This document shows positions 1-64,000 of a stretch of DNA of 64,000 bases, piece after piece (within the stretch, counting starts at the first letter, position 1; every line of letters starts with the position of its first letter). Position numbers and translations under genes: made by a program. Under the pieces are notes generated by a model, which saw only the letters and a list, made by a program, of their open reading frames with translations, was not told the DNA's origin and did no database searches. Where the stretch lies: the NCBI RefSeq assembly GCF_026278345.1, contig NZ_CP111085.1, positions 3,799,501 to 3,863,500 of the forward strand, in the 5' to 3' direction. Origin of the DNA: Tellurirhabdus rosea (GTDB lineage: Bacteria > Bacteroidota > Bacteroidia > Cytophagales > Spirosomataceae).

Positions 1-52
1 GGGAAGCCGAACGAGTGGAAGTAGTCGCGCAATGGAGTCATAAAAGGAACTT

Positions 53-125
53 GCTGATGATTGGCCTGCTAATATACTGCCAGGACTCACATCCCAACCA
101 GCATATCAGCAGGCCAATGACCAGC
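53..125. repeat. Long imperfect inverted repeat downstream of guaB
   Basis: Two 23-nt arms at 53-75 and 103-125 are reverse complements at 20 of 23 positions. They share the core attggcctgct / agcaggccaat and are separated by 27 nt. The structure lies 12 nt past the guaB stop. It could end guaB transcription, but no T-run follows on the minus strand, so a repeated palindromic element is equally likely. Nothing recognisable lies in 1-52. Confidence 0.6.
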
Positions 126-136
126 ACATCAGTGTA

Positions 137-1609
137 TTATCGAGCCGAATAGTTCGGTGCTTCTTTCTGAATCTGGATGTCGTGCGGGTGGCTTTCCTTC
201 ACCCCGGCGGCCGTGATTTTCACAAATTTCGCCTGTTGCAGCGTCGGAATGTCCTTGGCCCCGCAGTAGCCCATCCCGGCTTTCAGACCACCGACCATCT
301 GGTAAATGATCTCCGAAACCCGGCCTTTGTACGGCACGCGGCCGACAATGCCCTCCGGAACCAGCTTCTTCACGTCGTCTTCGGCATCCTGGAAGTAGCG
401 GTCTTTCGACCCTTCTTCCATCGCTTCCACCGAGCCCATGCCGCGGTACGTCTTGAAGCGTCGGCCTTCGTACAGCACCACTTCGCCCGGTGCTTCTTCC
501 GTCCCGGCGAGCAGCGACCCGATCATGACCGTGCTGGCACCGCCCGCAATGGCTTTGGTAATGTCGCCCGAGAAGCGGATACCACCGTCGGCAATCACCG
601 GCACGCCCGTTCCCTGCAGGGCTTTGGCGGCTTCGTAGACGGCCGTAAGCTGCGGCATCCCGATCCCGGCGATGATCCGCGTGGTGCAGATGCTACCCGG
701 CCCGACGCCGACTTTCACCGCATCGGCTCCGGCATCGGCGAGTGCTTTGGCGCCTTCGCCCGTGGCGACGTTCCCGGCAATGACGTCCAGCTTCGGAAAC
801 TGCTCCTTGATGCCGCGAACGGCGTCCAGAACGCCTTTCGAGTGCCCGTGGGCCGTATCGACGCTGATGACATCGACCCCGGCCTTCACCAGCGCTTCGA
901 TGCGGCGGGTCAGGTCGGGCGTCACGCCCACGGCGGCTCCCACGCGCAGCCGGCCGAATTCGTCCTTGCAGGCGTTGGGATAGCTCTTTTTCTTCAGAAT
1001 GTCCTTGTAGGTAATCAGTCCGACGAGCTTGCCCGCTTCGTCCACGATGGGCAGCTTTTCGATTTTGTACTGCTGCAGAATGTCTTCGGCTTCCTCGAAA
1101 GTGATGCCTTCGCGGGCCGTGATGAGGTTGCTGCGGGTCATAACTTCAGTGACCGGCTTGCTCATTTCCCGCTGAAAACGCAGGTCGCGGTTGGTCAGGA
1201 TACCGATGAGCGTGCCCTGGGCATCGACCACCGGAATACCGCCAATTTTGAAATCCCGCATGATTTTGTGCGCATCCGCCAGCGTCGAACCTTCCGTCAG
1301 CGTGATGGGGTCCAGAATCATGCCGCTTTCCGAGCGCTTCACTTTCCGGACCTGCTCGGCCTGGGCTTCCACGCTCATGTTTTTATGGATAATGCCAATT
1401 CCACCTTCCTGCGCCATGGCAATGGCCAGTTCGTACTCCGTCACGGTATCCATCGCGGCCGAAAGCAGCGGAATGTTTAACCGGATGTTGCGGGTTAACT
1501 GCGTGGTAGTCTGGGTATCGCGGGGGAGGATTTCCGAATAGGCCGGAAGAAGAAGAACGTCGTCGTACGTGAGTGCCTCGTAGAGAAACTTGGAGGAATC
1601 TAGGCTCAT
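137..1609 (-). CDS. guaB: IMP dehydrogenase
   Basis: Oxidises IMP to XMP with NAD+, the committed step of GMP synthesis in the cytosol. The 490-residue length is normal for the family. The barrel starts near residue 10, and a pair of CBS domains (about 95-205) is inserted in it. The catalytic loop GPGSICTT carries the nucleophile Cys308. The phosphate-binding [10 protein letters not shown] segment (about 340-349), the [13 protein letters not shown] motif and the flap [11 protein letters not shown] (about 419-429) are intact. The ATG at 1609 is the natural start. A -7 box (TACCTTTG on the minus strand, 1641-1648) lies 31 nt upstream, so guaB probably has its own promoter despite following the DUF2141 gene on the same strand. 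Confidence 0.97.
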
Positions 1610-1640
1610 GGCAAATTAACAGGATATGTTATTTGCCGGT

Positions 1641-1648
1641 CAAAGGTA
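1641..1648 (-). promoter_or_regulatory. Predicted guaB promoter -7 box
   Basis: The minus strand reads TACCTTTG, an exact match to the Bacteroidota TAnnTTTG element. It lies 31 nt before the guaB ATG. A matching -33 TTTG is weak: only TTTAA-like sequence is seen at the proper distance, inside the inverted repeat at 1665-1734. Confidence 0.6.
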
Positions 1649-1664
1649 CGGAAAAATTCTGAAC

Positions 1665-1734
1665 CCGGATTAAACTGATTTAAGGATTTTCTAGGATTGT
1701 AGCCTGATAATTCACAGTTAATCAGCAAATCCGG
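1665..1734. repeat. Inverted repeat between the DUF2141 gene and guaB
   Basis: The arm ccggattaaactgatt at 1665-1680 is mirrored by aatcagcaaatccgg at 1720-1734, with a one-base length difference. The repeat begins 12 nt after the DUF2141 stop and reaches to about 17 nt from the guaB -7 box. It may end the upstream transcript, and it overlaps the likely -33 region of guaB. Confidence 0.5.
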
Positions 1735-1745
1735 GCAATCCGGGG

Positions 1746-2141
1746 TCAGATTAATTTTATACTTATCCGTTTTTCGCCCCGCTCGACCTGTAACCGGCAG
1801 TCGCTGAATTTGGGCGCCGACATCACGGGGCGGAAATTGTTGCTGAAGCCGTAGGGCTCTTTCGGGATTCCGAAAAGTTTTTTGTCCAGCTGTCCGTTGT
1901 TGTTCTGGTCGTGGAAAATGGCAATGGCGTACCAGCCCGGTTCGAGCGGCAGACTGACGCTTCGGACATCGTCTTTGATGACCCGAACCAGATAAGGTTT
2001 GTCTTCCAGAAACCGCTGGTTGTCCCGAAAGACGGCCACCCGAATGGTGCCGCCCCGGGTGGTAGTGTTGGCTACGTCGATGGTAAGCGTGGCTTCTGCG
2101 GTCCAGAAGAGAGAAAGGAGGCTAAACAGAGCAGTGAACAT
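1746..2141 (-). CDS. DUF2141 domain secreted protein
   Basis: This is a DUF2141-family protein of about 131 residues with no known biochemical role. A hydrophobic signal segment (MFTALFSLLSLFWTAEA) is followed by a small beta-sandwich-like domain. The family signature is clear near the C-terminal half: GWYAIAIFHDQNNNGQLD, then GIPKEPYGFSNN. The ATG at 2141 is preferred over a TTG eight codons upstream because it begins exactly at the signal peptide. It precedes guaB on the same strand but is separated from it by an inverted repeat and a separate -7 box, so no functional link is implied. The product is probably periplasmic or surface-located. Confidence 0.85.
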   Translation of the reverse strand: MFTALFSLLSLFWTAEATLTIDVANTTTRGGTIRVAVFRDNQRFLEDKPYLVRVIKDDVRSVSLPLEPGWYAIAIFHDQNNNGQLDKKLFGIPKEPYGFSNNFRPVMSAPKFSDCRLQVERGEKRISIKLI

Positions 2142-2537
2142 ATGCCATTTCCGGTTTTGTCGCAAAATAGTAACGGAACGGTTAACCTGCTCATTGCCAT
2201 CGGGAGACCAAACCGTTCAATAAATGAACTTTACGGACCCGGCTGACCCGCCCGGCGCTTCCGGAATAATTCTTGCCAGAATCGTTTTATCCGCTACAAG
2301 GATAAGAAGATGATGTTTGCCGATAAAAATTTTAAAAAGTCTAAAAATAGTAACAAGGCTAAGTATTTTATTTTCAGTATCTTACACTTTTGTTTTTCCT
2401 GTGGTATAAATTTTGTTCCAAAAAAAAATGAGAAAGATTTTGATGTATGAATATAATGTTATTTTTGTGTCAACCAAGCCCTCTGCCGGTCGGCCAACCG
2501 GGAAGGTTTGGGTGTCTTAAGCTTATAGCTATATTAT

Positions 2538-2576
2538 AAAGGCTCCTGCTGATTCGGCAGGAGCCTTTATTGTTTT
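2538..2576. terminator. Strong hairpin, likely rho-independent terminator
   Basis: A perfect 12-bp stem, aaaggctcctgc (2538-2549) with gcaggagccttt (2557-2568), closes a 7-nt loop. On the plus strand it is followed by a T-rich run. The symmetrical A/T ends would also allow it to act on the minus strand as a second stop for the efflux operon. Confidence 0.75.
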
Positions 2577-2623
2577 TGGGTCGTAAATGCTTTGCTACTA
2601 GCCGGTTATTGTTCTCAAAAGCA

Positions 2624-2653
2624 GAAGCGGCCTCCGTCGTCAGAAGCCGCTTC
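2624..2653 (-). terminator. Hairpin just after the RND pump gene
   Basis: An 8-bp stem, gaagcggc (2624-2631) with gccgcttc (2646-2653), lies 22 nt past the RND stop on the minus strand and is followed there by TGCTTTTG. It is probably the primary terminator of the tetR-tolC-MFP-RND operon. Confidence 0.6.
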
Positions 2654-2674
2654 CGCGCAAGCCTGGCAGGTTTT

Positions 2675-5600
2675 TTACGCCAGTTCCAGTTCAGCATCCG
2701 GCACGGCTGACACCGGCTGTCCCTCCACTTTCGGGGGCAGCAGCTTATAAAGCACCGGCGTGACAATCCGCGAGAGCAGCGTTGACGAGATCAGACCGCC
2801 GATGAGCACCCACGCGAGGGGCGAGTAAAGCGGGTTGCCTTCGATCGCCAGCGGAATCAGACCGCCGATGGCCGTCAGTGAGGTCAGTACGATGGGTACA
2901 AACCGAATTTCGCCCGCCTGTTCGATGGCCTCCAGCAGCGGCATGCCCTCGGCCCGGAGCTGGTTGGTGAAGTCCACCAGCAGAATCGAGTTCTTCACCT
3001 CAATTCCGATCAGCGCAATCAGGCCGATCACGGCGACGAACGAGAACGGATTGCCCGTGAAATAAAGCGCCAGCACGGCCCCGATGATGCCCAGCGGAAT
3101 CACCGACAACACAATCAGCGTGCTTTTGAACGTCCCGAACTCCAGAATCAGCACGGCGATAAACCCGAAAACCGTAATCAGGATGATGGTGCCCAGTCCG
3201 CCAAACGACTTCTCGCGGCTTTCCAGCTCCCCGGCGGCTTTGTAGCTGAAGCCCGCCGGAAATTTCACCGATTCGAGGTTTTTCAACACCCCGTTGAAAA
3301 CATCATCCACCAGATAGCCCGTTTTGACAAAGCCGGTAACAGTCACGTAGCGGTCCTTGTCGTAGTGGCGAATCTGGTTCGTGCCGCTTTCAAATTCCAG
3401 GTCGGCGATCTGCCGCAGGGGTACAGCCGAGCCGGTCAGGGTGTTGACATACAGGTTGTTGAGGACGCTCTGGTCGGTGATGCGGCCTTTCGGCATGGTC
3501 ACGTTGATGGTGTACTCATCGCCGTTCGGCTCCTTGAACATCCCGACATTCAGCCCGGCTACAGCCAGACGAATGGTGCGGTTGACATCGGCAATGGAAA
3601 TGCCCAGCAGACCGGCTTTTTCCTTGTTGATGCGCACGCGCAGGTCGGTTTTCTGGTTCGCCAGCGGGTTGTTGACGTAAATCAGTCCCGGTGTCTGCTT
3701 GAAAACGGTCTCCACGCGGGCGGCCGCCACCTTCAGCGAATCCAGGTTTTCCCCGAATACCCGGATGGCCACCGGCGCTTCCTGATCCGGCCCCTGCTCG
3801 AAGTCCTTCACCTCGATTTTGGCGTTGGGATACAGCTTGAAACGGTCGCGCAGCTGGTCGATGATTTCGCGTTTTCCGGCGGGCTCCATATCCTGCAACT
3901 GCACGAAGAACTGGGCGTAGTTGGGAGCCTCGTTCCGCTGAATGACGTTGTAATAAATCCGCGGCTGGCCCCGGCCCACGTTCGTGGTGAAGTACTTCAT
4001 GTCCGGCAGTTTCTTCAATTCGCCTTCCACGTAACGCGCCACCCCGTCGGTAGCCGAGAGGCTGGTGCCGTCCGGCGTTTCGATGTTGATGAGGAACTGC
4101 GGCTTTTCGGAAGCCGGGAACAGGGCAAACCCGACCACCTTGAACAGGGACAGCGCCCCGATGAACAGCGCCCCCGCCACAACCATCGTCACGACCGGGT
4201 GGCGCAGGTTCCAGTGCAGTAGCTTGCTGTACGACCCGCTGATGGCCCGTTTCAAGGCCCGCATGAAGATGTTGCCGTCCGGGTTGTGCTCTTCTTTCAG
4301 AATCCGGCTCGACAGGAACGGCACAATCGTCAGCGACACCAGCAGGGAGGCCAGAATCGTTGTCACCACGGCCGTGGGCAGCGAACGGATGAAGTCGCCG
4401 GAAGCTTCGGGCAGGAACATCAGCGGCAGGAAAGCCAGAATCAGGGTGGTGGTACAGCCAATGACCGCCAGCGTAATCTGCTTCGTCGCCTTGATGGCGG
4501 CTTCGCGTCTGGAGAATCCTTCGCGCAGGTAGCGTTCGATGTTTTCGACGACCACAATGGAATCGTCCACCAGAATGCCCAGCGCCACGATGAGGCCCAC
4601 GATGCTCAGCTGGTTGATGCTGAACCCGAGGAAATCCAGCCCGGCCAGCCCAATCGCCAGCGAGAGCGGAATGGAAATCATCACGACCACGGCGGCCCGG
4701 AAGCCCAGCGGCAGCAGCGTCAGCGACACCAGAAAAATGGCGATGGCGAAGTCCTTGGCAAACCGGCTCAGGCGCTTGTTCACGCTCTCGGCCTGGTCGA
4801 AGTTCTTGACGAGTGTGATGTGCGGCGGCAGCGTTTTGGCAAACTGATCGATCACGGGCGTCACCTGCTCGCCGACCTTGGCGATGTTTTCGCCCATTTT
4901 CTGTCCGGCCGTCACGAGCACGGCGCGGTGGCCGTTGAGGCGGGTGATGTGGGTTTCTTCCTCGTAGTTGAAGTCCACGTCGGCGAGGTCGCGGAGGTAG
5001 ATGATTTTCTGGCCGTTGGTCGAAACGATGGTGTTGCGGATTTCGTCCAGCGACTGATAATCTCCCGACGTCTTAATGTTAAATTTTCGCGATCCGGCCT
5101 GAATGCTGCCGCCCGGAACGTTGAGGTTTTCGGCCTGCAGGGCGGCCAGCACGCGGTTAACCGCCACGCCGTTCTGCGCCATTTTTTCGATGTTGAGCGA
5201 CACCCGCACCACGGACGCGGGATAGCCCCAGTCCTCGGCGTTTTTCAGGCTTTTCACTTTCTCGAACCGCTTTTTCAGCTCGTCGGCGTATTCACCCAGC
5301 TCTTTGGCCGAAGCGACCTCCGACAGCAGCGCGACCTGCACGATGTTGACGTCGGTCGGGGAGAATTTCTTGATGTCGATCCGGAAAATATCGCCCGGCA
5401 GTTCGCCTTTGAGCGCGTTCACTTCCCGGACGATCTCCTGGTACTTTTCGTCCGGGTCAACGGCGTAGTCGTACTCAATCCGGAACACGGCCAGCCCGTC
5501 GTCGACGTTCGTGATGACGTGGTTGATGTCGTCCAGGGCGTTGAAGCGGGCCTCGCCGGGGTCGGCGACGAGCTTTTCCATATCGACGGCGTCGGTGCCG

Positions 5601-5755
5601 GGATAAATGACCGCCACGGCGAAGCTGGGGGCCACAAATTCGGGGTCTTCGCCCCGGGGCATGGTCAGCAGCGAGTTGACGCCCAGCGCCACCACGGCGA
5701 CGAAGAGCACCAGCATGAACTGCCAGTTTTTGACGGAAAATTCGGAAAGATTCAT
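2675..5755 (-). CDS. RND efflux pump inner-membrane permease (AcrB/MexB-like, HAE1-type)
   Basis: A proton-driven tripartite efflux transporter of 1026 residues, the expected full length. The N-terminal membrane helix (about 12-32) is followed by a periplasmic porter domain, helices 2-6 (about 335-490), a second porter domain and helices 8-12 (about 865-1010). The proton-relay pair Asp397-Asp398 lies in LIVALGILVDDSIVVVEN. There is no heavy-metal signature, so organic substrates are more likely, but specificity cannot be read from sequence. It is the last gene of a minus-strand operon with TetR regulator, TolC-like and adaptor genes. An inverted repeat (5773-5786 with 5841-5854, 13 of 14 matched) sits in the 103-nt gap before it and could tune its expression. 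Confidence 0.95.
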   Translation of the reverse strand: MNLSEFSVKNWQFMLVLFVAVVALGVNSLLTMPRGEDPEFVAPSFAVAVIYPGTDAVDMEKLVADPGEARFNALDDINHVITNVDDGLAVFRIEYDYAVDPDEKYQEIVREVNALKGELPGDIFRIDIKKFSPTDVNIVQVALLSEVASAKELGEYADELKKRFEKVKSLKNAEDWGYPASVVRVSLNIEKMAQNGVAVNRVLAALQAENLNVPGGSIQAGSRKFNIKTSGDYQSLDEIRNTIVSTNGQKIIYLRDLADVDFNYEEETHITRLNGHRAVLVTAGQKMGENIAKVGEQVTPVIDQFAKTLPPHITLVKNFDQAESVNKRLSRFAKDFAIAIFLVSLTLLPLGFRAAVVVMISIPLSLAIGLAGLDFLGFSINQLSIVGLIVALGILVDDSIVVVENIERYLREGFSRREAAIKATKQITLAVIGCTTTLILAFLPLMFLPEASGDFIRSLPTAVVTTILASLLVSLTIVPFLSSRILKEEHNPDGNIFMRALKRAISGSYSKLLHWNLRHPVVTMVVAGALFIGALSLFKVVGFALFPASEKPQFLINIETPDGTSLSATDGVARYVEGELKKLPDMKYFTTNVGRGQPRIYYNVIQRNEAPNYAQFFVQLQDMEPAGKREIIDQLRDRFKLYPNAKIEVKDFEQGPDQEAPVAIRVFGENLDSLKVAAARVETVFKQTPGLIYVNNPLANQKTDLRVRINKEKAGLLGISIADVNRTIRLAVAGLNVGMFKEPNGDEYTINVTMPKGRITDQSVLNNLYVNTLTGSAVPLRQIADLEFESGTNQIRHYDKDRYVTVTGFVKTGYLVDDVFNGVLKNLESVKFPAGFSYKAAGELESREKSFGGLGTIILITVFGFIAVLILEFGTFKSTLIVLSVIPLGIIGAVLALYFTGNPFSFVAVIGLIALIGIEVKNSILLVDFTNQLRAEGMPLLEAIEQAGEIRFVPIVLTSLTAIGGLIPLAIEGNPLYSPLAWVLIGGLISSTLLSRIVTPVLYKLLPPKVEGQPVSAVPDAELELA

Positions 5756-5858
5756 GTCGAGGCAGAGGTTGTCTTTGATGACCTTTGACTTTTCTTTGAG
5801 CTACTTCGAGAAATAATTATTTCGCAGAGCAAAGGAGATTAAAGGCCATCAAAAGATT

Positions 5859-6911
5859 TTATTTGAGAACCACGATTGACTGTTCGGTGAGGTAGGCCGA
5901 ACCTGCGGACACGACTTCTGCCGTGCCCGTCAGCCCGTTGGAGAGCAGGACTTTACTGCCGTCGAGGAAGCCGATTTGCACGGGCACTTTCCGGACGTGT
6001 TTCCGGTCGTCGGTCAGCGTGTAGACAAAGCCTTCCTTGCCGTTGCCTTCCACGATGGCCTCTACCGGCACCACCGCGTAGGAGCGGGCCTGGGCGGGCT
6101 GCAGCGTTACCTTCGCAAAAAGGCCCGGAGCCAGTTTTGCACCATTCGGATTCAGGCGGACTTCCACCTCGTAGAGCTTGTTCAGCGGGTCGGCGGCCTG
6201 CGCCAGTTCGCTGACCGTGCCCGTGAAGGTCTGGCCGGGGTAGGCATCCAGCGTCACCACCGCCCGGTTGCCGAGCTTCAGCCGCGCCCAGTCCTTGTCC
6301 GATACGCCCACGCGCACAATCCAGTCGTTCTGGCGGTTGCCCGACACGATGTAGACCGGCGAGCCGGGATTCACCAGTTCGCCTTCGTTCACCAGCTTGC
6401 GCGTAACGGTGCCGTCTACCGTCGCCCGAACCTGCGCGTAGCTCTGGTTGAAGCGGGCGATGGTCAGCGCCTGCTGGGCGACGTTGCGGCCCGTGGTGAC
6501 GTTCTGCACCTGTTCGAGCGTGGCGGCGGTGTCGGCGTAGAGGGCTTTCACGCGGGCCAGGTCCCGGTCCGATTTCTCGGCGGCGAGCTGGGCCTGCTGC
6601 ACCTGCGCGGCTATTTCGGTTAGGTCGAGCGTGGCCAGCAACTGCCCTTTGCGGACGGTCTGGCCTTCTTCCACGAATGTCTTGTTGAGAATACCGCCGA
6701 TTTTGAACGACAGACGGGCTTCTTCTGCCGAGGAAACAAGCCCCGACGCAACGACGGATTCGGCGCGGACGACGGTTTCGACCCGGGTTAGTTTAACGGG
6801 CACCACGGCTTCTTCCGGGGCGGCCTGCTGGGCGGGCTTATCGGCCTTCGTGCCGCACGACCAGAGGGCGACGGCAAGGACCAGGGCGGGGAGGATAGAT
6901 GCTGTTTTCAT
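5859..6911 (-). CDS. RND efflux periplasmic adaptor (membrane fusion protein), lipoprotein
   Basis: Couples the RND permease to the outer-membrane channel. The 350-residue product starts MKTASILPALVLAVALWSC, with the lipobox Cys at residue 19, so it should be lipid-anchored in the periplasm. The lipoyl half-motif (ARLSFKIGGILNKTFVEEGQ), a short alpha-hairpin with many Ala/Gln residues, the second lipoyl half (RATVDGTVTRKLVNEGELV) and beta-barrel and membrane-proximal domains follow in HlyD order. The ATG at 6911 is chosen. A GTG five codons upstream lies inside a GC-rich palindrome and would put a non-signal leader before the lipoprotein signal. Confidence 0.93.
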   Translation of the reverse strand: MKTASILPALVLAVALWSCGTKADKPAQQAAPEEAVVPVKLTRVETVVRAESVVASGLVSSAEEARLSFKIGGILNKTFVEEGQTVRKGQLLATLDLTEIAAQVQQAQLAAEKSDRDLARVKALYADTAATLEQVQNVTTGRNVAQQALTIARFNQSYAQVRATVDGTVTRKLVNEGELVNPGSPVYIVSGNRQNDWIVRVGVSDKDWARLKLGNRAVVTLDAYPGQTFTGTVSELAQAADPLNKLYEVEVRLNPNGAKLAPGLFAKVTLQPAQARSYAVVPVEAIVEGNGKEGFVYTLTDDRKHVRKVPVQIGFLDGSKVLLSNGLTGTAEVVSAGSAYLTEQSIVVLK

Positions 6912-6925
6912 GGTAGTTTGTGCCA

Positions 6926-6974
6926 CCGGGCTTCAGCCCGGGTTTAAGTTTGTTTTTTCACCGGCTGAAGCCGG
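6926..6974. repeat. Pair of short GC palindromes between tolC-like and adaptor genes
   Basis: ccgggcttcagcccgg (6926-6941) and ccggctgaagccgg (6961-6974) are two hairpins in opposite orientation (loops TTCA and TGAA), separated by a T-rich 19-nt stretch. They fill the 71-nt gap between the TolC-like stop and the adaptor ATG. They could be mRNA processing or attenuation structures, or copies of a dispersed palindromic element. Confidence 0.65.
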
Positions 6975-6982
6975 GGGGTACG

Positions 6983-8353
6983 TTAGAGGGCGGTAATTCT
7001 GTTCAGGCTGGCCTGCTTCGTCAGCACGTCAAAGTGGGTCAGCGATTGCTGAAGCTGGGCGGTCAGGCGGTCGTTCTGGGCTTTCAGGTATTCTACCAGC
7101 AGCGCCTGGCCATTGCGGTATTTGCTGTCGACTAATCGGAAGGTTTGGTCGGCATTGGCCAGGCCGTCGCGGGTGGCAGTGAGACTTTCCTGCGCGGCGT
7201 CGAGGTCGTAATACGCCTGCACGACCTGCAATTGAATCTGTTTCTGCACCTCGGTCAGCTTCGTTTGCAGAAGCTCGGTCTGAATCTTCGACTGCTGGAT
7301 TTTCGAGCGTTTTTCGTACCCCTTGAACAGGTCCCACGACAGGCCCAGCTGCGCGATGCCGTACGCCTGGTTGCGGAAGGTGTACCCGAATCCCTGAAAT
7401 CCGGTATAGCCGCCGATGTACACATTCGGAAGTTTGGCATTGGCTTCGTTGAGCTTGACGGCCGTCTGCGCGGCCCGGAGTGAGCCGTTCAGCTGCGAAA
7501 TCTCCTGCCGGTTGCGCAGGGCGGCCTGTTGCAGGTCGGCCAGCGGGGCTGCGTCGGTAATCGTGGTGCGGGCCAGGGTGCTGTCGACCAGAATGTCGGC
7601 CGTCAGGTCGCGGTTGAGCAGGAAATTGAAGTAGGCTTTCGCCGATTCCCGATTTTTCTCGGCCGTTACACGCTGCTGGGCGAGCTTGCTGAGTTCGTAG
7701 CGGGCGGAGGTCAGGACGTCTTTCGTGGCGACGTTGTTGGCGACGAGTTTTTCGTTCAGGCGGGCCAGTTCGCTCAGGACGGTGCGGGCATGGTCGTAAA
7801 TCCGTACGGCGTCGAGCGTTTGCAGGTACTGGAAATAGGCCGTAGCGATGTTGTAACGCAGTTCGTTCTCAATCACCTTTCGCCGGGCTTCCTGCGCCGA
7901 TAGCAGTTCCTTCTGAATGAGGTAGTTGTACTGAATGTCGGTGTTGTAAATCGCGTACTGAACATTCAGTCGGGTGTCGTGGAAATTGTTGGGGGCCAGC
8001 AGTTCATTGACGTTCTCGATGTTCGTCGGGAAGCGCTCGGCGCCGGTCAGCTGATTGAGCGTTTTGTAGACCGGGTTCAGCATGTCGCCTACCGGGAACT
8101 GAAGCCGCCGCCCGCCCGCCGCCAGCGAGTACGTCGGGTTGAACGTGACCCGCGGATAAAAGAGCGCCTTGGCCTGATTGATCGATTCGGCCACGCGGCG
8201 CACTTCGAGCGTTTCCTGTTTCAGGGCCAGGTTACTTTGCAGACCTTCCCGAACGTAGCCTTCCAGAATAGGCGAAGGTTCAGGGCCGGGCTGGGCCAGC
8301 AGCTTCATAGGAAGCAGACCCAGCAAAGTGTACATGAGTAGTTTGCTTATCAT
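6983..8353 (-). CDS. TolC family outer-membrane efflux channel
   Basis: A 456-residue outer-membrane factor forming the exit duct of the RND pump. The N-terminal signal peptide ends at about LLAQPGPEPS. Two OEP repeats follow, rich in long amphipathic helices with heptads (for example about 185-235 and 390-445). The segments RVTFNPTYSLAAGG and LSWDLFKGYEKRSKIQQSKI fit the barrel strands and following helices of this family. It is the first structural gene after tetR (42-nt gap), and that gap holds a copy of the TetR operator. The order regulator, channel, adaptor, pump is typical for Bacteroidota. Confidence 0.94.
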   Translation of the reverse strand: MISKLLMYTLLGLLPMKLLAQPGPEPSPILEGYVREGLQSNLALKQETLEVRRVAESINQAKALFYPRVTFNPTYSLAAGGRRLQFPVGDMLNPVYKTLNQLTGAERFPTNIENVNELLAPNNFHDTRLNVQYAIYNTDIQYNYLIQKELLSAQEARRKVIENELRYNIATAYFQYLQTLDAVRIYDHARTVLSELARLNEKLVANNVATKDVLTSARYELSKLAQQRVTAEKNRESAKAYFNFLLNRDLTADILVDSTLARTTITDAAPLADLQQAALRNRQEISQLNGSLRAAQTAVKLNEANAKLPNVYIGGYTGFQGFGYTFRNQAYGIAQLGLSWDLFKGYEKRSKIQQSKIQTELLQTKLTEVQKQIQLQVVQAYYDLDAAQESLTATRDGLANADQTFRLVDSKYRNGQALLVEYLKAQNDRLTAQLQQSLTHFDVLTKQASLNRITAL

Positions 8354-8361
8354 ACCTCATT

Positions 8362-8380
8362 TAGTAAACAGTGTTCAGTA
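8362..8380. promoter_or_regulatory. TetR operator copy in front of the tolC-like gene
   Basis: The plus strand reads tagtaaacagtgttcagta, an imperfect 19-bp palindrome (7 of 9 half-site positions match) ending 9 nt before the tolC ATG. It matches the operator at 9038-9056 (in reverse complement) at 18 of 19 positions. Its position lets the TetR protein control the efflux genes separately from tetR. Confidence 0.75.
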
Positions 8381-8395
8381 ATAGGGCAAAATTTT

Positions 8396-9013
8396 TTATA
8401 GTCCTTTGTAAATCGTTTCAACGAAAAGGGTAAAGGCCTTGTCCATGAGTTCGATACGGCGTTCGTCGGTAAACATCGACAGGCGTTTTCGCAGGAACAG
8501 GGCCGTATAACCGTGAATGCCGCTCCAGATCATCAGGGCTGCCGCTTCGGCATCCTGCGTCTTGAAAACTCCCGCATCGATGCAGGACTGCACGACCTGA
8601 ACGAGCAGGCCAAACGCAACCCGTCCCTCTGTCCAGATGTCTTCCCGGCATTCCAGCGCGTCGATGGGGGCTGTCATGATGAACATCAGGTCAAACATTT
8701 CCGGATTCTCGACCGCAAACTGAACATACGTCCGGCCCATACTGACCAGCCGCTGGTACGGGTCCTTTTCCTGAAAGACTTCCTGAAATTTCAGGGTCAG
8801 GGTATGAAACGCCTCCTGGTGCAGGGCAAAAAGGAGTTCGTTCTTATCTTTGAAATATAGATAAATGGTGGCGGGACTGTACTCAATCGCGTCGGCAATG
8901 TTGCGGATGCTCACCTTCTCGTAGCCATTTTCCAGAAACAGTTGTTGTGCTGCATCCAGAATCCGGCGCTTCATCTCCTCTTTTTCCCGTTCCTTGCGTT
9001 CTGCGATTCCCAT
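8396..9013 (-). CDS. TetR/AcrR family transcriptional regulator of the efflux operon
   Basis: A 205-residue repressor. The N-terminal TetR helix-turn-helix (about 14-60) contains RILDAAQQLFLENGYEKVSI and the recognition segment SPATIYLYFKDKNELL. The C-terminal ligand-binding and dimer domain is all-helical (about 75-205). It is the first gene of the efflux operon on the minus strand. Its own promoter contains a 19-bp palindrome between the -33 and -7 boxes, and a near-identical site precedes the tolC-like gene, so autoregulation and operon repression are both likely. The inducer is unknown. Confidence 0.95.
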   Translation of the reverse strand: MGIAERKEREKEEMKRRILDAAQQLFLENGYEKVSIRNIADAIEYSPATIYLYFKDKNELLFALHQEAFHTLTLKFQEVFQEKDPYQRLVSMGRTYVQFAVENPEMFDLMFIMTAPIDALECREDIWTEGRVAFGLLVQVVQSCIDAGVFKTQDAEAAALMIWSGIHGYTALFLRKRLSMFTDERRIELMDKAFTLFVETIYKGL

Positions 9014-9031
9014 ATTGATTAGCTAACGATG

Positions 9032-9061
9032 CAAATGTACTGAACACTGTTTAGTAAGCAA
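9032..9061 (-). promoter_or_regulatory. tetR promoter with embedded operator
   Basis: On the minus strand the -33 element TTG (9059-9061) and the -7 box TACATTTG (9032-9039) are 19 nt apart. The palindrome tactgaacactgtttagta (9038-9056; halves TACTGAACA and TACTAAACA in inverted form) occupies the spacer. A bound TetR dimer would block RNA polymerase. The -7 box is 18 nt from the tetR ATG, giving a very short leader. Confidence 0.8.
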
Positions 9062-9193
9062 GCAGTGGTAATAAAAATCGTGAATTTTTTTGGATGAAGC
9101 ATCCGATTTTAAGGATGAACCGTATATAAAGGGTGTTACTGGTCAACAACTTAAACCGAAAGTAGTTTAAACCTGAAACCATCCGTAGACTTT

Positions 9194-9406
9194 ATGACCC
9201 AGGAAGAACTGAAAGCTGAAGTACAGCGTCTGCTCGACCGAGTACCTTCCAGCGTCCTGCCCGACGTACTGGAGTTTTTGAAAGCCGCCCGGCTGAAAGC
9301 AGAAAGCGAGCAGGCTGCTTTCTCAGCCCTCAAAACCATGCTCAAAAGCCGCGCCGAGGTCAAAAAAGACCTCCCGGAAGATTTGTTTGAAGGACTTTTT
9401 AATTGA
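9194..9406 (+). CDS. Small hypothetical protein
   Basis: A 70-residue, highly charged, probably all-helical protein (MTQEELKAEVQRLLDRVPSS, then VLPDVLEFLKAARLKAE). The LPDVLEFL segment recalls small DUF2281-like or antitoxin-like proteins, but no toxin gene is adjacent and the match is weak. The reverse strand also has an open frame of the same length. The plus frame is preferred for its charged, helix-compatible composition and its stop codon, which abuts a palindromic repeat as at other gene ends here. Function unknown. Confidence 0.6.
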   Translation: MTQEELKAEVQRLLDRVPSSVLPDVLEFLKAARLKAESEQAAFSALKTMLKSRAEVKKDLPEDLFEGLFN

Positions 9407-9422
9407 ATGACTGAGCGACTGA

Positions 9423-9563
9423 ATGATTGAATTTTGAATGATTGATAGATTGATTGCTTCGCCTTTCTTTGGTAACTGCGGCGGACTGCCCATCAATCAT
9501 TCAAAATTCAATCATTTAAACTATCATTCAATCAAAATTCAATCATTCAAAATTCAATCATTC
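9423..9563. repeat. Heptad-like AT palindrome array at convergent gene ends
   Basis: A perfect 24-bp inverted repeat (arms 9423-9446 and 9492-9515) has the core gattgaattttgaatgatt, with a 45-nt spacer. It is followed to 9563 by more degenerate copies of attcaatcattcaaa. The array fills the gap between the small gene's TGA (9404-9406) and the thioesterase stop (9563-9565). The same 23-nt core recurs in both orientations at 24964-25052, so this is a dispersed family. A bidirectional transcription-stop role is likely. Confidence 0.8.
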
Positions 9564-10036
9564 TAAATCTTCACCCCCGTCTGCACCAGGTTCGAGGCGG
9601 CTTTGGCGATGATTTTGCCGTCTGCGCCGAGGATGAGGCATTCGGTGTGGACGATATTTCTGCCCGCCCGAACGATCCGCGCGGTGGCCGTGATGAGTTC
9701 TCCTTCGCGCGCCGGATTCAGGAAATCCACATTCAGATTGACGGAAGTATAGGCGTGGTCGCGGCCGAGGGAAAAGACCGTGACGCCGATGAGGTCGTCC
9801 AGAATGGCCGCCGCCGCCCCGCCGTGCAGCACCCGCATGGGATTGCAGAGATCTTCCCGGACCAGGTACTCGACCGTGATTTCGCCCGGTTCGACCCGGC
9901 GGAGCGTGCCGTTGAGCCAGCGGCCGAGCGGGGAGATGCTCTGGCTCATGTCTTTCCCGATCTGGGAGCGGAAAAATTCCAGACGGGGGTTCGTTTCCGG
10001 TTGATGCATGGAGTTGGTTTTGCGTAAAAATAGCAT
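9563..10036 (-). CDS. PaaI family hotdog thioesterase
   Basis: A 157-residue single hotdog-fold acyl-CoA thioesterase-like enzyme. The PaaI/HGG signature is present as PMRVLHGGAAAAILDDLIG (about 77-95), with the general-base Asp in the helix. The tail VNLNVDFLNPAREGELITAT is the usual central strand region. The ATG at 10036 is used. A second Met ten codons later (HQPETNPRLEFF) matches the typical family start better, so the first nine residues may not be translated. The physiological acyl-CoA cannot be inferred. It converges with the small gene at 9194 over the palindromic array. Confidence 0.88.
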   Translation of the reverse strand: MLFLRKTNSMHQPETNPRLEFFRSQIGKDMSQSISPLGRWLNGTLRRVEPGEITVEYLVREDLCNPMRVLHGGAAAAILDDLIGVTVFSLGRDHAYTSVNLNVDFLNPAREGELITATARIVRAGRNIVHTECLILGADGKIIAKAASNLVQTGVKI

Positions 10037-10082
10037 TTAACTAAGGCAAAGAACCCTGACGCTCGATATTTCATGTATTTTG

Positions 10083-10113
10083 TTGGGAGGTAGTCAGACT
10101 TATGTTACTTTTG
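10083..10113 (+). promoter_or_regulatory. Predicted promoter of the phosphosulfolactate synthase gene
   Basis: TTG (10083-10085), 20-nt spacer, then TACTTTTG (10106-10113), an exact TAnnTTTG -7 box. The start codon is 38 nt downstream. Confidence 0.65.
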
Positions 10114-10150
10114 GGCGTTTTTTTGGCATCATCCGCTGTACTAACCTCTA

Positions 10151-10939
10151 ATGAATTATACACTCACCCGTATTCCGGATCGGACGATAAAGCCGCGTCA
10201 GTATGGTCTGACAATGGTAATGGACAAAGGGCTCAGTTGCCGTCAGGTTGAAGATTTTCTGGATTCATCCGGTCCGTACGCGGACATTGTGAAGCTGGGG
10301 TGGGCAACGTCCTTTGTGACGCCGAATCTCGACACCAAGCTGCGCATCTACCGGGATGCCGGGATTCCGGTCTACTTCGGTGGCACGTTATTTGAAGCCT
10401 TTGTCATTCGTAATCAGTTCGATGACTATCGTCGGCTGTTGGATAAATATGGAATGGAATTTGCCGAAGTGTCGGACGGCTCCATCGATATGAAGCAGGA
10501 CGACAAGCTGAACTACATCCGCCAGTTGGCCACGCAGGTGACCGTACTGTCGGAGGTAGGCTCCAAGGACGAGGCGAAAATCATTCCGCCCTACAAGTGG
10601 ATTCAGCTCATGAAGGCGGAACTGGACGCCGGGGCCTGGAAGGTCATCGGCGAAGCGCGGGAAGGCGGCAACGTCGGGCTGTTCCGGTCGAGCGGGGAGG
10701 TTCGTCAGGGACTGGTGGAAGAGATTCTGACGCAGGTGCCCTTCGAAAGCATCATCTGGGAAGCCCCCCAGAAGGCGCAGCAGGTGTGGTTCGTGAAACT
10801 GCTGGGTGCCAATGTGAACATGGGGAATATCGCGCCGAACGAAGTGATTTCTCTGGAAACCATCCGTCTGGGGCTGCGTGGCGATACGTTCAGCCACTTC
10901 CTGAATGACAATATGCCGGATTACCGCGAAAGATTATAA
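10151..10939 (+). CDS. comA: Phosphosulfolactate synthase (ComA family)
   Basis: A 262-residue TIM-barrel enzyme of the ComA family, which adds sulfite to phosphoenolpyruvate to give (2R)-phosphosulfolactate. Family motifs are present in order: YADIVKLGWATSFV (about 43-56), YFGGTLFEAF, FAEVSDGSIDM, VLSEVGSKDE and EAREGGNVGLFRSSGEVR. In methanogens this is the first step to coenzyme M. Bacteroidota do not make coenzyme M, so the product here probably feeds sulfolactate or sulfonate metabolism. No ComB/ComC neighbours are present. A good promoter precedes it and an AT-rich inverted repeat follows its stop, so it appears monocistronic. Confidence 0.92.
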   Translation: MNYTLTRIPDRTIKPRQYGLTMVMDKGLSCRQVEDFLDSSGPYADIVKLGWATSFVTPNLDTKLRIYRDAGIPVYFGGTLFEAFVIRNQFDDYRRLLDKYGMEFAEVSDGSIDMKQDDKLNYIRQLATQVTVLSEVGSKDEAKIIPPYKWIQLMKAELDAGAWKVIGEAREGGNVGLFRSSGEVRQGLVEEILTQVPFESIIWEAPQKAQQVWFVKLLGANVNMGNIAPNEVISLETIRLGLRGDTFSHFLNDNMPDYRERL

Positions 10940-10940
10940 C

Positions 10941-11020
10941 CGGTTTATGGTTTACGGTTATTGGTTTAAAGCTGACGTGTACGCCGCAATTCCAAACCAT
11001 AAATTCTAAACTATAAACTT
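10941..11020. repeat. AT-rich inverted repeat between comA and the DedA gene
   Basis: ggtttatggtttacggttat-type sequence (from 10942) is mirrored imperfectly by ccaaaccataaattctaaac and following bases (10992-11020) around a GC-rich spacer. The repeat starts 2 nt after the comA stop. In style it resembles the 9423 and 24964 elements (7-nt periodic, AT-rich, at a gene end) but its sequence is different. Confidence 0.55.
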
Positions 11021-11049
11021 TAAAACAACCAACAAAAACCGCATCAGAA

Positions 11050-11703
11050 ATGGAATTGCTCAAATCGTTATTAGACTTTTTACTTCACCTCGACCGCTAT
11101 CTCGACACCTGGGCCAACGACTACGGTGTCCTGTTGTACGCGATTCTCTTTCTGATTGTCTTTACCGAAACCGGCCTCATCGTGATGCCGCTGCTGCCGG
11201 GCGATTCGCTGCTGTTTGCCGCCGGAGCGCTGGCCGCCCGGGAAACCAACGACCTGAGCGTGTGGGTCATCATGCCGCTCCTGATCGTGGCCGCCCTGAT
11301 GGGCGACAACGTCAATTATTTTGTCGGAAAAAATCTGGGGAACCAGATCAAGATGCGGGAACGGATTCTCTTCTTCAAACGGGAATACATTTTCGAGACC
11401 GAGAAGTTTTACGAAAAGCATGGCGGAAAGACCGTCATCATGGCCCGCTTCATTCCCATTGTCCGCACCATCGCCCCGTTTGTGGCCGGTGCGGGGAGCA
11501 TGAATTACGGTACTTACATCCGCTACTGTATTCTGGGCGCGATCCTGTGGGTGGTGAGCATCACGCTGCTGGGGTATTTCTTCGGCAACTTTGATATTGT
11601 GAAGAAAAACTTCGAACTGGTGGTCTTCGGAATCATCGGCCTGTCGGTAATGCCGATGCTGGTGCAGTTTGTGAAAGTCCGCCTGCGCCGCGCCACCGCG
11701 TAA
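11050..11703 (+). CDS. DedA family membrane protein
   Basis: A 217-residue DedA/VTT-domain inner-membrane protein. The family has been linked to lipid (undecaprenyl phosphate or phospholipid) flipping and proton-dependent membrane homeostasis. Diagnostic motifs: FTETGLIVMPLLPGDSLLF (about 39-57, containing the essential Glu and the re-entrant loop PGDS) and MARFIPIVRTIAPFVAGAGS (about 133-152, with the conserved Arg pair). About five to six hydrophobic segments are seen. Its TAA stop is the first three bases of a palindromic repeat. It converges with rpmE2 across a perfect 18-bp terminator. A role as an undecaprenyl-phosphate recycler for the polysaccharide loci is possible but not shown. Confidence 0.93.
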   Translation: MELLKSLLDFLLHLDRYLDTWANDYGVLLYAILFLIVFTETGLIVMPLLPGDSLLFAAGALAARETNDLSVWVIMPLLIVAALMGDNVNYFVGKNLGNQIKMRERILFFKREYIFETEKFYEKHGGKTVIMARFIPIVRTIAPFVAGAGSMNYGTYIRYCILGAILWVVSITLLGYFFGNFDIVKKNFELVVFGIIGLSVMPMLVQFVKVRLRRATA

Positions 11704-11756
11704 CCCGGAATATCATTCCGGGTTAAGTCATATATTTCCCGGAATGCTATTCCGGG
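11701..11756. repeat. Two cccggaat...attccggg palindromes overlapping the DedA stop
   Basis: The first palindrome (11701-11725) has the 11-bp arms taacccggaat and attccgggtta around a 3-nt loop, and includes the stop codon. The second (11738-11756) has 8-bp arms of the same sequence. Tandem copies of one palindrome suggest a dispersed REP-like element inserted at a gene end. Confidence 0.75.
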
Positions 11757-11764
11757 TTACGGAG

Positions 11765-11804
11765 CATAAAAAAGCCCACCGTCGAAACGGTGGGCTTTTT
11801 TATG
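11765..11804. terminator. Perfect bidirectional terminator between the DedA gene and rpmE2
   Basis: An 18-bp perfect stem (11765-11782 with 11787-11804) closes a cgaa tetraloop. A6 and T6 tracts are built into the arms, so both strands end in a U-run. It serves the convergent DedA and L31 genes. Confidence 0.9.
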
Positions 11805-11820
11805 CCAAGGTCGAATGGAC

Positions 11821-12063
11821 CTATTTCTTGCCGTAGCGCTTGAGGAACTTGTCCACGCGGCCGGTGGTGTCGAGCAGCACGTTCTTGCCCGTGTAGAACG
11901 GGTGAGACTGCGAGCTAACTTCGAGTTTTACGACCGGGTACGTCTGGCCTTCGTGCTCAATCGTTTCGCGGGTTTGAACCGTTGACCGGGAAATGAATTT
12001 GTAGTCGCTGGACATATCCCAGAACACCACTTCGCGATACTCCGGGTGAATGTTTTTCTTCAT
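11821..12063 (-). CDS. rpmE2: 50S ribosomal protein L31, zinc-independent type B
   Basis: An 80-residue ribosomal protein of the large-subunit central protuberance. It starts [16 protein letters not shown] and contains [11 protein letters not shown], the hallmark L31 motif. The CxxC zinc ligands of type A L31 are absent, so this is the C-minus (RpmE2/YkgM-like) form. In many Bacteroidota this is the only L31 gene, not a zinc-starvation spare. A strong predicted promoter lies 52 nt upstream, and a bidirectional terminator lies 17 nt downstream. Confidence 0.96.
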
Positions 12064-12114
12064 GATGTTTTACCTGTTTTTGTCTGTTTCCAAGAGACAA
12101 TCCCTAAAGGAGTG

Positions 12115-12145
12115 CAAAGGTACTCACTTTAAGACTGGCTTCCAA
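12115..12145 (-). promoter_or_regulatory. Predicted rpmE2 promoter
   Basis: On the minus strand TTG (12143-12145), 20-nt spacer, then TACCTTTG (12115-12122), an exact -7 box 52 nt upstream of the L31 start. Confidence 0.75.
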
Positions 12146-12394
12146 CTACTTCCCGGGATTTGTTTCGTAGCCGGAACAGACGCCGGCCGCAGGCTTATCG
12201 TAGTCAGGCGGTTGATGGGCTTTTATCAGAACTGGCGGAATTTTTTACGAAAAAAATAAAAAAATGGAAAGGGGATTTTAAATTTTTAAAAACTTGATTA
12301 TATGCAAATGTCTGTTTGTCAGTGATTTAATGCAAAAACGTCTGGAGGAAAAGTGCACTTTTTTTCAAATTTAATGTACGGTTTTCTTTGCGGG

Positions 12395-12426
12395 TTGATT
12401 TTGTCGCGGGCTTGATAGTACCTTTA
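12395..12426 (+). promoter_or_regulatory. Candidate nrdA promoter
   Basis: TTG (12395-12397), 21-nt spacer, then TACCTTTA (12419-12426), one base from the TAnnTTTG consensus. This would give a leader of about 95 nt before the nrdA ATG. Confidence 0.45.
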
Positions 12427-12526
12427 GAACCAATTCCTCACCGACTTCCTGACGCGTATTTTCCCATTTATCATAATCTCAACGGAACTGAATTTTCAAC
12501 CGCAAACCAGTTAACCACACGTGCCA

Positions 12527-15007
12527 ATGTATGTCATAAAGCGAGACGGACGCCGAGAATCCGTGAAGTTCGACAAAATTACAGCCCGCATCGAAAAGCT
12601 CTGCTACGGGCTCGAACCGGCCTATGTACAGCCCGTTGAAGTGGCGATGAAAGTCGTCAGCGGCCTTTACGACGGTGTGAAAACGACCGAACTCGACAAT
12701 CTGGCGGCCGAAACCGCGGCCTCGATGACCACCAAACACCCGGACTACGCCATCCTGGCCGCCCGGATCGCCATCTCCAACCTGCACAAGGAAACGAATA
12801 AATCGTTCTCCGGCAATATTAAACGGCTCTATAATTACATCGACCCCAAAACGGGCGAAAATGCCGCGCTGATCTCGAAGGAAGTCTACGACGTGGTCCG
12901 CAAACACGCCGCCCTGCTCGATTCCACCATCATCTACGACCGGGATTTCGGCTACGATTATTTCGGCTTCAAAACGCTCGAAAAATCTTACCTGCTGAAA
13001 ATGGACGGCCGCATCGCCGAACGTCCGCAGCACATGCTGATGCGGGTCGCCGTCGGAATCCACATGGAAGACATCGACGCGGCCATCGAAACCTACCACC
13101 TGCTGTCGGAAAAGTGGTTTACGCACGCCACCCCGACGCTCTTCAACGCCGGAACGCCGAAGCCGCAGATGTCGAGCTGCTTCCTGCTGACGATGAAGGA
13201 CGACAGCATCGAGGGCATTTACGACACGCTCAAACAGACGGCCAAAATCTCGCAGTCGGCGGGCGGCATCGGCCTGAGCATTCACAACGTCCGCGCGACC
13301 GGCACCTACATCAAAGGCACGAACGGCACTTCCAACGGCATTGTGCCGATGCTGCGCGTCTTCAACGACACGGCCCGCTACGTGGACCAGGGCGGCGGTA
13401 AGCGCAAAGGCTCTTTTGCGATCTACCTCGAACCCTGGCATGCCGATGTGTTCGATTTTCTGCAGATGAAAAAGAACCACGGCAAGGAAGAACTCCGCGC
13501 CCGCGACCTGTTCTACGCCATGTGGGTACCCGACCTGTTCATGAAGCGCGTGGAAGCCAACGACACCTGGTCCTTGTTCTGCCCGCACGAGTGCCCCGGT
13601 CTGGCCGATACCTACGGCGACGAGTTTGAGAAGCTGTACGAAAGCTACGAGCGCGAAGGCAAAGCCCGCAAGACCATCAAGGCGCAGGACCTGTGGTTCG
13701 AAATTCTGGAATCACAGACCGAAACCGGCACGCCCTACATGCTTTTCAAGGACCACGCCAACCGCAAGTCCAACCAGAAGAACCTCGGCACCATCAAGTC
13801 GTCGAACCTCTGCACGGAGATCATGGAATACACCTCGCCCGACGAGGTGGCCGTGTGTAACCTCGCCTCGATTGCCCTGCCAAAGTTCATCAAGACCGGC
13901 CCGGACGGCGTGGCGCGCTTCGACCACGAGAAGCTGTTTGAAATCACGAAGGTGGTGACGCGCAACCTGAACAAGATCATCGACCTGAACTACTACCCGG
14001 TGGAGGAAGCCCGCCGCTCGAACATGCGCCACCGCCCGATCGGCATCGGCGTACAGGGGCTGGCTGATGCCTTCATCATGCTCCGGATGCCGTTCGAATC
14101 GGACGAAGCGCGGCAACTGAACAAGGACGTTTTCGAGACGATCTACTACGGCGCAATGGTGGCGTCGATGGAGCAGGCCAAAGTCGATGGACCGTACGAA
14201 ACCTGGGCCGGTTCGCCGATCTCGCAGGGTATCTTCCAGTTCGACATGTGGGAAGAGGACGGACAGCCCGTCAAACCCGATTCGGGCCGCTGGGACTGGG
14301 AGGCGCTGCGCGAAGACGTGAAGAAACATGGCGTGCGCAACTCCCTGCTGCTGGCGCCGATGCCGACCGCCTCGACCTCGCAGATTCTGGGCAACAACGA
14401 GTGTTTTGAGCCGTTTACGTCGAACATCTACCTGCGGCGCGTGCTGTCGGGCGAGTTTGTGGTCGTAAACAAGTACCTGCTGAAAGACCTCGTGAAGCTC
14501 GGCCTGTGGAACGACAACATGAAAAACATGCTGATCGCCGCCAACGGCTCGGTACAGGATATTCCGTACATCCCGCAGAATCTGAAAGACCTCTACAAGA
14601 CGGTCTGGGAGATCAAGCAGAAGCACATCATCGACATGGCCGCCGACCGGGGCGCGTTCATCTGCCAGTCGCAGTCGCTGAACATCCACATGGTGGACGC
14701 CAACTTCGGCAAGCTGACCTCGATGCACTTCTACGCCTGGAAGCGGGGTCTGAAGACGGGCATGTACTACCTCCGCACGAAAGCCGCCGCCGACGCCGTC
14801 AAGTTTACGGTCGAGAAGATGGCCGAGCCGCAGCTGGAGCCCGCCGTGACCGCCGTGCAGGAGCAGCCGCTGAACTACGTCAAATACGCCCAGGACCACG
14901 CTCCGCAGGTGGCCGCCCTGCCGCAGGTGAGCGACGCCGAAATCAATTACTCCGCGATGCAGTGCTCGCTGGACGACCCGGAAGGGTGTGAAATGTGTGG
15001 GTCGTAA
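12527..15007 (+). CDS. nrdA: Ribonucleoside-diphosphate reductase, class I alpha subunit
   Basis: The catalytic subunit reduces NDPs to dNDPs with a NrdB radical partner. An N-terminal ATP-cone (about 1-93) for dATP/ATP overall control is followed by the ten-stranded barrel. Motifs include the active-site Cys segment [10 protein letters not shown], the finger-loop NLCTEI, and [15 protein letters not shown]. The C-terminal tail [14 protein letters not shown] carries the CxxC pair re-reduced by thioredoxin or glutaredoxin. ATG 12527 is chosen over the GTG two codons upstream. nrdB is not next to it in this window, so the beta subunit must be elsewhere. A clear terminator follows. Confidence 0.96.
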
Positions 15008-15024
15008 GTAAGACCTGATTTTAA

Positions 15025-15057
15025 GCGCCTTGCCTGGTTCAGCAAGGCGCTCTTTTT
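15025..15057 (+). terminator. nrdA terminator
   Basis: A 9-bp perfect stem gcgccttgc (15025-15033) with gcaaggcgc (15042-15050), 8-nt loop, then tcttttt. It lies 17 nt after the nrdA stop. Confidence 0.85.
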
Positions 15058-15137
15058 CTTCACTTTTTATCAATCACAAAATTTTGGAAAAGCATCATTC
15101 TACAGGCTCATTGAGACTGGATAGCTAGAATATTGTT

Positions 15138-15560
15138 ATGCCCCAAAAAGCGGAGTTTCAAAGAATGGCTCAGGATAAACTTGCAGGAGCCGAATGTCTT
15201 TACAATGAAAAGTTTTACAACGATGCTTATTATTTGGCAGGTTATGCAGCAGAGTTTGCCTTCAAAGCAGCCATATGCTCTCGCCTGGACATTGAGATGT
15301 TTGATGAATCTCAGGTAAATAAAAGAATATCAGAACCGTTGAAGATTCATTCGCTGGAAACCCTATTGATTTATTCGGGGTTAAGCAGGAGATTGCAGAC
15401 GGATAAGGCAGTAAATATTGGTCTCGATCAGGCATGGTCCATCGTGTCAGGTTGGAAAGAGGACCGACGATATGAAGCTGGTCCATACAGGCCTCAAACG
15501 GTCAGACGCTTTCTGGATGCTACAAAAATATTTTTACAATGGATACAAAGTCACTGGTAG
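15138..15560 (+). CDS. HEPN domain protein
   Basis: A 140-residue all-helical HEPN-family protein. The core signature YYLAGYAAEFAFKAAICSR (about 34-52), the downstream HSLETLLIYSG helix and the C-terminal YEAGPYRPQTVRRFLD segment match HEPN proteins that are encoded with small nucleotidyltransferase-like partners. A canonical RNase-type Rx4-6H motif is not evident (the nearest is R then seven residues then H), so RNase activity is uncertain. It overlaps the next gene by 22 nt, implying coupled translation. Local composition is more AT-rich than nrdA and the histidine kinase on either side, which suggests an acquired toxin-antitoxin-like or defence module. Confidence 0.85.
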   Translation: MPQKAEFQRMAQDKLAGAECLYNEKFYNDAYYLAGYAAEFAFKAAICSRLDIEMFDESQVNKRISEPLKIHSLETLLIYSGLSRRLQTDKAVNIGLDQAWSIVSGWKEDRRYEAGPYRPQTVRRFLDATKIFLQWIQSHW

Positions 15561-15889
15561 AGTCGCTCAAAGCAATTTTTGAGAGGGCTCGTAATGAGGG
15601 GTTGGTCGTGGATGCCTTTGTGCTAGCGCCTGCTTATGAAGGCTTTATTCAGAATTCGTTTGTGCTCGCGGTGAGTGCTCCCTCGCTGATCGATAAGCTG
15701 TCTTTTGAGAAAACGGACCTTATCATTGATTTGCTTCACGAAAAACTGCCGTTAGACCAGCGTTTACAGATCGACCGCGTTCGGGTGTATGAATCTGTTG
15801 AAGATTTGAAAATTCATGCTCAATTAGGGTTCGACGATGATGCATACGAACGCCCCTTAAGCCGACACACGGAACTGGTACAAGTCTAA
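15539..15889 (+). CDS. Hypothetical protein, translationally coupled partner of the HEPN gene
   Basis: A 116-residue protein that starts inside the end of the HEPN gene. The alternation of hydrophobic strands and charged helices (VVDAFVLAPAYEGFIQNSFV, LIIDLLHEKLPLDQRLQID, RVRVYESVEDLKIHAQLGF) suggests a small alpha/beta fold. HEPN genes usually sit with a minimal nucleotidyltransferase, but the GSxARGxxxxxSDxDL signature is absent here. It is either a degenerate or very divergent nucleotidyltransferase-like partner or a different partner altogether. Function unknown. Confidence 0.75.
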   Translation: MDTKSLVESLKAIFERARNEGLVVDAFVLAPAYEGFIQNSFVLAVSAPSLIDKLSFEKTDLIIDLLHEKLPLDQRLQIDRVRVYESVEDLKIHAQLGFDDDAYERPLSRHTELVQV

Positions 15890-16240
15890 GCCCGGCGAAG
15901 CATTGGCCGGGCAGATCAAGGCTAAACGAATACGCTGAAGCAGACGGATGCCTCATTCCGAAAGCAGAACCGGCCAAACAACCGGCTGAACCGGAGCTTA
16001 CCCGTACCCGCCCGCGCCCCGCAAGCGCGGGCTTTTTCGTATAAGGTCCTGATAAGACTGCCTGAGGCATAAGCCTTTAGGAATCAGCCAGAGATCTCAA
16101 AATGGCCTGTATGAATTCGGCAGCGAAACGCCCGCCGAGAAATGTGCCGCTTTCCCGCTGAAAAGTTACGCATAGGATGAGGTATCCCGCGCCAAAAGGT
16201 TAGATTCGTCTTTTATACAGTACGCCTACTGAAGACAATC
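15890..16240. other. Intergenic region before the PAS kinase gene
   Basis: No gene is supported on either strand. It holds a short hairpin right after the upstream stop (gcccggc 15890-15896 with gccgggc 15906-15912), the terminator at 16010-16037, and about 200 nt of likely leader and promoter DNA with no clear -7 box. Confidence 0.5.
16010..16037 (+). terminator. Terminator after the HEPN pair
   Basis: An 8-bp stem gcccgcgc (16010-16017) with gcgcgggc (16025-16032) is followed directly by five T residues. It ends the HEPN transcription unit. Confidence 0.8.
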
Positions 16241-19200
16241 ATGACCGGGGATCACATACCTGTTGGGGACGATACGGCATCGGCCAATGAGCGATTCCAG
16301 CTCATTGCCAAAAGCACCAACGATATTTTCTGGGACTGGAATCTGGAAACCAACGAAATCTGGCGGAACGAACGGTTTGATAAGCTATTCGGGAATGCTG
16401 AGGCGCCAACCGGACCCGAAAGCTGGGCTTCCCTCATCCATCCCGACGACCGGGAGCGCGTCAGCCGCCGGGTGCAGGAGGTGATCGATCAGGGCACCGA
16501 ACTGGCCGAAGAATACCGGCTCCGGCGACCCAACGGCACCTACGCGCAGGTCTTCGACCGGGCCTTTGCCGTCCGGCATAATGGCAGAACCGTCCGCATG
16601 GTCGGCTCGCTGATGGATATCTCGGAGCAGTTCCGGCTGCAACAGGCCCTCCGCAATGTCGAAAGACGCTTTCAGAACGCGTTTGACAACGCCTCGGTAG
16701 GCATCGTTATTTCCGACCCCGACGGCGGATTCCTTCAGGTCAACCGGGCGTTCTGCCAGATGACCGGGTACAGCCCCGACGAACTGTATCGGCAGACCTA
16801 CGAACAACTCGTGCACCCCGACGACCTGCCACGCTACCAGAAAAAACTGGACGGTCTGCTGAAAGGGAAATCCGGCTCTCTGGTGGACCAGAAACGCTGC
16901 CTGCACAAAGACGGCCGCACCGTCTGGCTCAGCATCAACAGCACGGTCAACCAGGACGAATACGGGCGACCGGAGACGATTTTCTCGATCATTCAGGATA
17001 TTACCCAGGATATGGCGCTGCGCGAAAGCCAGCAGAAAATGCTCTCCATGGTCGAGAGCAGCCTCACGTTCATGGCCATCGCCGACCTCGACGGACGGGT
17101 GGCCTACATCAACAAAGCCGGTCGCGAACTGGTCGGCATGGAAGAAGACGAGCCGCTGGCCGGAAAGATGGTCGCCGACTTTTACTCGCCCGAACAGTTT
17201 GCCTTTATTCGCGACGTAGCCATACCGACGCTGCTGAGCCAGGGGTCGTGGGCCGGGCGGGTGATGCTGCGGCATTTCAAAACCGGCGAGCCCATTCCCT
17301 GCCACGCCAGCGGCATCCGGATCAACGACCCGACGACCGGCAAAGCCATCGGGCGGGGCTTTACCATGCGCGATCTGCGTCCGGAACTGAGCGCGCAGGA
17401 AGCCCAGCAAAAACTACTGGCCCTGGTCGAGAACAGCGTGGAACTGATGTCGGTCCTGGAACTGGACGGACGCAACTCGTACATCAATAAGGCCGGTCGG
17501 CAGATGCTCGGCTTCGACAGTGATGAGGAAGTGCTCGCCACGCCCATTACCAGCCTGCATAGCCCGGAGGACTTTTCGCTGGTACGGGAACAGGTATTGC
17601 CGTCGGTGATGAATACCGGCCGCTGGTCGGGCGTTATGCGGGTGCGTCACCTGAAAACCGGCGAGCATTTTCCCCTCTACAACAACACCATCCGCATCGA
17701 CGACCCGGCCACCGGCCAGCCCATAGCGATAGGGGCCGTCATGCGGGACATGCGCCCGGAAATGGCAAACCAGCGGGCGCTGCTCGAAAGCGAGGCGCGT
17801 TTCCGGAACATGATTGTACAGGCGCCGGTCGCCATCGGCATGCTCCGCGGCGAGGACCTGGTTATCGTAGAAGCGAACAGATATATCCTCGAATTATGGG
17901 GAAAAGGCGTCGAAATCATCGGCAAACCGCTGCTGGCAGCACTCCCCGAAATTAAGGGCCAGGGATTTATCGAACTGCTGGAGGGCGTCTATGCTTCCGG
18001 CGAAGCCTACTACGGCTACGAAGTGCTCGCCCAGCTCGAACGGAGCAAGGGGCTGGAAGACTGTTATTTCAACTTTGTCTACGCCCCCATCCGGGAAAGC
18101 GACGGGACCATCAGCGGCATTATCGTGGTCGCCACGGAGGTAACCCCACAGGTCAAAGCCAAAAAAGAACTGGAGGAAAGTGAAAAGCGCTTCCGCAACC
18201 TGGTTCTGGGTGCGCCGATGGCAACGGCCGTGTACGCCGGTCCCGACATGGTGATCCAGCTCGCCAACGAAGCCATGTTGAAGCTCTGGGGCAAAGACGC
18301 TTCGGTCATCGGAAAAAAACTGCACGACGCCCTGCCGGAACTCGAAGGGCAGCCTTTTCACCAGCTGCTCACCGACGTGTATACCAGCGGCGTCGCTTAT
18401 CAGGCGAAAGAGGACCGCGCCGATCTGGTCGTGGACGGAAAGCTCCAGACATTTTACTTCAACTTCACGTATAAACCGCTGCGGGACGCCGACGGCAAGG
18501 TGTACGCCATTCTGAACATGGCGCTCGACATCACCTATCAGGTCAACGCCAAACAGCAGCTCCGGGAGACGGAAGAAAGCCTGCGCGAAGCCGTCGATCT
18601 GGCAGAACTGGCGACCTGGACGATCAATCCGGCGACGGCGGAGATGACCTCTTCGGACCGCGTGCGCGACTGGCTGGGCGTGGACGGCCCCCTGCCGCCG
18701 GAACTGATTGTCGGGTGCGTGCACGAAAAGGACCGGCCCGAATTCGAGCGGATAACCCAGGCGGCCCTGGACCCGGCTTCCGGCGGCCATATGGACCTCG
18801 AATATACGGTCATTAACCAGCGAACGGGGCAGGAACACATTCTGCACACCCAGGCCCGCGTCCTGTTCGACGAAAACGGCAGCCCGTACCTGATTCGGGG
18901 TACATCGCAGGAGATTACCGCCCAGCGCATGACGGAGCAGGAACTGGAAAAACAGGTGCAGGTGCGGACCGAAGAACTCAAAAAGTCGAACCAGCAGCTC
19001 CAGCAGTCGAATCAGGAACTGGAACGGTACGCCTATGTGGCTTCGCACGATCTGCAGGAGCCGCTGCGGAAAATCCAGATTTACTCCGGCCTGCTGGCCG
19101 AACGTTTCCGCAAGGACGTCAGTGAAGAAGGACTCTATTACCTCAACAAAGTGGAGGAATCGGCCAACCGGATGTCGGTTCTGATCAAGAACATTCTGGA

Positions 19201-19729
19201 CTTCTCGCGCACCAGCCACCAGATGCAGCTGCTGGAAGAGGTTGACCTCAACGAAGTGGTGGAATCGGTGCAGAAAGACCTGGAAATGGCTCTGAGCCAG
19301 AAAAATGCGCGGGTGGAGGTGGAGCGGCTGTGCCGGCTGGAGGCGGTCCCCGTGCAGATGCGGCAATTGTTTTATAACCTGATCGGCAACGCCCTGAAGT
19401 TTGCCCGGGAAGAGGTGCGGCCCGAGATCGTCATCCGTTCCCGCGAACTGACGGAGGCCGAGGTCCGGCGATACGAGAAGCTCAATCCGCGGCTGCGGCA
19501 TTGCGAAATCACCGTGTCGGACAACGGCATCGGCTTCAATCCGGCATTTGCCGACAAAATTTTCGGGCTGTTCCAGCGGCTTCACCCGCAGCAGCAGTAC
19601 CAGGGAACGGGTATCGGGCTGGCGCTCTGCCAGCGGATTGTGGTCAACCACCAGGGCGAACTCTGGGCCGAATCCGAAGAAGGGAAAGGAGCCACTTTCC
19701 ACCTGGTTCTGCCCCTTACGCGGGCCTGA
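16241..19729 (+). CDS. Cytosolic multi-PAS sensor histidine kinase
   Basis: A 1162-residue sensor kinase with no signal peptide or membrane segment. About seven PAS domains occupy residues 10-905, several with PAC-type ends (MVGSLMDISEQ, IFSIIQDITQD, RGTSQEITAQR). A coiled coil (about 905-930, VRTEELKKSNQQLQQSNQEL) leads into the HisKA box YVASHDLQEPLRKI with phospho-acceptor His936. The HATPase domain has the N box NLIGNALKFA, G1 SDNGIGF and G2 GTGIGLALCQR. PAS 3 and 4 are near-duplicates, as are PAS 5 and 6. No receiver domain or adjacent response regulator is present, so the kinase is an orphan. The ligands are unknown. Confidence 0.95.
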   Translation: MTGDHIPVGDDTASANERFQLIAKSTNDIFWDWNLETNEIWRNERFDKLFGNAEAPTGPESWASLIHPDDRERVSRRVQEVIDQGTELAEEYRLRRPNGTYAQVFDRAFAVRHNGRTVRMVGSLMDISEQFRLQQALRNVERRFQNAFDNASVGIVISDPDGGFLQVNRAFCQMTGYSPDELYRQTYEQLVHPDDLPRYQKKLDGLLKGKSGSLVDQKRCLHKDGRTVWLSINSTVNQDEYGRPETIFSIIQDITQDMALRESQQKMLSMVESSLTFMAIADLDGRVAYINKAGRELVGMEEDEPLAGKMVADFYSPEQFAFIRDVAIPTLLSQGSWAGRVMLRHFKTGEPIPCHASGIRINDPTTGKAIGRGFTMRDLRPELSAQEAQQKLLALVENSVELMSVLELDGRNSYINKAGRQMLGFDSDEEVLATPITSLHSPEDFSLVREQVLPSVMNTGRWSGVMRVRHLKTGEHFPLYNNTIRIDDPATGQPIAIGAVMRDMRPEMANQRALLESEARFRNMIVQAPVAIGMLRGEDLVIVEANRYILELWGKGVEIIGKPLLAALPEIKGQGFIELLEGVYASGEAYYGYEVLAQLERSKGLEDCYFNFVYAPIRESDGTISGIIVVATEVTPQVKAKKELEESEKRFRNLVLGAPMATAVYAGPDMVIQLANEAMLKLWGKDASVIGKKLHDALPELEGQPFHQLLTDVYTSGVAYQAKEDRADLVVDGKLQTFYFNFTYKPLRDADGKVYAILNMALDITYQVNAKQQLRETEESLREAVDLAELATWTINPATAEMTSSDRVRDWLGVDGPLPPELIVGCVHEKDRPEFERITQAALDPASGGHMDLEYTVINQRTGQEHILHTQARVLFDENGSPYLIRGTSQEITAQRMTEQELEKQVQVRTEELKKSNQQLQQSNQELERYAYVASHDLQEPLRKIQIYSGLLAERFRKDVSEEGLYYLNKVEESANRMSVLIKNILDFSRTSHQMQLLEEVDLNEVVESVQKDLEMALSQKNARVEVERLCRLEAVPVQMRQLFYNLIGNALKFAREEVRPEIVIRSRELTEAEVRRYEKLNPRLRHCEITVSDNGIGFNPAFADKIFGLFQRLHPQQQYQGTGIGLALCQRIVVNHQGELWAESEEGKGATFHLVLPLTRA

Positions 19730-19736
19730 ATCAATC

Positions 19737-19782
19737 CGGGTGGCACGACGTTGACGGGGTTCCCCGGCGGCCGTGCCACCCG
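19737..19782. terminator. Hairpin between convergent kinase and HPF-like genes
   Basis: An 11-bp perfect stem cgggtggcacg (19737-19747) with cgtgccacccg (19772-19782) encloses a second GC-rich hairpin. It lies 7 nt past the kinase stop and 6 nt past the HPF-like stop on the other strand. There is no long T-run, so its termination strength is uncertain. Confidence 0.6.
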
Positions 19783-19788
19783 CATCGT

Positions 19789-20163
19789 TTAAACGGCCAG
19801 ATCCGCCGGGTCTATTTCGTCGATGGTGCCCCGGTTGCGGTTCATGGAATTGCCGAAGCGTTTTTCCAGTTGCTTTTTGAGCTTCGCCGTGACGTTATGC
19901 GCCATCGTGCCCCAGTTTTCGCCATTGTCTTCGGCAAACACGTCGTTGCCCGGCACACCGTACTTGATGCGCAGTGATTTGTCGTTTGGCCCGCCATGAC
20001 TCTCGACGCGCATGTATACCTCCGCCGTAATCACGTCGCCGCTGTAATACCGGCGCAGCTTGGCGAGGGCTTCCATAACGATGTCACGCTGATTGTCGGT
20101 GATGTCAAAATTAACGGTTTCAATATCCAACCGCACATTGTCCAGGGTTCCGTTATTGTTCAT
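19789..20163 (-). CDS. HPF/RaiA family ribosome-associated protein
   Basis: A 124-residue short-form ribosome hibernation factor-like protein. It has the beta-alpha-beta-beta-beta-alpha pattern of the S30AE/HPF fold: LDIETVNFDITDNQRDIVME, ALAKLRRYY, VITAEVYMRV, SLRIKYGVPGNDVFAEDNG, then the helix TAKLKKQLEKRFG. It would bind the 30S decoding region and slow translation in stationary phase. There is no C-terminal dimerisation domain of the long form. ATG 20163 is preferred over a GTG three codons upstream. Identification rests on the fold pattern, and the match is weaker than for the core HPF family. Confidence 0.75.
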   Translation of the reverse strand: MNNNGTLDNVRLDIETVNFDITDNQRDIVMEALAKLRRYYSGDVITAEVYMRVESHGGPNDKSLRIKYGVPGNDVFAEDNGENWGTMAHNVTAKLKKQLEKRFGNSMNRNRGTIDEIDPADLAV

Positions 20164-20397
20164 TTTAAACACGCTTTACAGTGAAACATTCCCGCCCGAC
20201 GGCCCTGTCGGCTCCGGCAGACGGTATTTGATACTCAGAAAACAGAAAAAAGAGAATAGAGAAACGACTGAAAGAGCCTCAATCCGGAAGGTAATCCTGT
20301 CTCCGTTCTCTCTGTTCTTTTGGTCCACTATATAAAGCCCGGGGCGGGATTTTTGTTTAGGATACCCGTACTTTGTTTTCCAAAAAAAGCCTGCTGT

Positions 20398-21012
20398 ATG
20401 AAAAGTGTCCCGATGGGCCTGGGCCTGCTGCTGATGTTGTCCGCCCGGATGGCGGTGGCGCAGACGCCCTTTGCCGATACGATTGCCCGCCACCGGGAAA
20501 CCTACCGGGAGGAGTTCCTGAAAACGCCCAACAGCCCGCTCAAAACGCCCGGGGCGCTGGCCGGACTGCGCTTTTTCGAGCCGGATTCGACCCTGCGGGT
20601 GGAGGCGCGGGTGGAACGCATCACCGGCGCCGAACCGTTTGAGATGCTGACCTACAACGGGCAGAAACAACCCTACGTGCGCTACGCCCGGCTGCATTTT
20701 ACGCTCAACGGCCAGCCCCAGCAACTGACCGTGTACCGAAGCCTGCGGCTGGCCCAGATGCCGCAGTACCGCGATTACCTTTTTGTGCCCTTCAAAGACC
20801 CCACCAATGGGCAGGAAAGCTACGGCGGCGGACGCTACCTTGACTTTCGCGTCGGCCAAATCCGGGACGGCCGCCTGACCCTGGATTTCAACCGGGCCTA
20901 CAACCCCTATTGCGCCTACCAGGAGGGCTATGCCTGCCCGATTCCGCCGCAGGAAAATCACCTCCGTAGCCCCATCCGGGCGGGCGAAAAAATATATGTT
21001 ACCGCTCGCTAA
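20398..21012 (+). CDS. DUF1684 domain secreted protein
   Basis: A 204-residue DUF1684 protein. The start at 20398 gives a signal peptide (MKSVPMGLGLLLMLSARMAV, cleavage near AQTP). An in-frame upstream start at 20320 would place 26 residues before the signal and is rejected. The family signature is present: LDFNRAYNPYCAYQEGYACP, then IPPQENHLRSPIRAGEK at the C-terminus. The conserved Cys pair and PPxEN motif suggest a binding or enzymatic site, but no reaction has been assigned to the family. It is followed on the same strand by two DUF3857 proteins, 70 nt away. Confidence 0.85.
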   Translation: MKSVPMGLGLLLMLSARMAVAQTPFADTIARHRETYREEFLKTPNSPLKTPGALAGLRFFEPDSTLRVEARVERITGAEPFEMLTYNGQKQPYVRYARLHFTLNGQPQQLTVYRSLRLAQMPQYRDYLFVPFKDPTNGQESYGGGRYLDFRVGQIRDGRLTLDFNRAYNPYCAYQEGYACPIPPQENHLRSPIRAGEKIYVTAR

Positions 21013-21082
21013 ATAGGGGGCGGGAGCTGGCACGGAATTTAATACATTACAGTATTGTCATGTATCAATACCGTAACTTCCT

Positions 21083-23071
21083 GTGAAAACGCTCCGGAAC
21101 TGGTTTTTGCCGGTACTGCTCTGTACCCATTTTTTCTCCGCCCTTGCCCAGACGGAGCCTTTTGGCCGCCCCGCGGTTGACGATCTGAAAATGACCGTTT
21201 ACCCCGCCGATTCGTCGGCCGACGCGGTGGTTTTGTCGAACGTTGGCAGCGCCGTCATTACCAAAGACGAACACCGGGGCTACATCGCTCTTTACAAGCG
21301 GCATCTGAAAATCAAGATTCTGAAGAAAAGCGGGGTCAGTCAGGCAACGGTCCTGATTCCGTTTTACCGCCAGGGCGTCGATAAAGAGGATCGGGTGGAA
21401 CACCTCCAGGGCGTTACGCACAACCTGCGGGCCGACGGCTCCGTCCAAAGCGACCCGCTGACGAAAGAAGCCCTGTTTGAGGAGCGCCGTTCGGAAAACC
21501 TCTACGTCAAACGCTTCACCCTGCCGAATGTCCGGCAAGGGTCCGTGATCGAATTCCAGTACGAGATTTCCTCTGATTTTGTCTTCGAGCTCCGGGAATG
21601 GAACTTCCAGCAGGAAATTCCGGTGCGGTGGAGCGAATACAAACTGAGCCTCACGCCGGGATTTATGTACCGGATTCTCTTTCAGGGTTTTGAGCCGCTG
21701 GTGGTGGATAAGTCCCAGCCGGTGATGGATGGCGTCGAATACCACTGGGCGATGAAAGACCTGCCCGCCATCCGCGAAGAACCCAACATGGTCAGTCCGG
21801 AAAATTACCGGGCCAAAGTCTGGTTCGAACTTAGCCGGACGACGCTGCCGGGCATTCCGGCCCGTTCGTATTCCTCCACGTGGGAAGACCTCGACCGGAC
21901 GCTGATGGCCGACGAACAGTTTGGCGGAGCCCTGCGAAAAACGGCGTTCCTGAAACCCGTGGCGGCGGTTGTGCGGGCTTCGGTGGCGTCGGCCGACACC
22001 CTGCAATGGGTACAGGCTGCCCACCGGCACGTCACGCAGGCCATGACCTGGAACAAAACCCAGAGCGTCTGGGCGTCGCGGCAGGGCCTGAAACAGGCGT
22101 ACGAAGCCAAAACCGGCAGCGCCACCGACCTCAACCTGATTCTGGTCGGGCTGCTCAACGAAATGGGTGTCGAGGCCAAACCCGTCATTCTGAGTACCAA
22201 ACAGAACGGCCTCGTCAGCCGGGAGCACCCGCTGATTAGCAAATTCAACTACACGATTGGGGCCGTAACGGTGGGCGGCAAAGACCTGCTGCTCGACGCC
22301 ACCGATCCGCTGCTGAAGGCAGGCTCGCTGCCGGTGCGCTGTCTGAACGGCGATGGCCGTCTGGTCGCGCTGCGCCGGGCCCGCTGGCTGACGCTCAACA
22401 CGCCCGACCGCAACCGGACTTCCGGCCAGTTCCAATTGGCCATTCAGTCCGATGGGACGATGACGGGCACGGTTTCCATTGCCCATTTGGGGTACGCGGG
22501 TGCCGAAGCCCGCCGCCGCGTCCTGACCGATGGGTCCGAAAAGTACAAGCAGCGTTTCCGCAGCCAGAATCCGGGCTGGAACTGGTCAACGCTGGACGTG
22601 ACGGGCGTCGATAAGCCCGACGAAGCGCTGGTGACCAAAGGCAGCATGAGCTACGGCGAGGGCACAGCGACCGGAAGTGACCGCATTTACCTCCATCCGC
22701 TGCCCGTAACCAGCCTCCAGAATAACCCTTTCAAACTGACCGAACGGCGTTATCCGGTGGACATGGGTGTCCCGCTGGAGGAGGTTTACACGGCTACCTA
22801 CACCCTGCCGGAAGGGTACTCCGTCGAAGAGGCACCTAAGGGAATGGCCCTTGCGCTGCCCGACAATGGCGGCCGTTTCTCGTTTCAGTTGCAGGTTTCG
22901 GGCCGACAGGTGCAGGTTGCCAGCCGCCTTGTTCTGAACAAAGCCATCTTCATGCCTCAGGAATACGAAAGCCTGCGGCTTTTCTACGACAAACTAATTG
23001 CCAAACACGCCGAGCAGCTGATTCTGGTCAAGGGGGCGGCGAAGGCGCAGATTTCTCTCAAAAACGAATGA
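21083..23071 (+). CDS. DUF3857/transglutaminase-fold secreted protein lacking the catalytic Cys
   Basis: A 662-residue exported protein (signal peptide ending FFSALAQTE). An N-terminal DUF3857 beta-domain (about 60-215, including KRFTLPNVRQGSVIEFQYEI) is followed by a transglutaminase-like domain (about 270-400) and a C-terminal DUF2569-like beta region. At the position of the catalytic GDCK motif the sequence is GSATDLNLILVGLL, with Ala347 in place of Cys, so peptidase or crosslinking activity is not expected. The start is GTG (21083). It overlaps the next gene by 4 nt (ATGA). Such pairs are common in Bacteroidota but their role is not established. Confidence 0.88.
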   Translation: MKTLRNWFLPVLLCTHFFSALAQTEPFGRPAVDDLKMTVYPADSSADAVVLSNVGSAVITKDEHRGYIALYKRHLKIKILKKSGVSQATVLIPFYRQGVDKEDRVEHLQGVTHNLRADGSVQSDPLTKEALFEERRSENLYVKRFTLPNVRQGSVIEFQYEISSDFVFELREWNFQQEIPVRWSEYKLSLTPGFMYRILFQGFEPLVVDKSQPVMDGVEYHWAMKDLPAIREEPNMVSPENYRAKVWFELSRTTLPGIPARSYSSTWEDLDRTLMADEQFGGALRKTAFLKPVAAVVRASVASADTLQWVQAAHRHVTQAMTWNKTQSVWASRQGLKQAYEAKTGSATDLNLILVGLLNEMGVEAKPVILSTKQNGLVSREHPLISKFNYTIGAVTVGGKDLLLDATDPLLKAGSLPVRCLNGDGRLVALRRARWLTLNTPDRNRTSGQFQLAIQSDGTMTGTVSIAHLGYAGAEARRRVLTDGSEKYKQRFRSQNPGWNWSTLDVTGVDKPDEALVTKGSMSYGEGTATGSDRIYLHPLPVTSLQNNPFKLTERRYPVDMGVPLEEVYTATYTLPEGYSVEEAPKGMALALPDNGGRFSFQLQVSGRQVQVASRLVLNKAIFMPQEYESLRLFYDKLIAKHAEQLILVKGAAKAQISLKNE

Positions 23072-24972
23072 AACAGATTGTATTACTGACCGCGCTGCTG
23101 CTCAACGGGATGGCCGCGCTGGCGCAGGAGTCGTACCGGGCGTCGGCCATTCCGGCGGGGCTGGGCGAGGGGGCCGGAGCCGTGCTGCGAAAGTATGAAG
23201 AAACGTTTACCGTAAAATCGCCCGGTGAGGCGGTGGAAACGGTGCATTCCGTCGTGACGATTCTGAACGAAAAAGGGTCAGACCGCACCTCCCTGACGGT
23301 GGTCTACGACAAGTTTTCGAAGGTGTCCGATATCGAAGGCACGCTTTACGACGCCAGCGGCAAGGTCATCAAGCGGCTCAAACGGGCCGACATTCAGGAC
23401 TTGAGCGCCATCGGCGACGAAGCTTTTTACGCCGATTATCGCCAGAAAACGGCCGGGTTCAGTTACGCGGGCTACCCCTTTACGGTGGAATTTCGCTACG
23501 AACGGACCACCCGCAATCTGCTTTTTTACCCAGAATGGTTTCCGCTGTCGGACCCGGATATGGCGGTTCAGTCGGCCAGCCTGAAGGTGACGCTCCCGGC
23601 GGGGCAGTCGCTGCGGTACCGGACGATGAACGGCCTGCCCGAACCGGCCGCGGCCGACGAAGGGACCGGACGGAGCTATACGTGGCAGCTTGCCGACCGG
23701 AAAGTCCGCGAACGGGAGCCCTACAACCTCGGCTACGACCGGCTGGGTCCCGGGGTGCTGACCGCCCCCTCCGAACTCGAACTGGAGTCGTTCAAAGGTG
23801 TGGTGCGCACCTGGAAGGAATTTGGAAAACTGGTGTACGACATCAATTCCAACCGCGACGAATTGCCGGAAACGACGAAAACAGCGCTGGCGGACCTGCT
23901 GAAGGGAGAAACGGACCCCCGAAAAAAGGTAGAGAAGGTGTACGGCTTCATGCAGAAACATACCCGATATGTGCTGATCAAGCTGGGCCTGGGCGGCTGG
24001 CAGACCTTTCCGGCCGCGACGGTGGCCGAAAAAGGATATGGCGACTGCAAAGCTTTGTCGAATTACACGGCGGCCTTGCTGAAAGCGGCTGGTATCCGCT
24101 CTCACCTCGCGCTGGTCATGGCCGGCGACGACGAGCCGGATGTGCTGACCGACTTTCCGGCGGCCCGTTTCAACCACATGATTTTGTGCGTGCCGCTGGC
24201 AAAAGATACCGTCTGGCTGGAATGCACCAGTCCGCTGAACGCCGCCGGGTACATGGGCAGCTTTACCGGCAATCGCCACGCGCTGCTGCTGACGCCGGAG
24301 GGCGGAAAACTGGTCCGCACGCCGACGTATAAACCCACCGACAGCCGCCTGACACGCCGGATTGACCTGAAAATAGGGGAGAGCGGCGATGCGAATGCCG
24401 AAGTCGTGACCGAGTATGCCGGTTTGCAGGCGGAGGACCACGAGCAGGTAATGCACCTGCTGGCACCGGATGAGCAGAAAAAATGGCTTTACCGGCAGAT
24501 TCGCCTTCCGAGCTACGACATTCGGGCTTTTTCGTTCGAGGCGAAGCGCGACGTGCTGCCGAAAGTCACCGAAAAGCTGTCGCTCCTAATTCCTAACGGG
24601 GCCAGTCGCAGCGGCACGCGCCTGTTTCTGAATCCCAACCTGCTGTCGGCCATCCGAACCGTTCCGACAGACGGGGCGTCGCGAAAAACCGCTTTTCAGC
24701 TACCGGATGGCTATGTCGATGTTGATACGGTCGTTTGTCAACTGCCGCCGCACACGACCGTCGAAAGCCTGTTTAGCCCGGTGGAGTACACCTCGAAGTT
24801 TGGGAATTACTCGGCCACTGTCCGCCAGGAAGGCGAGAAACTGATTTACATCCGGCGACTCCAGGCAGAAGGCGGCACCTTCCCGCCCGAAGCCTACCCG
24901 GAGTACATGGCCTTTCGGCAAAAACTGGTCAAATTCGACCGGATGCAGGTGGTGCTGAAAATTAATGATTGA
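23068..24972 (+). CDS. DUF3857/transglutaminase-like secreted protein, catalytically intact
   Basis: A 634-residue exported protein with signal peptide MKQIVLLTALLLNGMAALAQ. It has a DUF3857 domain (about 50-215) and a transglutaminase-like domain (about 240-400) with an intact Cys in KGYGDCKALSNYTAALL (Cys327), a following His in FNHMILCVPL and the third site region VWLECTSPLN. It may act as a periplasmic or surface cysteine protease or amidase. Its ATG overlaps the stop of the preceding paralogue, so the two are translated together and may form a complex in which only this subunit is active. The stop codon lies inside a palindromic repeat. Confidence 0.9.
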   Translation: MKQIVLLTALLLNGMAALAQESYRASAIPAGLGEGAGAVLRKYEETFTVKSPGEAVETVHSVVTILNEKGSDRTSLTVVYDKFSKVSDIEGTLYDASGKVIKRLKRADIQDLSAIGDEAFYADYRQKTAGFSYAGYPFTVEFRYERTTRNLLFYPEWFPLSDPDMAVQSASLKVTLPAGQSLRYRTMNGLPEPAAADEGTGRSYTWQLADRKVREREPYNLGYDRLGPGVLTAPSELELESFKGVVRTWKEFGKLVYDINSNRDELPETTKTALADLLKGETDPRKKVEKVYGFMQKHTRYVLIKLGLGGWQTFPAATVAEKGYGDCKALSNYTAALLKAAGIRSHLALVMAGDDEPDVLTDFPAARFNHMILCVPLAKDTVWLECTSPLNAAGYMGSFTGNRHALLLTPEGGKLVRTPTYKPTDSRLTRRIDLKIGESGDANAEVVTEYAGLQAEDHEQVMHLLAPDEQKKWLYRQIRLPSYDIRAFSFEAKRDVLPKVTEKLSLLIPNGASRSGTRLFLNPNLLSAIRTVPTDGASRKTAFQLPDGYVDVDTVVCQLPPHTTVESLFSPVEYTSKFGNYSATVRQEGEKLIYIRRLQAEGGTFPPEAYPEYMAFRQKLVKFDRMQVVLKIND

Positions 24973-25052
24973 ATTTTGAATGATTGAATGGTTGATTAGG
25001 CTCCGCAGCGCTGAAATGGCGGAGCCAATCAATCATTCAAAATTCAATCATT
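24964..25052. repeat. Nested palindrome at convergent gene ends, second copy of the 9423 family
   Basis: Perfect 24-bp arms (24964-24987 and 25029-25052; core gattgaattttgaatgatt) surround an inner 8-bp stem ggctccgc (24999-25006) with gcggagcc (25019-25026). The stop codon of the DUF3857 gene (24970-24972) is inside the left arm, and the enolase-family gene ends 7 nt after the right arm. The outer arms share 23 nt with those at 9423-9515, while the spacers differ. It is a likely bidirectional terminator. Confidence 0.85.
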
Positions 25053-25058
25053 CAACCC

Positions 25059-26534
25059 TTAACTCCACTCCCGGTCCCACGAGTCGCGGTTGTTCCACAT
25101 GTCGGTGGGAGCAAACCAGGTGGCGTCTTTCTTGAGGAAGCGCTTGGCTACGTCTTCGTTCAGGTCGACGCCGAGGCCCGGGCGGTCAGGAACTTTCACG
25201 AAGCCTTTTTCGACGATGGGCTTGATGCCGTTGACGATGTCTTCCCAGCCGGCCACGTCGACGCCGTGGTGTTCCAGCGCCACAAAGTTTTCGGTCGCGG
25301 CCGCGCAGTGTACGTTCGCCATCATGCAGATCGGCGAGCCGGCAAAGTGCATGGCCATCGGGATACCGTGTTCTTCGGCATAATCCCCGATTTTCTTCGT
25401 CTCCAGCAGGCCGCCCGACGATGCCAGGTCCGGGTGAATCATGTCCACCGCCCGCGCATCGATGAGCTTGATGAATTCTTCTTTTGCAAAAATGTCCTCG
25501 CCCGTCAGCGTCGGGGTTTCGATGGCGTCGGAAATCTGCTTCCACTGGTCGGTGTAGAACCAGGGGATGAGGTCTTCCAGCCACGCCAGACGGTACTGTT
25601 CCATCGCCTTTCCGACCTGAATGGCCGTGTTGACGTCGAAGTGGCCGAAGTGGTCGGCCGCCAGCGGAGTATCGTAGCCCACAATGTCGCGGACGCGTCC
25701 GACGTGTTCCGACAGCTTATCCAGCCCTTTTTTTGTAATCTGAATCCGGGTGAACGGGTGGCGCGTCATGGCGTAATTGCCAAGTTTACCCGCCAGCTGG
25801 TCGTTGTACGCCTGTTTGATGCTCCAGGCGTCGGCTCCGACGAGCATACCCGGCTGTCCGGCCAGCATCCCGATACCGAAGTCCATTTTCAGGAAGGCGT
25901 ACCCGGCGTCCTTGCGCTTCTTCATATTCACCGCAAATTCGTCGTAGTTCTTGCCTTCCGGCGTGTCGGCGTACAGACGGACGTAATCCCGGTATTTGCC
26001 GCCCAGCAGCTGGTAGGCCGGTACGTTGTACGCCTTTCCGGCGAGGTCCCAGAGCGCCATTTCGACGCCGCAGACGCCACCGGCGGCGCGTCCGTGGTTA
26101 CCAAACGGTTTGATGATTTTGAACAGCTGCTCGACGTTGCAGGGGTTTTTACCCAGAATCCGGCTTTTCAGCATCAGCGCGTAATTGGCGCTGGCCCCGT
26201 CACGCACCTCACCCCAGCCCACCAGGCCCTGGTTGGTATCAATCCGGATGATCGGGCTGGTGAAGGGCACACCCTGGAGAACGGCTATCCGCATATCCGT
26301 AATCCGCAGGTCGGACGGCTTGGAATCCCGCTTTACGCGCTGCGTCACGAATTCCATTTCCCGTTCGGTCTGCCCGTCAAACAGTAATCCAAGCGAAAGC
26401 CCCCCAAGCGTCGAATTGCGCAGGAAGTTGCGGCGGTTCTGTCCGGTAGCGGCAGAAGAGTCCTCCTGAGGGGTGCTGGAGGCCATTTCAGGTCGGTCAG
26501 GCAGCGAGCCAAACAGCTTCTTAAAATCTTTCAT
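25059..26534 (-). CDS. Enolase superfamily (mandelate racemase/muconate lactonizing) enzyme, Tat-like leader
   Basis: A 491-residue sugar-acid dehydratase or racemase-like enzyme. The N-terminal extension includes QNRRNFLRNSTLGGLSLGLL (about 32-51), resembling a Tat twin-arginine signal, so export to the periplasm is possible. The capping domain (about 75-200) and barrel follow. Candidate metal ligands are Asp and Glu in PLAADHFGHFD, WLEDLIPW and LTGEDIF. FLKMDFG and AMHFAGSP hold the usual catalytic Lys and His positions. The closest functional types are galactonate- or mannonate-dehydratase-like members, but the substrate cannot be assigned. It is monocistronic, ending against a palindromic repeat. 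Confidence 0.88.
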   Translation of the reverse strand: MKDFKKLFGSLPDRPEMASSTPQEDSSAATGQNRRNFLRNSTLGGLSLGLLFDGQTEREMEFVTQRVKRDSKPSDLRITDMRIAVLQGVPFTSPIIRIDTNQGLVGWGEVRDGASANYALMLKSRILGKNPCNVEQLFKIIKPFGNHGRAAGGVCGVEMALWDLAGKAYNVPAYQLLGGKYRDYVRLYADTPEGKNYDEFAVNMKKRKDAGYAFLKMDFGIGMLAGQPGMLVGADAWSIKQAYNDQLAGKLGNYAMTRHPFTRIQITKKGLDKLSEHVGRVRDIVGYDTPLAADHFGHFDVNTAIQVGKAMEQYRLAWLEDLIPWFYTDQWKQISDAIETPTLTGEDIFAKEEFIKLIDARAVDMIHPDLASSGGLLETKKIGDYAEEHGIPMAMHFAGSPICMMANVHCAAATENFVALEHHGVDVAGWEDIVNGIKPIVEKGFVKVPDRPGLGVDLNEDVAKRFLKKDATWFAPTDMWNNRDSWDREWS

Positions 26535-26643
26535 GGTTAATCATGGATTTAGGGGAGAAAGTATTGTAGTTCTTACCCTAAAGAGAAAGATTTTAAGTAT
26601 ATAATACTATAAAAAGGAATTTTTTGCCAGAAATAGATAACAA

Positions 26644-26937
26644 TCAGGCAGGCATGGCAAGACTCAGGGCAAAACGCTGGAGTACCTGGCGAAGCGCGGT
26701 AAGTTCGGGGTCTGATTCGTGCGGTTGCAGCTCGGGACAGGCCGCCTCGGCGGCGAGTGATTCCAGCACGTCATCCGTGAGCAATTCCGGATGTTTATCA
26801 AAGAATTTTCCGGCGACCAGCGCAAGGTGGTGAACAACGTGGCGGGGTGGGGTAAAGGTGCCGGACAAAGGGAACCGGGTGCCCTGGGCGATCCAGTCCG
26901 TCAGGCACAGAGCAATCTCCTCGTGTGCAGGATTCAT
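26644..26937 (-). CDS. Small hypothetical protein
   Basis: A 97-residue soluble, acidic protein, likely helical (HEEIALCLTDWIAQGTRF, VVHHLALVAGKFFDKHPELL, DPELTALRQVLQRFALSLA). No family was recognised. The minus-strand frame is preferred over a shorter overlapping plus-strand frame because its composition is that of a normal soluble protein and it has an ATG start. It is isolated between the enolase-family gene and the exopolysaccharide promoter region. Confidence 0.55.
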   Translation of the reverse strand: MNPAHEEIALCLTDWIAQGTRFPLSGTFTPPRHVVHHLALVAGKFFDKHPELLTDDVLESLAAEAACPELQPHESDPELTALRQVLQRFALSLAMPA

Positions 26938-27487
26938 CTCTTCGATCAGTGTGAGTACAGTTACGGTACGGCGTCGGTACTAAAAACAGCAAAGATTCGG
27001 CCACCTTTCCTTTTCGGCAGGAAGATGTGTGGAGTTCAGCAGACCTAGCGGAAATCCGGTTCAAAACTACGAACGAAAGACCGTAAGTCGCCGGCCCGGC
27101 GGCTTATAATTCGATTAAGATTTTTGTTGAATTTTATTCATTAAATATATAAAATATCATATTGTTATTAAACGGTTAATGGGTTTTGTGAAAATAAATC
27201 TGCTGGGATGGGTAAAAACTCCCTTCTTGTAATGAAAATGTTTTCATTTAACCGGCTTGTTCCTTCGGATAAAAAAAGGTCATTCTAAGCTAGAATCGCA
27301 TAAAAAAAAATATTGAAATAGTTTAATATAAAAGATCTCCTTATAAAAAATGCTATTCTTGAAAATAAGAAAAATTTAATGTTGACATGCAAATATATAA
27401 CAAGTCATAAATGTGCATTTGTCTTCATGGCGCTGGATGAATAGATTCGTATAATCTGTTCCTCTTAACCCGGTAGATTTTCCTTTT
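26938..27487. other. AT-rich upstream region of the exopolysaccharide locus
   Basis: About 550 nt with no supported gene. It contains a near-perfect GC hairpin (aagtcgccgg / ccggcggctt, about 27087-27108), long AT tracts (27120-27380) and a perfect palindrome at 27231-27248. It marks the border between GC-rich core genes and the AT-richer polysaccharide locus. Confidence 0.6.
27231..27248. promoter_or_regulatory. Perfect palindrome upstream of the Wza gene, possible operator
   Basis: aatgaaaatgttttcatt has 8-bp perfect arms and a 2-nt centre. It resembles LacI-family sites of the TGAAAnnnTTTCA type. It lies 240 nt upstream of the first exopolysaccharide gene. No regulator is encoded nearby. 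Confidence 0.35.
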
Positions 27488-28294
27488 ATGATAAAACTGA
27501 AATACTTGCCTAAGTCTGTAATTTCTTTTCTTTTCTTTTCTGCTTTCCTGTTTATTCTTACATCCTGCGGTTCCACCAGAAAACTGGTCTATTTTCAGGA
27601 AGGAACCAATCGAATAGATTCTCTTCCGCTTCTTGATCCTTATATTCCTTCTATTCAAAAAGGAGATGTGTTGTCCGTCCAGGTAACCAGCCTGAACCAG
27701 CAGGCAACGGCTTATTTCAATCCTCACTCGTCCATCGCCAGTTCAATGGATAATTCCGTAAGCGGAGGCTCCTCCGTGACGGTTCCAAAAGATTTAGGCT
27801 ACCTCGTCAGTCCGGAAGGAACGATCGAACTGCCGCTTGTCGGAAAAATTAATGTGCTTGGGCTGACTACCTACCAGGCAGGTGAAAAAATCAAAAAAGA
27901 ACTGTCGGAATACCTGAAAGAACCTACCGTCAATGTGCGCAATATGAACTTTCGTATTTCCGTACTGGGTGAGGTTACCAAACCGACCATGCTTTCTATT
28001 TATAACGAGCAGATAACCCTGACGCAGGCGTTAAGTCTGGCCGGTGATATAACCGTATTTGGCCGCCGCGATAACGTGATGCTGATTCGGGAAGTAAACG
28101 GAAAACGAACCTTCAACCGGATCAATCTCGGGAACCGGGATCTCTTTGCCTCTTCTTTTTATTACCTCCGTCCCAACGACGTTGTCTATGTCGAGCCGTC
28201 CAAGGCTAAGGGAACTACCGTCGACCGGGCTTTTCAAGTGCTTCCTCTAATCTTAAGTGTAGCCAGTATCACCGTATTCTTTCTGCTGCGCTGA
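27488..28294 (+). CDS. Wza-like polysaccharide export lipoprotein
   Basis: A 268-residue outer-membrane polysaccharide export protein. The N-terminus (FFSAFLFILTSCGSTRKLVY) has a lipobox with Cys near residue 27. The Poly_export domain (about 50-140, SIQKGDVLSVQVTSLN and YLVSPEGTIELPLVGKINVL) is followed by one SLBB domain (about 150-235, ISVLGEVTKPTMLSIYNEQI). The C-terminus ends in a hydrophobic segment (VLPLILSVASITVFFLLR), as is usual in Bacteroidota homologues in place of the amphipathic barrel helix of E. coli Wza. It should form the exit channel together with the Wzc protein encoded at 30730. Confidence 0.93.
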   Translation: MIKLKYLPKSVISFLFFSAFLFILTSCGSTRKLVYFQEGTNRIDSLPLLDPYIPSIQKGDVLSVQVTSLNQQATAYFNPHSSIASSMDNSVSGGSSVTVPKDLGYLVSPEGTIELPLVGKINVLGLTTYQAGEKIKKELSEYLKEPTVNVRNMNFRISVLGEVTKPTMLSIYNEQITLTQALSLAGDITVFGRRDNVMLIREVNGKRTFNRINLGNRDLFASSFYYLRPNDVVYVEPSKAKGTTVDRAFQVLPLILSVASITVFFLLR

Positions 28295-28829
28295 CAAACG
28301 CAAAAGAGTAATACTAATTCTGGCTTGGTGACAAAACAAAGAAGTAAACTTTGTGCCTTTTGAACTTTTTCAATAATCAGTAGTGAATAAGATTGGGTAA
28401 TTGTACAAAATGAGATAATAAGAAACAGACGAAAGGTTAGATAAAATAAAATATTAAATCTTATTCATGAAATCGGAAGCTAAAAGAAGGCGAAAATGCT
28501 TTAACATATAGATAAAAATAGGTTCATTTTTTAGCAACTAAAGGCTATCCCCGTTTCAAATTTGCACGATTTAAAAAGTTGAAATGGCGAGATGATGGGC
28601 ATTGGCTCGAAGTCTTTTCCAATGAACTACCTCGGTCTGGCGGATATTGTCTGTTAATAGAACGAGGCCTTGTTTCATTCTTTTTTGCGAAAAAGTCACT
28701 TTATATAACCTTGTGCCGCATTCCGGGCGCTTTTTCTAATGCTAAAACGAAAAGGCCATCTGAGTTAAACAACGTCAAATTATAATAGGTAATAATTTTC
28801 TTTGATTGATGTGAGTAATTTTTACGGAG
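28295..28829. other. Intergenic region between the Wza and WcaI-like genes
   Basis: 535 nt, AT-rich. One 68-codon frame (28579-28785, plus) has no recognisable features and covers a predicted promoter, so it is not called. No other structure was noted besides the promoter at 28684-28713. Confidence 0.5.
28684..28713 (+). promoter_or_regulatory. Candidate promoter upstream of the WcaI-like gene
   Basis: TTTG (28684-28687), 18-nt spacer, then TAACCTTG (28706-28713), one mismatch to TAnnTTTG. It would give a leader of about 110 nt. Confidence 0.4.
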
Positions 28830-30095
28830 ATGAGAGTACTTATATATGGCATTAACTACGCACCTGAGTTAACAGGCATCGGTAAGTATTCGGGTGAACT
28901 GGGGGCCTGGCTGGCGCGTAATAATCACAGTGTTGACGTAATCACGGCGTATCCGTATTATCCCGAGTGGGAACGTCACTCGGCGTACAAAGGGAAGCTC
29001 TGGTTCTCAGAAAACCTGAACGGAGTGACGGTGTACCGGACGCCCTTGTACGTGCCCAGAGAGGTCACCGCTCTGAAGCGGATTCTGCATGAGTTTTCTT
29101 TCACCGCCGGCAGCATTCCGTATTGGCTGAAGGCTCTTTTCGGCAGGCGGTACGACCTCGTCATCTGCGTTTCGCCCGCTTTCCATCTTGGTTTTCCGGC
29201 GCTGTTTTACTCCAGACTGAAAGGGGTGCCGTTCGTGTACCACATTCAGGATTTGCAGGTGGATGCCGCCCGCGACCTGGGCATGATCTCCAGCGAGCGC
29301 TTGCTGAAACTGCTCTTCAAAGCCGAAAAATTCATCCTGGATCGCTGTACGATGGTTTCTTCTATCAGTGATGGAATGCTGGATAAAATCAGAGCAAAGG
29401 GCATTGACGAGCACAAATGCATTCTTTTCCCCAACTGGGTAGACGAAAACCACATCCGCCCGTTGCCCAAAGATGCCTCGCTGCGGGAAGAGTTTGGCCT
29501 GAAAGCCACGGATAAAGTGATTCTGTACTCCGGCAATCTGGGAGAGAAGCAGGGGCTTGAACAGGTCATCGAAGTGGCCCGGCTTTTTCAGCACCGAAGC
29601 GATGTGGTTTTTCTGATTACCGGCTCCGGCGGCGCTAAAAAGCGGTTGCAGCGTCTGGCCGAGTCGTACCACCTGACCAACATTCAGTTCTTTCCGTTGC
29701 AGCCTTATGCCAAACTATCGGCTCTGCTGGCAACGGCTGATCTGCACCTGGTATTGCAGAAAAAATCAGCATCGGATCTGGTAATGCCCTCCAAACTCAC
29801 CTCAATCCTGGCTGCCGGGGGCTGCCCGCTGGTCACCGCTTCGCCGGGTACTTCGCTGTACAGGGTCGTCAGGGAACACCAGTTCGGCATTCTGGTCGAG
29901 CCGGAATCCACCGAGGCCCTTTTCGACGGTATCAGCAACGCTCTGGCCGCTGATCTTGACGTTTACAGGACAAGCGCCAGAGTCTATGCGGAGAAATACT
30001 TGAGTAAAGAAGTAATTCTGAGCGATTTTGAGAAAAAGGTTGAACAAATGACCGCCCAGATTTCAGGGAAAGTAATGCCTTCGGTTTCTATTTGA
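28830..30095 (+). CDS. WcaI-like family 4 glycosyltransferase
   Basis: A 421-residue GT-B enzyme adding a sugar to the lipid-linked repeat unit on the cytosolic face. The N-terminal pattern MRVLIYGINYAPELTGIGKY and ITAYPYYPEW is characteristic of WcaI-type colanic acid glycosyltransferases. The donor-binding domain starts near 225 (VILYSGNLGEKQGLEQVIEV), and the region SDLVMPSKLTSILAAGGCPL takes the EX7E-like place. It stands alone between two long non-coding gaps, between the Wza and Wzc genes. Confidence 0.92.
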   Translation: MRVLIYGINYAPELTGIGKYSGELGAWLARNNHSVDVITAYPYYPEWERHSAYKGKLWFSENLNGVTVYRTPLYVPREVTALKRILHEFSFTAGSIPYWLKALFGRRYDLVICVSPAFHLGFPALFYSRLKGVPFVYHIQDLQVDAARDLGMISSERLLKLLFKAEKFILDRCTMVSSISDGMLDKIRAKGIDEHKCILFPNWVDENHIRPLPKDASLREEFGLKATDKVILYSGNLGEKQGLEQVIEVARLFQHRSDVVFLITGSGGAKKRLQRLAESYHLTNIQFFPLQPYAKLSALLATADLHLVLQKKSASDLVMPSKLTSILAAGGCPLVTASPGTSLYRVVREHQFGILVEPESTEALFDGISNALAADLDVYRTSARVYAEKYLSKEVILSDFEKKVEQMTAQISGKVMPSVSI

Positions 30096-30729
30096 GCAAA
30101 GCAGATAAAGCAAAACTCATGTATCAATGTATTTATGATTGGCAATAGAGGGATAAAAAAATAAATCGCTTAGTAAAATTGAGAAGAGAGTACTTTATGA
30201 AAATGTCTGATAATTAACAGAGTGATGCTTGTTTTTTTGCTTTACTATTTTCATTGAAATTTCAAATGAACAACTGATACTCTGTAAAAGCTTTTTATGA
30301 CCTAATAGAGAATAATAACATTTAAATATTTTACAGATAAAAAAATGAATACCAATACATTTAAAAATAGGATTATTCTCAACGATTTAAAAATTGTCTG
30401 TTAAACGAATAATTATTGGTCGATTGTATAAAGTAGCCACATTAAAATTTAGTTTTCACTGTACCAAAAGGTTACATTTTGTTTACTCAAACTTGTAAAA
30501 GAAGAAAATTATGCAAAAATTGAGGTCCACAAATGAAATGTCGTTTTTGTATTTATTTTATAAAACAACAAATATCTTTTTAACGGACAATATTTTTTCT
30601 CCAGGCATATAAAGCCGCGAATAGATGATCAGCTTATACTGATTTCAGTTTCGCAAAGCTTATTTGATAAATGAAGTCATTGTCATTAGTGTTTTTTAAT
30701 TAATTATTCAGTCATTTAAATCATAAGCT
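30096..30729. other. Long AT-rich leader region before the Wzc gene
   Basis: 634 nt with no gene on either strand and very high A+T. A near-palindrome ttcattgaaatttcaaatga (30250-30269) may be a regulator site. No clear TAnnTTTG box is seen. The length suggests a regulated promoter or long 5' leader for the Wzc gene. Confidence 0.5.
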
Positions 30730-33030
30730 ATGGCCACTACCAATACGTATCTGGATGCTTCTTTCCAGGTTGTGAAACCTGTGGATTTTAGAGCGGCTAT
30801 TACAAGGTATCTCCGGCATTGGCCCTGGTTTATTGTGTCATTAGCTCTGGCAATGGCAGGCGCTTATGTTTACTTGGCTTATCAGCAGCCCCAGTACAGA
30901 ATGGAAGCCCGGCTTCTCATTCAGCACGATGGTTCAGGAAGTCGCGGAGCCGTTATGCTGAAAGACTTTGAAGGGGGAGCATTTAAGGATAAGGAAATTG
31001 AAAATGAAATAGAAGTATTATATACGTATACCTTAATGGAAAAGGTTATCCAGAAGCTGAATCTGGATATTCGCTATTTTAAGCCCGCTACTTTTGGAAT
31101 GCTGGAGCTGTACGAAACGTCTCCGGTTAAAGTTGAAGTTGTCAACGCTTATCCTGTTTTATATAATAAGCCGTTGGTATTACAATTTCCCAATGCGGAA
31201 ACGGTGTTGATTGACGATAAATCATACCTGTTAAACAAGCTTATCGAAACACCATACGGCTCGCTTCGCATTCTTACAAAAAACACGTTTGACCCTTCGG
31301 TAAAGGCGCTTCAGGTTCAGGTGATGAGCTTGTCTTCCGCCGCGGGCGATTTCATCGGACGGCTGAGTGTCAAACCGACCAGCGAGTCATCTTCCGTGCT
31401 TAAACTGACATTGACCGACGCGTTTCCGGAGCGGGGAAAGGCTGTTCTGAACGACCTTATCGCCGAATACAACAAAGCATCCGTTGAGGATAAAAAGAAA
31501 GGAACGGCCCAGACGCTGGAGTTTATCAATAGCCGTCTGGCGCTGATTTCGGGCGAACTTTCGGCGGTGGAAAAGAGCATTGAAAATTACAAGTCAGAGA
31601 ACGGAATCACGGATCTGGGCAGCCAGGCAGAATCTTTCCTGTCGAGTGTAAAAGATAACGACTCTCACCTGAGCCAGATCGACATTCAACTCGCGTCGCT
31701 CGACAATCTGGTCAATTTCGTCAACAGCCAGCCCGCCAATCGCAGTGGAACGCCCGCCACGCTGGGGCTGTCGGACCCGTTGCTGGTTTCTCTCATCCAG
31801 AAGATGACCCAGCTGGAAATGGAGCGCGACCAGATTGCCCGGACCACCTCGCCGAAAAACCCGATGCTCCAGACCATCGACAGCCAGATTCTGGCCACCC
31901 GGGCGAACATCATCGACAACATCGAAACCATGAAGGAGATGCTGCTGGGGGCTCATTCGCAGTATAAGGACAAGAACAAGCGGATGGAGGAAGTTATCCG
32001 GACGATTCCGGTCAAGGAGCGGCGACTGTTGAACATCACCCGGCAGCAACTGATCAAGAACAATCTGTATACCTACCTCCTGCAAAAGCGCGAGGAGACC
32101 GCCATTACTTACGGGGCGGTCAATTCCGATGCCCGGACGCTCGACCTGGCCCGCAGCAGCGGAACGCCGGTGAAGCCCGTGAAATCGACCATCTTCGTCC
32201 TCTTCGGCATGATCGGCCTCCTGCTGCCCGTGCTGGCCATTGCCGGGAAAGAACTGTTTAACAACCGGATCAGCAGCCGGCAGGATGTGGAAGCGACGAC
32301 GCCCATCCCCATCATGGGCGAGATTGTCCGGAAGCGGCAGCCGGGCTCCATCATCGTCCCCGATATGTCGGTCGCGGCCGAGCAGATTCAGATGCTCCGT
32401 ACCAACCTGCAGCTGGCCCGGAACCGCTCGGGAGCCGCCAGTCAGGTGCTGCTGATTACTTCCAGCATCAGCGGCGAGGGAAAATCATTTCTGACCCTGA
32501 ATCTGGGGGCCAGCCTGTCCATGATTAACCAGCCGACGGTCATTCTGGAAATGGACCTGCGGCGGCCCACGCTCCGGAAAATGCTCGGCATGGAGAACGG
32601 ACCGGGCATCAACGACTACCTCAATGGCGTGGCGTCGCTCGACGACGTTCTTCAGCCCATCGCCGGTCTGCACAACTACTACCTCATTCCCAGCGGCAGT
32701 CTGGTGGCTAATCCGACGGTTTCGCTCAGCAGCCCGCGTCTGGCGGAACTGATTGAGGAACTGCGACAACGGTTTGCTTACGTCCTGATTGATACGCCGC
32801 CCAGCGGTCTGGTCACCGACGCCCAACTCGTGGCTCCTTTTGCCGACACAACCTTGTACCTGATCCGGCACAACGTGACCCCGAAAGACCATCTCCGGGT
32901 GTTGAATTCGCACTACAATGGGCAGAAATTCCAGAACCTGAACATTGTGCTGAACGGCATCGGGGAAGACGACAACAATTACTACAGCTACACGTACCGA
33001 AAAGGGTATTCGTACAAACGTCTGAAATAG
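30730..33030 (+). CDS. Wzc-type polysaccharide co-polymerase with tyrosine kinase domain
   Basis: A 766-residue inner-membrane protein that sets chain length and links polymerisation to Wza. TM1 (about 33-51) and TM2 (about 484-505) flank a Wzz/GNVR periplasmic part with coiled coils (about 260-310 and 355-460). The C-terminal BY-kinase has Walker A SGEGKS (Lys585), Walker A' LEMDLRRP (Asp609) and Walker B VLIDTPPSG (Asp688). The last 18 residues hold a cluster of six tyrosines (751, 752, 754, 756, 760, 762) for trans-autophosphorylation. The cognate phosphatase is not in the window. The first 600 nt are much more AT-rich than the rest, hinting at recombination. Confidence 0.95.
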   Translation: MATTNTYLDASFQVVKPVDFRAAITRYLRHWPWFIVSLALAMAGAYVYLAYQQPQYRMEARLLIQHDGSGSRGAVMLKDFEGGAFKDKEIENEIEVLYTYTLMEKVIQKLNLDIRYFKPATFGMLELYETSPVKVEVVNAYPVLYNKPLVLQFPNAETVLIDDKSYLLNKLIETPYGSLRILTKNTFDPSVKALQVQVMSLSSAAGDFIGRLSVKPTSESSSVLKLTLTDAFPERGKAVLNDLIAEYNKASVEDKKKGTAQTLEFINSRLALISGELSAVEKSIENYKSENGITDLGSQAESFLSSVKDNDSHLSQIDIQLASLDNLVNFVNSQPANRSGTPATLGLSDPLLVSLIQKMTQLEMERDQIARTTSPKNPMLQTIDSQILATRANIIDNIETMKEMLLGAHSQYKDKNKRMEEVIRTIPVKERRLLNITRQQLIKNNLYTYLLQKREETAITYGAVNSDARTLDLARSSGTPVKPVKSTIFVLFGMIGLLLPVLAIAGKELFNNRISSRQDVEATTPIPIMGEIVRKRQPGSIIVPDMSVAAEQIQMLRTNLQLARNRSGAASQVLLITSSISGEGKSFLTLNLGASLSMINQPTVILEMDLRRPTLRKMLGMENGPGINDYLNGVASLDDVLQPIAGLHNYYLIPSGSLVANPTVSLSSPRLAELIEELRQRFAYVLIDTPPSGLVTDAQLVAPFADTTLYLIRHNVTPKDHLRVLNSHYNGQKFQNLNIVLNGIGEDDNNYYSYTYRKGYSYKRLK

Positions 33031-33119
33031 CAATACATAGTGCCGGACGAAAGCCTTGCCCGTGCGGGGCAGGGAACGGTCCACTCTGTCACACAATTCA
33101 CACCTTATGAATCATTTCT

Positions 33120-33794
33120 ATGTTAGACTTCTCTGGATACCAGGCGGTTGGGTTCAACAGAAGAGGCCGGCATGTTAAGGCACCTGCGGAATCTTCCGCC
33201 TATCAGCTCGTGGGGAAGCGTGCCTTCGATTTATTGATTGCGATTCTCGTCATCGTGCTCGTGCTTACCTGGCTTATTCCGCTCCTCGGTGCGCTGATTC
33301 GGCTTACGTCCCGGGGGCCGGTCTTCTTTGTGCAACTGCGGACAGGCCGCAACGGCCAGCATTTCCGGTGCCTGAAACTCCGGACGATGGTCCATGGCTG
33401 CAGTGACGGGTTTCAGCAGACTACCCTCAACGACCCCCGCGTCACTAAAGTGGGCCGCTTTCTCCGGAGATCGAATCTGGACGAACTTCCCCAGGTGCTG
33501 AACGTCCTCATGGGCGAAATGAGCATCGTGGGGCCCCGTCCGCACGCCATTCAGCACGACGCCCAGTACTGGAACACGCTGCCCGGCTACCGCGACCGGT
33601 ATCTGGTCAAGCCGGGGATTACCGGGCTGGCGCAGGTGCGCGGGTGTCGGGGAGAAACCACCCGGCTCCAGCAGATGCGCCACCGCGTCCGCCTGGACCA
33701 TTGGTACATCGAAAAAGTCACGCTGGGGCTGGACCTTAAAATCTGCTGGTGGACTGTACGCAATATGCTGACCGGAGACAAAGACGCCTGGTAA
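33120..33794 (+). CDS. Initiating sugar-phosphate transferase (bacterial sugar transferase family)
   Basis: A 224-residue monotopic or single-span phosphoglycosyl transferase that moves a sugar-1-phosphate to undecaprenyl phosphate to start each repeat unit. [20 protein letters not shown] is the membrane segment (about 39-58). [28 protein letters not shown] (catalytic Asp-Glu) and [10 protein letters not shown] are the catalytic signatures. [10 protein letters not shown] and [16 protein letters not shown] complete the family core. The sugar is not predictable. It is the first gene of a tight run of genes ending at 48142 and probably commits precursors to the Wzx/Wzy route. Confidence 0.95.
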
Positions 33795-33843
33795 TCAGGG
33801 GTATGGTTCCGTTAAATCTCGTAGGCATAGGTAAGCGAACGCA

Positions 33844-35130
33844 ATGAAAGCACTGGCACAATACATCCATACCCGGACAGCCCACGCCCAATGGCTGGAG
33901 TGGGGCAGATTGATTACCCTTACCGGCTCGGCCCAGATTGCTGTTCAGGCCATAGGGCTGATAAGCGGCATTCTGGTCATCCGGCTGCTGTCTACCGGCG
34001 AGTATGCGCTGTATACGCTGGCCAATACCATGCTGGGAACAATGACCGTACTCGCCGACGGTGGCATCTCCTCCGGGGTGATGGCCCAGGGAGGAAAGGT
34101 CTGGCAGGACCGGCAAAAACTGGGCGCGGTGATGGCAACCGGCCTGCAATTGCGCCGGACGTTCGGGGCCGTCAGTCTGGTGGTATCGGTCCCAGTCCTG
34201 TTTTATCTGCTCCACCAGCACGGAGCCGACTGGCTGACGGCCGGACTGATCGTGGCCGCCCTGATTCCCGCTTTCCTCGCCGGCCTGACCGGCGAACTGC
34301 TCAAGGTAGCGCCCAGCCTGCGCCAGGACATTCCCGTTTTGCAGAAAAACAACGTAGCCGTCAATCTGGGCCGTCTGGCGTTGCTGCTGCCGGGCTTACT
34401 GGTCTTTCCGTTTGCTTCGGTCGCCATTCTGGCGGCCGGGATTCCGCAGGTTTTTGGAAACACCCATATAAAGAAAATCTCCGAAGGCTATGCCGACTGG
34501 CGGCAGGCTTCAGACCCCGAGCTCAGAAAACAAATCCTGAAGTTTGTCCAGCGCATCCTGCCCGGATCGATTTACTACTGTTTGTCGGGTCAGATCACTA
34601 TCTGGCTCATTTCGCTGCTGGGCACGACCACGGCGGTGGCGCAGATCGGGGCGTTGGGGCGTCTGGCCGTTGTGCTGACGTTGATCAACACCGTCTTCGG
34701 GACGCTCATTGCTCCCCGTTTTGCCCGGCTGGATAATCAGAAAGGCCTTCTGGTGGGGGCATACATCAAAATTCACGTTGCGCTGGTGGCGATCTGCCTC
34801 GTTATTGTGGGCTTTGTGTGGTTATTCCAGACGCAGATATTATGGCTTTTGGGTAGCGAATACATGGGCTTGGGCCACGAACTGGTCTTAAATACAATCG
34901 GCAGTTGTATCGGCCTGATTGCCGGGATATCTTTCCGGATTTACACCAGTCGGGGCTGGGCGATTGCGCCGGTTTTGTCAATTCCAATAAATTTCCTATC
35001 CATTCTGATTGGCGTTTATGCAATAGACCTTTCGACCCTGGCAGGGGTATTATATTTTAATATCTTTATCTCAGTAGTGCAGGCCATAATCAACGGGTCT
35101 TATGGAATGATTAAAGTTCTTAAAAGTTAA
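33844..35130 (+). CDS. Wzx-like polysaccharide flippase (MOP superfamily)
   Basis: A 428-residue protein with about 12 hydrophobic segments. The N-terminal ITLTGSAQIAVQAIGLISGI and VIRLLSTGEYALYTLANTML match the start of PST/oligosaccharide flippases. It would move lipid-linked repeat units to the periplasm for polymerisation. Amino-acid conservation is low, as usual for Wzx, so the call rests on topology plus context with the Wza, Wzc and Wzy-like genes. Confidence 0.88.
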   Translation: MKALAQYIHTRTAHAQWLEWGRLITLTGSAQIAVQAIGLISGILVIRLLSTGEYALYTLANTMLGTMTVLADGGISSGVMAQGGKVWQDRQKLGAVMATGLQLRRTFGAVSLVVSVPVLFYLLHQHGADWLTAGLIVAALIPAFLAGLTGELLKVAPSLRQDIPVLQKNNVAVNLGRLALLLPGLLVFPFASVAILAAGIPQVFGNTHIKKISEGYADWRQASDPELRKQILKFVQRILPGSIYYCLSGQITIWLISLLGTTTAVAQIGALGRLAVVLTLINTVFGTLIAPRFARLDNQKGLLVGAYIKIHVALVAICLVIVGFVWLFQTQILWLLGSEYMGLGHELVLNTIGSCIGLIAGISFRIYTSRGWAIAPVLSIPINFLSILIGVYAIDLSTLAGVLYFNIFISVVQAIINGSYGMIKVLKS

Positions 35131-35165
35131 ATTAAACGACATAAAACAAAGGATAAACCACCTAT

Positions 35166-36134
35166 ATGCGTTCGGCGATCTGTACTCTTTTTGAGAGTCA
35201 TTACCATTATGGACTGGCGGTTTTGGTCAATTCCCTTTGCCAGCAGGGCTATTCAGGACCTGTCTATGCAGGGTATCGGGGCAACCTTCCATTCTGGGCT
35301 TCTTCGGCAAAAAGCAACCTGTCTCTTGGCTGGAAAGGAGCTGTAACGCTGTCCGTGACGCAGGATATTGAGATTCATTTTATACCCTTAACGACGGATT
35401 ATCACCTGACCAATTACAAGCCGGATTTTCTGCTGGAAGTCTGGGACGGCCCGGCCCGGGAAGCCGCCTCTATGTATTATTTTGACCCCGATATAACCGT
35501 TTGCGAGAAGTGGAATCTGTTTGAACACTGGACCGAATGCGGCATCGCTTTGTGCGAGGACATCAATTCGCCGATGGCGGCTTATCATCCCCGGCGAGTG
35601 GCCTGGAGAAGTTACTTTTCTAGAGAGAATATTCGGTTAACATTTAAGGAAGCTACCTATGCCAACGGCGGTTTTGTAGGAGTTAGCAGGGACAACAAAG
35701 CCTTTTTAGAATTATGGAAACAAATTCAGGAAAAGATGGGTCCCGCCATCGGTGGATTAAGCCGCTCTTCCCTCACCGGACCCGCGTTGCCGGAAGAAGC
35801 AACCAGCTATTTTGCTCCTTTTCCAAAAACCGATCAGGATGCGCTTAATGCGGCGATCGAAGCCTGGGAAGGACAAGTAAGTTTTGTCGGCAAAGAAGGC
35901 ATGGGATTTTGCCATGGCGCGATCATGATGGCCCACGCGATCGGGTCGCCGAAGCCCTGGGAAAAAAACTTTATACTGAATGCATTGAAAGGTTTTAAAC
36001 TTTCGGTAGCGGACCGCAACTTCTGGCAATATACCGGGCGGCCAATCAGCACACATAGTCCGGTTACAATTAAGGTGAAAAATATGAGCTTGATTGCTTC
36101 TCTTTTCCTGAACCGTTTTTATGTGAAGAGTTAG
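35166..36134 (+). CDS. Putative GT8-like glycosyltransferase
   Basis: A 322-residue cytosolic protein with the layout of GT-A retaining glycosyltransferases. MRSAICTLFESHYHYGLAVL is the first strand and helix. MYYFDPDITVCEKW (about 104-117) holds a DxD-type metal motif. YANGGFVGVSRDNKAFLELW and the C-terminal CHGAIMMAHAIGSPKPWEKN resemble the HxxGxxKPW ending of GT8. It is divergent and no exact subfamily was recognised. It is AT-richer than the next genes, which suggests a separate origin. Confidence 0.75.
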   Translation: MRSAICTLFESHYHYGLAVLVNSLCQQGYSGPVYAGYRGNLPFWASSAKSNLSLGWKGAVTLSVTQDIEIHFIPLTTDYHLTNYKPDFLLEVWDGPAREAASMYYFDPDITVCEKWNLFEHWTECGIALCEDINSPMAAYHPRRVAWRSYFSRENIRLTFKEATYANGGFVGVSRDNKAFLELWKQIQEKMGPAIGGLSRSSLTGPALPEEATSYFAPFPKTDQDALNAAIEAWEGQVSFVGKEGMGFCHGAIMMAHAIGSPKPWEKNFILNALKGFKLSVADRNFWQYTGRPISTHSPVTIKVKNMSLIASLFLNRFYVKS

Positions 36135-36169
36135 ATTCAGAATTCGATTTAAAGTAAAAAGCGTAGGCG

Positions 36170-37297
36170 ATGAGGATTGTTTTTCTCTGTGGATCAATGG
36201 AGCCCGGGCGCGATGGCGTCGGCGATTATACACGCAGGCTGGCCGGAGAACTGGCCCGGCAAGGTCATGCCGTGGCCTGCGTGGCGCTGAACGACCTGTT
36301 TGTGACGTCCGAGTTTGACGGCAGGCAATACAGTGAAGGCGTACTGGTTCCTACGCTGCGACTGCCTACCGGCCTGTCGGAGTCGGCGCGGTTTGAGCAC
36401 GCCCGCCATTGGATCGCCCGCTTTACTCCGGATTGGATCAGCCTGCAGTTTGTGCCTTTTTCGTTTCACCCCAAAGGCTTGCCCCTGGGCCTTCCGTACC
36501 GGCTGGCAAGCCTCGGCAAGGGGTGCAAGTGGCACGTGATGCTGCATGAACTGTGGGTCGGCATGGATACGGATGCGCCCCTGAAACATATCTGGTGGGG
36601 TGGCGCCCAGCGGTTTATCATCAAATCGTTGCTGAGCCGGCTAAAACCCTCGGTCGTGCACACGCAGAGCCACCTGTATCTGGCGTACCTGGCAGAACTG
36701 GGCGTGCAGGCCGAACACCTCCCGCTGTTCTCGAATATCCCGCTGCTTTCGACGCCCCTGCCGGAAACCGGCGAGCGGGCAGACGGTACACCGACGGACA
36801 CACTCGTGCTGTTTGGCGGAATCCATCCTGGTGCGCCGGTGGAGGACCTGGCGGCAGAGGCGGCCCACTACTCCCGCAGCCAGGCGATCCGGGTAAAGCT
36901 GATGATCGTCGGACGCTGTGGGACGGAACAGGAACGCTGGGCCGCTGTCTGGAGAGCGCACAAACTGCCCGTCGAAATTGCCGGTGAGCAATCCGCGGAA
37001 CAGATCTCGGCCATCCTGAGGCGGGCTTCGCTGGGGATTGCCACCACGCCGATGGCGCTGATCGAAAAAAGCGGGGCGGTGTCCGCCATGCGCGCGCACG
37101 GCCTGACGGTGCTCTGTGTCGCCCGTCGCTGGCACCCCCGGGGGGGCTTGCAGGTGCAGGCTCCGTCCGGCGTCATTGAGTACCGCAAAGGCAGTCTGAC
37201 GGCCTGCCTCGATTCGGGGCTGGTGCAGCAGGGCGCTGATAATCAGAGTGATGTTGTTTCTGCTCAATTGAGTAACAGACTTTTAAGGGTGGTGTAA
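36170..37297 (+). CDS. Family 4 glycosyltransferase
   Basis: A 375-residue GT-B glycosyltransferase. The N-terminus [20 protein letters not shown] has the glycine-rich loop for donor or acceptor entry. The C-terminal domain starts near [20 protein letters not shown] (about 210), and the donor site region is [20 protein letters not shown]. The classical EX7E motif is degenerate ([14 protein letters not shown]), as in several polysaccharide locus members. Two nt separate its stop from the next start, so it is co-translated with the acetyltransferase. Confidence 0.85.
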
Positions 37298-37299
37298 CT

Positions 37300-37893
37300 A
37301 TGGCGAGCCTTCGTTATTTGTGGGCGCACCGGGCCCGCTTTCCGATCAGTTCGGCTCGCTTTTACCGGGCCTGGGGGAAACGGGTGTTTTCGCTGCCGGA
37401 ACTGGTGAGCCGGAATCGACAGCGGTCGGCTCTGGCCCGAAAAGGGGCATCCATTGCCGAGACGGCCGAGATCGGCCAGGCGGACATTCAGGGCCGGTTC
37501 GATCTGCTGAGCATCGGTGCCAATTCGTTTCTGGGTCGGGTCACAATCGCCCTGCACGGGAAAGTACAGATTGGGGAACACGTTTGTGTCAACGACGGTG
37601 TCGAAATTCTGACGGCTTCGCACGACGTAACGGACCCGGAATGGAAGCACGTGGTGGCAGAGATTACGATTGAGGATTACGCCTGGATTGGCACCGGGGC
37701 CATGCTGCTGCCGGGGGTGCGCATCGGCCGGGGGGCCGTGGTGGGCGCGCGGGCCGTGGTGAGCAAATCGGTGCCGCCGGGCGCGATCGTGGTCGGCAAT
37801 CCGGCCCGGCCCGTTCCGAAGTCGCGTTGTGAGGAATTTAGCTATAATCCCTGTGAATTTTTAGCCGCAAACCGGGCCTGGCTGCTCGGATAA
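37300..37893 (+). CDS. Hexapeptide-repeat O-acetyltransferase
   Basis: A 197-residue left-handed beta-helix acyltransferase (NodL/LacA/CysE-like) that likely O-acetylates the repeat unit from acetyl-CoA. Hexapeptide rungs are visible from about 50 ([12 protein letters not shown]) to 165 ([20 protein letters not shown]). The catalytic-site His lies in [13 protein letters not shown] (about 107-119). The ending [12 protein letters not shown] is diagnostic. It starts 2 nt after the preceding glycosyltransferase. Confidence 0.9.
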
Positions 37894-37903
37894 GCCCTGA
37901 CTG

Positions 37904-39163
37904 ATGAAGATACTGATATCCCATCTTACCGGAAACGCCAATGTGAAAGCCGCCGCTTCCGGCCTGCTTCGGGCCGATATGCTGGGTGGGTTTTACGTGT
38001 CGATGGCTACGTTTCCGGATAGTCTTTCCGGTCGGCTGGCGGAGCTTAAACCGCTGGCCGAATTGCGGCGCCGCAGTTTTCACCCGGCCTTCAAACCGTT
38101 CGTGCGCACCTGGCCGTGGTTCGAACTCGGCCGTATTCTGGCGCTCAAATCCGGACTTTACCAGCGAACCCAGAACCCGTTCGACATCGACCGGGTCGTT
38201 CAGAATTTCGACCGCCACGTGGCTGCCCGCCTGAGCGCCGAAGCCAGCAAAGGAATCAACGCCGTCTACGGTTACGAGGATACCATCGGCTTCTCGTTTC
38301 GGGAAGCCAAACGGCTGGGGATGACCTGTCTGTATGACCTGCCTATCGGTTACTGGCGGGCGGCCCATCAGGTTTTCGAAGCTGAAAAAGAACGGTGGCC
38401 GGCATGGGCTCCAACCTTGACTGGCCTTGCTGACCCCGCCGAAAAACTCGCCCGCAAGGACGAAGAGCTCAGGATGGCCGATCAGATTTTTGTGGCCAGC
38501 AGTTTCACGGCCCGAACGCTGGAAGCTTTTCCCGGTACACTCGCGCCGGTGGAGGTGATTCCCTACGGTTTTCCGCCGGTAAATACGGCCAAACCGGAAG
38601 GGCACCGGCCAGGCACCGGACGTCCGTTACAACTCCTCTTTGTGGGTAGTTTGTCGCAGCGCAAAGGAATCGCCAATCTTTTTGAGGCCGTGGAAAAGAT
38701 CGGGCCGCGGCATGTCGAACTGACGCTGGTGGGCCAGAAAACCACGTCGGACTGTCCCGCGCTGGAAGCGGCCCTGGAGCGGCACCGCTGGTTTCCCTCC
38801 ATGCCCCATGCCGACATTCTGACCCTGATGCGACAAAGCGACGTGCTGGTGTTCCCCTCCCTTTTCGAAGGATTTGGGCTTGTGATAACCGAAGCAATGT
38901 CGCAGGGAACACCGGTCATCACCACCGACCGCACCATTGGTCCGGATGTGATCCGGCACGGAGAAAACGGCTGGCTGATCCAGGCCGGAGCCACCGAAGC
39001 CCTGATTGAAGCCATTGAAGAGCTTCTGATCAAACCGGAAAGCATGGCGGAGGCCGGACGGGAGGCCATCCTGACGGCGGCGGCCCGGCCGTGGGAAAGA
39101 TACGGGCAGGAACTGGCGGCGGCCATCCAGACTATGTGGGCCGCGGAAACGAAACGTTGTTGA
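37904..39163 (+). CDS. Family 4 glycosyltransferase
   Basis: A 419-residue GT-B enzyme. The N-terminal domain (MKILISHLTGNANVKAAASG) lacks an obvious glycine loop but has YDLPIGYWRAAHQVFEAEK, typical of a subset of cyanobacterial and Bacteroidota GT4 proteins. The C-terminal donor domain has LLFVGSLSQRKGIANLFEAV and the EX7E site as FPSLFEGFGLVITEAMSQG. It should add one sugar to the undecaprenyl-linked unit. It is tightly packed between neighbours. Confidence 0.92.
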   Translation: MKILISHLTGNANVKAAASGLLRADMLGGFYVSMATFPDSLSGRLAELKPLAELRRRSFHPAFKPFVRTWPWFELGRILALKSGLYQRTQNPFDIDRVVQNFDRHVAARLSAEASKGINAVYGYEDTIGFSFREAKRLGMTCLYDLPIGYWRAAHQVFEAEKERWPAWAPTLTGLADPAEKLARKDEELRMADQIFVASSFTARTLEAFPGTLAPVEVIPYGFPPVNTAKPEGHRPGTGRPLQLLFVGSLSQRKGIANLFEAVEKIGPRHVELTLVGQKTTSDCPALEAALERHRWFPSMPHADILTLMRQSDVLVFPSLFEGFGLVITEAMSQGTPVITTDRTIGPDVIRHGENGWLIQAGATEALIEAIEELLIKPESMAEAGREAILTAAARPWERYGQELAAAIQTMWAAETKRC

Positions 39164-39173
39164 AGACCAAACC

Positions 39174-40349
39174 ATGCAGACTTCCAAAGACATCATTTTC
39201 ATCAACTCGCACCCGATTCAGTACTTCGCTCCGATGTACAAGTATCTGAACGAAGAAGGAATCCGTACCAAAGTCTGGTACTGCTCCGATTTCTCGATCC
39301 GGGGCGTTCAGGACCGGGAGTTTGGCGTGAAGGTTAAGTGGGACATCCCGCTTCTGGAAGGATATGAGTACCGTTTTTTCAGGAATTACTCCCCGAAAAA
39401 GTCAGAACTGGGCAGCTTCTGGGGGCTGATCAATCTGGGAATACTCTGGAATCTGTTTACGGCACCCCGTTCGGTTATTGTCGTTCATGGCTGGAATTAC
39501 TTCACGCATTTTTTCGTCCTGCTGCTCGGCAAACTGAGAGGCCATACCGTCTGTCTCCGCTGTGAAATGCCATTCAGTCAGGAATTGCTGAAAAAGGGGC
39601 TCAAACAGCGAATAAAGCAGGCTGGTCTCAAATATATTCTCTTTCCGAGAGTCGATTTTTTCCTTTACATCGGCACCCAGAACCGTATGTTTTACGAAAG
39701 TTATGGCATTGCTCCGGGCCAGTTAATTTTCTGCCCTTATTCAGTCGATAACCGGCGATTCCGGAATGAATTTGAAAAATTAAAGGGAGACAAAACTTTA
39801 ATTAAATCGAAAATAGGTGTTCCGGCCGACGGAAAAATTATCCTGTATTCGGGGAAATATGTAAGCAAAAAACGTCCGCTGGATGTCATCGAAGCCTTCA
39901 GCCGTTTGTCGCTGCCGAGTACCTGGCTGATTATGGTAGGAGAGGGCGAATTACGACCGGAAATGGAGCGAATGATTAAAGAGAATGGGCTTAAAAACGT
40001 CGTTCTGACTGGCTTTATCAACCAGTCTGCTATTTCGGAATATTATTCGATCAGTGATGTCTTCGTCATGTCTTCGGAAGCCGGCGAAACCTGGGGTTTG
40101 TCCGTAAACGAAGCCATGAGTTTTGGCCTTCCCGTTATCGTTTCGGACCTGACAGGGTGTTCGTCTGATCTCGTTCAGAACGGACAAAATGGATATATCT
40201 TCCGGACCGGTGATGTAAATGATCTAAAAGATAAGCTGGAACAGGTGCTGCTTAATCAACGCTCTTTTCACCGGGAAATCAGTCGCGAACTTATTGAAAA
40301 ATATAGCTATCAATCGGTTGCCGCCAACATTCAGCTGGCCGCCGTTTGA
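39174..40349 (+). CDS. Family 4 glycosyltransferase
   Basis: A 391-residue GT-B enzyme. The start KDIIFINSHPIQYFAPMYKY is typical of sugar transferases acting on polysaccharide primers. Later motifs are IILYSGKYVSKKRPLDVIEA and SSEAGETWGLSVNEAMSFGL (EX7E type). The second half is clearly more AT-rich than the upstream genes. It sits 10 nt after the previous gene. Confidence 0.92.
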   Translation: MQTSKDIIFINSHPIQYFAPMYKYLNEEGIRTKVWYCSDFSIRGVQDREFGVKVKWDIPLLEGYEYRFFRNYSPKKSELGSFWGLINLGILWNLFTAPRSVIVVHGWNYFTHFFVLLLGKLRGHTVCLRCEMPFSQELLKKGLKQRIKQAGLKYILFPRVDFFLYIGTQNRMFYESYGIAPGQLIFCPYSVDNRRFRNEFEKLKGDKTLIKSKIGVPADGKIILYSGKYVSKKRPLDVIEAFSRLSLPSTWLIMVGEGELRPEMERMIKENGLKNVVLTGFINQSAISEYYSISDVFVMSSEAGETWGLSVNEAMSFGLPVIVSDLTGCSSDLVQNGQNGYIFRTGDVNDLKDKLEQVLLNQRSFHREISRELIEKYSYQSVAANIQLAAV

Positions 40350-40366
40350 TTTTAACGAGTTTAGTT

Positions 40367-41665
40367 ATGGTCGGGAGTTTACCCATAAACGGAGACTATT
40401 CACTGCTCAGAAATCAACTGCTTCTTAAGCGAGGCATCTGGGTGTATCTTCTGTTGCTCATTTTTGAAGGGGCGCTGCGGAAGTGGGTATTGCCTTTTCT
40501 GGCTACTCCGCTCCTGATTGTGCGGGACCCGGTGGCGCTGTGGCTCCTGCTGGCCGCCTGGAAGTTCGGCTTTTTCAGGTGGAACGGCTACTCGGCCGCC
40601 ATGATTGTCCTTAGCCTGATTGGAATTGTAACGGCGGTTCTGATCGGCCACGGCAACCTTTACGTCGCCCTCTACGGAGCCCGGCTCTACATCCTTCATT
40701 TTCCGGTGATGTTTGTCATCGGTACGATTTTGAACTATGAGGATGTCGTGCAAATCGGCCGCACGATTCTTAAAATCGCTATTCCTATGGCTATTCTGAT
40801 CGCCCTGCAATTTTATAGTCCGCAGTCGGCGTGGGTGAACCGGGGCATCGGCGGAAATATGGAAGGGGGCGGTTTTTCTGGCGCACTGGGGTATTTTCGC
40901 CCGCCCGGAACGTTCTCGTTCACGAATGGAAATACGTTGTTTTTCAGTCTGGTGGCGCCGTTCGTTTTTTATTTCTGGCTGAATGCAAAAGAAATAAACA
41001 GACTGATTTTAATTCTTGCCACGATTGCCCTTCTCGCCGCCATCCCGCTGTCGATCAGCCGCACCTTGTTTTTCAGTGTTACTATTACCGCGCTTTTTTC
41101 CGTGTTTACGGCCGTTACCCGGCCCCAAAATGCCGGGAAACTAATGCTGGCCTTTGTACTGGTACTGGCGGTCTTTTTTATGCTTTCCCAGATCAGCGCG
41201 ATTGATACGGCCCTAAACGTATTTACGCATCGATTCGAAGGGGCTAATAAAGCGGAAGGCGGTTTAGAAGGGGTGGTGGGCGACCGTTATTTTGGTGCCA
41301 TGATTTATGCCATTTCAGGCAGTTATAATATTCCTTTTTTCGGGTTTGGATTAGGGGCAGGGACCAGCGTAGGGGCCATGCTGGTTTTGGGCACAGCCGG
41401 ACTTCAGTTTGGCGAAGACGAGTGGACACGCATTACCGGCGAAATGGGATTCCTGATAGGTATTCTCGTTATTCTAACCCGATTGCTATTTACCCTTAAT
41501 CTTTTGACGGACAGTTTTCGACGGATGAAATCGGGCCGGTTACTTCCGTGGATGCTCGTCAGCTTTTGTGTATTAAATATACCACAGGGTCAATGGGCTC
41601 AACCGACTTCATTAGGCTTTAGTGTGCTCGCTGGTGGTCTGGTGTTGGCTGCTTTAAAAAAGTAA
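40367..41665 (+). CDS. Wzy-like O-antigen/polysaccharide polymerase
   Basis: A 432-residue protein with about ten to twelve hydrophobic segments. IFEGALRKWVLPFLATPLLI and VRDPVALWLLLAAWKF identify a family of O-antigen ligase/polymerase-like proteins common in cyanobacterial and Bacteroidota polysaccharide loci. A long periplasmic loop with GALGYFRPPGTFSFTNGNTL follows, then SISRTLFFS. It is the best polymerase candidate for the Wzx/Wzy pathway. ATG 40367 is chosen over a TTG that overlaps the upstream stop. Confidence 0.88.
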   Translation: MVGSLPINGDYSLLRNQLLLKRGIWVYLLLLIFEGALRKWVLPFLATPLLIVRDPVALWLLLAAWKFGFFRWNGYSAAMIVLSLIGIVTAVLIGHGNLYVALYGARLYILHFPVMFVIGTILNYEDVVQIGRTILKIAIPMAILIALQFYSPQSAWVNRGIGGNMEGGGFSGALGYFRPPGTFSFTNGNTLFFSLVAPFVFYFWLNAKEINRLILILATIALLAAIPLSISRTLFFSVTITALFSVFTAVTRPQNAGKLMLAFVLVLAVFFMLSQISAIDTALNVFTHRFEGANKAEGGLEGVVGDRYFGAMIYAISGSYNIPFFGFGLGAGTSVGAMLVLGTAGLQFGEDEWTRITGEMGFLIGILVILTRLLFTLNLLTDSFRRMKSGRLLPWMLVSFCVLNIPQGQWAQPTSLGFSVLAGGLVLAALKK

Positions 41666-41698
41666 TAATCAAACGCATTTAAGATCAATACTCTCGAC

Positions 41699-42592
41699 AT
41701 GAATATAGCCTTATGTATCAATCGTCTTGCTCTCCTTGGGTTAGGCGTTACAGTATCTTCGCTGCTTGATAATTGCTCTGATTCAAATAAGCTGCATTTG
41801 TGGTTTTTGTGCTCTGATTTAAAAGCAAAGGATAAGGCGCATATTCAATGGCTTCTGAATGCAAAAAGCTTTAAAGGAAAATATACCTTTGTTGATTTTG
41901 ATTCGTTTAAAACGTTCGGTCGTTATCGATCTCTGCATGGTGACTGGACTCCGTATGGAAGATTACTTTTGCCAGATATTATAAAAACGGGTAGAGTTTT
42001 GTATCTGGATGCAGATTTAGTTGTGGAAGCTGATGTTTTTACCGTTAGTGAGTTCAATTTCAGTGGAAGTCCTATAGCAGCAGTGGAAGACGGAACATTG
42101 AAAACTGCTTTGGAAAAAGATTTTTTCATAAAAAAGCTCGGTTTACCACCAGCTCTTAGCACCTTTAATTCTGGCGTCATCTTTATTGATATCGACGAAT
42201 GGCATAAACAGGATATCAAATCGCAATGGGCCGCCATCGCGGAACAACACGGTAACGAGCTTTTGTCCTGCGATCAGGCTTTATTAAACGTCATTTTTGC
42301 GGGTAAATTCGCGAAGCTTCCCCGCTCATTTAATTGCCCGTGGTATCCCGAAAAGGCCAGACCTGCCTTTGGAAACCGGATGATTCTTCACTTTGTCGGT
42401 TCACCCAAGCCGTGGGATTTGTTTGGCTCTTTGATTCACAACGGCTATCCGGCCTGGCAGAAGTATCTGCACCCCGAATGGATGCGGGCAATCGGGCGAT
42501 TTTCCTACCGCGAATTTCATCGAACCTGGAGTATCAGGCGGTCTTATATGCGGGTCATCTCCAACAAGATGCAGCGTAGCGCGCCATCATGA
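41699..42592 (+). CDS. Family 8 glycosyltransferase
   Basis: A 297-residue retaining GT-A transferase (LgtC/GT8 type). VLYLDADLVVEADV carries the DxD metal site (about 102-115). STFNSGVIFIDIDEW, LLSCDQALLNVIF and the C-terminal MILHFVGSPKPWD are the conserved acceptor and donor elements. It is strongly AT-rich relative to the genes on each side, suggesting recent acquisition. It probably adds a galactose- or glucose-type residue. Confidence 0.93.
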   Translation: MNIALCINRLALLGLGVTVSSLLDNCSDSNKLHLWFLCSDLKAKDKAHIQWLLNAKSFKGKYTFVDFDSFKTFGRYRSLHGDWTPYGRLLLPDIIKTGRVLYLDADLVVEADVFTVSEFNFSGSPIAAVEDGTLKTALEKDFFIKKLGLPPALSTFNSGVIFIDIDEWHKQDIKSQWAAIAEQHGNELLSCDQALLNVIFAGKFAKLPRSFNCPWYPEKARPAFGNRMILHFVGSPKPWDLFGSLIHNGYPAWQKYLHPEWMRAIGRFSYREFHRTWSIRRSYMRVISNKMQRSAPS

Positions 42593-42646
42593 GGGGTGAG
42601 CCTACCGAACTAATCAAGTCTGGAACCATTCCTAACTGACGCGGCT

Positions 42647-43900
42647 GTGAACATTGTCTTTTTTACCCATCCCGACTTTCTGAAGCATCAAAGTATGCCT
42701 CGTTTTGCGCGCCTGCTGGCGGAAGGTATGCAGCAGCGGGGGCATACGGTAACGTGCTGGTCGCCCGAGGCTTTTTTCCTGAACGCAGCGAAGGGGCCAG
42801 CAGCGCAGAAGTGGCTGGGTTATCTCGACCAGTACGTTCGGTTTCCGCTTCAGGTGCGCCGCCGGCTGAAGCAGTGCCCCGACGATACGCTGTTTGTCTT
42901 TACGGACCACGCGCTCGGTCCCTGGGTGCCGCTGGTCGCCGACCGTCCGCACGTGATTCACTGCCACGACTTTATGGCCCAGCGGTCGGCCAGGGGCGAG
43001 ATGGCCGAAAACCCAACGGCTCTGTCCGGACGGCTGTACCAGGGCTTTATTCGCCGGGGCTACCGGGCCGGAAAAAATTTTATCTCCGTTTCGGAGGTGA
43101 CACGGACTGACTTGCACCGGTTCCTCAGCGCCCGGCCGGCCCTTTCCCGGGTGGTGTACAACGGGCTGAATCAACCCTTTGTGCCGACCGATGCGGTGAT
43201 GGCAAGGCAGCACCTGGGCAGTCGCCTCGGCCTCGACCTGACGGACGGGTATGTACTGCATGTAGGCGGCAATCAATGGTACAAGAACCGGCGGGGAGTC
43301 GTGGAAATCTACAACGCATGGCGTACCCGCAGTTCGCAGCGGCTGCCTCTGCTGATGATCGGCACCGCCCCGACGACAGAACTGCTGGAAGTGCAGGAGC
43401 AATCCCGGTTTGGCGACGATATTGTCTGGCTGAACGAACCCGAGGATGAGGCGGTCCGGCTGGCTTATGCGGGGGCCGCGGTTTTCCTGTTCCCGTCCCT
43501 GCTGGAAGGGTTCGGCTGGCCGGTCGCGGAGGCGATGGCCGCCGGATGTCCGGTCATCACGACCAACGTGGCGCCGCTGACGGAAGTCGCCGGCGAAGCC
43601 GCTTTTCTGATTCCGGTGCGTCCGAAACAGCAGGCGCAGGTGCCGGACTGGGCTGCCGACGCCGCGGTGGTGCTTGAGCAGGTCCTCGGACTGTCGTCCT
43701 GGCAGCGCGGGCAGGTAGTGGCCGCCGGTTTCGCCAACGCCGCCCGTTTTGACCCGTCCCATATGCTCGACCAGATTGAAGCTATTTATCAAGCGATTTT
43801 TCAGGAGAAAAAAAACTATGAACATACTCCAGGTCATCAGCAGCATGAATCCGAAGGTCGGCGGCCCCTGCCAGGGCATCCGGAACTACATGTCCGTTAA
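42647..43900 (+). CDS. Family 4 glycosyltransferase with a C-terminal tail overlapping the next gene
   Basis: A 417-residue GT-B enzyme starting at a GTG codon. HVGGNQWYKNRRGVVEIYNA opens the donor domain, and FPSLLEGFGWPVAEAMAAGC is the EX7E motif. The protein family normally ends near IEAIYQAIFQ. Here the frame continues 83 nt into the next gene, adding a low-complexity polar tail (QEKKNYEHTPGHQQHESEGR). The tail is probably a by-product of a lost stop codon and could couple translation of the two genes. Confidence 0.88.
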   Translation: MNIVFFTHPDFLKHQSMPRFARLLAEGMQQRGHTVTCWSPEAFFLNAAKGPAAQKWLGYLDQYVRFPLQVRRRLKQCPDDTLFVFTDHALGPWVPLVADRPHVIHCHDFMAQRSARGEMAENPTALSGRLYQGFIRRGYRAGKNFISVSEVTRTDLHRFLSARPALSRVVYNGLNQPFVPTDAVMARQHLGSRLGLDLTDGYVLHVGGNQWYKNRRGVVEIYNAWRTRSSQRLPLLMIGTAPTTELLEVQEQSRFGDDIVWLNEPEDEAVRLAYAGAAVFLFPSLLEGFGWPVAEAMAAGCPVITTNVAPLTEVAGEAAFLIPVRPKQQAQVPDWAADAAVVLEQVLGLSSWQRGQVVAAGFANAARFDPSHMLDQIEAIYQAIFQEKKNYEHTPGHQQHESEGRRPLPGHPELHVR

Positions 43901-45008
43901 GACCGACGCAATGGTGTTTCAGGACGTGGTGAGTCTGGACGACCCGGCGGAGCCGTTTCTGTTGCAGGATTCGTTCCGGATCATCGCCCTCGGACCCAGC
44001 AAAGGGCCGTGGCAGTACAGCAGCCAGCTTACGCCCTGGCTCCACGAAAACCTGCACCGCTACGATGCCGTGGTCGTGCATGGCCTCTGGCTGTACCACG
44101 GCTATGCGGTCCGGAAAGCGATTCAGCGCCTGAAAGACCGGCAGGAGAAAGCGCCCAAACTGTTCATGATGACGCACGGCATGCTGGACCCGTATTTCCA
44201 GCGGGCGTCGGACCGTAAACTGAAGGCGCTGCGCAACTGGCTTTACTGGAAACTCATTGAACATAAAAGCGTGGAAGCGGCCGACGGACTGTTTTTTACC
44301 TGCCAGAAAGAATTGCAGCTGGCCCGCAAGCCGTTCTGGCCTTATCACCCCCGGCGCGAAATAAACGTAGGCTTCGGCATTGAGGCTCCCCCGGCGTTCA
44401 AACGGACGATGGAAACGGCTTTTCTGGAAAAATGCGTCGCGGTGGCGGGACGGCCTTACCTGCTTTTTCTGAGCCGGATTCACGAGAAAAAAGGCGTGGA
44501 GATGCTGGTAGAAGCGTATGCCACCCTTCTGGAAACGGCGCTGGACCCCGAAGCCCTGCCAGCGCTGGTCATTGCCGGACCCGGTCTGGAAACGCCCTAC
44601 GGCCGGAAAATCTGGCAAACGGTCCAGAACAATCCGCTGCTGCGGGCGTCGGTTTTCTTTCCCGGCATGCTCAGCGGAGACGCCAAATGGGGCGCGCTCT
44701 ACGGCGCGGAAGCGTTTGTGCTGCCCAGCCATCAGGAAAACTTCGGCATTGCCGTCGTGGAAGCGATGGCCTGCGGCCGGCCGGTCCTGATTTCGAACCA
44801 GATTAACATTTGCGACGAAATTGAACAGGCCGGGGCGGGTCTTGTCCAGACCGACACCCTGCCGGGAACAAAGGCCCTGCTTCAGCAGTGGCTGGACAGG
44901 CCGGTCGTCGAGCGGCAGCAGATGGCCAGACGGGCGTATCAGACGTATGTGGCTAATTTCTCCGTGACCCCGGCAGTTAGCCAGTTCTGCGAAGCCATTC
45001 AATCCTGA
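43818..45008 (+). CDS. Family 4 glycosyltransferase
   Basis: A 396-residue GT-B glycosyltransferase. ATG 43818 begins the natural N-terminus MNILQVISSMNPKVGGPCQG. An open extension upstream to 43749 would only encode a charged leader inside the previous gene. LFLSRIHEKKGVEMLVEAYA and LPSHQENFGIAVVEAMACGR are the donor-site motifs. It resembles GT4 enzymes found with the WcaF-type acetyltransferase encoded next. Confidence 0.92.
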   Translation: MNILQVISSMNPKVGGPCQGIRNYMSVKTDAMVFQDVVSLDDPAEPFLLQDSFRIIALGPSKGPWQYSSQLTPWLHENLHRYDAVVVHGLWLYHGYAVRKAIQRLKDRQEKAPKLFMMTHGMLDPYFQRASDRKLKALRNWLYWKLIEHKSVEAADGLFFTCQKELQLARKPFWPYHPRREINVGFGIEAPPAFKRTMETAFLEKCVAVAGRPYLLFLSRIHEKKGVEMLVEAYATLLETALDPEALPALVIAGPGLETPYGRKIWQTVQNNPLLRASVFFPGMLSGDAKWGALYGAEAFVLPSHQENFGIAVVEAMACGRPVLISNQINICDEIEQAGAGLVQTDTLPGTKALLQQWLDRPVVERQQMARRAYQTYVANFSVTPAVSQFCEAIQS

Positions 45009-45019
45009 AACCACACGCG

Positions 45020-45592
45020 ATGCCTAACCAGAACACACATACCGGACCTTCCTTTTCGCTCAAAAACCGACTTGCCCGGTTGGTCTGGGGAGTTGTGGAC
45101 GTAACCCTGTTCCGGCTGTCGCCCCGGCCGCTGCACGCGTGGCGTTCGTTTCTGCTGCGGTGTTTCGGGGCCAATGTGGGGCGGGGCGTGCATGTGTACC
45201 CCGGCGTCCGGATCTGGGCTCCGTGGAACCTCGACCTTCAGGACCAGTGCGGCATCGCCAGCGGCGTAACGCTGTACTCCCAGGGGCGGATTACGGTCGG
45301 ACGGCTGGCGGTCATTTCGCAGGGGACGTATCTGTGCGCCGGAACCCACGACTACAACCAGCCGGGTTTTCCGCTGATTACCAGGCCGATCAGCGTGGGG
45401 GCGCACGCCTGGATTGCGGCCGAGGCTTTTGTACACCCCGGCGTCACGATTGGCGAGGGGTGCGTGATTGGGGCCCGGGCCGTTGTGACCCGGAGCATGC
45501 CGCCCTGGATGGTTTGCGCCGGACATCCCTGCGTACCCGTCAGGGGGCGGACGCCGCTGGAAACGGCCGGACTTACGAGTCAGGCTCATTAA
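45020..45592 (+). CDS. WcaF-like colanic-acid-type O-acetyltransferase
   Basis: A 190-residue hexapeptide acyltransferase. The N-terminal helix RPLHAWRSFLLRCFGANVG and VRIWAPWNLDLQDQCGIASG are followed by the catalytic His segment LCAGTHDYNQPGFPLITRPI (about 111-130) and VGAHAWIAAEAFVHPGVTIG. This pattern is specific to the WcaF/NodL-like group. It probably decorates the exopolysaccharide with acetyl groups. It is co-transcribed with the preceding glycosyltransferase (11-nt gap). Confidence 0.9.
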   Translation: MPNQNTHTGPSFSLKNRLARLVWGVVDVTLFRLSPRPLHAWRSFLLRCFGANVGRGVHVYPGVRIWAPWNLDLQDQCGIASGVTLYSQGRITVGRLAVISQGTYLCAGTHDYNQPGFPLITRPISVGAHAWIAAEAFVHPGVTIGEGCVIGARAVVTRSMPPWMVCAGHPCVPVRGRTPLETAGLTSQAH

Positions 45593-45626
45593 CTATTGAA
45601 CTACCACACCTTAAACTGCGCATCAG

Positions 45627-46514
45627 ATGGAAGCACTGGACCTTACCATTGTTATTCCCGTCCGGAATGAAGAAACCAACCTGCCCAACTGCCTCGCCGC
45701 GATTGGGCGAGACCTGGCCCGCCGGGTCGTGGTCGTCGATTCGGACAGTACCGACCAGACCTGCCAGATCGCCCGGACGTGGGGCGCCGAGGTCGTGGAT
45801 TTTCACTGGAACGGCCTGTTTCCCAAAAAACGCAACTGGTACCTGCGCAACCACCGGCCGGATACCCGATGGGTCATGTTTCTGGACGCCGACGAATACC
45901 TGACGCCTGCCTTTACGACGGAGCTGCGGCAGGCGCTGAGCCGCACGGATAAGGCGGGTTACTGGCTGAGCTATACCGTTTATTTCATGGGCAAACGGCT
46001 CAAAGGCGGCTATCCCCTGCGTAAACTGGCCCTTTTTCGGGTCGGCGCGGGAGAGTACGAGCGCATCGACGAAGACCAGTGGAGCCGGCTCGATATGGAG
46101 GTCCACGAACATCCGGTTTTGGACGGCGAGGTGGGCATCCTCTACAGCAAAATCGACCATCAGGATTTTCGGGGCGTCAGTCATTACGTTACCAAGCATA
46201 ACGAGTATGCCAGCTGGGAGGCCGAGCGCTTCATGAAGGCAACGGCCGAGGGGCAGGTTCACGGCACCTGGACCTGGAAGCAGCGCCTGAAATACCGGCT
46301 GATGCGCAGTCCGCTGATTGGCCCGGCCTACTTTTTCGGCAGCTTTTTTCTGATGGGCGGCTTTCGCGACGGTGCCCGCGGGCTGGCCTTTGCCATTCTG
46401 AAGATGGCCTATTTCACGCAGGTATTCTGCAAGATTCAGGAGAAAAGCCGCCGGCAGACGCTTGCCCGTCCGGTCATGCCCGCGCTGGGCCAGCCCGTGC
46501 AGGTCGGCTCCTGA
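45627..46514 (+). CDS. Family 2 glycosyltransferase (WaaE/KdtX-like)
   Basis: A 295-residue inverting GT-A enzyme. LTIVIPVRNEETNLPNCLAA starts the nucleotide-binding fold, and VVVDSDSTDQTCQIARTWGA and VMFLDADEYLTPAF provide the Asp and DxD-like sites. FPKKRNWYLRNHRPDTRWV and the C-terminal hydrophobic region GPAYFFGSFFLMGGFRDGAR fit the WaaE/KdtX-like subgroup. No separate membrane anchor is seen. Confidence 0.9.
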   Translation: MEALDLTIVIPVRNEETNLPNCLAAIGRDLARRVVVVDSDSTDQTCQIARTWGAEVVDFHWNGLFPKKRNWYLRNHRPDTRWVMFLDADEYLTPAFTTELRQALSRTDKAGYWLSYTVYFMGKRLKGGYPLRKLALFRVGAGEYERIDEDQWSRLDMEVHEHPVLDGEVGILYSKIDHQDFRGVSHYVTKHNEYASWEAERFMKATAEGQVHGTWTWKQRLKYRLMRSPLIGPAYFFGSFFLMGGFRDGARGLAFAILKMAYFTQVFCKIQEKSRRQTLARPVMPALGQPVQVGS

Positions 46515-46570
46515 GCCGGGCGTTTTACACGAAGTCTCGGCAATTCTAAATCGACTAACCAGCAACTGTC

Positions 46571-48142
46571 ATGCTAACGATCGAACAGAGCCCCGGCATC
46601 CGCGACCATAGTCCGGCGGTTGCTTCTGCCTTTTTCAGGAAAGAAAAGTGGTCCGTTGGCGTGTTGCTGGCCCTGGCGACGGCCCAGTTGCTGTGGAAGC
46701 TCGGACAGAACAGCCTGGCCAACTGGGACGAAAGTGAATACGCCCAGATCGCCAGAGAAATGCTCCTGAGCGGAGATTTTCTGACGCCGAACTGGGGTTT
46801 TAAACCGAAGTTTCACCAGCCGCCCCTGTATGTTTGGTTTACCGTTGGTTTTTTTAAACTGGTTGGAATAAATGAGTTCGGAGCAAGGTTAGCTTCCGCA
46901 TTGTCAGGAATAGTACTGACTCTGGTTACGTATTTTACGGGTAAACTTGTTTTCGATAAGAAAATAGCTTTTGTCGGCTGCCTGATTCTGCTTACCTCTT
47001 TTGGATTTGTAGATAATGCCCGGTTTGGTACAACGGATACTATGCTGGCTTTATTTATTTATCTGGCGCTGTATACTTTTTTATTAATTAATAAGAAAGG
47101 AGCTTGGTTGTGGTTGATTTCCTGCCTGTTTATGGCTCTGGCCGTTATGACTAAATCCGCCGGCGGACTTCTGGCGCCGATGATAATTTTTAGTTTGCTG
47201 CTGCTGGAAGGTCGTTTGCCCGGGTTTCTTTTAACAAAACAATTCTGGTTAGGGATATTGCTTTTTCTGGCCATTATTCTGCCCTGGCCGATTTACATGA
47301 TCAGAACGCACGGGCAGGCATTTATCAATGATTTTTTCTTTTACCATATTCTGAATCGCTCCGCCAACGCCCTTGAAGGGAACAAAGGCGATAATTTCTT
47401 TTACATCTACCAGCTTGGGCACCGGTTTTATCCCTGGCTTTATACGGTGCCGTTCGCCCTGGCTTTTTTTATCAAGGAACTCCTTCACCGGCGGACGCAG
47501 GCTTTGCCGTTGTTTGTGACTGCGGTGCTCGTTTTTACGCTATTTACGCTGGTAAAGACCAAGTTATATTGGTATGTGGTGCCGCTGTACCCGGCGCTTT
47601 CCCTTTTGGTGGCCGCCGTCCTGACAGAAGCGATACGCACCGTTGATTCCGTAAATTTCGGGACACTCACCGCGATGGTGCTGCTCGCTTTTCTGGATGT
47701 AAAGTTGAAAGCAGTCGGAGTAGTGTGCTTCTCTGTGTTTATTATAACGATTTATGTTTGGCAGAAGCGAAAGCCAATGTATTATATTTCGGTAGCGCTT
47801 TTTCTATTTTCTATTCTTATGGCGCAGTACAAATTGAAACAGCTTTTCTCACCCGATATAGATGAAGTTTCGGTGCTTGCCAGCCGTCATGCGGGTCCGC
47901 AAACAGAAAAAGCTAAAACCCTGCTTCTATATAAAGGCATCGACTGGCCGGCGGCCTTATTTTACAGTAACCAAAATATAAAGCAGGTTGAAACGCCGCA
48001 ACAGGTAAAAAGTTATTTAACAGAAAGCAGGGGCCGGGTGATGATTCTGGCAAAAAAAGATGCGGGTCATTTAGCCAGTTACTTTGCCATTCACACAATT
48101 TCTTCCACCAATCAATATCTTTTGATTGAAATAAAAAAGTGA
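46571..48142 (+). CDS. ArnT-like GT39/GT83 integral-membrane glycosyltransferase
   Basis: A 523-residue polytopic protein of the dolichyl-phosphate-mannose/ArnT superfamily that takes sugars from a polyprenyl-phosphate donor on the periplasmic face. The catalytic acidic motif is in ANWDESEYAQIAREMLLSGD (about 52-71), followed by KFHQPPLYVWF. At least ten hydrophobic helices follow, with a short soluble C-terminus. It may modify the polysaccharide, lipid A or a surface protein. The first 280 nt are GC-rich and the rest is AT-rich, a sharp internal change. It ends the plus-strand run. Confidence 0.9.
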   Translation: MLTIEQSPGIRDHSPAVASAFFRKEKWSVGVLLALATAQLLWKLGQNSLANWDESEYAQIAREMLLSGDFLTPNWGFKPKFHQPPLYVWFTVGFFKLVGINEFGARLASALSGIVLTLVTYFTGKLVFDKKIAFVGCLILLTSFGFVDNARFGTTDTMLALFIYLALYTFLLINKKGAWLWLISCLFMALAVMTKSAGGLLAPMIIFSLLLLEGRLPGFLLTKQFWLGILLFLAIILPWPIYMIRTHGQAFINDFFFYHILNRSANALEGNKGDNFFYIYQLGHRFYPWLYTVPFALAFFIKELLHRRTQALPLFVTAVLVFTLFTLVKTKLYWYVVPLYPALSLLVAAVLTEAIRTVDSVNFGTLTAMVLLAFLDVKLKAVGVVCFSVFIITIYVWQKRKPMYYISVALFLFSILMAQYKLKQLFSPDIDEVSVLASRHAGPQTEKAKTLLLYKGIDWPAALFYSNQNIKQVETPQQVKSYLTESRGRVMILAKKDAGHLASYFAIHTISSTNQYLLIEIKK

Positions 48143-48642
48143 GAAACAGATGCTTTTTGAAGGTGAAATTAAACAGAAATCAAGGCATTATGGCTGTAAT
48201 TTAAAACTATAATAAGTCTTTACTCAATTAAATTTATGTCAATATGTTAGGGTGGCATAAGTGTTCTCCGTTGAAATTCTAATCCTGCGGTTTTTGGATT
48301 AGAAATGGATTAAAAAAAGGCAATTAATTGAGACTCGATAACGAATTGACCTTTTAATTAATAATTTTGTCGCCAGTTCACGGGGACACCTTCGCTCATA
48401 TGACAGAAGCTGGGTATCCCTCATTTCTGCTACCTCTCGCAGTCCTTCCGTTAACCACGTAATGCACCGATCCGAAGCTTATGCGGCGGCAAAGTAGCCG
48501 TTGGCTCATGGCTTTGGAACCCTTTCCGGCAGGTACTCATGGCGCCTGTCAGCTCTGGAAACATTCTGAAATACCCGATTGCTTTTGATAAATGCCAAGT
48601 TATCCGAATGGATAGCTTGGAAGTACAAACTGTAACTTGACG
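48143..48642. other. Intergenic region between the exopolysaccharide locus and the T9SS cargo gene
   Basis: 500 nt without a supported gene. The left half is AT-rich and holds a hairpin with 9-bp perfect arms (48277-48285 and 48296-48304). A box TAATTTTG at 48362-48369 fits the -7 consensus but has no -33 element at a proper distance. From 48370 to about 48600 the DNA is GC-richer and seems structured, yet all frames are broken. Confidence 0.5.
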
Positions 48643-51600
48643 ATGAAAAAACTTTTCTATCTGCTGCTTCTGTGGCCGTACCTGAGTGGTTACGCCCTGG
48701 AACGAAACCCGTTGCGGGAAAGGTCCGGTTCGCACAAACCGGCTGCTTTCGACAACCCGGCCGTCGGTTTTACGTTTACGCTGAGTGCCGGGGCCCGCAC
48801 AAGCGCCGGCGTTTTCGGTTCGGATGGAACTCTCCTCCGGACTTTATGGAGCAACGTCCGCTTCAACGCCGGAACGCATACCCGAACCTGGGACAAAAAA
48901 GATGACCTGGGCAATCTGGTCACCCGAACGGACTATGTCATCAAAGTTTTATCGAACAACGTCACCTATACCTGGGACGGAGCGAGCATCGGCAATACAT
49001 CGGCCCAGCAGACCGGCTCCAGCAAGTTCCGGGGCTTCGACATCATCCACGACGCCGTTGCGGTAGGAACTTCCCTTTACTACTGTAACAATTACCAGGA
49101 GGGCCTGACCGCCAACTGGAAGACCAGCACGGGCAACACGACGTCCACTACGCAAATCCTGCCCAACGGAAGCAACAACTACACCAGCCAGGGATCGCAG
49201 TTTGTGGTCTCCGACGGTACTTATGTGTACTGGGGCGGGAGCGACGCTTCTCATTTTGGCGTAAGCGATTCGCCCTCGTATGTGTTCGCCACCAAAGTGA
49301 GCGACGATACCGAAGCCATTTTCAGCAGCGGAACGGCGCATACGGCAAACCACGGCCGGACTTACCAGAGCGTCATCAACAGGATGGTTTTTCCCATCAG
49401 CACCGGAATCGTCATCACCGGGCTGGCCGTTCAGAAGACCGGCAGCTACCTTTTCGTGGCCCGCAAAGACAACAACACCATTCACGTCCTGAACAAAACC
49501 ACCGGAGCGGTTGTCCAGACCCTGAGCTTTACCGGCCCCGAGCGGCTGAAAATCAACCCGGTCAACGACAACGAACTGTGGATCATGTCCGGCGGAACGG
49601 TCAAACGGTACACCGTGCAAACCAGCGGTACGCTGTCTGCGGCCTCACTTACGCTGGCGGGGCTGGATAGTCCCGTTGCTATGGGAATTTCGCCGGATGG
49701 AGCCACCATCGTGGTTGCCGATGCCGGTACCAGCCAGCAGTTGAAAGCCTTCTCGACCGCTAACGGAGCCAGTGCCTGGACGTTCGGACAGCAGGGCGGC
49801 TACATGTCGAACCCCGATGTGCAGGATGCCAAGTTCTATTTTAGCGACCCGGTACGGTCGATGCGGACATTCATCACGTTTGAGCCGGGCGGGAGCTTCT
49901 GGGTCGGCGATCCGGGTAACTACCGGATTCAGAAGTACAGCAGCAGCCGCACCTGGCAGGACCGGATCATGTACCTGCCGCGTTCGTACAGCATTGCCGT
50001 CGATCCCAACAACCCGACCCGGGTATTCAACGAGTACCTTGAGTTTGCGATTGACTACTCCAAATCGATGCGGGACGGCTGGCGACTGGCGAAAAACTGG
50101 CGGGCCAGCATTCCGGCAGCGTATTTTCAGGATTTCATGGCAAACGTTTTTAAATCCGTTACGACGCTGTCCAACGGGCGGACCTACGCACTTCAGGAGA
50201 ACGTGAACACCCACCGGCGGCATGTGGTAGAACTGCCGGCAGCGGGTTTGCCCCGGTTTACGGGTATCGAACTGGAGGTGTACGGGTTTGAAAGCATTGG
50301 TCCGGATGGCTCTCTCCGGTATGTTTCAGGCTTGTCCAATGGGGCACAGATCTGGTACAAACGAACGCTGAACGGGTTCGACGCAGCGGGTAACCCGCAG
50401 TGGGGACCTGCTCAGGAAACGGCCCGCTTCTCCGGCGATACCGGTGGGCATCCCATGACCCGGTATAGTGAAGGCACTCCCGGGCAGACGACCGCCAGCG
50501 GGCTCGTGATCAGTTTTGATAGACAGAAAGAAGAAAATGGGCATGGGGCTGGCTTCCACCTGGGAGCAATTCCGGTTGGCGGCTCCGACTGGAAATGGAA
50601 AACAGCGCTGGCAACCAACCGGGAGTACCGCGGTGATTTTCCGGACGACGGCCGGTTTGATACCGGAAATTACGGCAGTGAAACAGGAAATGCCGGGGGC
50701 GATGTTCAGGTGGTGGAAAACAACATTTTCTGGAATTACTACGGTGAGTTCTGGAAAGCGGGGCAGACCAATAAATGGCAGCATGTCGCTGATAATGGAT
50801 TGATGGTAGGCCAGTTTGGCGTCACCAAATGGGACTCTGCCGAAGATTCTCCTCCGCAAATGGCCGGAAACGCCTTCTCTACCTCCGTGGTCAAAAGCGG
50901 CAGCGATTACTATATCCATCACAACGATGAGTTTTTTCATTCGGGCGTTCACCGGTGGAAAGTGAGCGGATTGAATACGATTCAGCTTCAGACGGCTACT
51001 ATCGTGTCCAACCCGGTGTTACCGAACAACGGAGTTCACCTGATGGACGGCCTTCCGTTTATCGCGCCTTTAACGGACGGAACGGCGGGCTGGGTCCGCA
51101 CGCCGGCGGCGGACGTTACAACCAACGAATACAGCACCTGGTGGACCGTAAAAACCGGCGTGAAGTCTTACAAGCGGGATTCGGTGGATATATACGCCAA
51201 GTTTCTGCAAAACTCAGGGACGGCTACCGTCGCCAAAGACCTGGGAACGTACACCAACCTCCCTTCCTGGAAAATGTCCGGGAAAGTCAGCTGGGACGGC
51301 AACAACGGCAACAACGGCCAGGGCGGAGGATGCTATTTCGAAGTTCTCGACAACACCGGTAAGGTCATTTCCCGCCTGCATATGGAGTTGGTTTGGGGAA
51401 CGGTGCCCACCATCAAGGTTTTTACCAACAACCAGGTGATTGCCGAGGGACCGCACACGGCCATGTACGTCGTTACCAACAAAACGCAACCCTTCCAAAT
51501 CAACGCGGCGACGGGAGGAATTACGTTCCGGTACGGTACCTACCCGGCTATAACGGTCCCGGTCTTCGACGCTTCGGCCAACTGGAAAGCTCCCAAAACG

Positions 51601-53217
51601 GTTCGGATGTATTTCTTCGGAAACGGCTCCAATTACGCACGAATCATGGGGCTGGGGAGCGTTCTGTTTCTGGCTGACGCACCGGCTCCGGAAAACGTAA
51701 CGCCACCGGCCCCGCTTCTGGCGGCCGACGACGCGGCCAACACGCTGAGCGCTTCGAGTGCGCTGGGCATGTCCGAAATTCTGGTCAGCGTCAATGGTGG
51801 AGACTACACCGCCTATAGCGGCCAGATTCTGGTTGGAGACGTGTCCCGACCGGCGGGTTACTGGAAGTTCAAGACTCGGGCGGTGACGGGACGCAACGAA
51901 AGCCCGGTGGCCGAAAGCCCCGCCTTCACCCTGGCGCCCGTACCGGCTGCCGTGAACCAGCTTCCCTACGTGAATGCCGGAGCGGATCAGACCCTTGCGC
52001 TGCCGACCAGCACGGCCACCCTGACCGGCACGGCCAGCGATTCCGACGGCAGCATCGCCTCTTATGTGTGGAGCCAGCGAAGCGGTCCAACGCAACTGAC
52101 CTTCACCAACGGCAACAGCGCTCTGGCTACTGTCAGCGGAATACAGGTGGGTGCGTATCTGCTGCGCCTGACGGTGACCGATAACCAGGGCGGAACGTCT
52201 TTCGCCGAAACCTCGCTCAATGTGCAGCCTGCGTCGCTGCCCGCCATCGTCAGTTTTAACCTGATTAATGCTACCAACGGGCAGGAAATCAGGGTGATAG
52301 CGCCCGGAGAGCAACTGAACCTGCTGAACCTGCCCACGCAGAACCTGGCTATCCGCGCCAACATCAGCATGGGCACCCCGACCGGGTCGGTGGTGATGAA
52401 CCTGAGTGGCGCCCAGAGCCGCAGCCAGACGGATTCAAACGCCCCGTTTGCGCTTTTCGGCGATAATAACGGCACTTACACCTCCTGGACCCCGGTTGCG
52501 GGGAGTTATACGCTCACGGCTACGCCGTATACCGCGGCCAATGGAACCGGCACGGCGGGCACACCGCTCACGATCAGCTTCAGCGTCGTTCGGCCGGCCG
52601 CTAACCCGACGGGCAATTTCGACAAGGCCAATTGCAGCACGCTGGAAGGCTGGGCCGCCGACCGCAACCAGTTAAATACCTCCGTCAATGTGGACGTGGT
52701 CATTGATGGGGTGCTGGTGGCAACGGTCCCTGCCAATCGGTTGCGTTCGGACGTAGGAGCCGCGCTGAGAGACAACGGGCTGCACGGTTTCCGCTTTAAT
52801 GTTCCGTCTGCTTACCAGCAACGGGGAACGCACACGGCTTCCATCCGGCTGGCCGGGACCAGTTACGTGCTGCCAAACTCGCCCCGCCAGTATACCTGCG
52901 CTACATCGGCCCGGATGGATACCAGCGGCGAAAAATCGGGAGGAGAGGTGTCGGCGACGGCCTGGCTGCTGTTTCCCAATCCGGTACAAAACAGCCTGAC
53001 CATTGCGGTCCCGGCTCCATTTATGCCCGGTAACCTGCAAATGACCATCGTTTCGTCAACGGGCCGTCAGTTTGCCGTTCCGGCTCAGCTGATGGCCGCT
53101 GATAATCAGCAGATCACGGTGGATGTTCAGGGGCTGCAACTGCTCCCCGGCGTTTATTTCATTCAGATTTCGGACGGGCAGCGGCTATTGCAGACCATTC
53201 GTTTCGTTAAATCCTGA
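48643..53217 (+). CDS. Very large secreted multidomain protein, T9SS type A cargo
   Basis: A 1524-residue exported protein with signal peptide MKKLFYLLLLWPYLSGYALE. Regions in order: FlgD-like Ig segment (about 30-105, TFTLSAGARTSAGVFGSDGT), beta-propeller/NHL-like repeats (about 115-470), a long beta-rich middle part, a lectin-like segment near 840-1010, a PKD/cadherin-like domain (about 1105-1196, YVNAGADQTLALPTSTATLT), a further Ig-like domain, a GWAADR domain (about 1325-1420), and a T9SS type A sorting domain (about 1439-1524, LFPNPVQNSLTIAV to QTIRFVKS). It should be secreted and anchored on the cell surface or released. No catalytic domain was recognised. ATG 48643 is used rather than a TTG two codons upstream. 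Confidence 0.92.
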   Translation: MKKLFYLLLLWPYLSGYALERNPLRERSGSHKPAAFDNPAVGFTFTLSAGARTSAGVFGSDGTLLRTLWSNVRFNAGTHTRTWDKKDDLGNLVTRTDYVIKVLSNNVTYTWDGASIGNTSAQQTGSSKFRGFDIIHDAVAVGTSLYYCNNYQEGLTANWKTSTGNTTSTTQILPNGSNNYTSQGSQFVVSDGTYVYWGGSDASHFGVSDSPSYVFATKVSDDTEAIFSSGTAHTANHGRTYQSVINRMVFPISTGIVITGLAVQKTGSYLFVARKDNNTIHVLNKTTGAVVQTLSFTGPERLKINPVNDNELWIMSGGTVKRYTVQTSGTLSAASLTLAGLDSPVAMGISPDGATIVVADAGTSQQLKAFSTANGASAWTFGQQGGYMSNPDVQDAKFYFSDPVRSMRTFITFEPGGSFWVGDPGNYRIQKYSSSRTWQDRIMYLPRSYSIAVDPNNPTRVFNEYLEFAIDYSKSMRDGWRLAKNWRASIPAAYFQDFMANVFKSVTTLSNGRTYALQENVNTHRRHVVELPAAGLPRFTGIELEVYGFESIGPDGSLRYVSGLSNGAQIWYKRTLNGFDAAGNPQWGPAQETARFSGDTGGHPMTRYSEGTPGQTTASGLVISFDRQKEENGHGAGFHLGAIPVGGSDWKWKTALATNREYRGDFPDDGRFDTGNYGSETGNAGGDVQVVENNIFWNYYGEFWKAGQTNKWQHVADNGLMVGQFGVTKWDSAEDSPPQMAGNAFSTSVVKSGSDYYIHHNDEFFHSGVHRWKVSGLNTIQLQTATIVSNPVLPNNGVHLMDGLPFIAPLTDGTAGWVRTPAADVTTNEYSTWWTVKTGVKSYKRDSVDIYAKFLQNSGTATVAKDLGTYTNLPSWKMSGKVSWDGNNGNNGQGGGCYFEVLDNTGKVISRLHMELVWGTVPTIKVFTNNQVIAEGPHTAMYVVTNKTQPFQINAATGGITFRYGTYPAITVPVFDASANWKAPKTVRMYFFGNGSNYARIMGLGSVLFLADAPAPENVTPPAPLLAADDAANTLSASSALGMSEILVSVNGGDYTAYSGQILVGDVSRPAGYWKFKTRAVTGRNESPVAESPAFTLAPVPAAVNQLPYVNAGADQTLALPTSTATLTGTASDSDGSIASYVWSQRSGPTQLTFTNGNSALATVSGIQVGAYLLRLTVTDNQGGTSFAETSLNVQPASLPAIVSFNLINATNGQEIRVIAPGEQLNLLNLPTQNLAIRANISMGTPTGSVVMNLSGAQSRSQTDSNAPFALFGDNNGTYTSWTPVAGSYTLTATPYTAANGTGTAGTPLTISFSVVRPAANPTGNFDKANCSTLEGWAADRNQLNTSVNVDVVIDGVLVATVPANRLRSDVGAALRDNGLHGFRFNVPSAYQQRGTHTASIRLAGTSYVLPNSPRQYTCATSARMDTSGEKSGGEVSATAWLLFPNPVQNSLTIAVPAPFMPGNLQMTIVSSTGRQFAVPAQLMAADNQQITVDVQGLQLLPGVYFIQISDGQRLLQTIRFVKS

Positions 53218-53235
53218 AGGGTATAAGGGCATGAT

Positions 53236-53270
53236 AAAAACCGGGTCGGAAGGCCCGGTTTTTTATTTTT
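53236..53270. terminator. Bidirectional terminator between T9SS cargo and lectin genes
   Basis: A 10-bp stem aaaaaccggg (53236-53245) with cccggttttt (53254-53263) has an 8-nt loop and is followed by a T-rich tract. The right arm touches the stop codon of the minus-strand lectin gene (53263-53265). A-tracts on the other side allow termination on both strands. Confidence 0.85.
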
Positions 53271-54234
53271 GAAGCAGAATAATCGAACCCGATTTGGAGA
53301 AGGTAGCGCTGGAAGGAATGTCCGGGCAGGTGTAGGTAACGGTATAAACGTAGTTGCCCGGCTCGCTGTTGACGCCGTTCCAGGTTACGTCCCTGCCGGC
53401 CATCCGGTATACCGCATTGCCCCATTTGTTGTAAATGGTCATGTTGAGTTCAACCCGCTGGTTCGCCTTGATCTCGAATACATCGTTGATTCCGTCACCG
53501 TTGGGCGTGAAGGCGTCCGGGACGTACAGGATGGGCCTGCATGGCTCTAGAAACGTGATCGTCTGGGTCAGAATGGCGCTGCCGGTCGTTGCCGTAATGC
53601 CCCACCAGACTTTCGATTCCCCCCCGAAAATGTCCTTGATGAGATCAATCGTGGTTTCGATCCGGGACACTTTGTCAACCAGAATCTCCAGCTTTTTGGA
53701 ATTGCCCGTCCATTTGATGGTGAGCAGATGGTCTTTGCCGTCCGTGATGGAGGTGCCGTCGGGAAGAACGCTGACCGGCTTAACCAGACACAGATTCGAA
53801 TCATGATTGGATTCCCCGTTGCGCTGAAGGGCCATATGGTCGAAACCCGGATCGCCGAGGTTGTGATTGCGGTAGGTATCAATCTCCGCCGCAATCGACG
53901 GAATCAGATTGTTGTAGCCCAGGCCGCTGCCAACCGACCCGAAAGCGTTGGCGCTTACTTTCTGGAGCACAAAGGCCAGGCCATCGCCGCCGCTCTCTCC
54001 GGCGCTTGGCTGAAGATTGATCGTAAAATTAAGGACGAAAGGATCACGCAGGTCGATCTGGTTCTGATGCCAGATGGCACCGCCCTGGTTAAAGCTGCGG
54101 GTTAAAATATAGCTGTTGTTCTGGCCAGAATTTGGCTGTGCATTTCTGACCAGGGTAAATTGACCGCGGGCAGATTTAACAAAGAAAAAAAAGCAAATGA
54201 TGCAGACTGTTGAACGGTAAAGAAAATACTTCAT
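53263..54234 (-). CDS. L-type lectin-like secreted protein with CHU_C (T9SS type B) domain
   Basis: A 323-residue exported protein. A signal peptide (ending FVKSARGQF) is followed by an L-type/legume-like lectin domain (about 26-230) with GESGGDGLAFVLQKVSANAF and the metal-site-like IAAEIDTYRNHNLGDPGFDH. The C-terminal gliding-motility-type CHU_C domain (about 236-323) has VPDAFTPNGDGINDVFEI, YNKWGNAVYR and PGNYVYTVTYTC. It should be exported by T9SS and bind glycans on the cell surface, possibly the polysaccharides encoded on both sides. It faces the 1524-residue cargo gene and is separate from the downstream glycan operon (193-nt gap). Confidence 0.92.
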   Translation of the reverse strand: MKYFLYRSTVCIICFFFFVKSARGQFTLVRNAQPNSGQNNSYILTRSFNQGGAIWHQNQIDLRDPFVLNFTINLQPSAGESGGDGLAFVLQKVSANAFGSVGSGLGYNNLIPSIAAEIDTYRNHNLGDPGFDHMALQRNGESNHDSNLCLVKPVSVLPDGTSITDGKDHLLTIKWTGNSKKLEILVDKVSRIETTIDLIKDIFGGESKVWWGITATTGSAILTQTITFLEPCRPILYVPDAFTPNGDGINDVFEIKANQRVELNMTIYNKWGNAVYRMAGRDVTWNGVNSEPGNYVYTVTYTCPDIPSSATFSKSGSIILLQK

Positions 54235-54427
54235 CAGACCAACCTTCTTAGGGAAACAGAGAAAGATATGATTATAAGGGCATACAAATTCTGCATGTTC
54301 ATCTCAATGATACAAATTTTTGGCTTGCTTTAAAAGAATTATCCATCGTTATTAATGCTATTTAGTAAAAGCAAAAAGAGGCTAATTTTTTTACTTACCC
54401 AAATGGGTTAATCATCTGTATATGAGT

Positions 54428-55468
54428 TTATTGATAAGTTGATTCTCGTTTTGATAAAATGATTTCTTTCAGGGATTCTTTGCCATAAGCAAGGATTTCC
54501 CAGGGAGGAATTCCCACTTTCCACATGAGGATTATAGCCTCCAGCGTTGTCAGATTTTCTGTCAGATTTTGAAGGATGAATCTTTTCTTATGACGGGCGG
54601 CTTCGGTAGTAAATTCGGCGCTGTTATTGCAATTTTCCGTATTTATAATCTTTTCGTTAATCCGGTCAAGCAAGCGTAAACAATACGCCATACTGTCAAT
54701 ATTTCTCTCCCGCAAAATCGGTTCAAAGCGGTGTCGCAGGCATTCCAGATGGATATCCGAAAGGGTGAAATCGGGGCCCATGAAATCCCGGAGCCTGGCC
54801 CGGACAACCTCCCGCTGGGCCTGTTCGTACTCGGCCGGAAACCGGACCTGATGCAGGCTCTCGCTGGTGACCCGGTAATCGAGCAGAACCTGCTCCAGAT
54901 TCCAGATTTTGTAGTGCCGGGCGAGTTCCAGAAACAGGGCGTGGTCCTCCGCATACCGGAGCCGGTAACCGCCCACATGCTGCACGGCGCAGCGCCGGTA
55001 AACGACCGTCGGGTGGTACATCCAGCAGATAAACGTCAGGTTGTAATAGAAATATTCGCTGTGAAACCGGTCGATGCGGATAGGTCGCCGGGCCTCGTCC
55101 ACGACCCGCGCGGCGCACGAAAGCAGCGCGCAGTCGGGATGGGCCGTCATGTACGCATACTGCTGCGCCAGCCGCTCGGGATAGCTGATGTCGTCGGCGT
55201 CCATGCGGGCGATGAACTCGGTCGTCGCCAGTTCGATGCCCCGATTCAGGGTCTCGCTGATGCCCCGGTTGGTTTCGTTCCGCAAAAAACGGATGCGGAC
55301 GTCCCCGTACGACTCGATGATGGCCGCGCTGCCGTCGGTCGAACAGTCGTCGATAATCAGGAATTCAAACGCCGCGAAAGTCTGCGTCAGGATGCTTTCC
55401 ACAGCCTCCCGAAGGTATTTTTCGGCGTTGTAAACCGGCATCAGGACTGTCAGCAGCGGCGTGTTCAT
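54428..55468 (-). CDS. Family 2 glycosyltransferase
   Basis: A 346-residue inverting GT-A enzyme. ATG 55468 begins MNTPLLTVLMPVYNAEKYLR. An upstream extension in the same frame is GC-rich shadow sequence of the preceding gene. FEFLIIDDCSTDGSAAII and EFIARMDADDISYPERLAQQ hold the donor Asp and the DAD motif. It is the last gene of the ABC-type polysaccharide operon and overlaps the previous stop by 4 nt (ATGA). Confidence 0.92.
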   Translation of the reverse strand: MNTPLLTVLMPVYNAEKYLREAVESILTQTFAAFEFLIIDDCSTDGSAAIIESYGDVRIRFLRNETNRGISETLNRGIELATTEFIARMDADDISYPERLAQQYAYMTAHPDCALLSCAARVVDEARRPIRIDRFHSEYFYYNLTFICWMYHPTVVYRRCAVQHVGGYRLRYAEDHALFLELARHYKIWNLEQVLLDYRVTSESLHQVRFPAEYEQAQREVVRARLRDFMGPDFTLSDIHLECLRHRFEPILRERNIDSMAYCLRLLDRINEKIINTENCNNSAEFTTEAARHKKRFILQNLTENLTTLEAIILMWKVGIPPWEILAYGKESLKEIILSKRESTYQ

Positions 55469-56397
55469 AGGGGTTTCATGACCAGGGTGACCGCACGATG
55501 GAGGTAGCGCCTGAGGCGGCGCTGCATTGTGGACGAAATGCGATGCAGAACGGGAAACCGGTACGGCCAGAAGGCTTTGTGAAGGTCCCGCCAGATGCGC
55601 TCGTCCGTAATCCCGTTTTCCGTCAGGTAGCGTTTCAGCCAGTGAAGAAAAAACAGCCGCACCTCTGCGTAGCGGCCCTTTTGCTGAACCGCGGCGGAGA
55701 TGGAGCCCGCCCACTGCCGGTAGCGGTTATGACAGGCGGAAGAGACATAAACCGCCGAATGCAGGTAGATTTTGCACAGAAAAGCCTGGTCTTCGTACAG
55801 GCCGTATAGCCCGGTAAACGACTCGTCGAAAGGGGTTTCCCCGAACAGCGATTTGCGAAGCAGGATGCCGCTCGGACAGGGAGCGGCGCCCTTGCCGAGC
55901 GGGTACAATTCGTGCAGGAGCTGGGGCGGTGCATAAACCCGTTCCCCGGCGACTCCAACGGGGATAATCACGTTTTTCCGCGGGGGATTGGCGGCCCAGT
56001 CGTACCAGCTTTCGGACGCTTCGCAGAGCAGGGCCACGTTCGGATGCTGGTGCATGATAGCCAGTTGCCGGGTCATCTTGACCGGCAGCCAGACATCGTC
56101 GGCGTCGAGAATGGCCACAAACTCGCCCCGGGCCGCGCGAAAGGCGACGTTCCGGCTGGCGGCGGCCCCCCGGTTGGCGTGCTGGGCGTGTTCGAAATAA
56201 CGGATTCGGTCGGGAAACCGGTCGGCCCAGGCTTTGGCCTGCGCGGTGCTCCCGTCGGTAGAGCCGTCATCGACCAGCACAATCTCCCAGTTTGCGTAAT
56301 CCTGCGCCAGCACGCTTTCGATGGCTTCGTTCAGGAATTTTTCCTCGTTGTAAAACCCGATAATGACGGAAATCAGGGGTTGTAGCGGTTCGGTCAT
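55465..56397 (-). CDS. Family 2 glycosyltransferase
   Basis: A 310-residue GT-A enzyme. LISVIIGFYNEEKFLNEAIE, WEIVLVDDGSTDGSTAQAKA and GEFVAILDADDVWLPVKM are classical GT2 motifs. The C-terminus is basic with short hydrophobic patches, suggesting peripheral membrane binding. It lies between the deacetylase and the last GT2 gene with no room for a separate promoter. Confidence 0.92.
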   Translation of the reverse strand: MTEPLQPLISVIIGFYNEEKFLNEAIESVLAQDYANWEIVLVDDGSTDGSTAQAKAWADRFPDRIRYFEHAQHANRGAAASRNVAFRAARGEFVAILDADDVWLPVKMTRQLAIMHQHPNVALLCEASESWYDWAANPPRKNVIIPVGVAGERVYAPPQLLHELYPLGKGAAPCPSGILLRKSLFGETPFDESFTGLYGLYEDQAFLCKIYLHSAVYVSSACHNRYRQWAGSISAAVQQKGRYAEVRLFFLHWLKRYLTENGITDERIWRDLHKAFWPYRFPVLHRISSTMQRRLRRYLHRAVTLVMKPL

Positions 56398-56403
56398 GGC
56401 TGT

Positions 56404-57414
56404 TCAGTTCTGAAACCAGCGGGCAAGCCGCGCCTTGAATTCGTGTCCTTTCCAGTTGTTGACCGGATAGCGGTTGAGCCGAAGCGGATGACTCGCCCGG
56501 GTGACGACCCCCGGCTCCGTGGTCACGGCCGCCCGGAAGGGCGTGTTCTGCACAATGGCGACCGTAGTATCCGTGTGCGAGCCGTAAGGGTAGGCAAACA
56601 GCGGGACGGGGCCGCCAGTCAGCTTTTCCAGAAACACCTTGCTCTGGCCAATCTCCCGCAGCTGCGTTTCGGCGTCCTGATCGGCCAGGGCCGTATGCGT
56701 GACCGTATGGGCGCCGATGCTGAAAAGCGGGTTGCCCAGCAGGTGCCGAAGCTGGCCGGGCGGCATGCAAACCGGCTTTGCCGGACCCGCGGGCGGGGCA
56801 ATGAGCCGACGCAGGGCGGTCAGGGCTTGCTGCTGTTCCGCGTCGGAAAGGGGCCTGAGCCGCCGCCAGAGGTCGTAGTAAAGCTGACACCGGCGAGTTG
56901 GGGGCGGGTCGGCCGCCGACCAGACCTGCTGCCGGGCACGGAGCGAGGGCGTCAGCGTCGTTTCGTCGGCCAGCGTAAACCGGAGGGCTTCGCCGCCGAT
57001 GGGGAGGCCTATTTCCGCAGGAAGCGTTTCGGTTTCCAGAATCAGGTCCTGCAATTCGTCCCACCAGAAAAGGCTCTGCCGTTCGGTATTTTGGGTGGCG
57101 ATAAAAAAGGTCGCCGGAATGCCGTACTGTTCGAGCAGGGGCCGGGCCTGTTCAAAATTATCGATATAGCCATCGTCGAACGTCAGTGCCACGGCCCGGT
57201 CGGGCACTTTCCCCGCCGCCACGCCGTCGGCCAGCTGCGCCAGCGAAACCGGCGTCCAGTGGTCCCGGATCACGCGGAGCTGCTGCTCAAAATTGGCCGG
57301 ACTGACGGCCAGCTCCCAGGGGTCACAGGCGGGCGTATCGACCCGGTGGTACATCAGGACGAGGGCTTTGGGCTCGAAGCGCCGGCGGAGGCGATGCAGG
57401 TACCGTTGAATCAA
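56404..57414 (-). CDS. Polysaccharide deacetylase (CE4, NodB fold)
   Basis: A 336-residue carbohydrate esterase family 4 enzyme. Motif 1 TFDDGY (78-83) supplies the catalytic base and first metal ligand. Motif 2 HTVTH (236-240) supplies the metal His pair. LFAYPYGSHTDTTV is motif 3. The insert of about 115 residues between motifs 1 and 2 is larger than usual and suggests a specialised substrate pocket. No signal peptide is seen, so it may act on a lipid-linked intermediate in the cytosol. The start is TTG, with only 2 nt between it and the methyltransferase stop. Confidence 0.92.
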   Translation of the reverse strand: MIQRYLHRLRRRFEPKALVLMYHRVDTPACDPWELAVSPANFEQQLRVIRDHWTPVSLAQLADGVAAGKVPDRAVALTFDDGYIDNFEQARPLLEQYGIPATFFIATQNTERQSLFWWDELQDLILETETLPAEIGLPIGGEALRFTLADETTLTPSLRARQQVWSAADPPPTRRCQLYYDLWRRLRPLSDAEQQQALTALRRLIAPPAGPAKPVCMPPGQLRHLLGNPLFSIGAHTVTHTALADQDAETQLREIGQSKVFLEKLTGGPVPLFAYPYGSHTDTTVAIVQNTPFRAAVTTEPGVVTRASHPLRLNRYPVNNWKGHEFKARLARWFQN

Positions 57415-57416
57415 GA

Positions 57417-58118
57417 CTAGGCAGGTTTAGTGGCTTTGGCGGTAATGATGACCTGATAATGCGGATCGGTGAAATCCAGCTGCTCCCGGGTTACTTCCGA
57501 TACGCCCATGCCGTACAGAAAAGCCGTGGCGATAAAGACGTTGCCGTGCGTCTGGAGGGCCAGATGGTCGGTTGGAAAGACTTCCGATAACAGCCTGCGC
57601 AGCGAAGCGGCCGTAAACGACCAGAGCCAGTTGTCGTTCCATTCGTCATGGTCGATATGGCTGATGCCCGGCACCGTCAGCAGCAGCACACCGCCCGGCT
57701 TCAGGATGCGTTCACAGGTTTGCAAAGCCCCTTTGAGGTTGTAAATCAGGTGCAGGGTCTGCGTCAGGATGATGCAGTCGAACGTATTGTCCGGAATCTG
57801 CGGAGCGTCGCTGAGGTCGCCCACCAGGGTTGCCATCGGGTTGTTGCTGTGTACGTGCAGCACGTCGCTTTTGGTCAGGCGGTCGCCGCCGAACCGCAGC
57901 GTGTAGCTGTTGTCGCCGATCTCCAGCACCCGCCCCTTGACCCATGCCGATTCCCGTTGCAGGAAATTTTCGATGTAATACCGGTCAACGGGTCCGCCCC
58001 GGTCGTAACCGAACTGGGTGCTGAAAGGCTGGGTCCGGCCCAGATCGCCGACTTCGACATGACCCGGCAGCGGCCGGAAATTCGGGTAGACGCCCGCCCG
58101 GAAAAGCAGCCGCTGCAC
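57417..58118 (-). CDS. SAM-dependent methyltransferase of the polysaccharide operon
   Basis: A class I methyltransferase. Motif I is KGRVLEIGDNSYTLRFGG, with acidic motif II near HVHSNNPMATLVGDL. FDCIILTQTLHLIYNLKGAL and RILKPGGVLLLTVPG are motifs IV to VI. No ATG exists at the expected N-terminus. The first standard start after the upstream gene's stop is GTG at 58118 (233 residues). Conserved-looking sequence (IKTLVKKYTPTFVQRLLFRA) continues upstream to about 58154, so a non-standard start or an overlapping GTG at 58337 is possible. It may methylate the polysaccharide, perhaps as a chain terminator. Confidence 0.8.
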   Translation of the reverse strand: MQRLLFRAGVYPNFRPLPGHVEVGDLGRTQPFSTQFGYDRGGPVDRYYIENFLQRESAWVKGRVLEIGDNSYTLRFGGDRLTKSDVLHVHSNNPMATLVGDLSDAPQIPDNTFDCIILTQTLHLIYNLKGALQTCERILKPGGVLLLTVPGISHIDHDEWNDNWLWSFTAASLRRLLSEVFPTDHLALQTHGNVFIATAFLYGMGVSEVTREQLDFTDPHYQVIITAKATKPA

Positions 58119-58138
58119 AAACGTAGGCGTGTATTTTT

Positions 58139-59050
58139 TTACGAGCGTTTTGATAGTGGTAAGAGTTTGGTGATCCAGTATTTGAAAAACAGGTTCGGTT
58201 TGTACGTCCGCAGGAGCTTCAGCGCCTCGGCGCGGGCCGGAGAGGAGGCTGGGTACTGGCGGTTGCGGAGCCGGTCGTAGACGGCCATGCTGTAATATTC
58301 GCTCCAGATCTGCTGTCCGCGCCGGTACGCCAGCCACTCCGCTTCGGTGGCGAAGAGGGGCGGCTGGCGGGCCAGAACGGCAAAAACCGTGTGGAGCATC
58401 ATCGGCACATTGCCCGACATATTGGTCGTATGAATCCGGTAAGCCGCTATTTTGTGGGTATGATGCAGGACCGGAAACCGCCGCGCGATTTTCAGGTACA
58501 GGTCATAATCTTCGCAGGCCCGCAGGGTCGTATCAAAAAGCAGCTGGTCGAAAACGGTCCGTCGATACAGCACCGTGGCGTGCATGCCGATGTAGTTTCC
58601 TTCCAGCAGCCGCAGGTAATGTTCGTTCTCAATCGGAATCACCTCTTCGGCCAGAAGCCGCCGTTCCGAATCCACTTTATCGTGGGCGCCCGACACAAAA
58701 GCGGCGTCGGGCCGGGCTTCCAGCTGCCCGACGTTGTAGGCAATGCCGTCCGGGTAAAGCCAGTCGTCGGCGTCCAGAAAAACCAGATAATCGCCCCGGC
58801 TGTAAGTAATGCCCGTGTTGCGGGCCGCCGAAAGTCCCTGGTTGGTCTGGTAAACATAGCGTACGCCGGGGTACTGCTCCGCCACCGCCCGGGTATTGTC
58901 CGACGACCCATCGTCCACGACGATGATTTCGACGGGTGCCCAGGTCTGCGCCCGCACGCTGTCGATGGCTTCGGCCAGATAGGTGCCATGATTGTAGCAC
59001 GGGATGATGACCGACACCAGGGGCGAACCGGAAGCTGCTGCGTTTTTCAT
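58139..59050 (-). CDS. Family 2 glycosyltransferase
   Basis: A 303-residue GT-A enzyme. LVSVIIPCYNHGTYLAEAID, VEIIVVDDGSSDNTRAVAEQ and GDYLVFLDADDWLYPDGI are intact. The C-terminal part is helical (FAVLARQPPLFATEAEWLAY). It is one of five GT2 domains encoded in the ABC-type operon. Neighbouring genes are 3 to 20 nt away. Confidence 0.92.
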   Translation of the reverse strand: MKNAAASGSPLVSVIIPCYNHGTYLAEAIDSVRAQTWAPVEIIVVDDGSSDNTRAVAEQYPGVRYVYQTNQGLSAARNTGITYSRGDYLVFLDADDWLYPDGIAYNVGQLEARPDAAFVSGAHDKVDSERRLLAEEVIPIENEHYLRLLEGNYIGMHATVLYRRTVFDQLLFDTTLRACEDYDLYLKIARRFPVLHHTHKIAAYRIHTTNMSGNVPMMLHTVFAVLARQPPLFATEAEWLAYRRGQQIWSEYYSMAVYDRLRNRQYPASSPARAEALKLLRTYKPNLFFKYWITKLLPLSKRS

Positions 59051-59053
59051 CGT

Positions 59054-60307
59054 TCAGGAAACAGGTTGCCGGTGATTCAGATAATAAACCAGCCCCGACA
59101 GGATGCCCCGGACCTCGACGCCCAGCGTCCGGTACCGGAACCCGTATTTCGGAAAGCCCCACACGTAAAGCCAGAAATAATACAGCGGAAGCCCGCGGAA
59201 AAGCCGCCGTTTGTAACCGGCCTCCCGGTACAGTTGCTGCTGGATCAGGGCCGCCGCCGTAAAGCCGCGCATGTAGTTGAACAACTGCTTCCGGAGGGCG
59301 GCCAGCTCCCGGCGGTGTTCGTGGAAAGCCACGGCCCGCGGGTTGTAATGAATGACGTGCCCCCGGGCCAGAATCCGGTACCACATCTCGGAATCGCCGT
59401 TGCAGCCGGCCGCTCCGACGTCCAGCCGCTCGTCGAAAAAGCCGACATCGTCGAATACCGACCGCCGAAACGCCATGTTGGCTCCGGCACCGATTTCCCA
59501 GACGGGCGGCCCCTGCCGGAGCGTCCGTTTGAAATAGGCCATGTCGTAAATCTTGTCGACATAGCCCCGGTTGAAACTCCAGTGTTTTTCAAAGATCAGC
59601 TGGGCCTCGGTTTGGAGTTCGGAGGCAATGACCAGCCCGGTCATGGCCGCCACCTGGGTGTCCCGAAACGACTGCCAGAGCTGGTAAACCCAGGTGGAGG
59701 CGACCACCACATCGTCGTCGGTATAGGCGACAATGGGCATGGTGGCTTTCTGGGCGCCCGTATTGCGGGCAAAATCCAGACCGGGCCGGGGTTCGAGGCA
59801 GTACGTGACGCGGCCAAATTCGCGCGCTACCCGTGCGGTGCTGTCATCGTCCGGTGCGTTATCGACCACGATGATTTCGGCGGGGCGGCAGCTAAGGTTA
59901 AGTAGCGAATGCAGGCAGCGCCGCAGCTGAGCCGCCCGGTTGCGGGTGCAGATGACCACGGCAACGGGCACCTCGGCGGGCAGGCGGGTCGTCTGAAACG
60001 GCTCCAGCACCGCCGCCAGCTGGGTTTGAAGCTCCGCCCGTTCGGGAAGCGGCCGGGCGGGCGGCCGGACCTGATCCGCCGGAGTTCCGGCATAGACCTG
60101 CCGGGTGGCGTCGATGGCGGTGGCTATTTTATCCCACAAAACCGCTTCGTCCGGCTGCTCGCCGGGTTCCAGATACAGGTCGCCTACGGCAATCTCCTGC
60201 CACCAGAAAACCAGATACCAGCCCGATTCGTGGCCCGGCGGAAGCGTGACCGGGTCGTTGTCGGCGAGCTGAAGGTGGCGGATGGTGTAGGAGTACGGCG
60301 CTTTCAT
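59054..60307 (-). CDS. Family 2 glycosyltransferase with N-terminal extension
   Basis: A 417-residue protein. The first 110 residues form an unknown small domain (SGWYLVFWWQEIAVGDLYLE) found before some GT2 domains in cyanobacteria and Bacteroidota. The GT2 part follows: VAVVICTRNRAAQLRRCLHS, AEIIVVDNAPDDDSTARVAR and MPIVAYTDDDVVVASTW, with a DDD metal site. ECM-type long C-terminal helices (about 300-417) follow. It would transfer a sugar to the polymer on the cytosolic face before export. Confidence 0.9.
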   Translation of the reverse strand: MKAPYSYTIRHLQLADNDPVTLPPGHESGWYLVFWWQEIAVGDLYLEPGEQPDEAVLWDKIATAIDATRQVYAGTPADQVRPPARPLPERAELQTQLAAVLEPFQTTRLPAEVPVAVVICTRNRAAQLRRCLHSLLNLSCRPAEIIVVDNAPDDDSTARVAREFGRVTYCLEPRPGLDFARNTGAQKATMPIVAYTDDDVVVASTWVYQLWQSFRDTQVAAMTGLVIASELQTEAQLIFEKHWSFNRGYVDKIYDMAYFKRTLRQGPPVWEIGAGANMAFRRSVFDDVGFFDERLDVGAAGCNGDSEMWYRILARGHVIHYNPRAVAFHEHRRELAALRKQLFNYMRGFTAAALIQQQLYREAGYKRRLFRGLPLYYFWLYVWGFPKYGFRYRTLGVEVRGILSGLVYYLNHRQPVS

Positions 60308-60314
60308 GAGACGG

Positions 60315-61601
60315 TTACAGCTGGTACTTTATTTCTTCTTCCTGAACCAGTTGGATGGGGAAGTGGGGACGTACGGCGCCCCACCATTTGCCCTGAAACC
60401 GCAGATGCTCCTCCCGGTGGTCCGCCACGTCGAACGTCAGGCAGTGATCAAAATAAAAATAGTCCTCCCAGCCGTCGCGGTAGATGGTGATCGAAAGCGA
60501 ATGCGAACCATTGTTGAGGAAATTGCCGGGAATTCGGCAGGTGCCGCGGACCAGACCTTTCTGGCATTCCAGCGGCGAGGACATGGTGTCGAAGAGGCAA
60601 ATGTCTTCCTCGTTGAAAAGCTGGAGGGTCACCAGCAGCGCCGGACTGTCGTCCATTACCCACAACCGAAAATCAAACGTCAGCGGCGTGCGGGTGTCGA
60701 TAAACCGGTCGTGCGCCGGATCTTCGGGAATAAGGCTGATCGACTGGACGCGAATCCAGTCGGTTCCGGGCGAATCGGCCGGGCTTTTCCAGCATTGCCG
60801 TAGCTGGTTCGACTGGGCCAGGCCCATGTACTGATGAATCACCGAGCCGACCGGCCCCGAAGCCATCAGACGGCCTTTCTGCAACCAGACGGCCTGGCTG
60901 CACAGGTGGCTGACAGCCTGCATATTATGACTGACAAAGAGAATCGTGCGACCCTGATGGCGCGAAAAATCGAGCATCTTGTCCAGGCATTTCTTCTGAA
61001 ATTCGGAGTCGCCCACCGCCAGCACTTCGTCGGCAATCAGAATATCCGAATCCAGATGCGCCGCCACGGCGAAAGCCAGCCGGACGTACATGCCGGAGGA
61101 ATATCGTTTGACCGGCGTATCGATGAAGGCACTGATGCCCGAGAACTCCACAATTTCGTCGAACCGATGCCGGATTTCCCCGCTTTTCATGCCGAGGGTG
61201 TACCCGCTGAGAAAGATGTTTTCCCGGCCGGAAAGCTCCTGGTGGAAGCCGGTCCCCACCTCCAGCAGACTGCTCAGCCGCCCGTTGCCCCGGACCACGC
61301 CTTCTGTCGGCCGGATGATACGTGAGATGATTTTAAGCAGCGTGGATTTGCCGGAACCGTTGCCGCCGACGATGCCCCACGTTTCGCCCTGTTTTATCTG
61401 CAGATTGATATGTTGTAACGCCCAGATGAAGTCCGGTTCAGACGCGCCCGGCCGGTACGCCTCAGCCGAGGGGTTGCCTTTCTGGCCGCCGAACAGTTGC
61501 CGCCACCAGAGATTCAAATCCTGTTTGAAGGAGCCCGAACCCAGTGTGCCCAACCGATACCGCTTTGACAGATTACTTATTTCAATGGAAATGTCAGACA
61601 T
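60315..61601 (-). CDS. Wzt-type polysaccharide ABC transporter ATPase with C-terminal glycan-binding domain
   Basis: A 428-residue ABC ATPase that powers export of the polymer with the Wzm permease. Walker A GGNGSGKST (Lys85), the Q-loop region EVGTGFHQELSGRENIF, the signature RYSSGMYVRLAFA, Walker B ILIADE (Asp191, Glu192) and the H-loop His225 are intact. Residues about 262-428 form a Wzt_C-like beta-sandwich (SLIPEDPAHDRFIDTRTPLT). That domain recognises a non-reducing-end cap in known systems and so links export to chain termination. The gene lies 11 nt after the GT2-Wzm fusion. Confidence 0.94.
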   Translation of the reverse strand: MSDISIEISNLSKRYRLGTLGSGSFKQDLNLWWRQLFGGQKGNPSAEAYRPGASEPDFIWALQHINLQIKQGETWGIVGGNGSGKSTLLKIISRIIRPTEGVVRGNGRLSSLLEVGTGFHQELSGRENIFLSGYTLGMKSGEIRHRFDEIVEFSGISAFIDTPVKRYSSGMYVRLAFAVAAHLDSDILIADEVLAVGDSEFQKKCLDKMLDFSRHQGRTILFVSHNMQAVSHLCSQAVWLQKGRLMASGPVGSVIHQYMGLAQSNQLRQCWKSPADSPGTDWIRVQSISLIPEDPAHDRFIDTRTPLTFDFRLWVMDDSPALLVTLQLFNEEDICLFDTMSSPLECQKGLVRGTCRIPGNFLNNGSHSLSITIYRDGWEDYFYFDHCLTFDVADHREEHLRFQGKWWGAVRPHFPIQLVQEEEIKYQL

Positions 61602-61612
61602 AGGCTACCGGG

Positions 61613-63490
61613 CTATAGAAAGTCCATCACGGTTTCTTTCTGTTTATTGAAAAGGAGAATACCTGCCATCAGCAGGACACCGCTCAGTGCGCTACTGTAA
61701 ATAAGCTGGCCCGTCGCGAAGGTCCCTTCGCCCAGCAACCCGTAGCGAAACGCCTCAAAAAGCGGGGTCAAGGGATTGAGGGCAAGCAGCCACTGGTTGG
61801 CTGGGTTGATGCCGGACAGGGGATAAATGACGGGCGTAACAAACATCAACATCCTGACGGCCAGACTCGAAAAGTTGGACAGGTCTCGGTACTTGGCGGT
61901 AATCACCGATAAAATCAGCCCAAGGGCCAGACTCAGACCGGCCACCAGCAGAATGGCAACCGGGGCAAAAAGAAACCAGGCGTTCAGCCGGAAAGGCATC
62001 CCCTCCACGGTCCAGTAGTAAACCAGCACGCCCGTGAGCAACCCCAGTTGAATCAGCAGGCGAAGAAACTGGGAACTGGTGATGGACAGCGGAATAACCA
62101 GACGCGGAAAGTAAACTTTGCCGAATAGTTCGGCGTTGGCCGTGAAGGTGTTCGACGTGCCGGTAAAGACTTCGTTGAAAAAATTCCAGAGCACCGTCCC
62201 CGACAGGTAGAACAGCACCGGCGGCACCGAACCCGTTGACAGGCCGACAAACCGGTTGAAAACCAGCACGTAGATAAAGACCGTGAGGATGGGCTGCAGC
62301 AACATCCAGAGAGGGCCGAGCAGGGTTTGCTGGTAACTGACCAGAAAATCGCGCCGGACCAGCCGGGCCAGCAGTTTGCGGTAAGCCCACAGACCGGCCA
62401 GGTCGAGGTCCCACCAGCGGGTTTTGCTGGAAACCTCCCAATCCCACTTCACGGAGGCCCGGTCCGACGGGCTGGACGAAAGCAGCCGGTTCAGGGCGGT
62501 AAATGACTGCCGGGCCGCTTTTTTGAGCAGCAGCTTAAGCATGAAAAAGACGAGCCCGATACTTGAATGCAACCGGAACGAAGCCCGCAGCGCCGGAAAA
62601 ATGTTCCGGACATCGCCCGTCATTTCCCAGGTCTGGATGGCACTGAAGACGCCATAGTAGGAGTAATGCCGCTTCGAACGGGTCAGAATGCGCTTTTTTT
62701 TGTCCTCGGGCAGGTGGTTCTGAATGTTATTGATGACCGTCAGCAGGTCGTCGAGGCCCCGGCCGTGCAAAGCCTTGAGACTGGAGATGGACCCCTGATG
62801 GCCGCGGTATTCGGCCAGGAGTTCGGGCGTGTAGGCCACCGGATAGTGCCGGGCAATGCGCGTCCACATCTCCCAGTCTTCCCCGTAGATGGCCCCGTAA
62901 AAAGCGCCCAGATGCTCGTAAACGGACCTTTTCACGACCATCGAGACGTACTGAGCGCGCTGCTTCTCGGCAATTTTTTCGAGCCAGTTGTCGAGGATTT
63001 GCGCTTCCGGAACCTCGGTGTCCTGAACGGCATGCACCCGCCCACGTTCGTCGATATACGCCACCCGGCAAAAGGCGGCCCCGGCCTCCGGAAAATCCTT
63101 GAAAACTTTGGTCATCTTCCGGTAAAAGCCGTGGTGAATCCGGTCGTCCCCGTGAAGGAGGTGAATCAGCTGGCCTCTGGACCGGTTCAGGCAGGTTTCG
63201 AAGTTGCGGAGACTGCCGACATTCTGGGGCTGGCGGTAGTACGAAACCCGGCCCTGGCCCAGCCGACGCACAAGCGCCTCCACATCGGCATCGGTACTGG
63301 CGTCGTCGACCACTTCAATCTGCATTTGATCGGGACCCATATCCTGCGCCAGCACCGATTTCAGGGTCTCCTCCAGAAAGCACGAACAGTTATAGGCCGG
63401 AATCATCACAGACCAGAGCGGCCGGGCTGTTTCTTCGGGCAGGGGCAGTACGGCGGGAGGTGACTTGGGAATGCGATCCACGTCTATCAA
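61613..63490 (-). CDS. Fusion of GT2 glycosyltransferase and Wzm ABC-2 permease
   Basis: One 625-residue frame joins two complete modules. Residues 1-335 are a GT2 enzyme (WSVMIPAYNCSCFLEETLKS, MQIEVVDDASTDADVEAL, IHLLHGDDRIHHGFYRKM). Residues about 347-625 are a full Wzm/RfbA-type permease starting VKWDWEVSSKTRWWDLDLAG, with RLVRRDFLVSYQQTLLGPLW and six hydrophobic helices. Separate Wzm proteins usually begin at the equivalent of residue 347, where an in-frame GTG (62452-62450) exists and could give a second, permease-only product. The first codon is TTG; a GTG three codons later is an alternative start. There is no stop or gap between the modules. The gene heads the operon with the Wzt gene downstream. 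Confidence 0.92.
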   Translation of the reverse strand: MIDVDRIPKSPPAVLPLPEETARPLWSVMIPAYNCSCFLEETLKSVLAQDMGPDQMQIEVVDDASTDADVEALVRRLGQGRVSYYRQPQNVGSLRNFETCLNRSRGQLIHLLHGDDRIHHGFYRKMTKVFKDFPEAGAAFCRVAYIDERGRVHAVQDTEVPEAQILDNWLEKIAEKQRAQYVSMVVKRSVYEHLGAFYGAIYGEDWEMWTRIARHYPVAYTPELLAEYRGHQGSISSLKALHGRGLDDLLTVINNIQNHLPEDKKKRILTRSKRHYSYYGVFSAIQTWEMTGDVRNIFPALRASFRLHSSIGLVFFMLKLLLKKAARQSFTALNRLLSSSPSDRASVKWDWEVSSKTRWWDLDLAGLWAYRKLLARLVRRDFLVSYQQTLLGPLWMLLQPILTVFIYVLVFNRFVGLSTGSVPPVLFYLSGTVLWNFFNEVFTGTSNTFTANAELFGKVYFPRLVIPLSITSSQFLRLLIQLGLLTGVLVYYWTVEGMPFRLNAWFLFAPVAILLVAGLSLALGLILSVITAKYRDLSNFSSLAVRMLMFVTPVIYPLSGINPANQWLLALNPLTPLFEAFRYGLLGEGTFATGQLIYSSALSGVLLMAGILLFNKQKETVMDFL

Positions 63491-63656
63491 TTTTCAGGAA
63501 ATAATTGGTGCACTGTATACGGTACGGAACAAGACGGTGTATTAAGTATTTTTCGGAGAGTCGGCTCAGTTTTGCTTAAACAATTTACCTTTTTTAGTTC
63601 ACTATCTTTTAGTTGACGTAATCTAATTTATTATACGGAAAGTGTATAGACCGCTA

Positions 63657-64000
63657 TTACGTAAACTTTGGCTTTAATTTTTTTGTATTAATCGCAGATT
63701 TTTTTGTAAAGTGATTGTATGATAGCTGACTTACCAGAAGGGAAGAGAAAGATAGAAAGCCAAATTCAGCGGCATAGGTTTGCCAGGTCAGCAAAGAAAT
63801 CAATAGGCTAAAAAGGAAAAATAGAATGGGTATTCTTTGCAATGAATTCGTCTGATTTCGGTAAAATACATAGCTCAGATAAACGGATATTCCGCCAATA
63901 ATTGATAGCAATAACAGGCTTTTAATGCTGCCAGAATGAAGAAAAGGAAACACATACCAATTGCTTCCGTAATAGACCGAAAGGAACAGGCATAAAAAAG
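63657..64000 (-). CDS. Integral membrane protein, 5' part cut by the window edge
   Basis: The frame stays open to the right edge and ends at 63657, giving at least 114 residues. It holds three to four hydrophobic segments (SIKSLLLLSIIGGISVYLSY, LQRIPILFFLFSLLISLLTW, FGFLSFSSLLVSQLSY) and a basic C-terminal tail (KKSAINTKKLKPKFT). It resembles the end of a polytopic membrane protein such as a polymerase-like or unknown EPS membrane protein, but the family cannot be assigned. AT-rich codon use contrasts with the fusion gene next to it. An internal GTG at 63953 is not taken as the start because the frame continues. Confidence 0.65.
   Translation of the reverse strand, partial: FLCLFLSVYYGSNWYVFPFLHSGSIKSLLLLSIIGGISVYLSYVFYRNQTNSLQRIPILFFLFSLLISLLTWQTYAAEFGFLSFSSLLVSQLSYNHFTKKSAINTKKLKPKFT

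Follow-up and report, generated by a model that had tools for sequence, protein, structure and literature searches.

An in-frame fusion of a GT2 glycosyltransferase with a Wzm-type ABC-2 permease at a polysaccharide export locus, shared with Larkinella soli

The fused gene and its operon

The window, that is, the whole stretch of 64,000 nucleotides analysed, carries on its minus strand a gene in which a GT2 glycosyltransferase runs directly into a Wzm-type ABC-2 permease. The open reading frame occupies positions 61613-63490 of the minus strand and comprises 625 aa when counted from the TTG at 63488-63490, with zero internal stops, and two Pfam domains are recognized in it, PF00535 (Glycos_transf_2) over residues 27-164 (E 1.2e-21) and PF01061 (ABC2_membrane) over residues 376-585 (E 1.6e-19). 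The initial annotation had already read the transferase as continuing into the permease without a stop, which is borne out by the single open frame, by the presence of both domains and by a counterpart in Larkinella soli, the sequence of this assembly holding neither a stop nor a frameshift around 62450-62500. The coordinates that it gave to the frame, 61613-63490, also hold, on the minus strand, but sequence comparison places the start of the gene likely at the GTG of residue 4 (63479-63481, giving MDRIPKSPP) rather than at the TTG, since in the Larkinella soli copy a TGA sits directly before the same GTG. In agreement with a start at residue 4, M-x-R-I-P is the N-terminus of several stand-alone relatives. 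Counted from this conserved GTG, the gene covers 61613-63481 and encodes 622 aa.

The fused gene leads an operon-like run, all on the minus strand, which continues with a Wzt-type ATPase, two GT2 glycosyltransferases, a methyltransferase, a deacetylase and two more GT2 enzymes. The ATPase (60315-61601, 428 aa, ABC_tran E 4.7e-21) lies 11 bases downstream of the fused gene and is the likely partner of the permease half; a Wzt gene follows the fused gene in all three fused loci, namely that of the window and both of Larkinella. Its best NCBIfam models are those of teichoic-acid and galactan exporters, with scores below cut-off, and its C-terminal extension resembles Wzt_C weakly, under the Pfam cut-off (E 0.0035 in the window, 4e-4 and 7.3e-6 in Larkinella). 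No Wzt_C was detected at E 0.1 in the ATPases of Hymenobacter tibetensis and of genome G152, nor did a PDB search with the 161 C-terminal residues of the window's Wzt give a meaningful match. The next two genes encode GT2 enzymes of 417 aa (GT417, 59054-60307) and 303 aa (GT303, 58139-59050), the former matching at 64% a 430-aa glycosyltransferase of the Larkinella locus L031 and at 43% the first part of a triple glycosyltransferase of genome G171. They are followed by a SAM methyltransferase (57417-58250), whose frame opens at 58337 and whose start is provisional, by a polysaccharide deacetylase (56404-57414) and by two GT2 genes, at 55465-56397 and at 54428-55471, the last of them inside a 428-aa frame and also with a provisional start.

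The two halves and the systems they resemble

The GT2 half (residues 4 to about 332, positions 62495-63481, minus strand) was delimited by PF00535, a 13-sequence alignment, and a predicted model with its fold matches. In the numbering of the fused frame, HGDD is found at 113-116 and EDWEMW at 204-209; HGDD and the E-D of the latter are invariant in 13 of the 13 aligned sequences, the window included, one of them reading EDFEMW. We take HGDD to be of the D-x-D type and E-D to hold the acidic base residues, so that, as judged from the alignment, the GT2 half keeps catalytic-type residues. The predicted model, built on an alignment of 6 sequences, is good in the GT-A domain, with a mean pLDDT of 60.1 over the whole model, and poor in the permease half (pLDDT mostly under 50, 6 sequences), and the fold searches in effect probed the GT2 half alone. 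Residues from about 18 to 325 of the model match GT-A enzymes with Z scores up to 20.6. In fact, the GT-A fold is shared with TarS, TarP and RmlT (Z 17-21 over 263-297 aligned residues), with chondroitin polymerase (Z about 19 over 240-242 residues) and with heparosan synthase (Z about 17 over 212-214 residues), the sequence identity in these matches being 12-21%. To our knowledge, none of these enzymes, whether TarS, TarP, RmlT or the chondroitin and heparosan polymerases, is fused to an ABC permease.

The GT-A parts of the BcsA cellulose synthase and of hyaluronan synthase also match (Z about 15-17). In these proteins a GT2 domain and a membrane channel are combined in one polypeptide, with synthesis coupled to export, and processive synthases of this type are characterized by a Q-x-x-R-W motif together with the synthase channel. 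The window protein differs from them in that its channel half is an ABC-2 permease and in that Q-x-x-R-W is absent anywhere in the fused frame, which sets it outside the processive synthases.

The permease half (residues 349-625, positions 61616-62446, minus strand) was assigned through PF01061 and through PDB sequence matches to the Wzm of Aquifex aeolicus (6m96 and 6oih, residues 373-582) and to TarG (6jbh). This half, too, keeps conserved residues. TarGH, the teichoic-acid exporter, is thus related by sequence through its ABC-2 permease, and we know of no transferase fused to it. The Aquifex Wzm-Wzt O-antigen transporter (6m96, 6oih, 7k2t) is similar both in the sequence of its permease and in having an adjoining Wzt gene. 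In a passage of PMC6379404 the interface helix of the Aquifex Wzm is placed at residues 3-19, whereas in the window protein that helix comes only after an entire GT2 enzyme. A Wzm would stand alone, without an N-terminal enzyme, and the permease lies here in a 625-aa fused frame; on its sequence, then, the fused protein contains a Wzm domain, and an ordinary Wzm it is not.

The junction

The junction was placed at residues 311-348 (62447-62560, minus strand) from the alignment, the helix in the model and the ends of unfused relatives, and consists of the end of the C-terminal helix of the GT2, a short linker and the N-terminal tail of the Wzm. In 60 GT2 frames not fused to a permease, a set in which some genes are repeated through overlapping loci and two rows belong to the triple enzyme of G171, the C-terminus falls at a median of window residue 331, and within 325-345 in 52 of them. 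As regards the permease, a W-x-W landmark is present in 19 of 43 unfused Wzm frames shorter than 330 aa (duplicates included) and absent in the other 24, and 15 of those 19 start 6-9 residues before it, which corresponds to window residues 340-343. Since the unfused transferases end at about 331 and the unfused permeases begin at 340-343, the two proteins follow one another almost without a spacer, only about 10 residues being additional. In the model, a long helix is predicted to extend to residue 338, with falling confidence (block means of 77, 68 and 57).

Larkinella soli (taken to be genome G017) carries the fusion twice, in contigs C11 and C31. The C11 copy is an intact frame of 622 aa, identical to the window protein at 357 of 622 residues (57%) and aligned with it gap-free through the linker; the C31 copy is stop-free from midway through the GT2 and on into the permease, its frame being broken upstream at a single ambiguous base. 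As two full domains share one frame and the 622 residues align without gaps to C11, the fusion cannot be attributed to chance, and at the level of sequence it is confirmed as genuine. Within the junction, only 6 of 38 residues are identical between the window and C11, again without gaps, while its length is the same in C11 and one residue shorter in C31. By the NG86 method, dN/dS was 0.35/1.26 for the glycosyltransferase, 0.29/1.38 for the permease and 1.18/2.36 for the linker, dS being near saturation; dN is thus well below dS in both halves. Given the low conservation of junction residues (linker dN 1.18), it is only the junction length that argues for constraint.

Identity between C11 and the window varies along the protein, since 81 residues of the C11 transferase match a neighbouring stand-alone enzyme exactly. 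Residues 42-122 of the C11 fused GT2 (L031 6051-7919, minus strand) are those of a stand-alone glycosyltransferase of the same contig (L031 1632-2639, plus strand), with 242 of 243 bases identical, a level much higher than over the remainder of the two, probably as a result of gene conversion.

Distribution of the fusion

Homologues were searched for at four taxonomic levels, the genome sets of which overlap. In the family, 41 of 222 genomes gave a match at E 1e-60 or better (best 5 candidates per genome); in the order, 44 of a sample of 390 did so at 1e-80, and in the class, 15 of a sample of 395 at 1e-75 (best 3 candidates per genome in both). In the phylum, the permease half was used as query, giving 56 of a sample of 395 genomes at 1e-40 (best up to 6 per genome), so that this search concerns permeases close to that of the window (E at most 1e-40). 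Among the best-scoring candidates of these searches, the unbroken fusion was found only in the window and in Larkinella soli, and none of the 58 other matches listed in the phylum search lies in an open frame longer than 350 aa. The same two-domain architecture is therefore present elsewhere in the Cytophagales, in another genus of the family. The initial annotation had proposed that its reading would fall if all close relatives carried two separate genes; this is not so, Larkinella soli being fused, and the other adjacent pairs examined consist of two genes. Within the window's own genus, the one further genome contains a distant permease alone (36% identical) and lacks the fusion; in G163, which belongs to the genus of Larkinella, only a 41% permease appeared among the best 5 candidates.

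Adjacent but split pairs of GT2 and Wzm occur in G205, G208, G225, G340, G415, G457, G328, G493 (with a larger gap) and G515, and on a plasmid of Hymenobacter tibetensis. At the order level, the two were found together in 29 of the 44 genomes with a match (best 3 candidates per genome): as one span in the window's genome, in G017 and in G515, that of G515 with stops, and in the other 26 as two distinct matches that share a strand and lie within 12 kb of each other. In the remaining genomes with a match the GT2 alone passed the threshold (10) or the permease alone (5). A plasmid search matched 281 records, a single one of which covered at least 80% of the query, namely the split pair of Hymenobacter tibetensis. 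A first scan of contigs for homologues confirmed 3 loci, one of them fused (Larkinella soli), and two scans of viral contigs for further homologues found none.

The frame lengths reported by the searches can bridge stops and were used to pick candidates, not as proof of fusion. Several long frames were discarded in this way. Direct reading showed two in-frame stops between the genes both in G208 (666 aa) and in G340 (698 aa); in G433 (653 aa) and G467 (654 aa) the Wzm is a separate frame; the spans of G515 and G921 contain stops, the former being also read as two frames; and in G225 (473 aa) the Wzm is separate and the GT2 has a frame break of its own. This GT2 gene of G225 (L089 4482-5231, minus strand), beside the Wzm, is cut short in the conserved YGEDWEMW region, and represents either a pseudogene or a sequencing error.

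Among the papers listed in full-text literature searches, judged by titles and the openings of abstracts and with most subscription journals outside the coverage, none deals with a GT-Wzm fusion. From the sequences surveyed, the fusion appears as a rare, new architecture of known parts, although GT2-Wzm fusions may already stand in domain databases.

Evolutionary history

How the fusion arose is a question apart from what it does, and its odds do not compete with those of the functional readings. In the tree of the permeases, the window is grouped with Larkinella C11 (98/88), and the clade around them (96/88) also takes in C31 and the split pairs of G205, G208 and G225; in the joint tree the three fused copies and these same split pairs make up one clade (97/94). 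In the glycosyltransferase tree, the grouping at 99/95 comprises the window, C11 and the split G205, G208 and G225 rows; C31 is added only in a weakly supported set (82/74), to which two stand-alone glycosyltransferases belong as well. We lean slightly towards a single ancestral fusion, later split again in the lineage of G205, G208 and G225, over two or three separate fusions. This is in accordance with the one supported clade that contains all fused copies and these split pairs in the permease and joint trees, and a single fusion with re-splitting fits the near-equal junction lengths. Nevertheless, the best trees do not unite the fused copies as one clade (AU p 0.039 for the permease, 0.087 for the glycosyltransferase and 0.104 for the joint tree), and the glycosyltransferase tree is disturbed by the 81-residue stretch common to C11 and the stand-alone Larkinella enzyme.

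Function of the fusion

The coupling of polysaccharide synthesis to export by ABC transporters is hard to test with separate enzymes. For capsule export, a passage of PMC11041684 has separate transferases carrying out synthesis before or during export. The portal through which Wzm receives its substrate adjoins the N-terminal interface helix and the LG-loop, as described in passages of PMC6379404 and PMC9445017, and a section of the review PMC6286764 states that chain length varies with the transferase to transporter stoichiometry in systems devoid of terminal caps. In the E. coli O9a WbdD-WbdA-Wzt system, as that review presents it in part, chain assembly and termination are physically coupled, and Wzt recognises the finished end; such coupling is similar in kind to that proposed here, but it is established there through protein association and cap recognition, and in the window through covalent fusion to Wzm.

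The genuine fusion is, in our judgement, probably a tether that holds the GT2 at the portal of the transporter, in a transferase to transporter ratio of 1:1. The product would be a single membrane protein whose N-terminal GT2 domain would face the cytoplasm and whose C-terminal part is the Wzm permease. Provided that two Wzm and two Wzt subunits assemble as they do in Aquifex, each transporter would bear two GT2 domains. Tethered just before the interface helix, these would be kept in the cytosol near the portal, and a lipid-linked polysaccharide could receive a sugar and be exported at the same site. As the fusion would fix the ratio at 1:1 and keep the enzyme at the portal, it could set chain length and rate through this stoichiometry in pathways without caps. 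The initial annotation went further in suggesting that the GT2 performs the last sugar-adding step and that substrate could be channelled; the step may be early, repeated or last, and channelling is speculative. Counting against a tether, related operons work with two genes, so that tethering is not required for function, and the system is missing from the one further genome of the genus. A natural covalent tether between transferase and permease, together with relatives that keep two genes, would lend itself to a direct test of physical coupling, and for structural studies the fusion is a transferase-transporter unit that could be purified.

It is rather unlikely that, instead, adjacent genes in the same frame simply lost the intervening stop, with a fused protein that is tolerated and confers no advantage. 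In G208 the two genes are adjacent and in the same frame, with two stop codons and about 25 codons between them, which is the expected starting state for such an event; the fusion occurs in only 2 of the 222 family genomes, the window's and G017 (best 5 candidates per genome), and few residues of the junction are conserved (6 of 38). The length of the junction, however, has been kept across two genera, with one residue less in C31, despite divergence to 57% identity.

It is improbable that two proteins are produced, the full-length fusion and a permease translated on its own from a start within the gene, with transporters of mixed composition as the outcome. The initial annotation had placed an in-frame GTG exactly at the usual Wzm start, and there is indeed one nearby, at residue 347 (62450-62452, minus strand), a possible internal start; comparison with unfused Wzm starts and with the Larkinella copies shows that it lies 2 residues before W349, the first W of W-x-W, instead of the 6-9 found in 15 of the 19 unfused frames with the landmark, and that it is not conserved. 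In Larkinella C31, an ATG in the same frame precedes W-x-W by 10 residues, close to the position at which free Wzm genes begin, but C11 has no in-frame ATG, GTG or TTG from 21 residues before to 2 after the corresponding W. Free permease may therefore be made from some copies, and is not a feature shared across them.

Least of all is it probable that two real genes were joined in assembly by a miscounted homopolymer hiding a stop: a run of six A does lie at codons 323-324, and one shifted frame stops at codon 333, close to the stand-alone median end of 331, but this coincidence is weak because stops are frequent in that frame (12 in codons 1-310); third positions stay rich in G+C through the junction (0.80 in codons 311-350), and a missed stop is unlikely given that both Larkinella copies are fused in frame at the same point in another assembly.

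Other fusions in related operons

Transferases of this operon are also found fused in other combinations. In G171 (L095 2449-5496, minus strand), one frame of 1015 aa has parts matching GT417 (43%), GT303 (44%) and the fused GT2 of the window (47%), and in G152 (L110 1498-3549, plus strand) a frame of 683 aa comprises homologues of GT417 and GT303, the first two parts of the G171 protein. A GT303 homologue is fused to a SAM methyltransferase in Larkinella C31 (L032 1426-3078, minus strand), in G328 (L098 60-1691, minus strand) and in Marivirga (L039 1174-2856, plus strand), unlike in the window, where the methyltransferase (57417-58250) is a separate gene.

These alternative fusions suggest that polysaccharide operons of this type in the Cytophagales encode an assembly docked on the transporter: permease, methyltransferase and three GT2 enzymes would make up one complex at the export portal, and different lineages would have fixed different contacts as gene fusions. 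We advance this extension of the tether only tentatively, and regard it as doubtful. Were it true, synthesis, capping and export of the chain would proceed at the same time, export not having to await a finished chain, and the pattern of alternative fusions would predict which enzymes touch each other.

Near the C31 fusion, a frame of 763 aa (L032 7202-9493, minus strand) appears by eye to consist of two tandem acyltransferase-type membrane domains.
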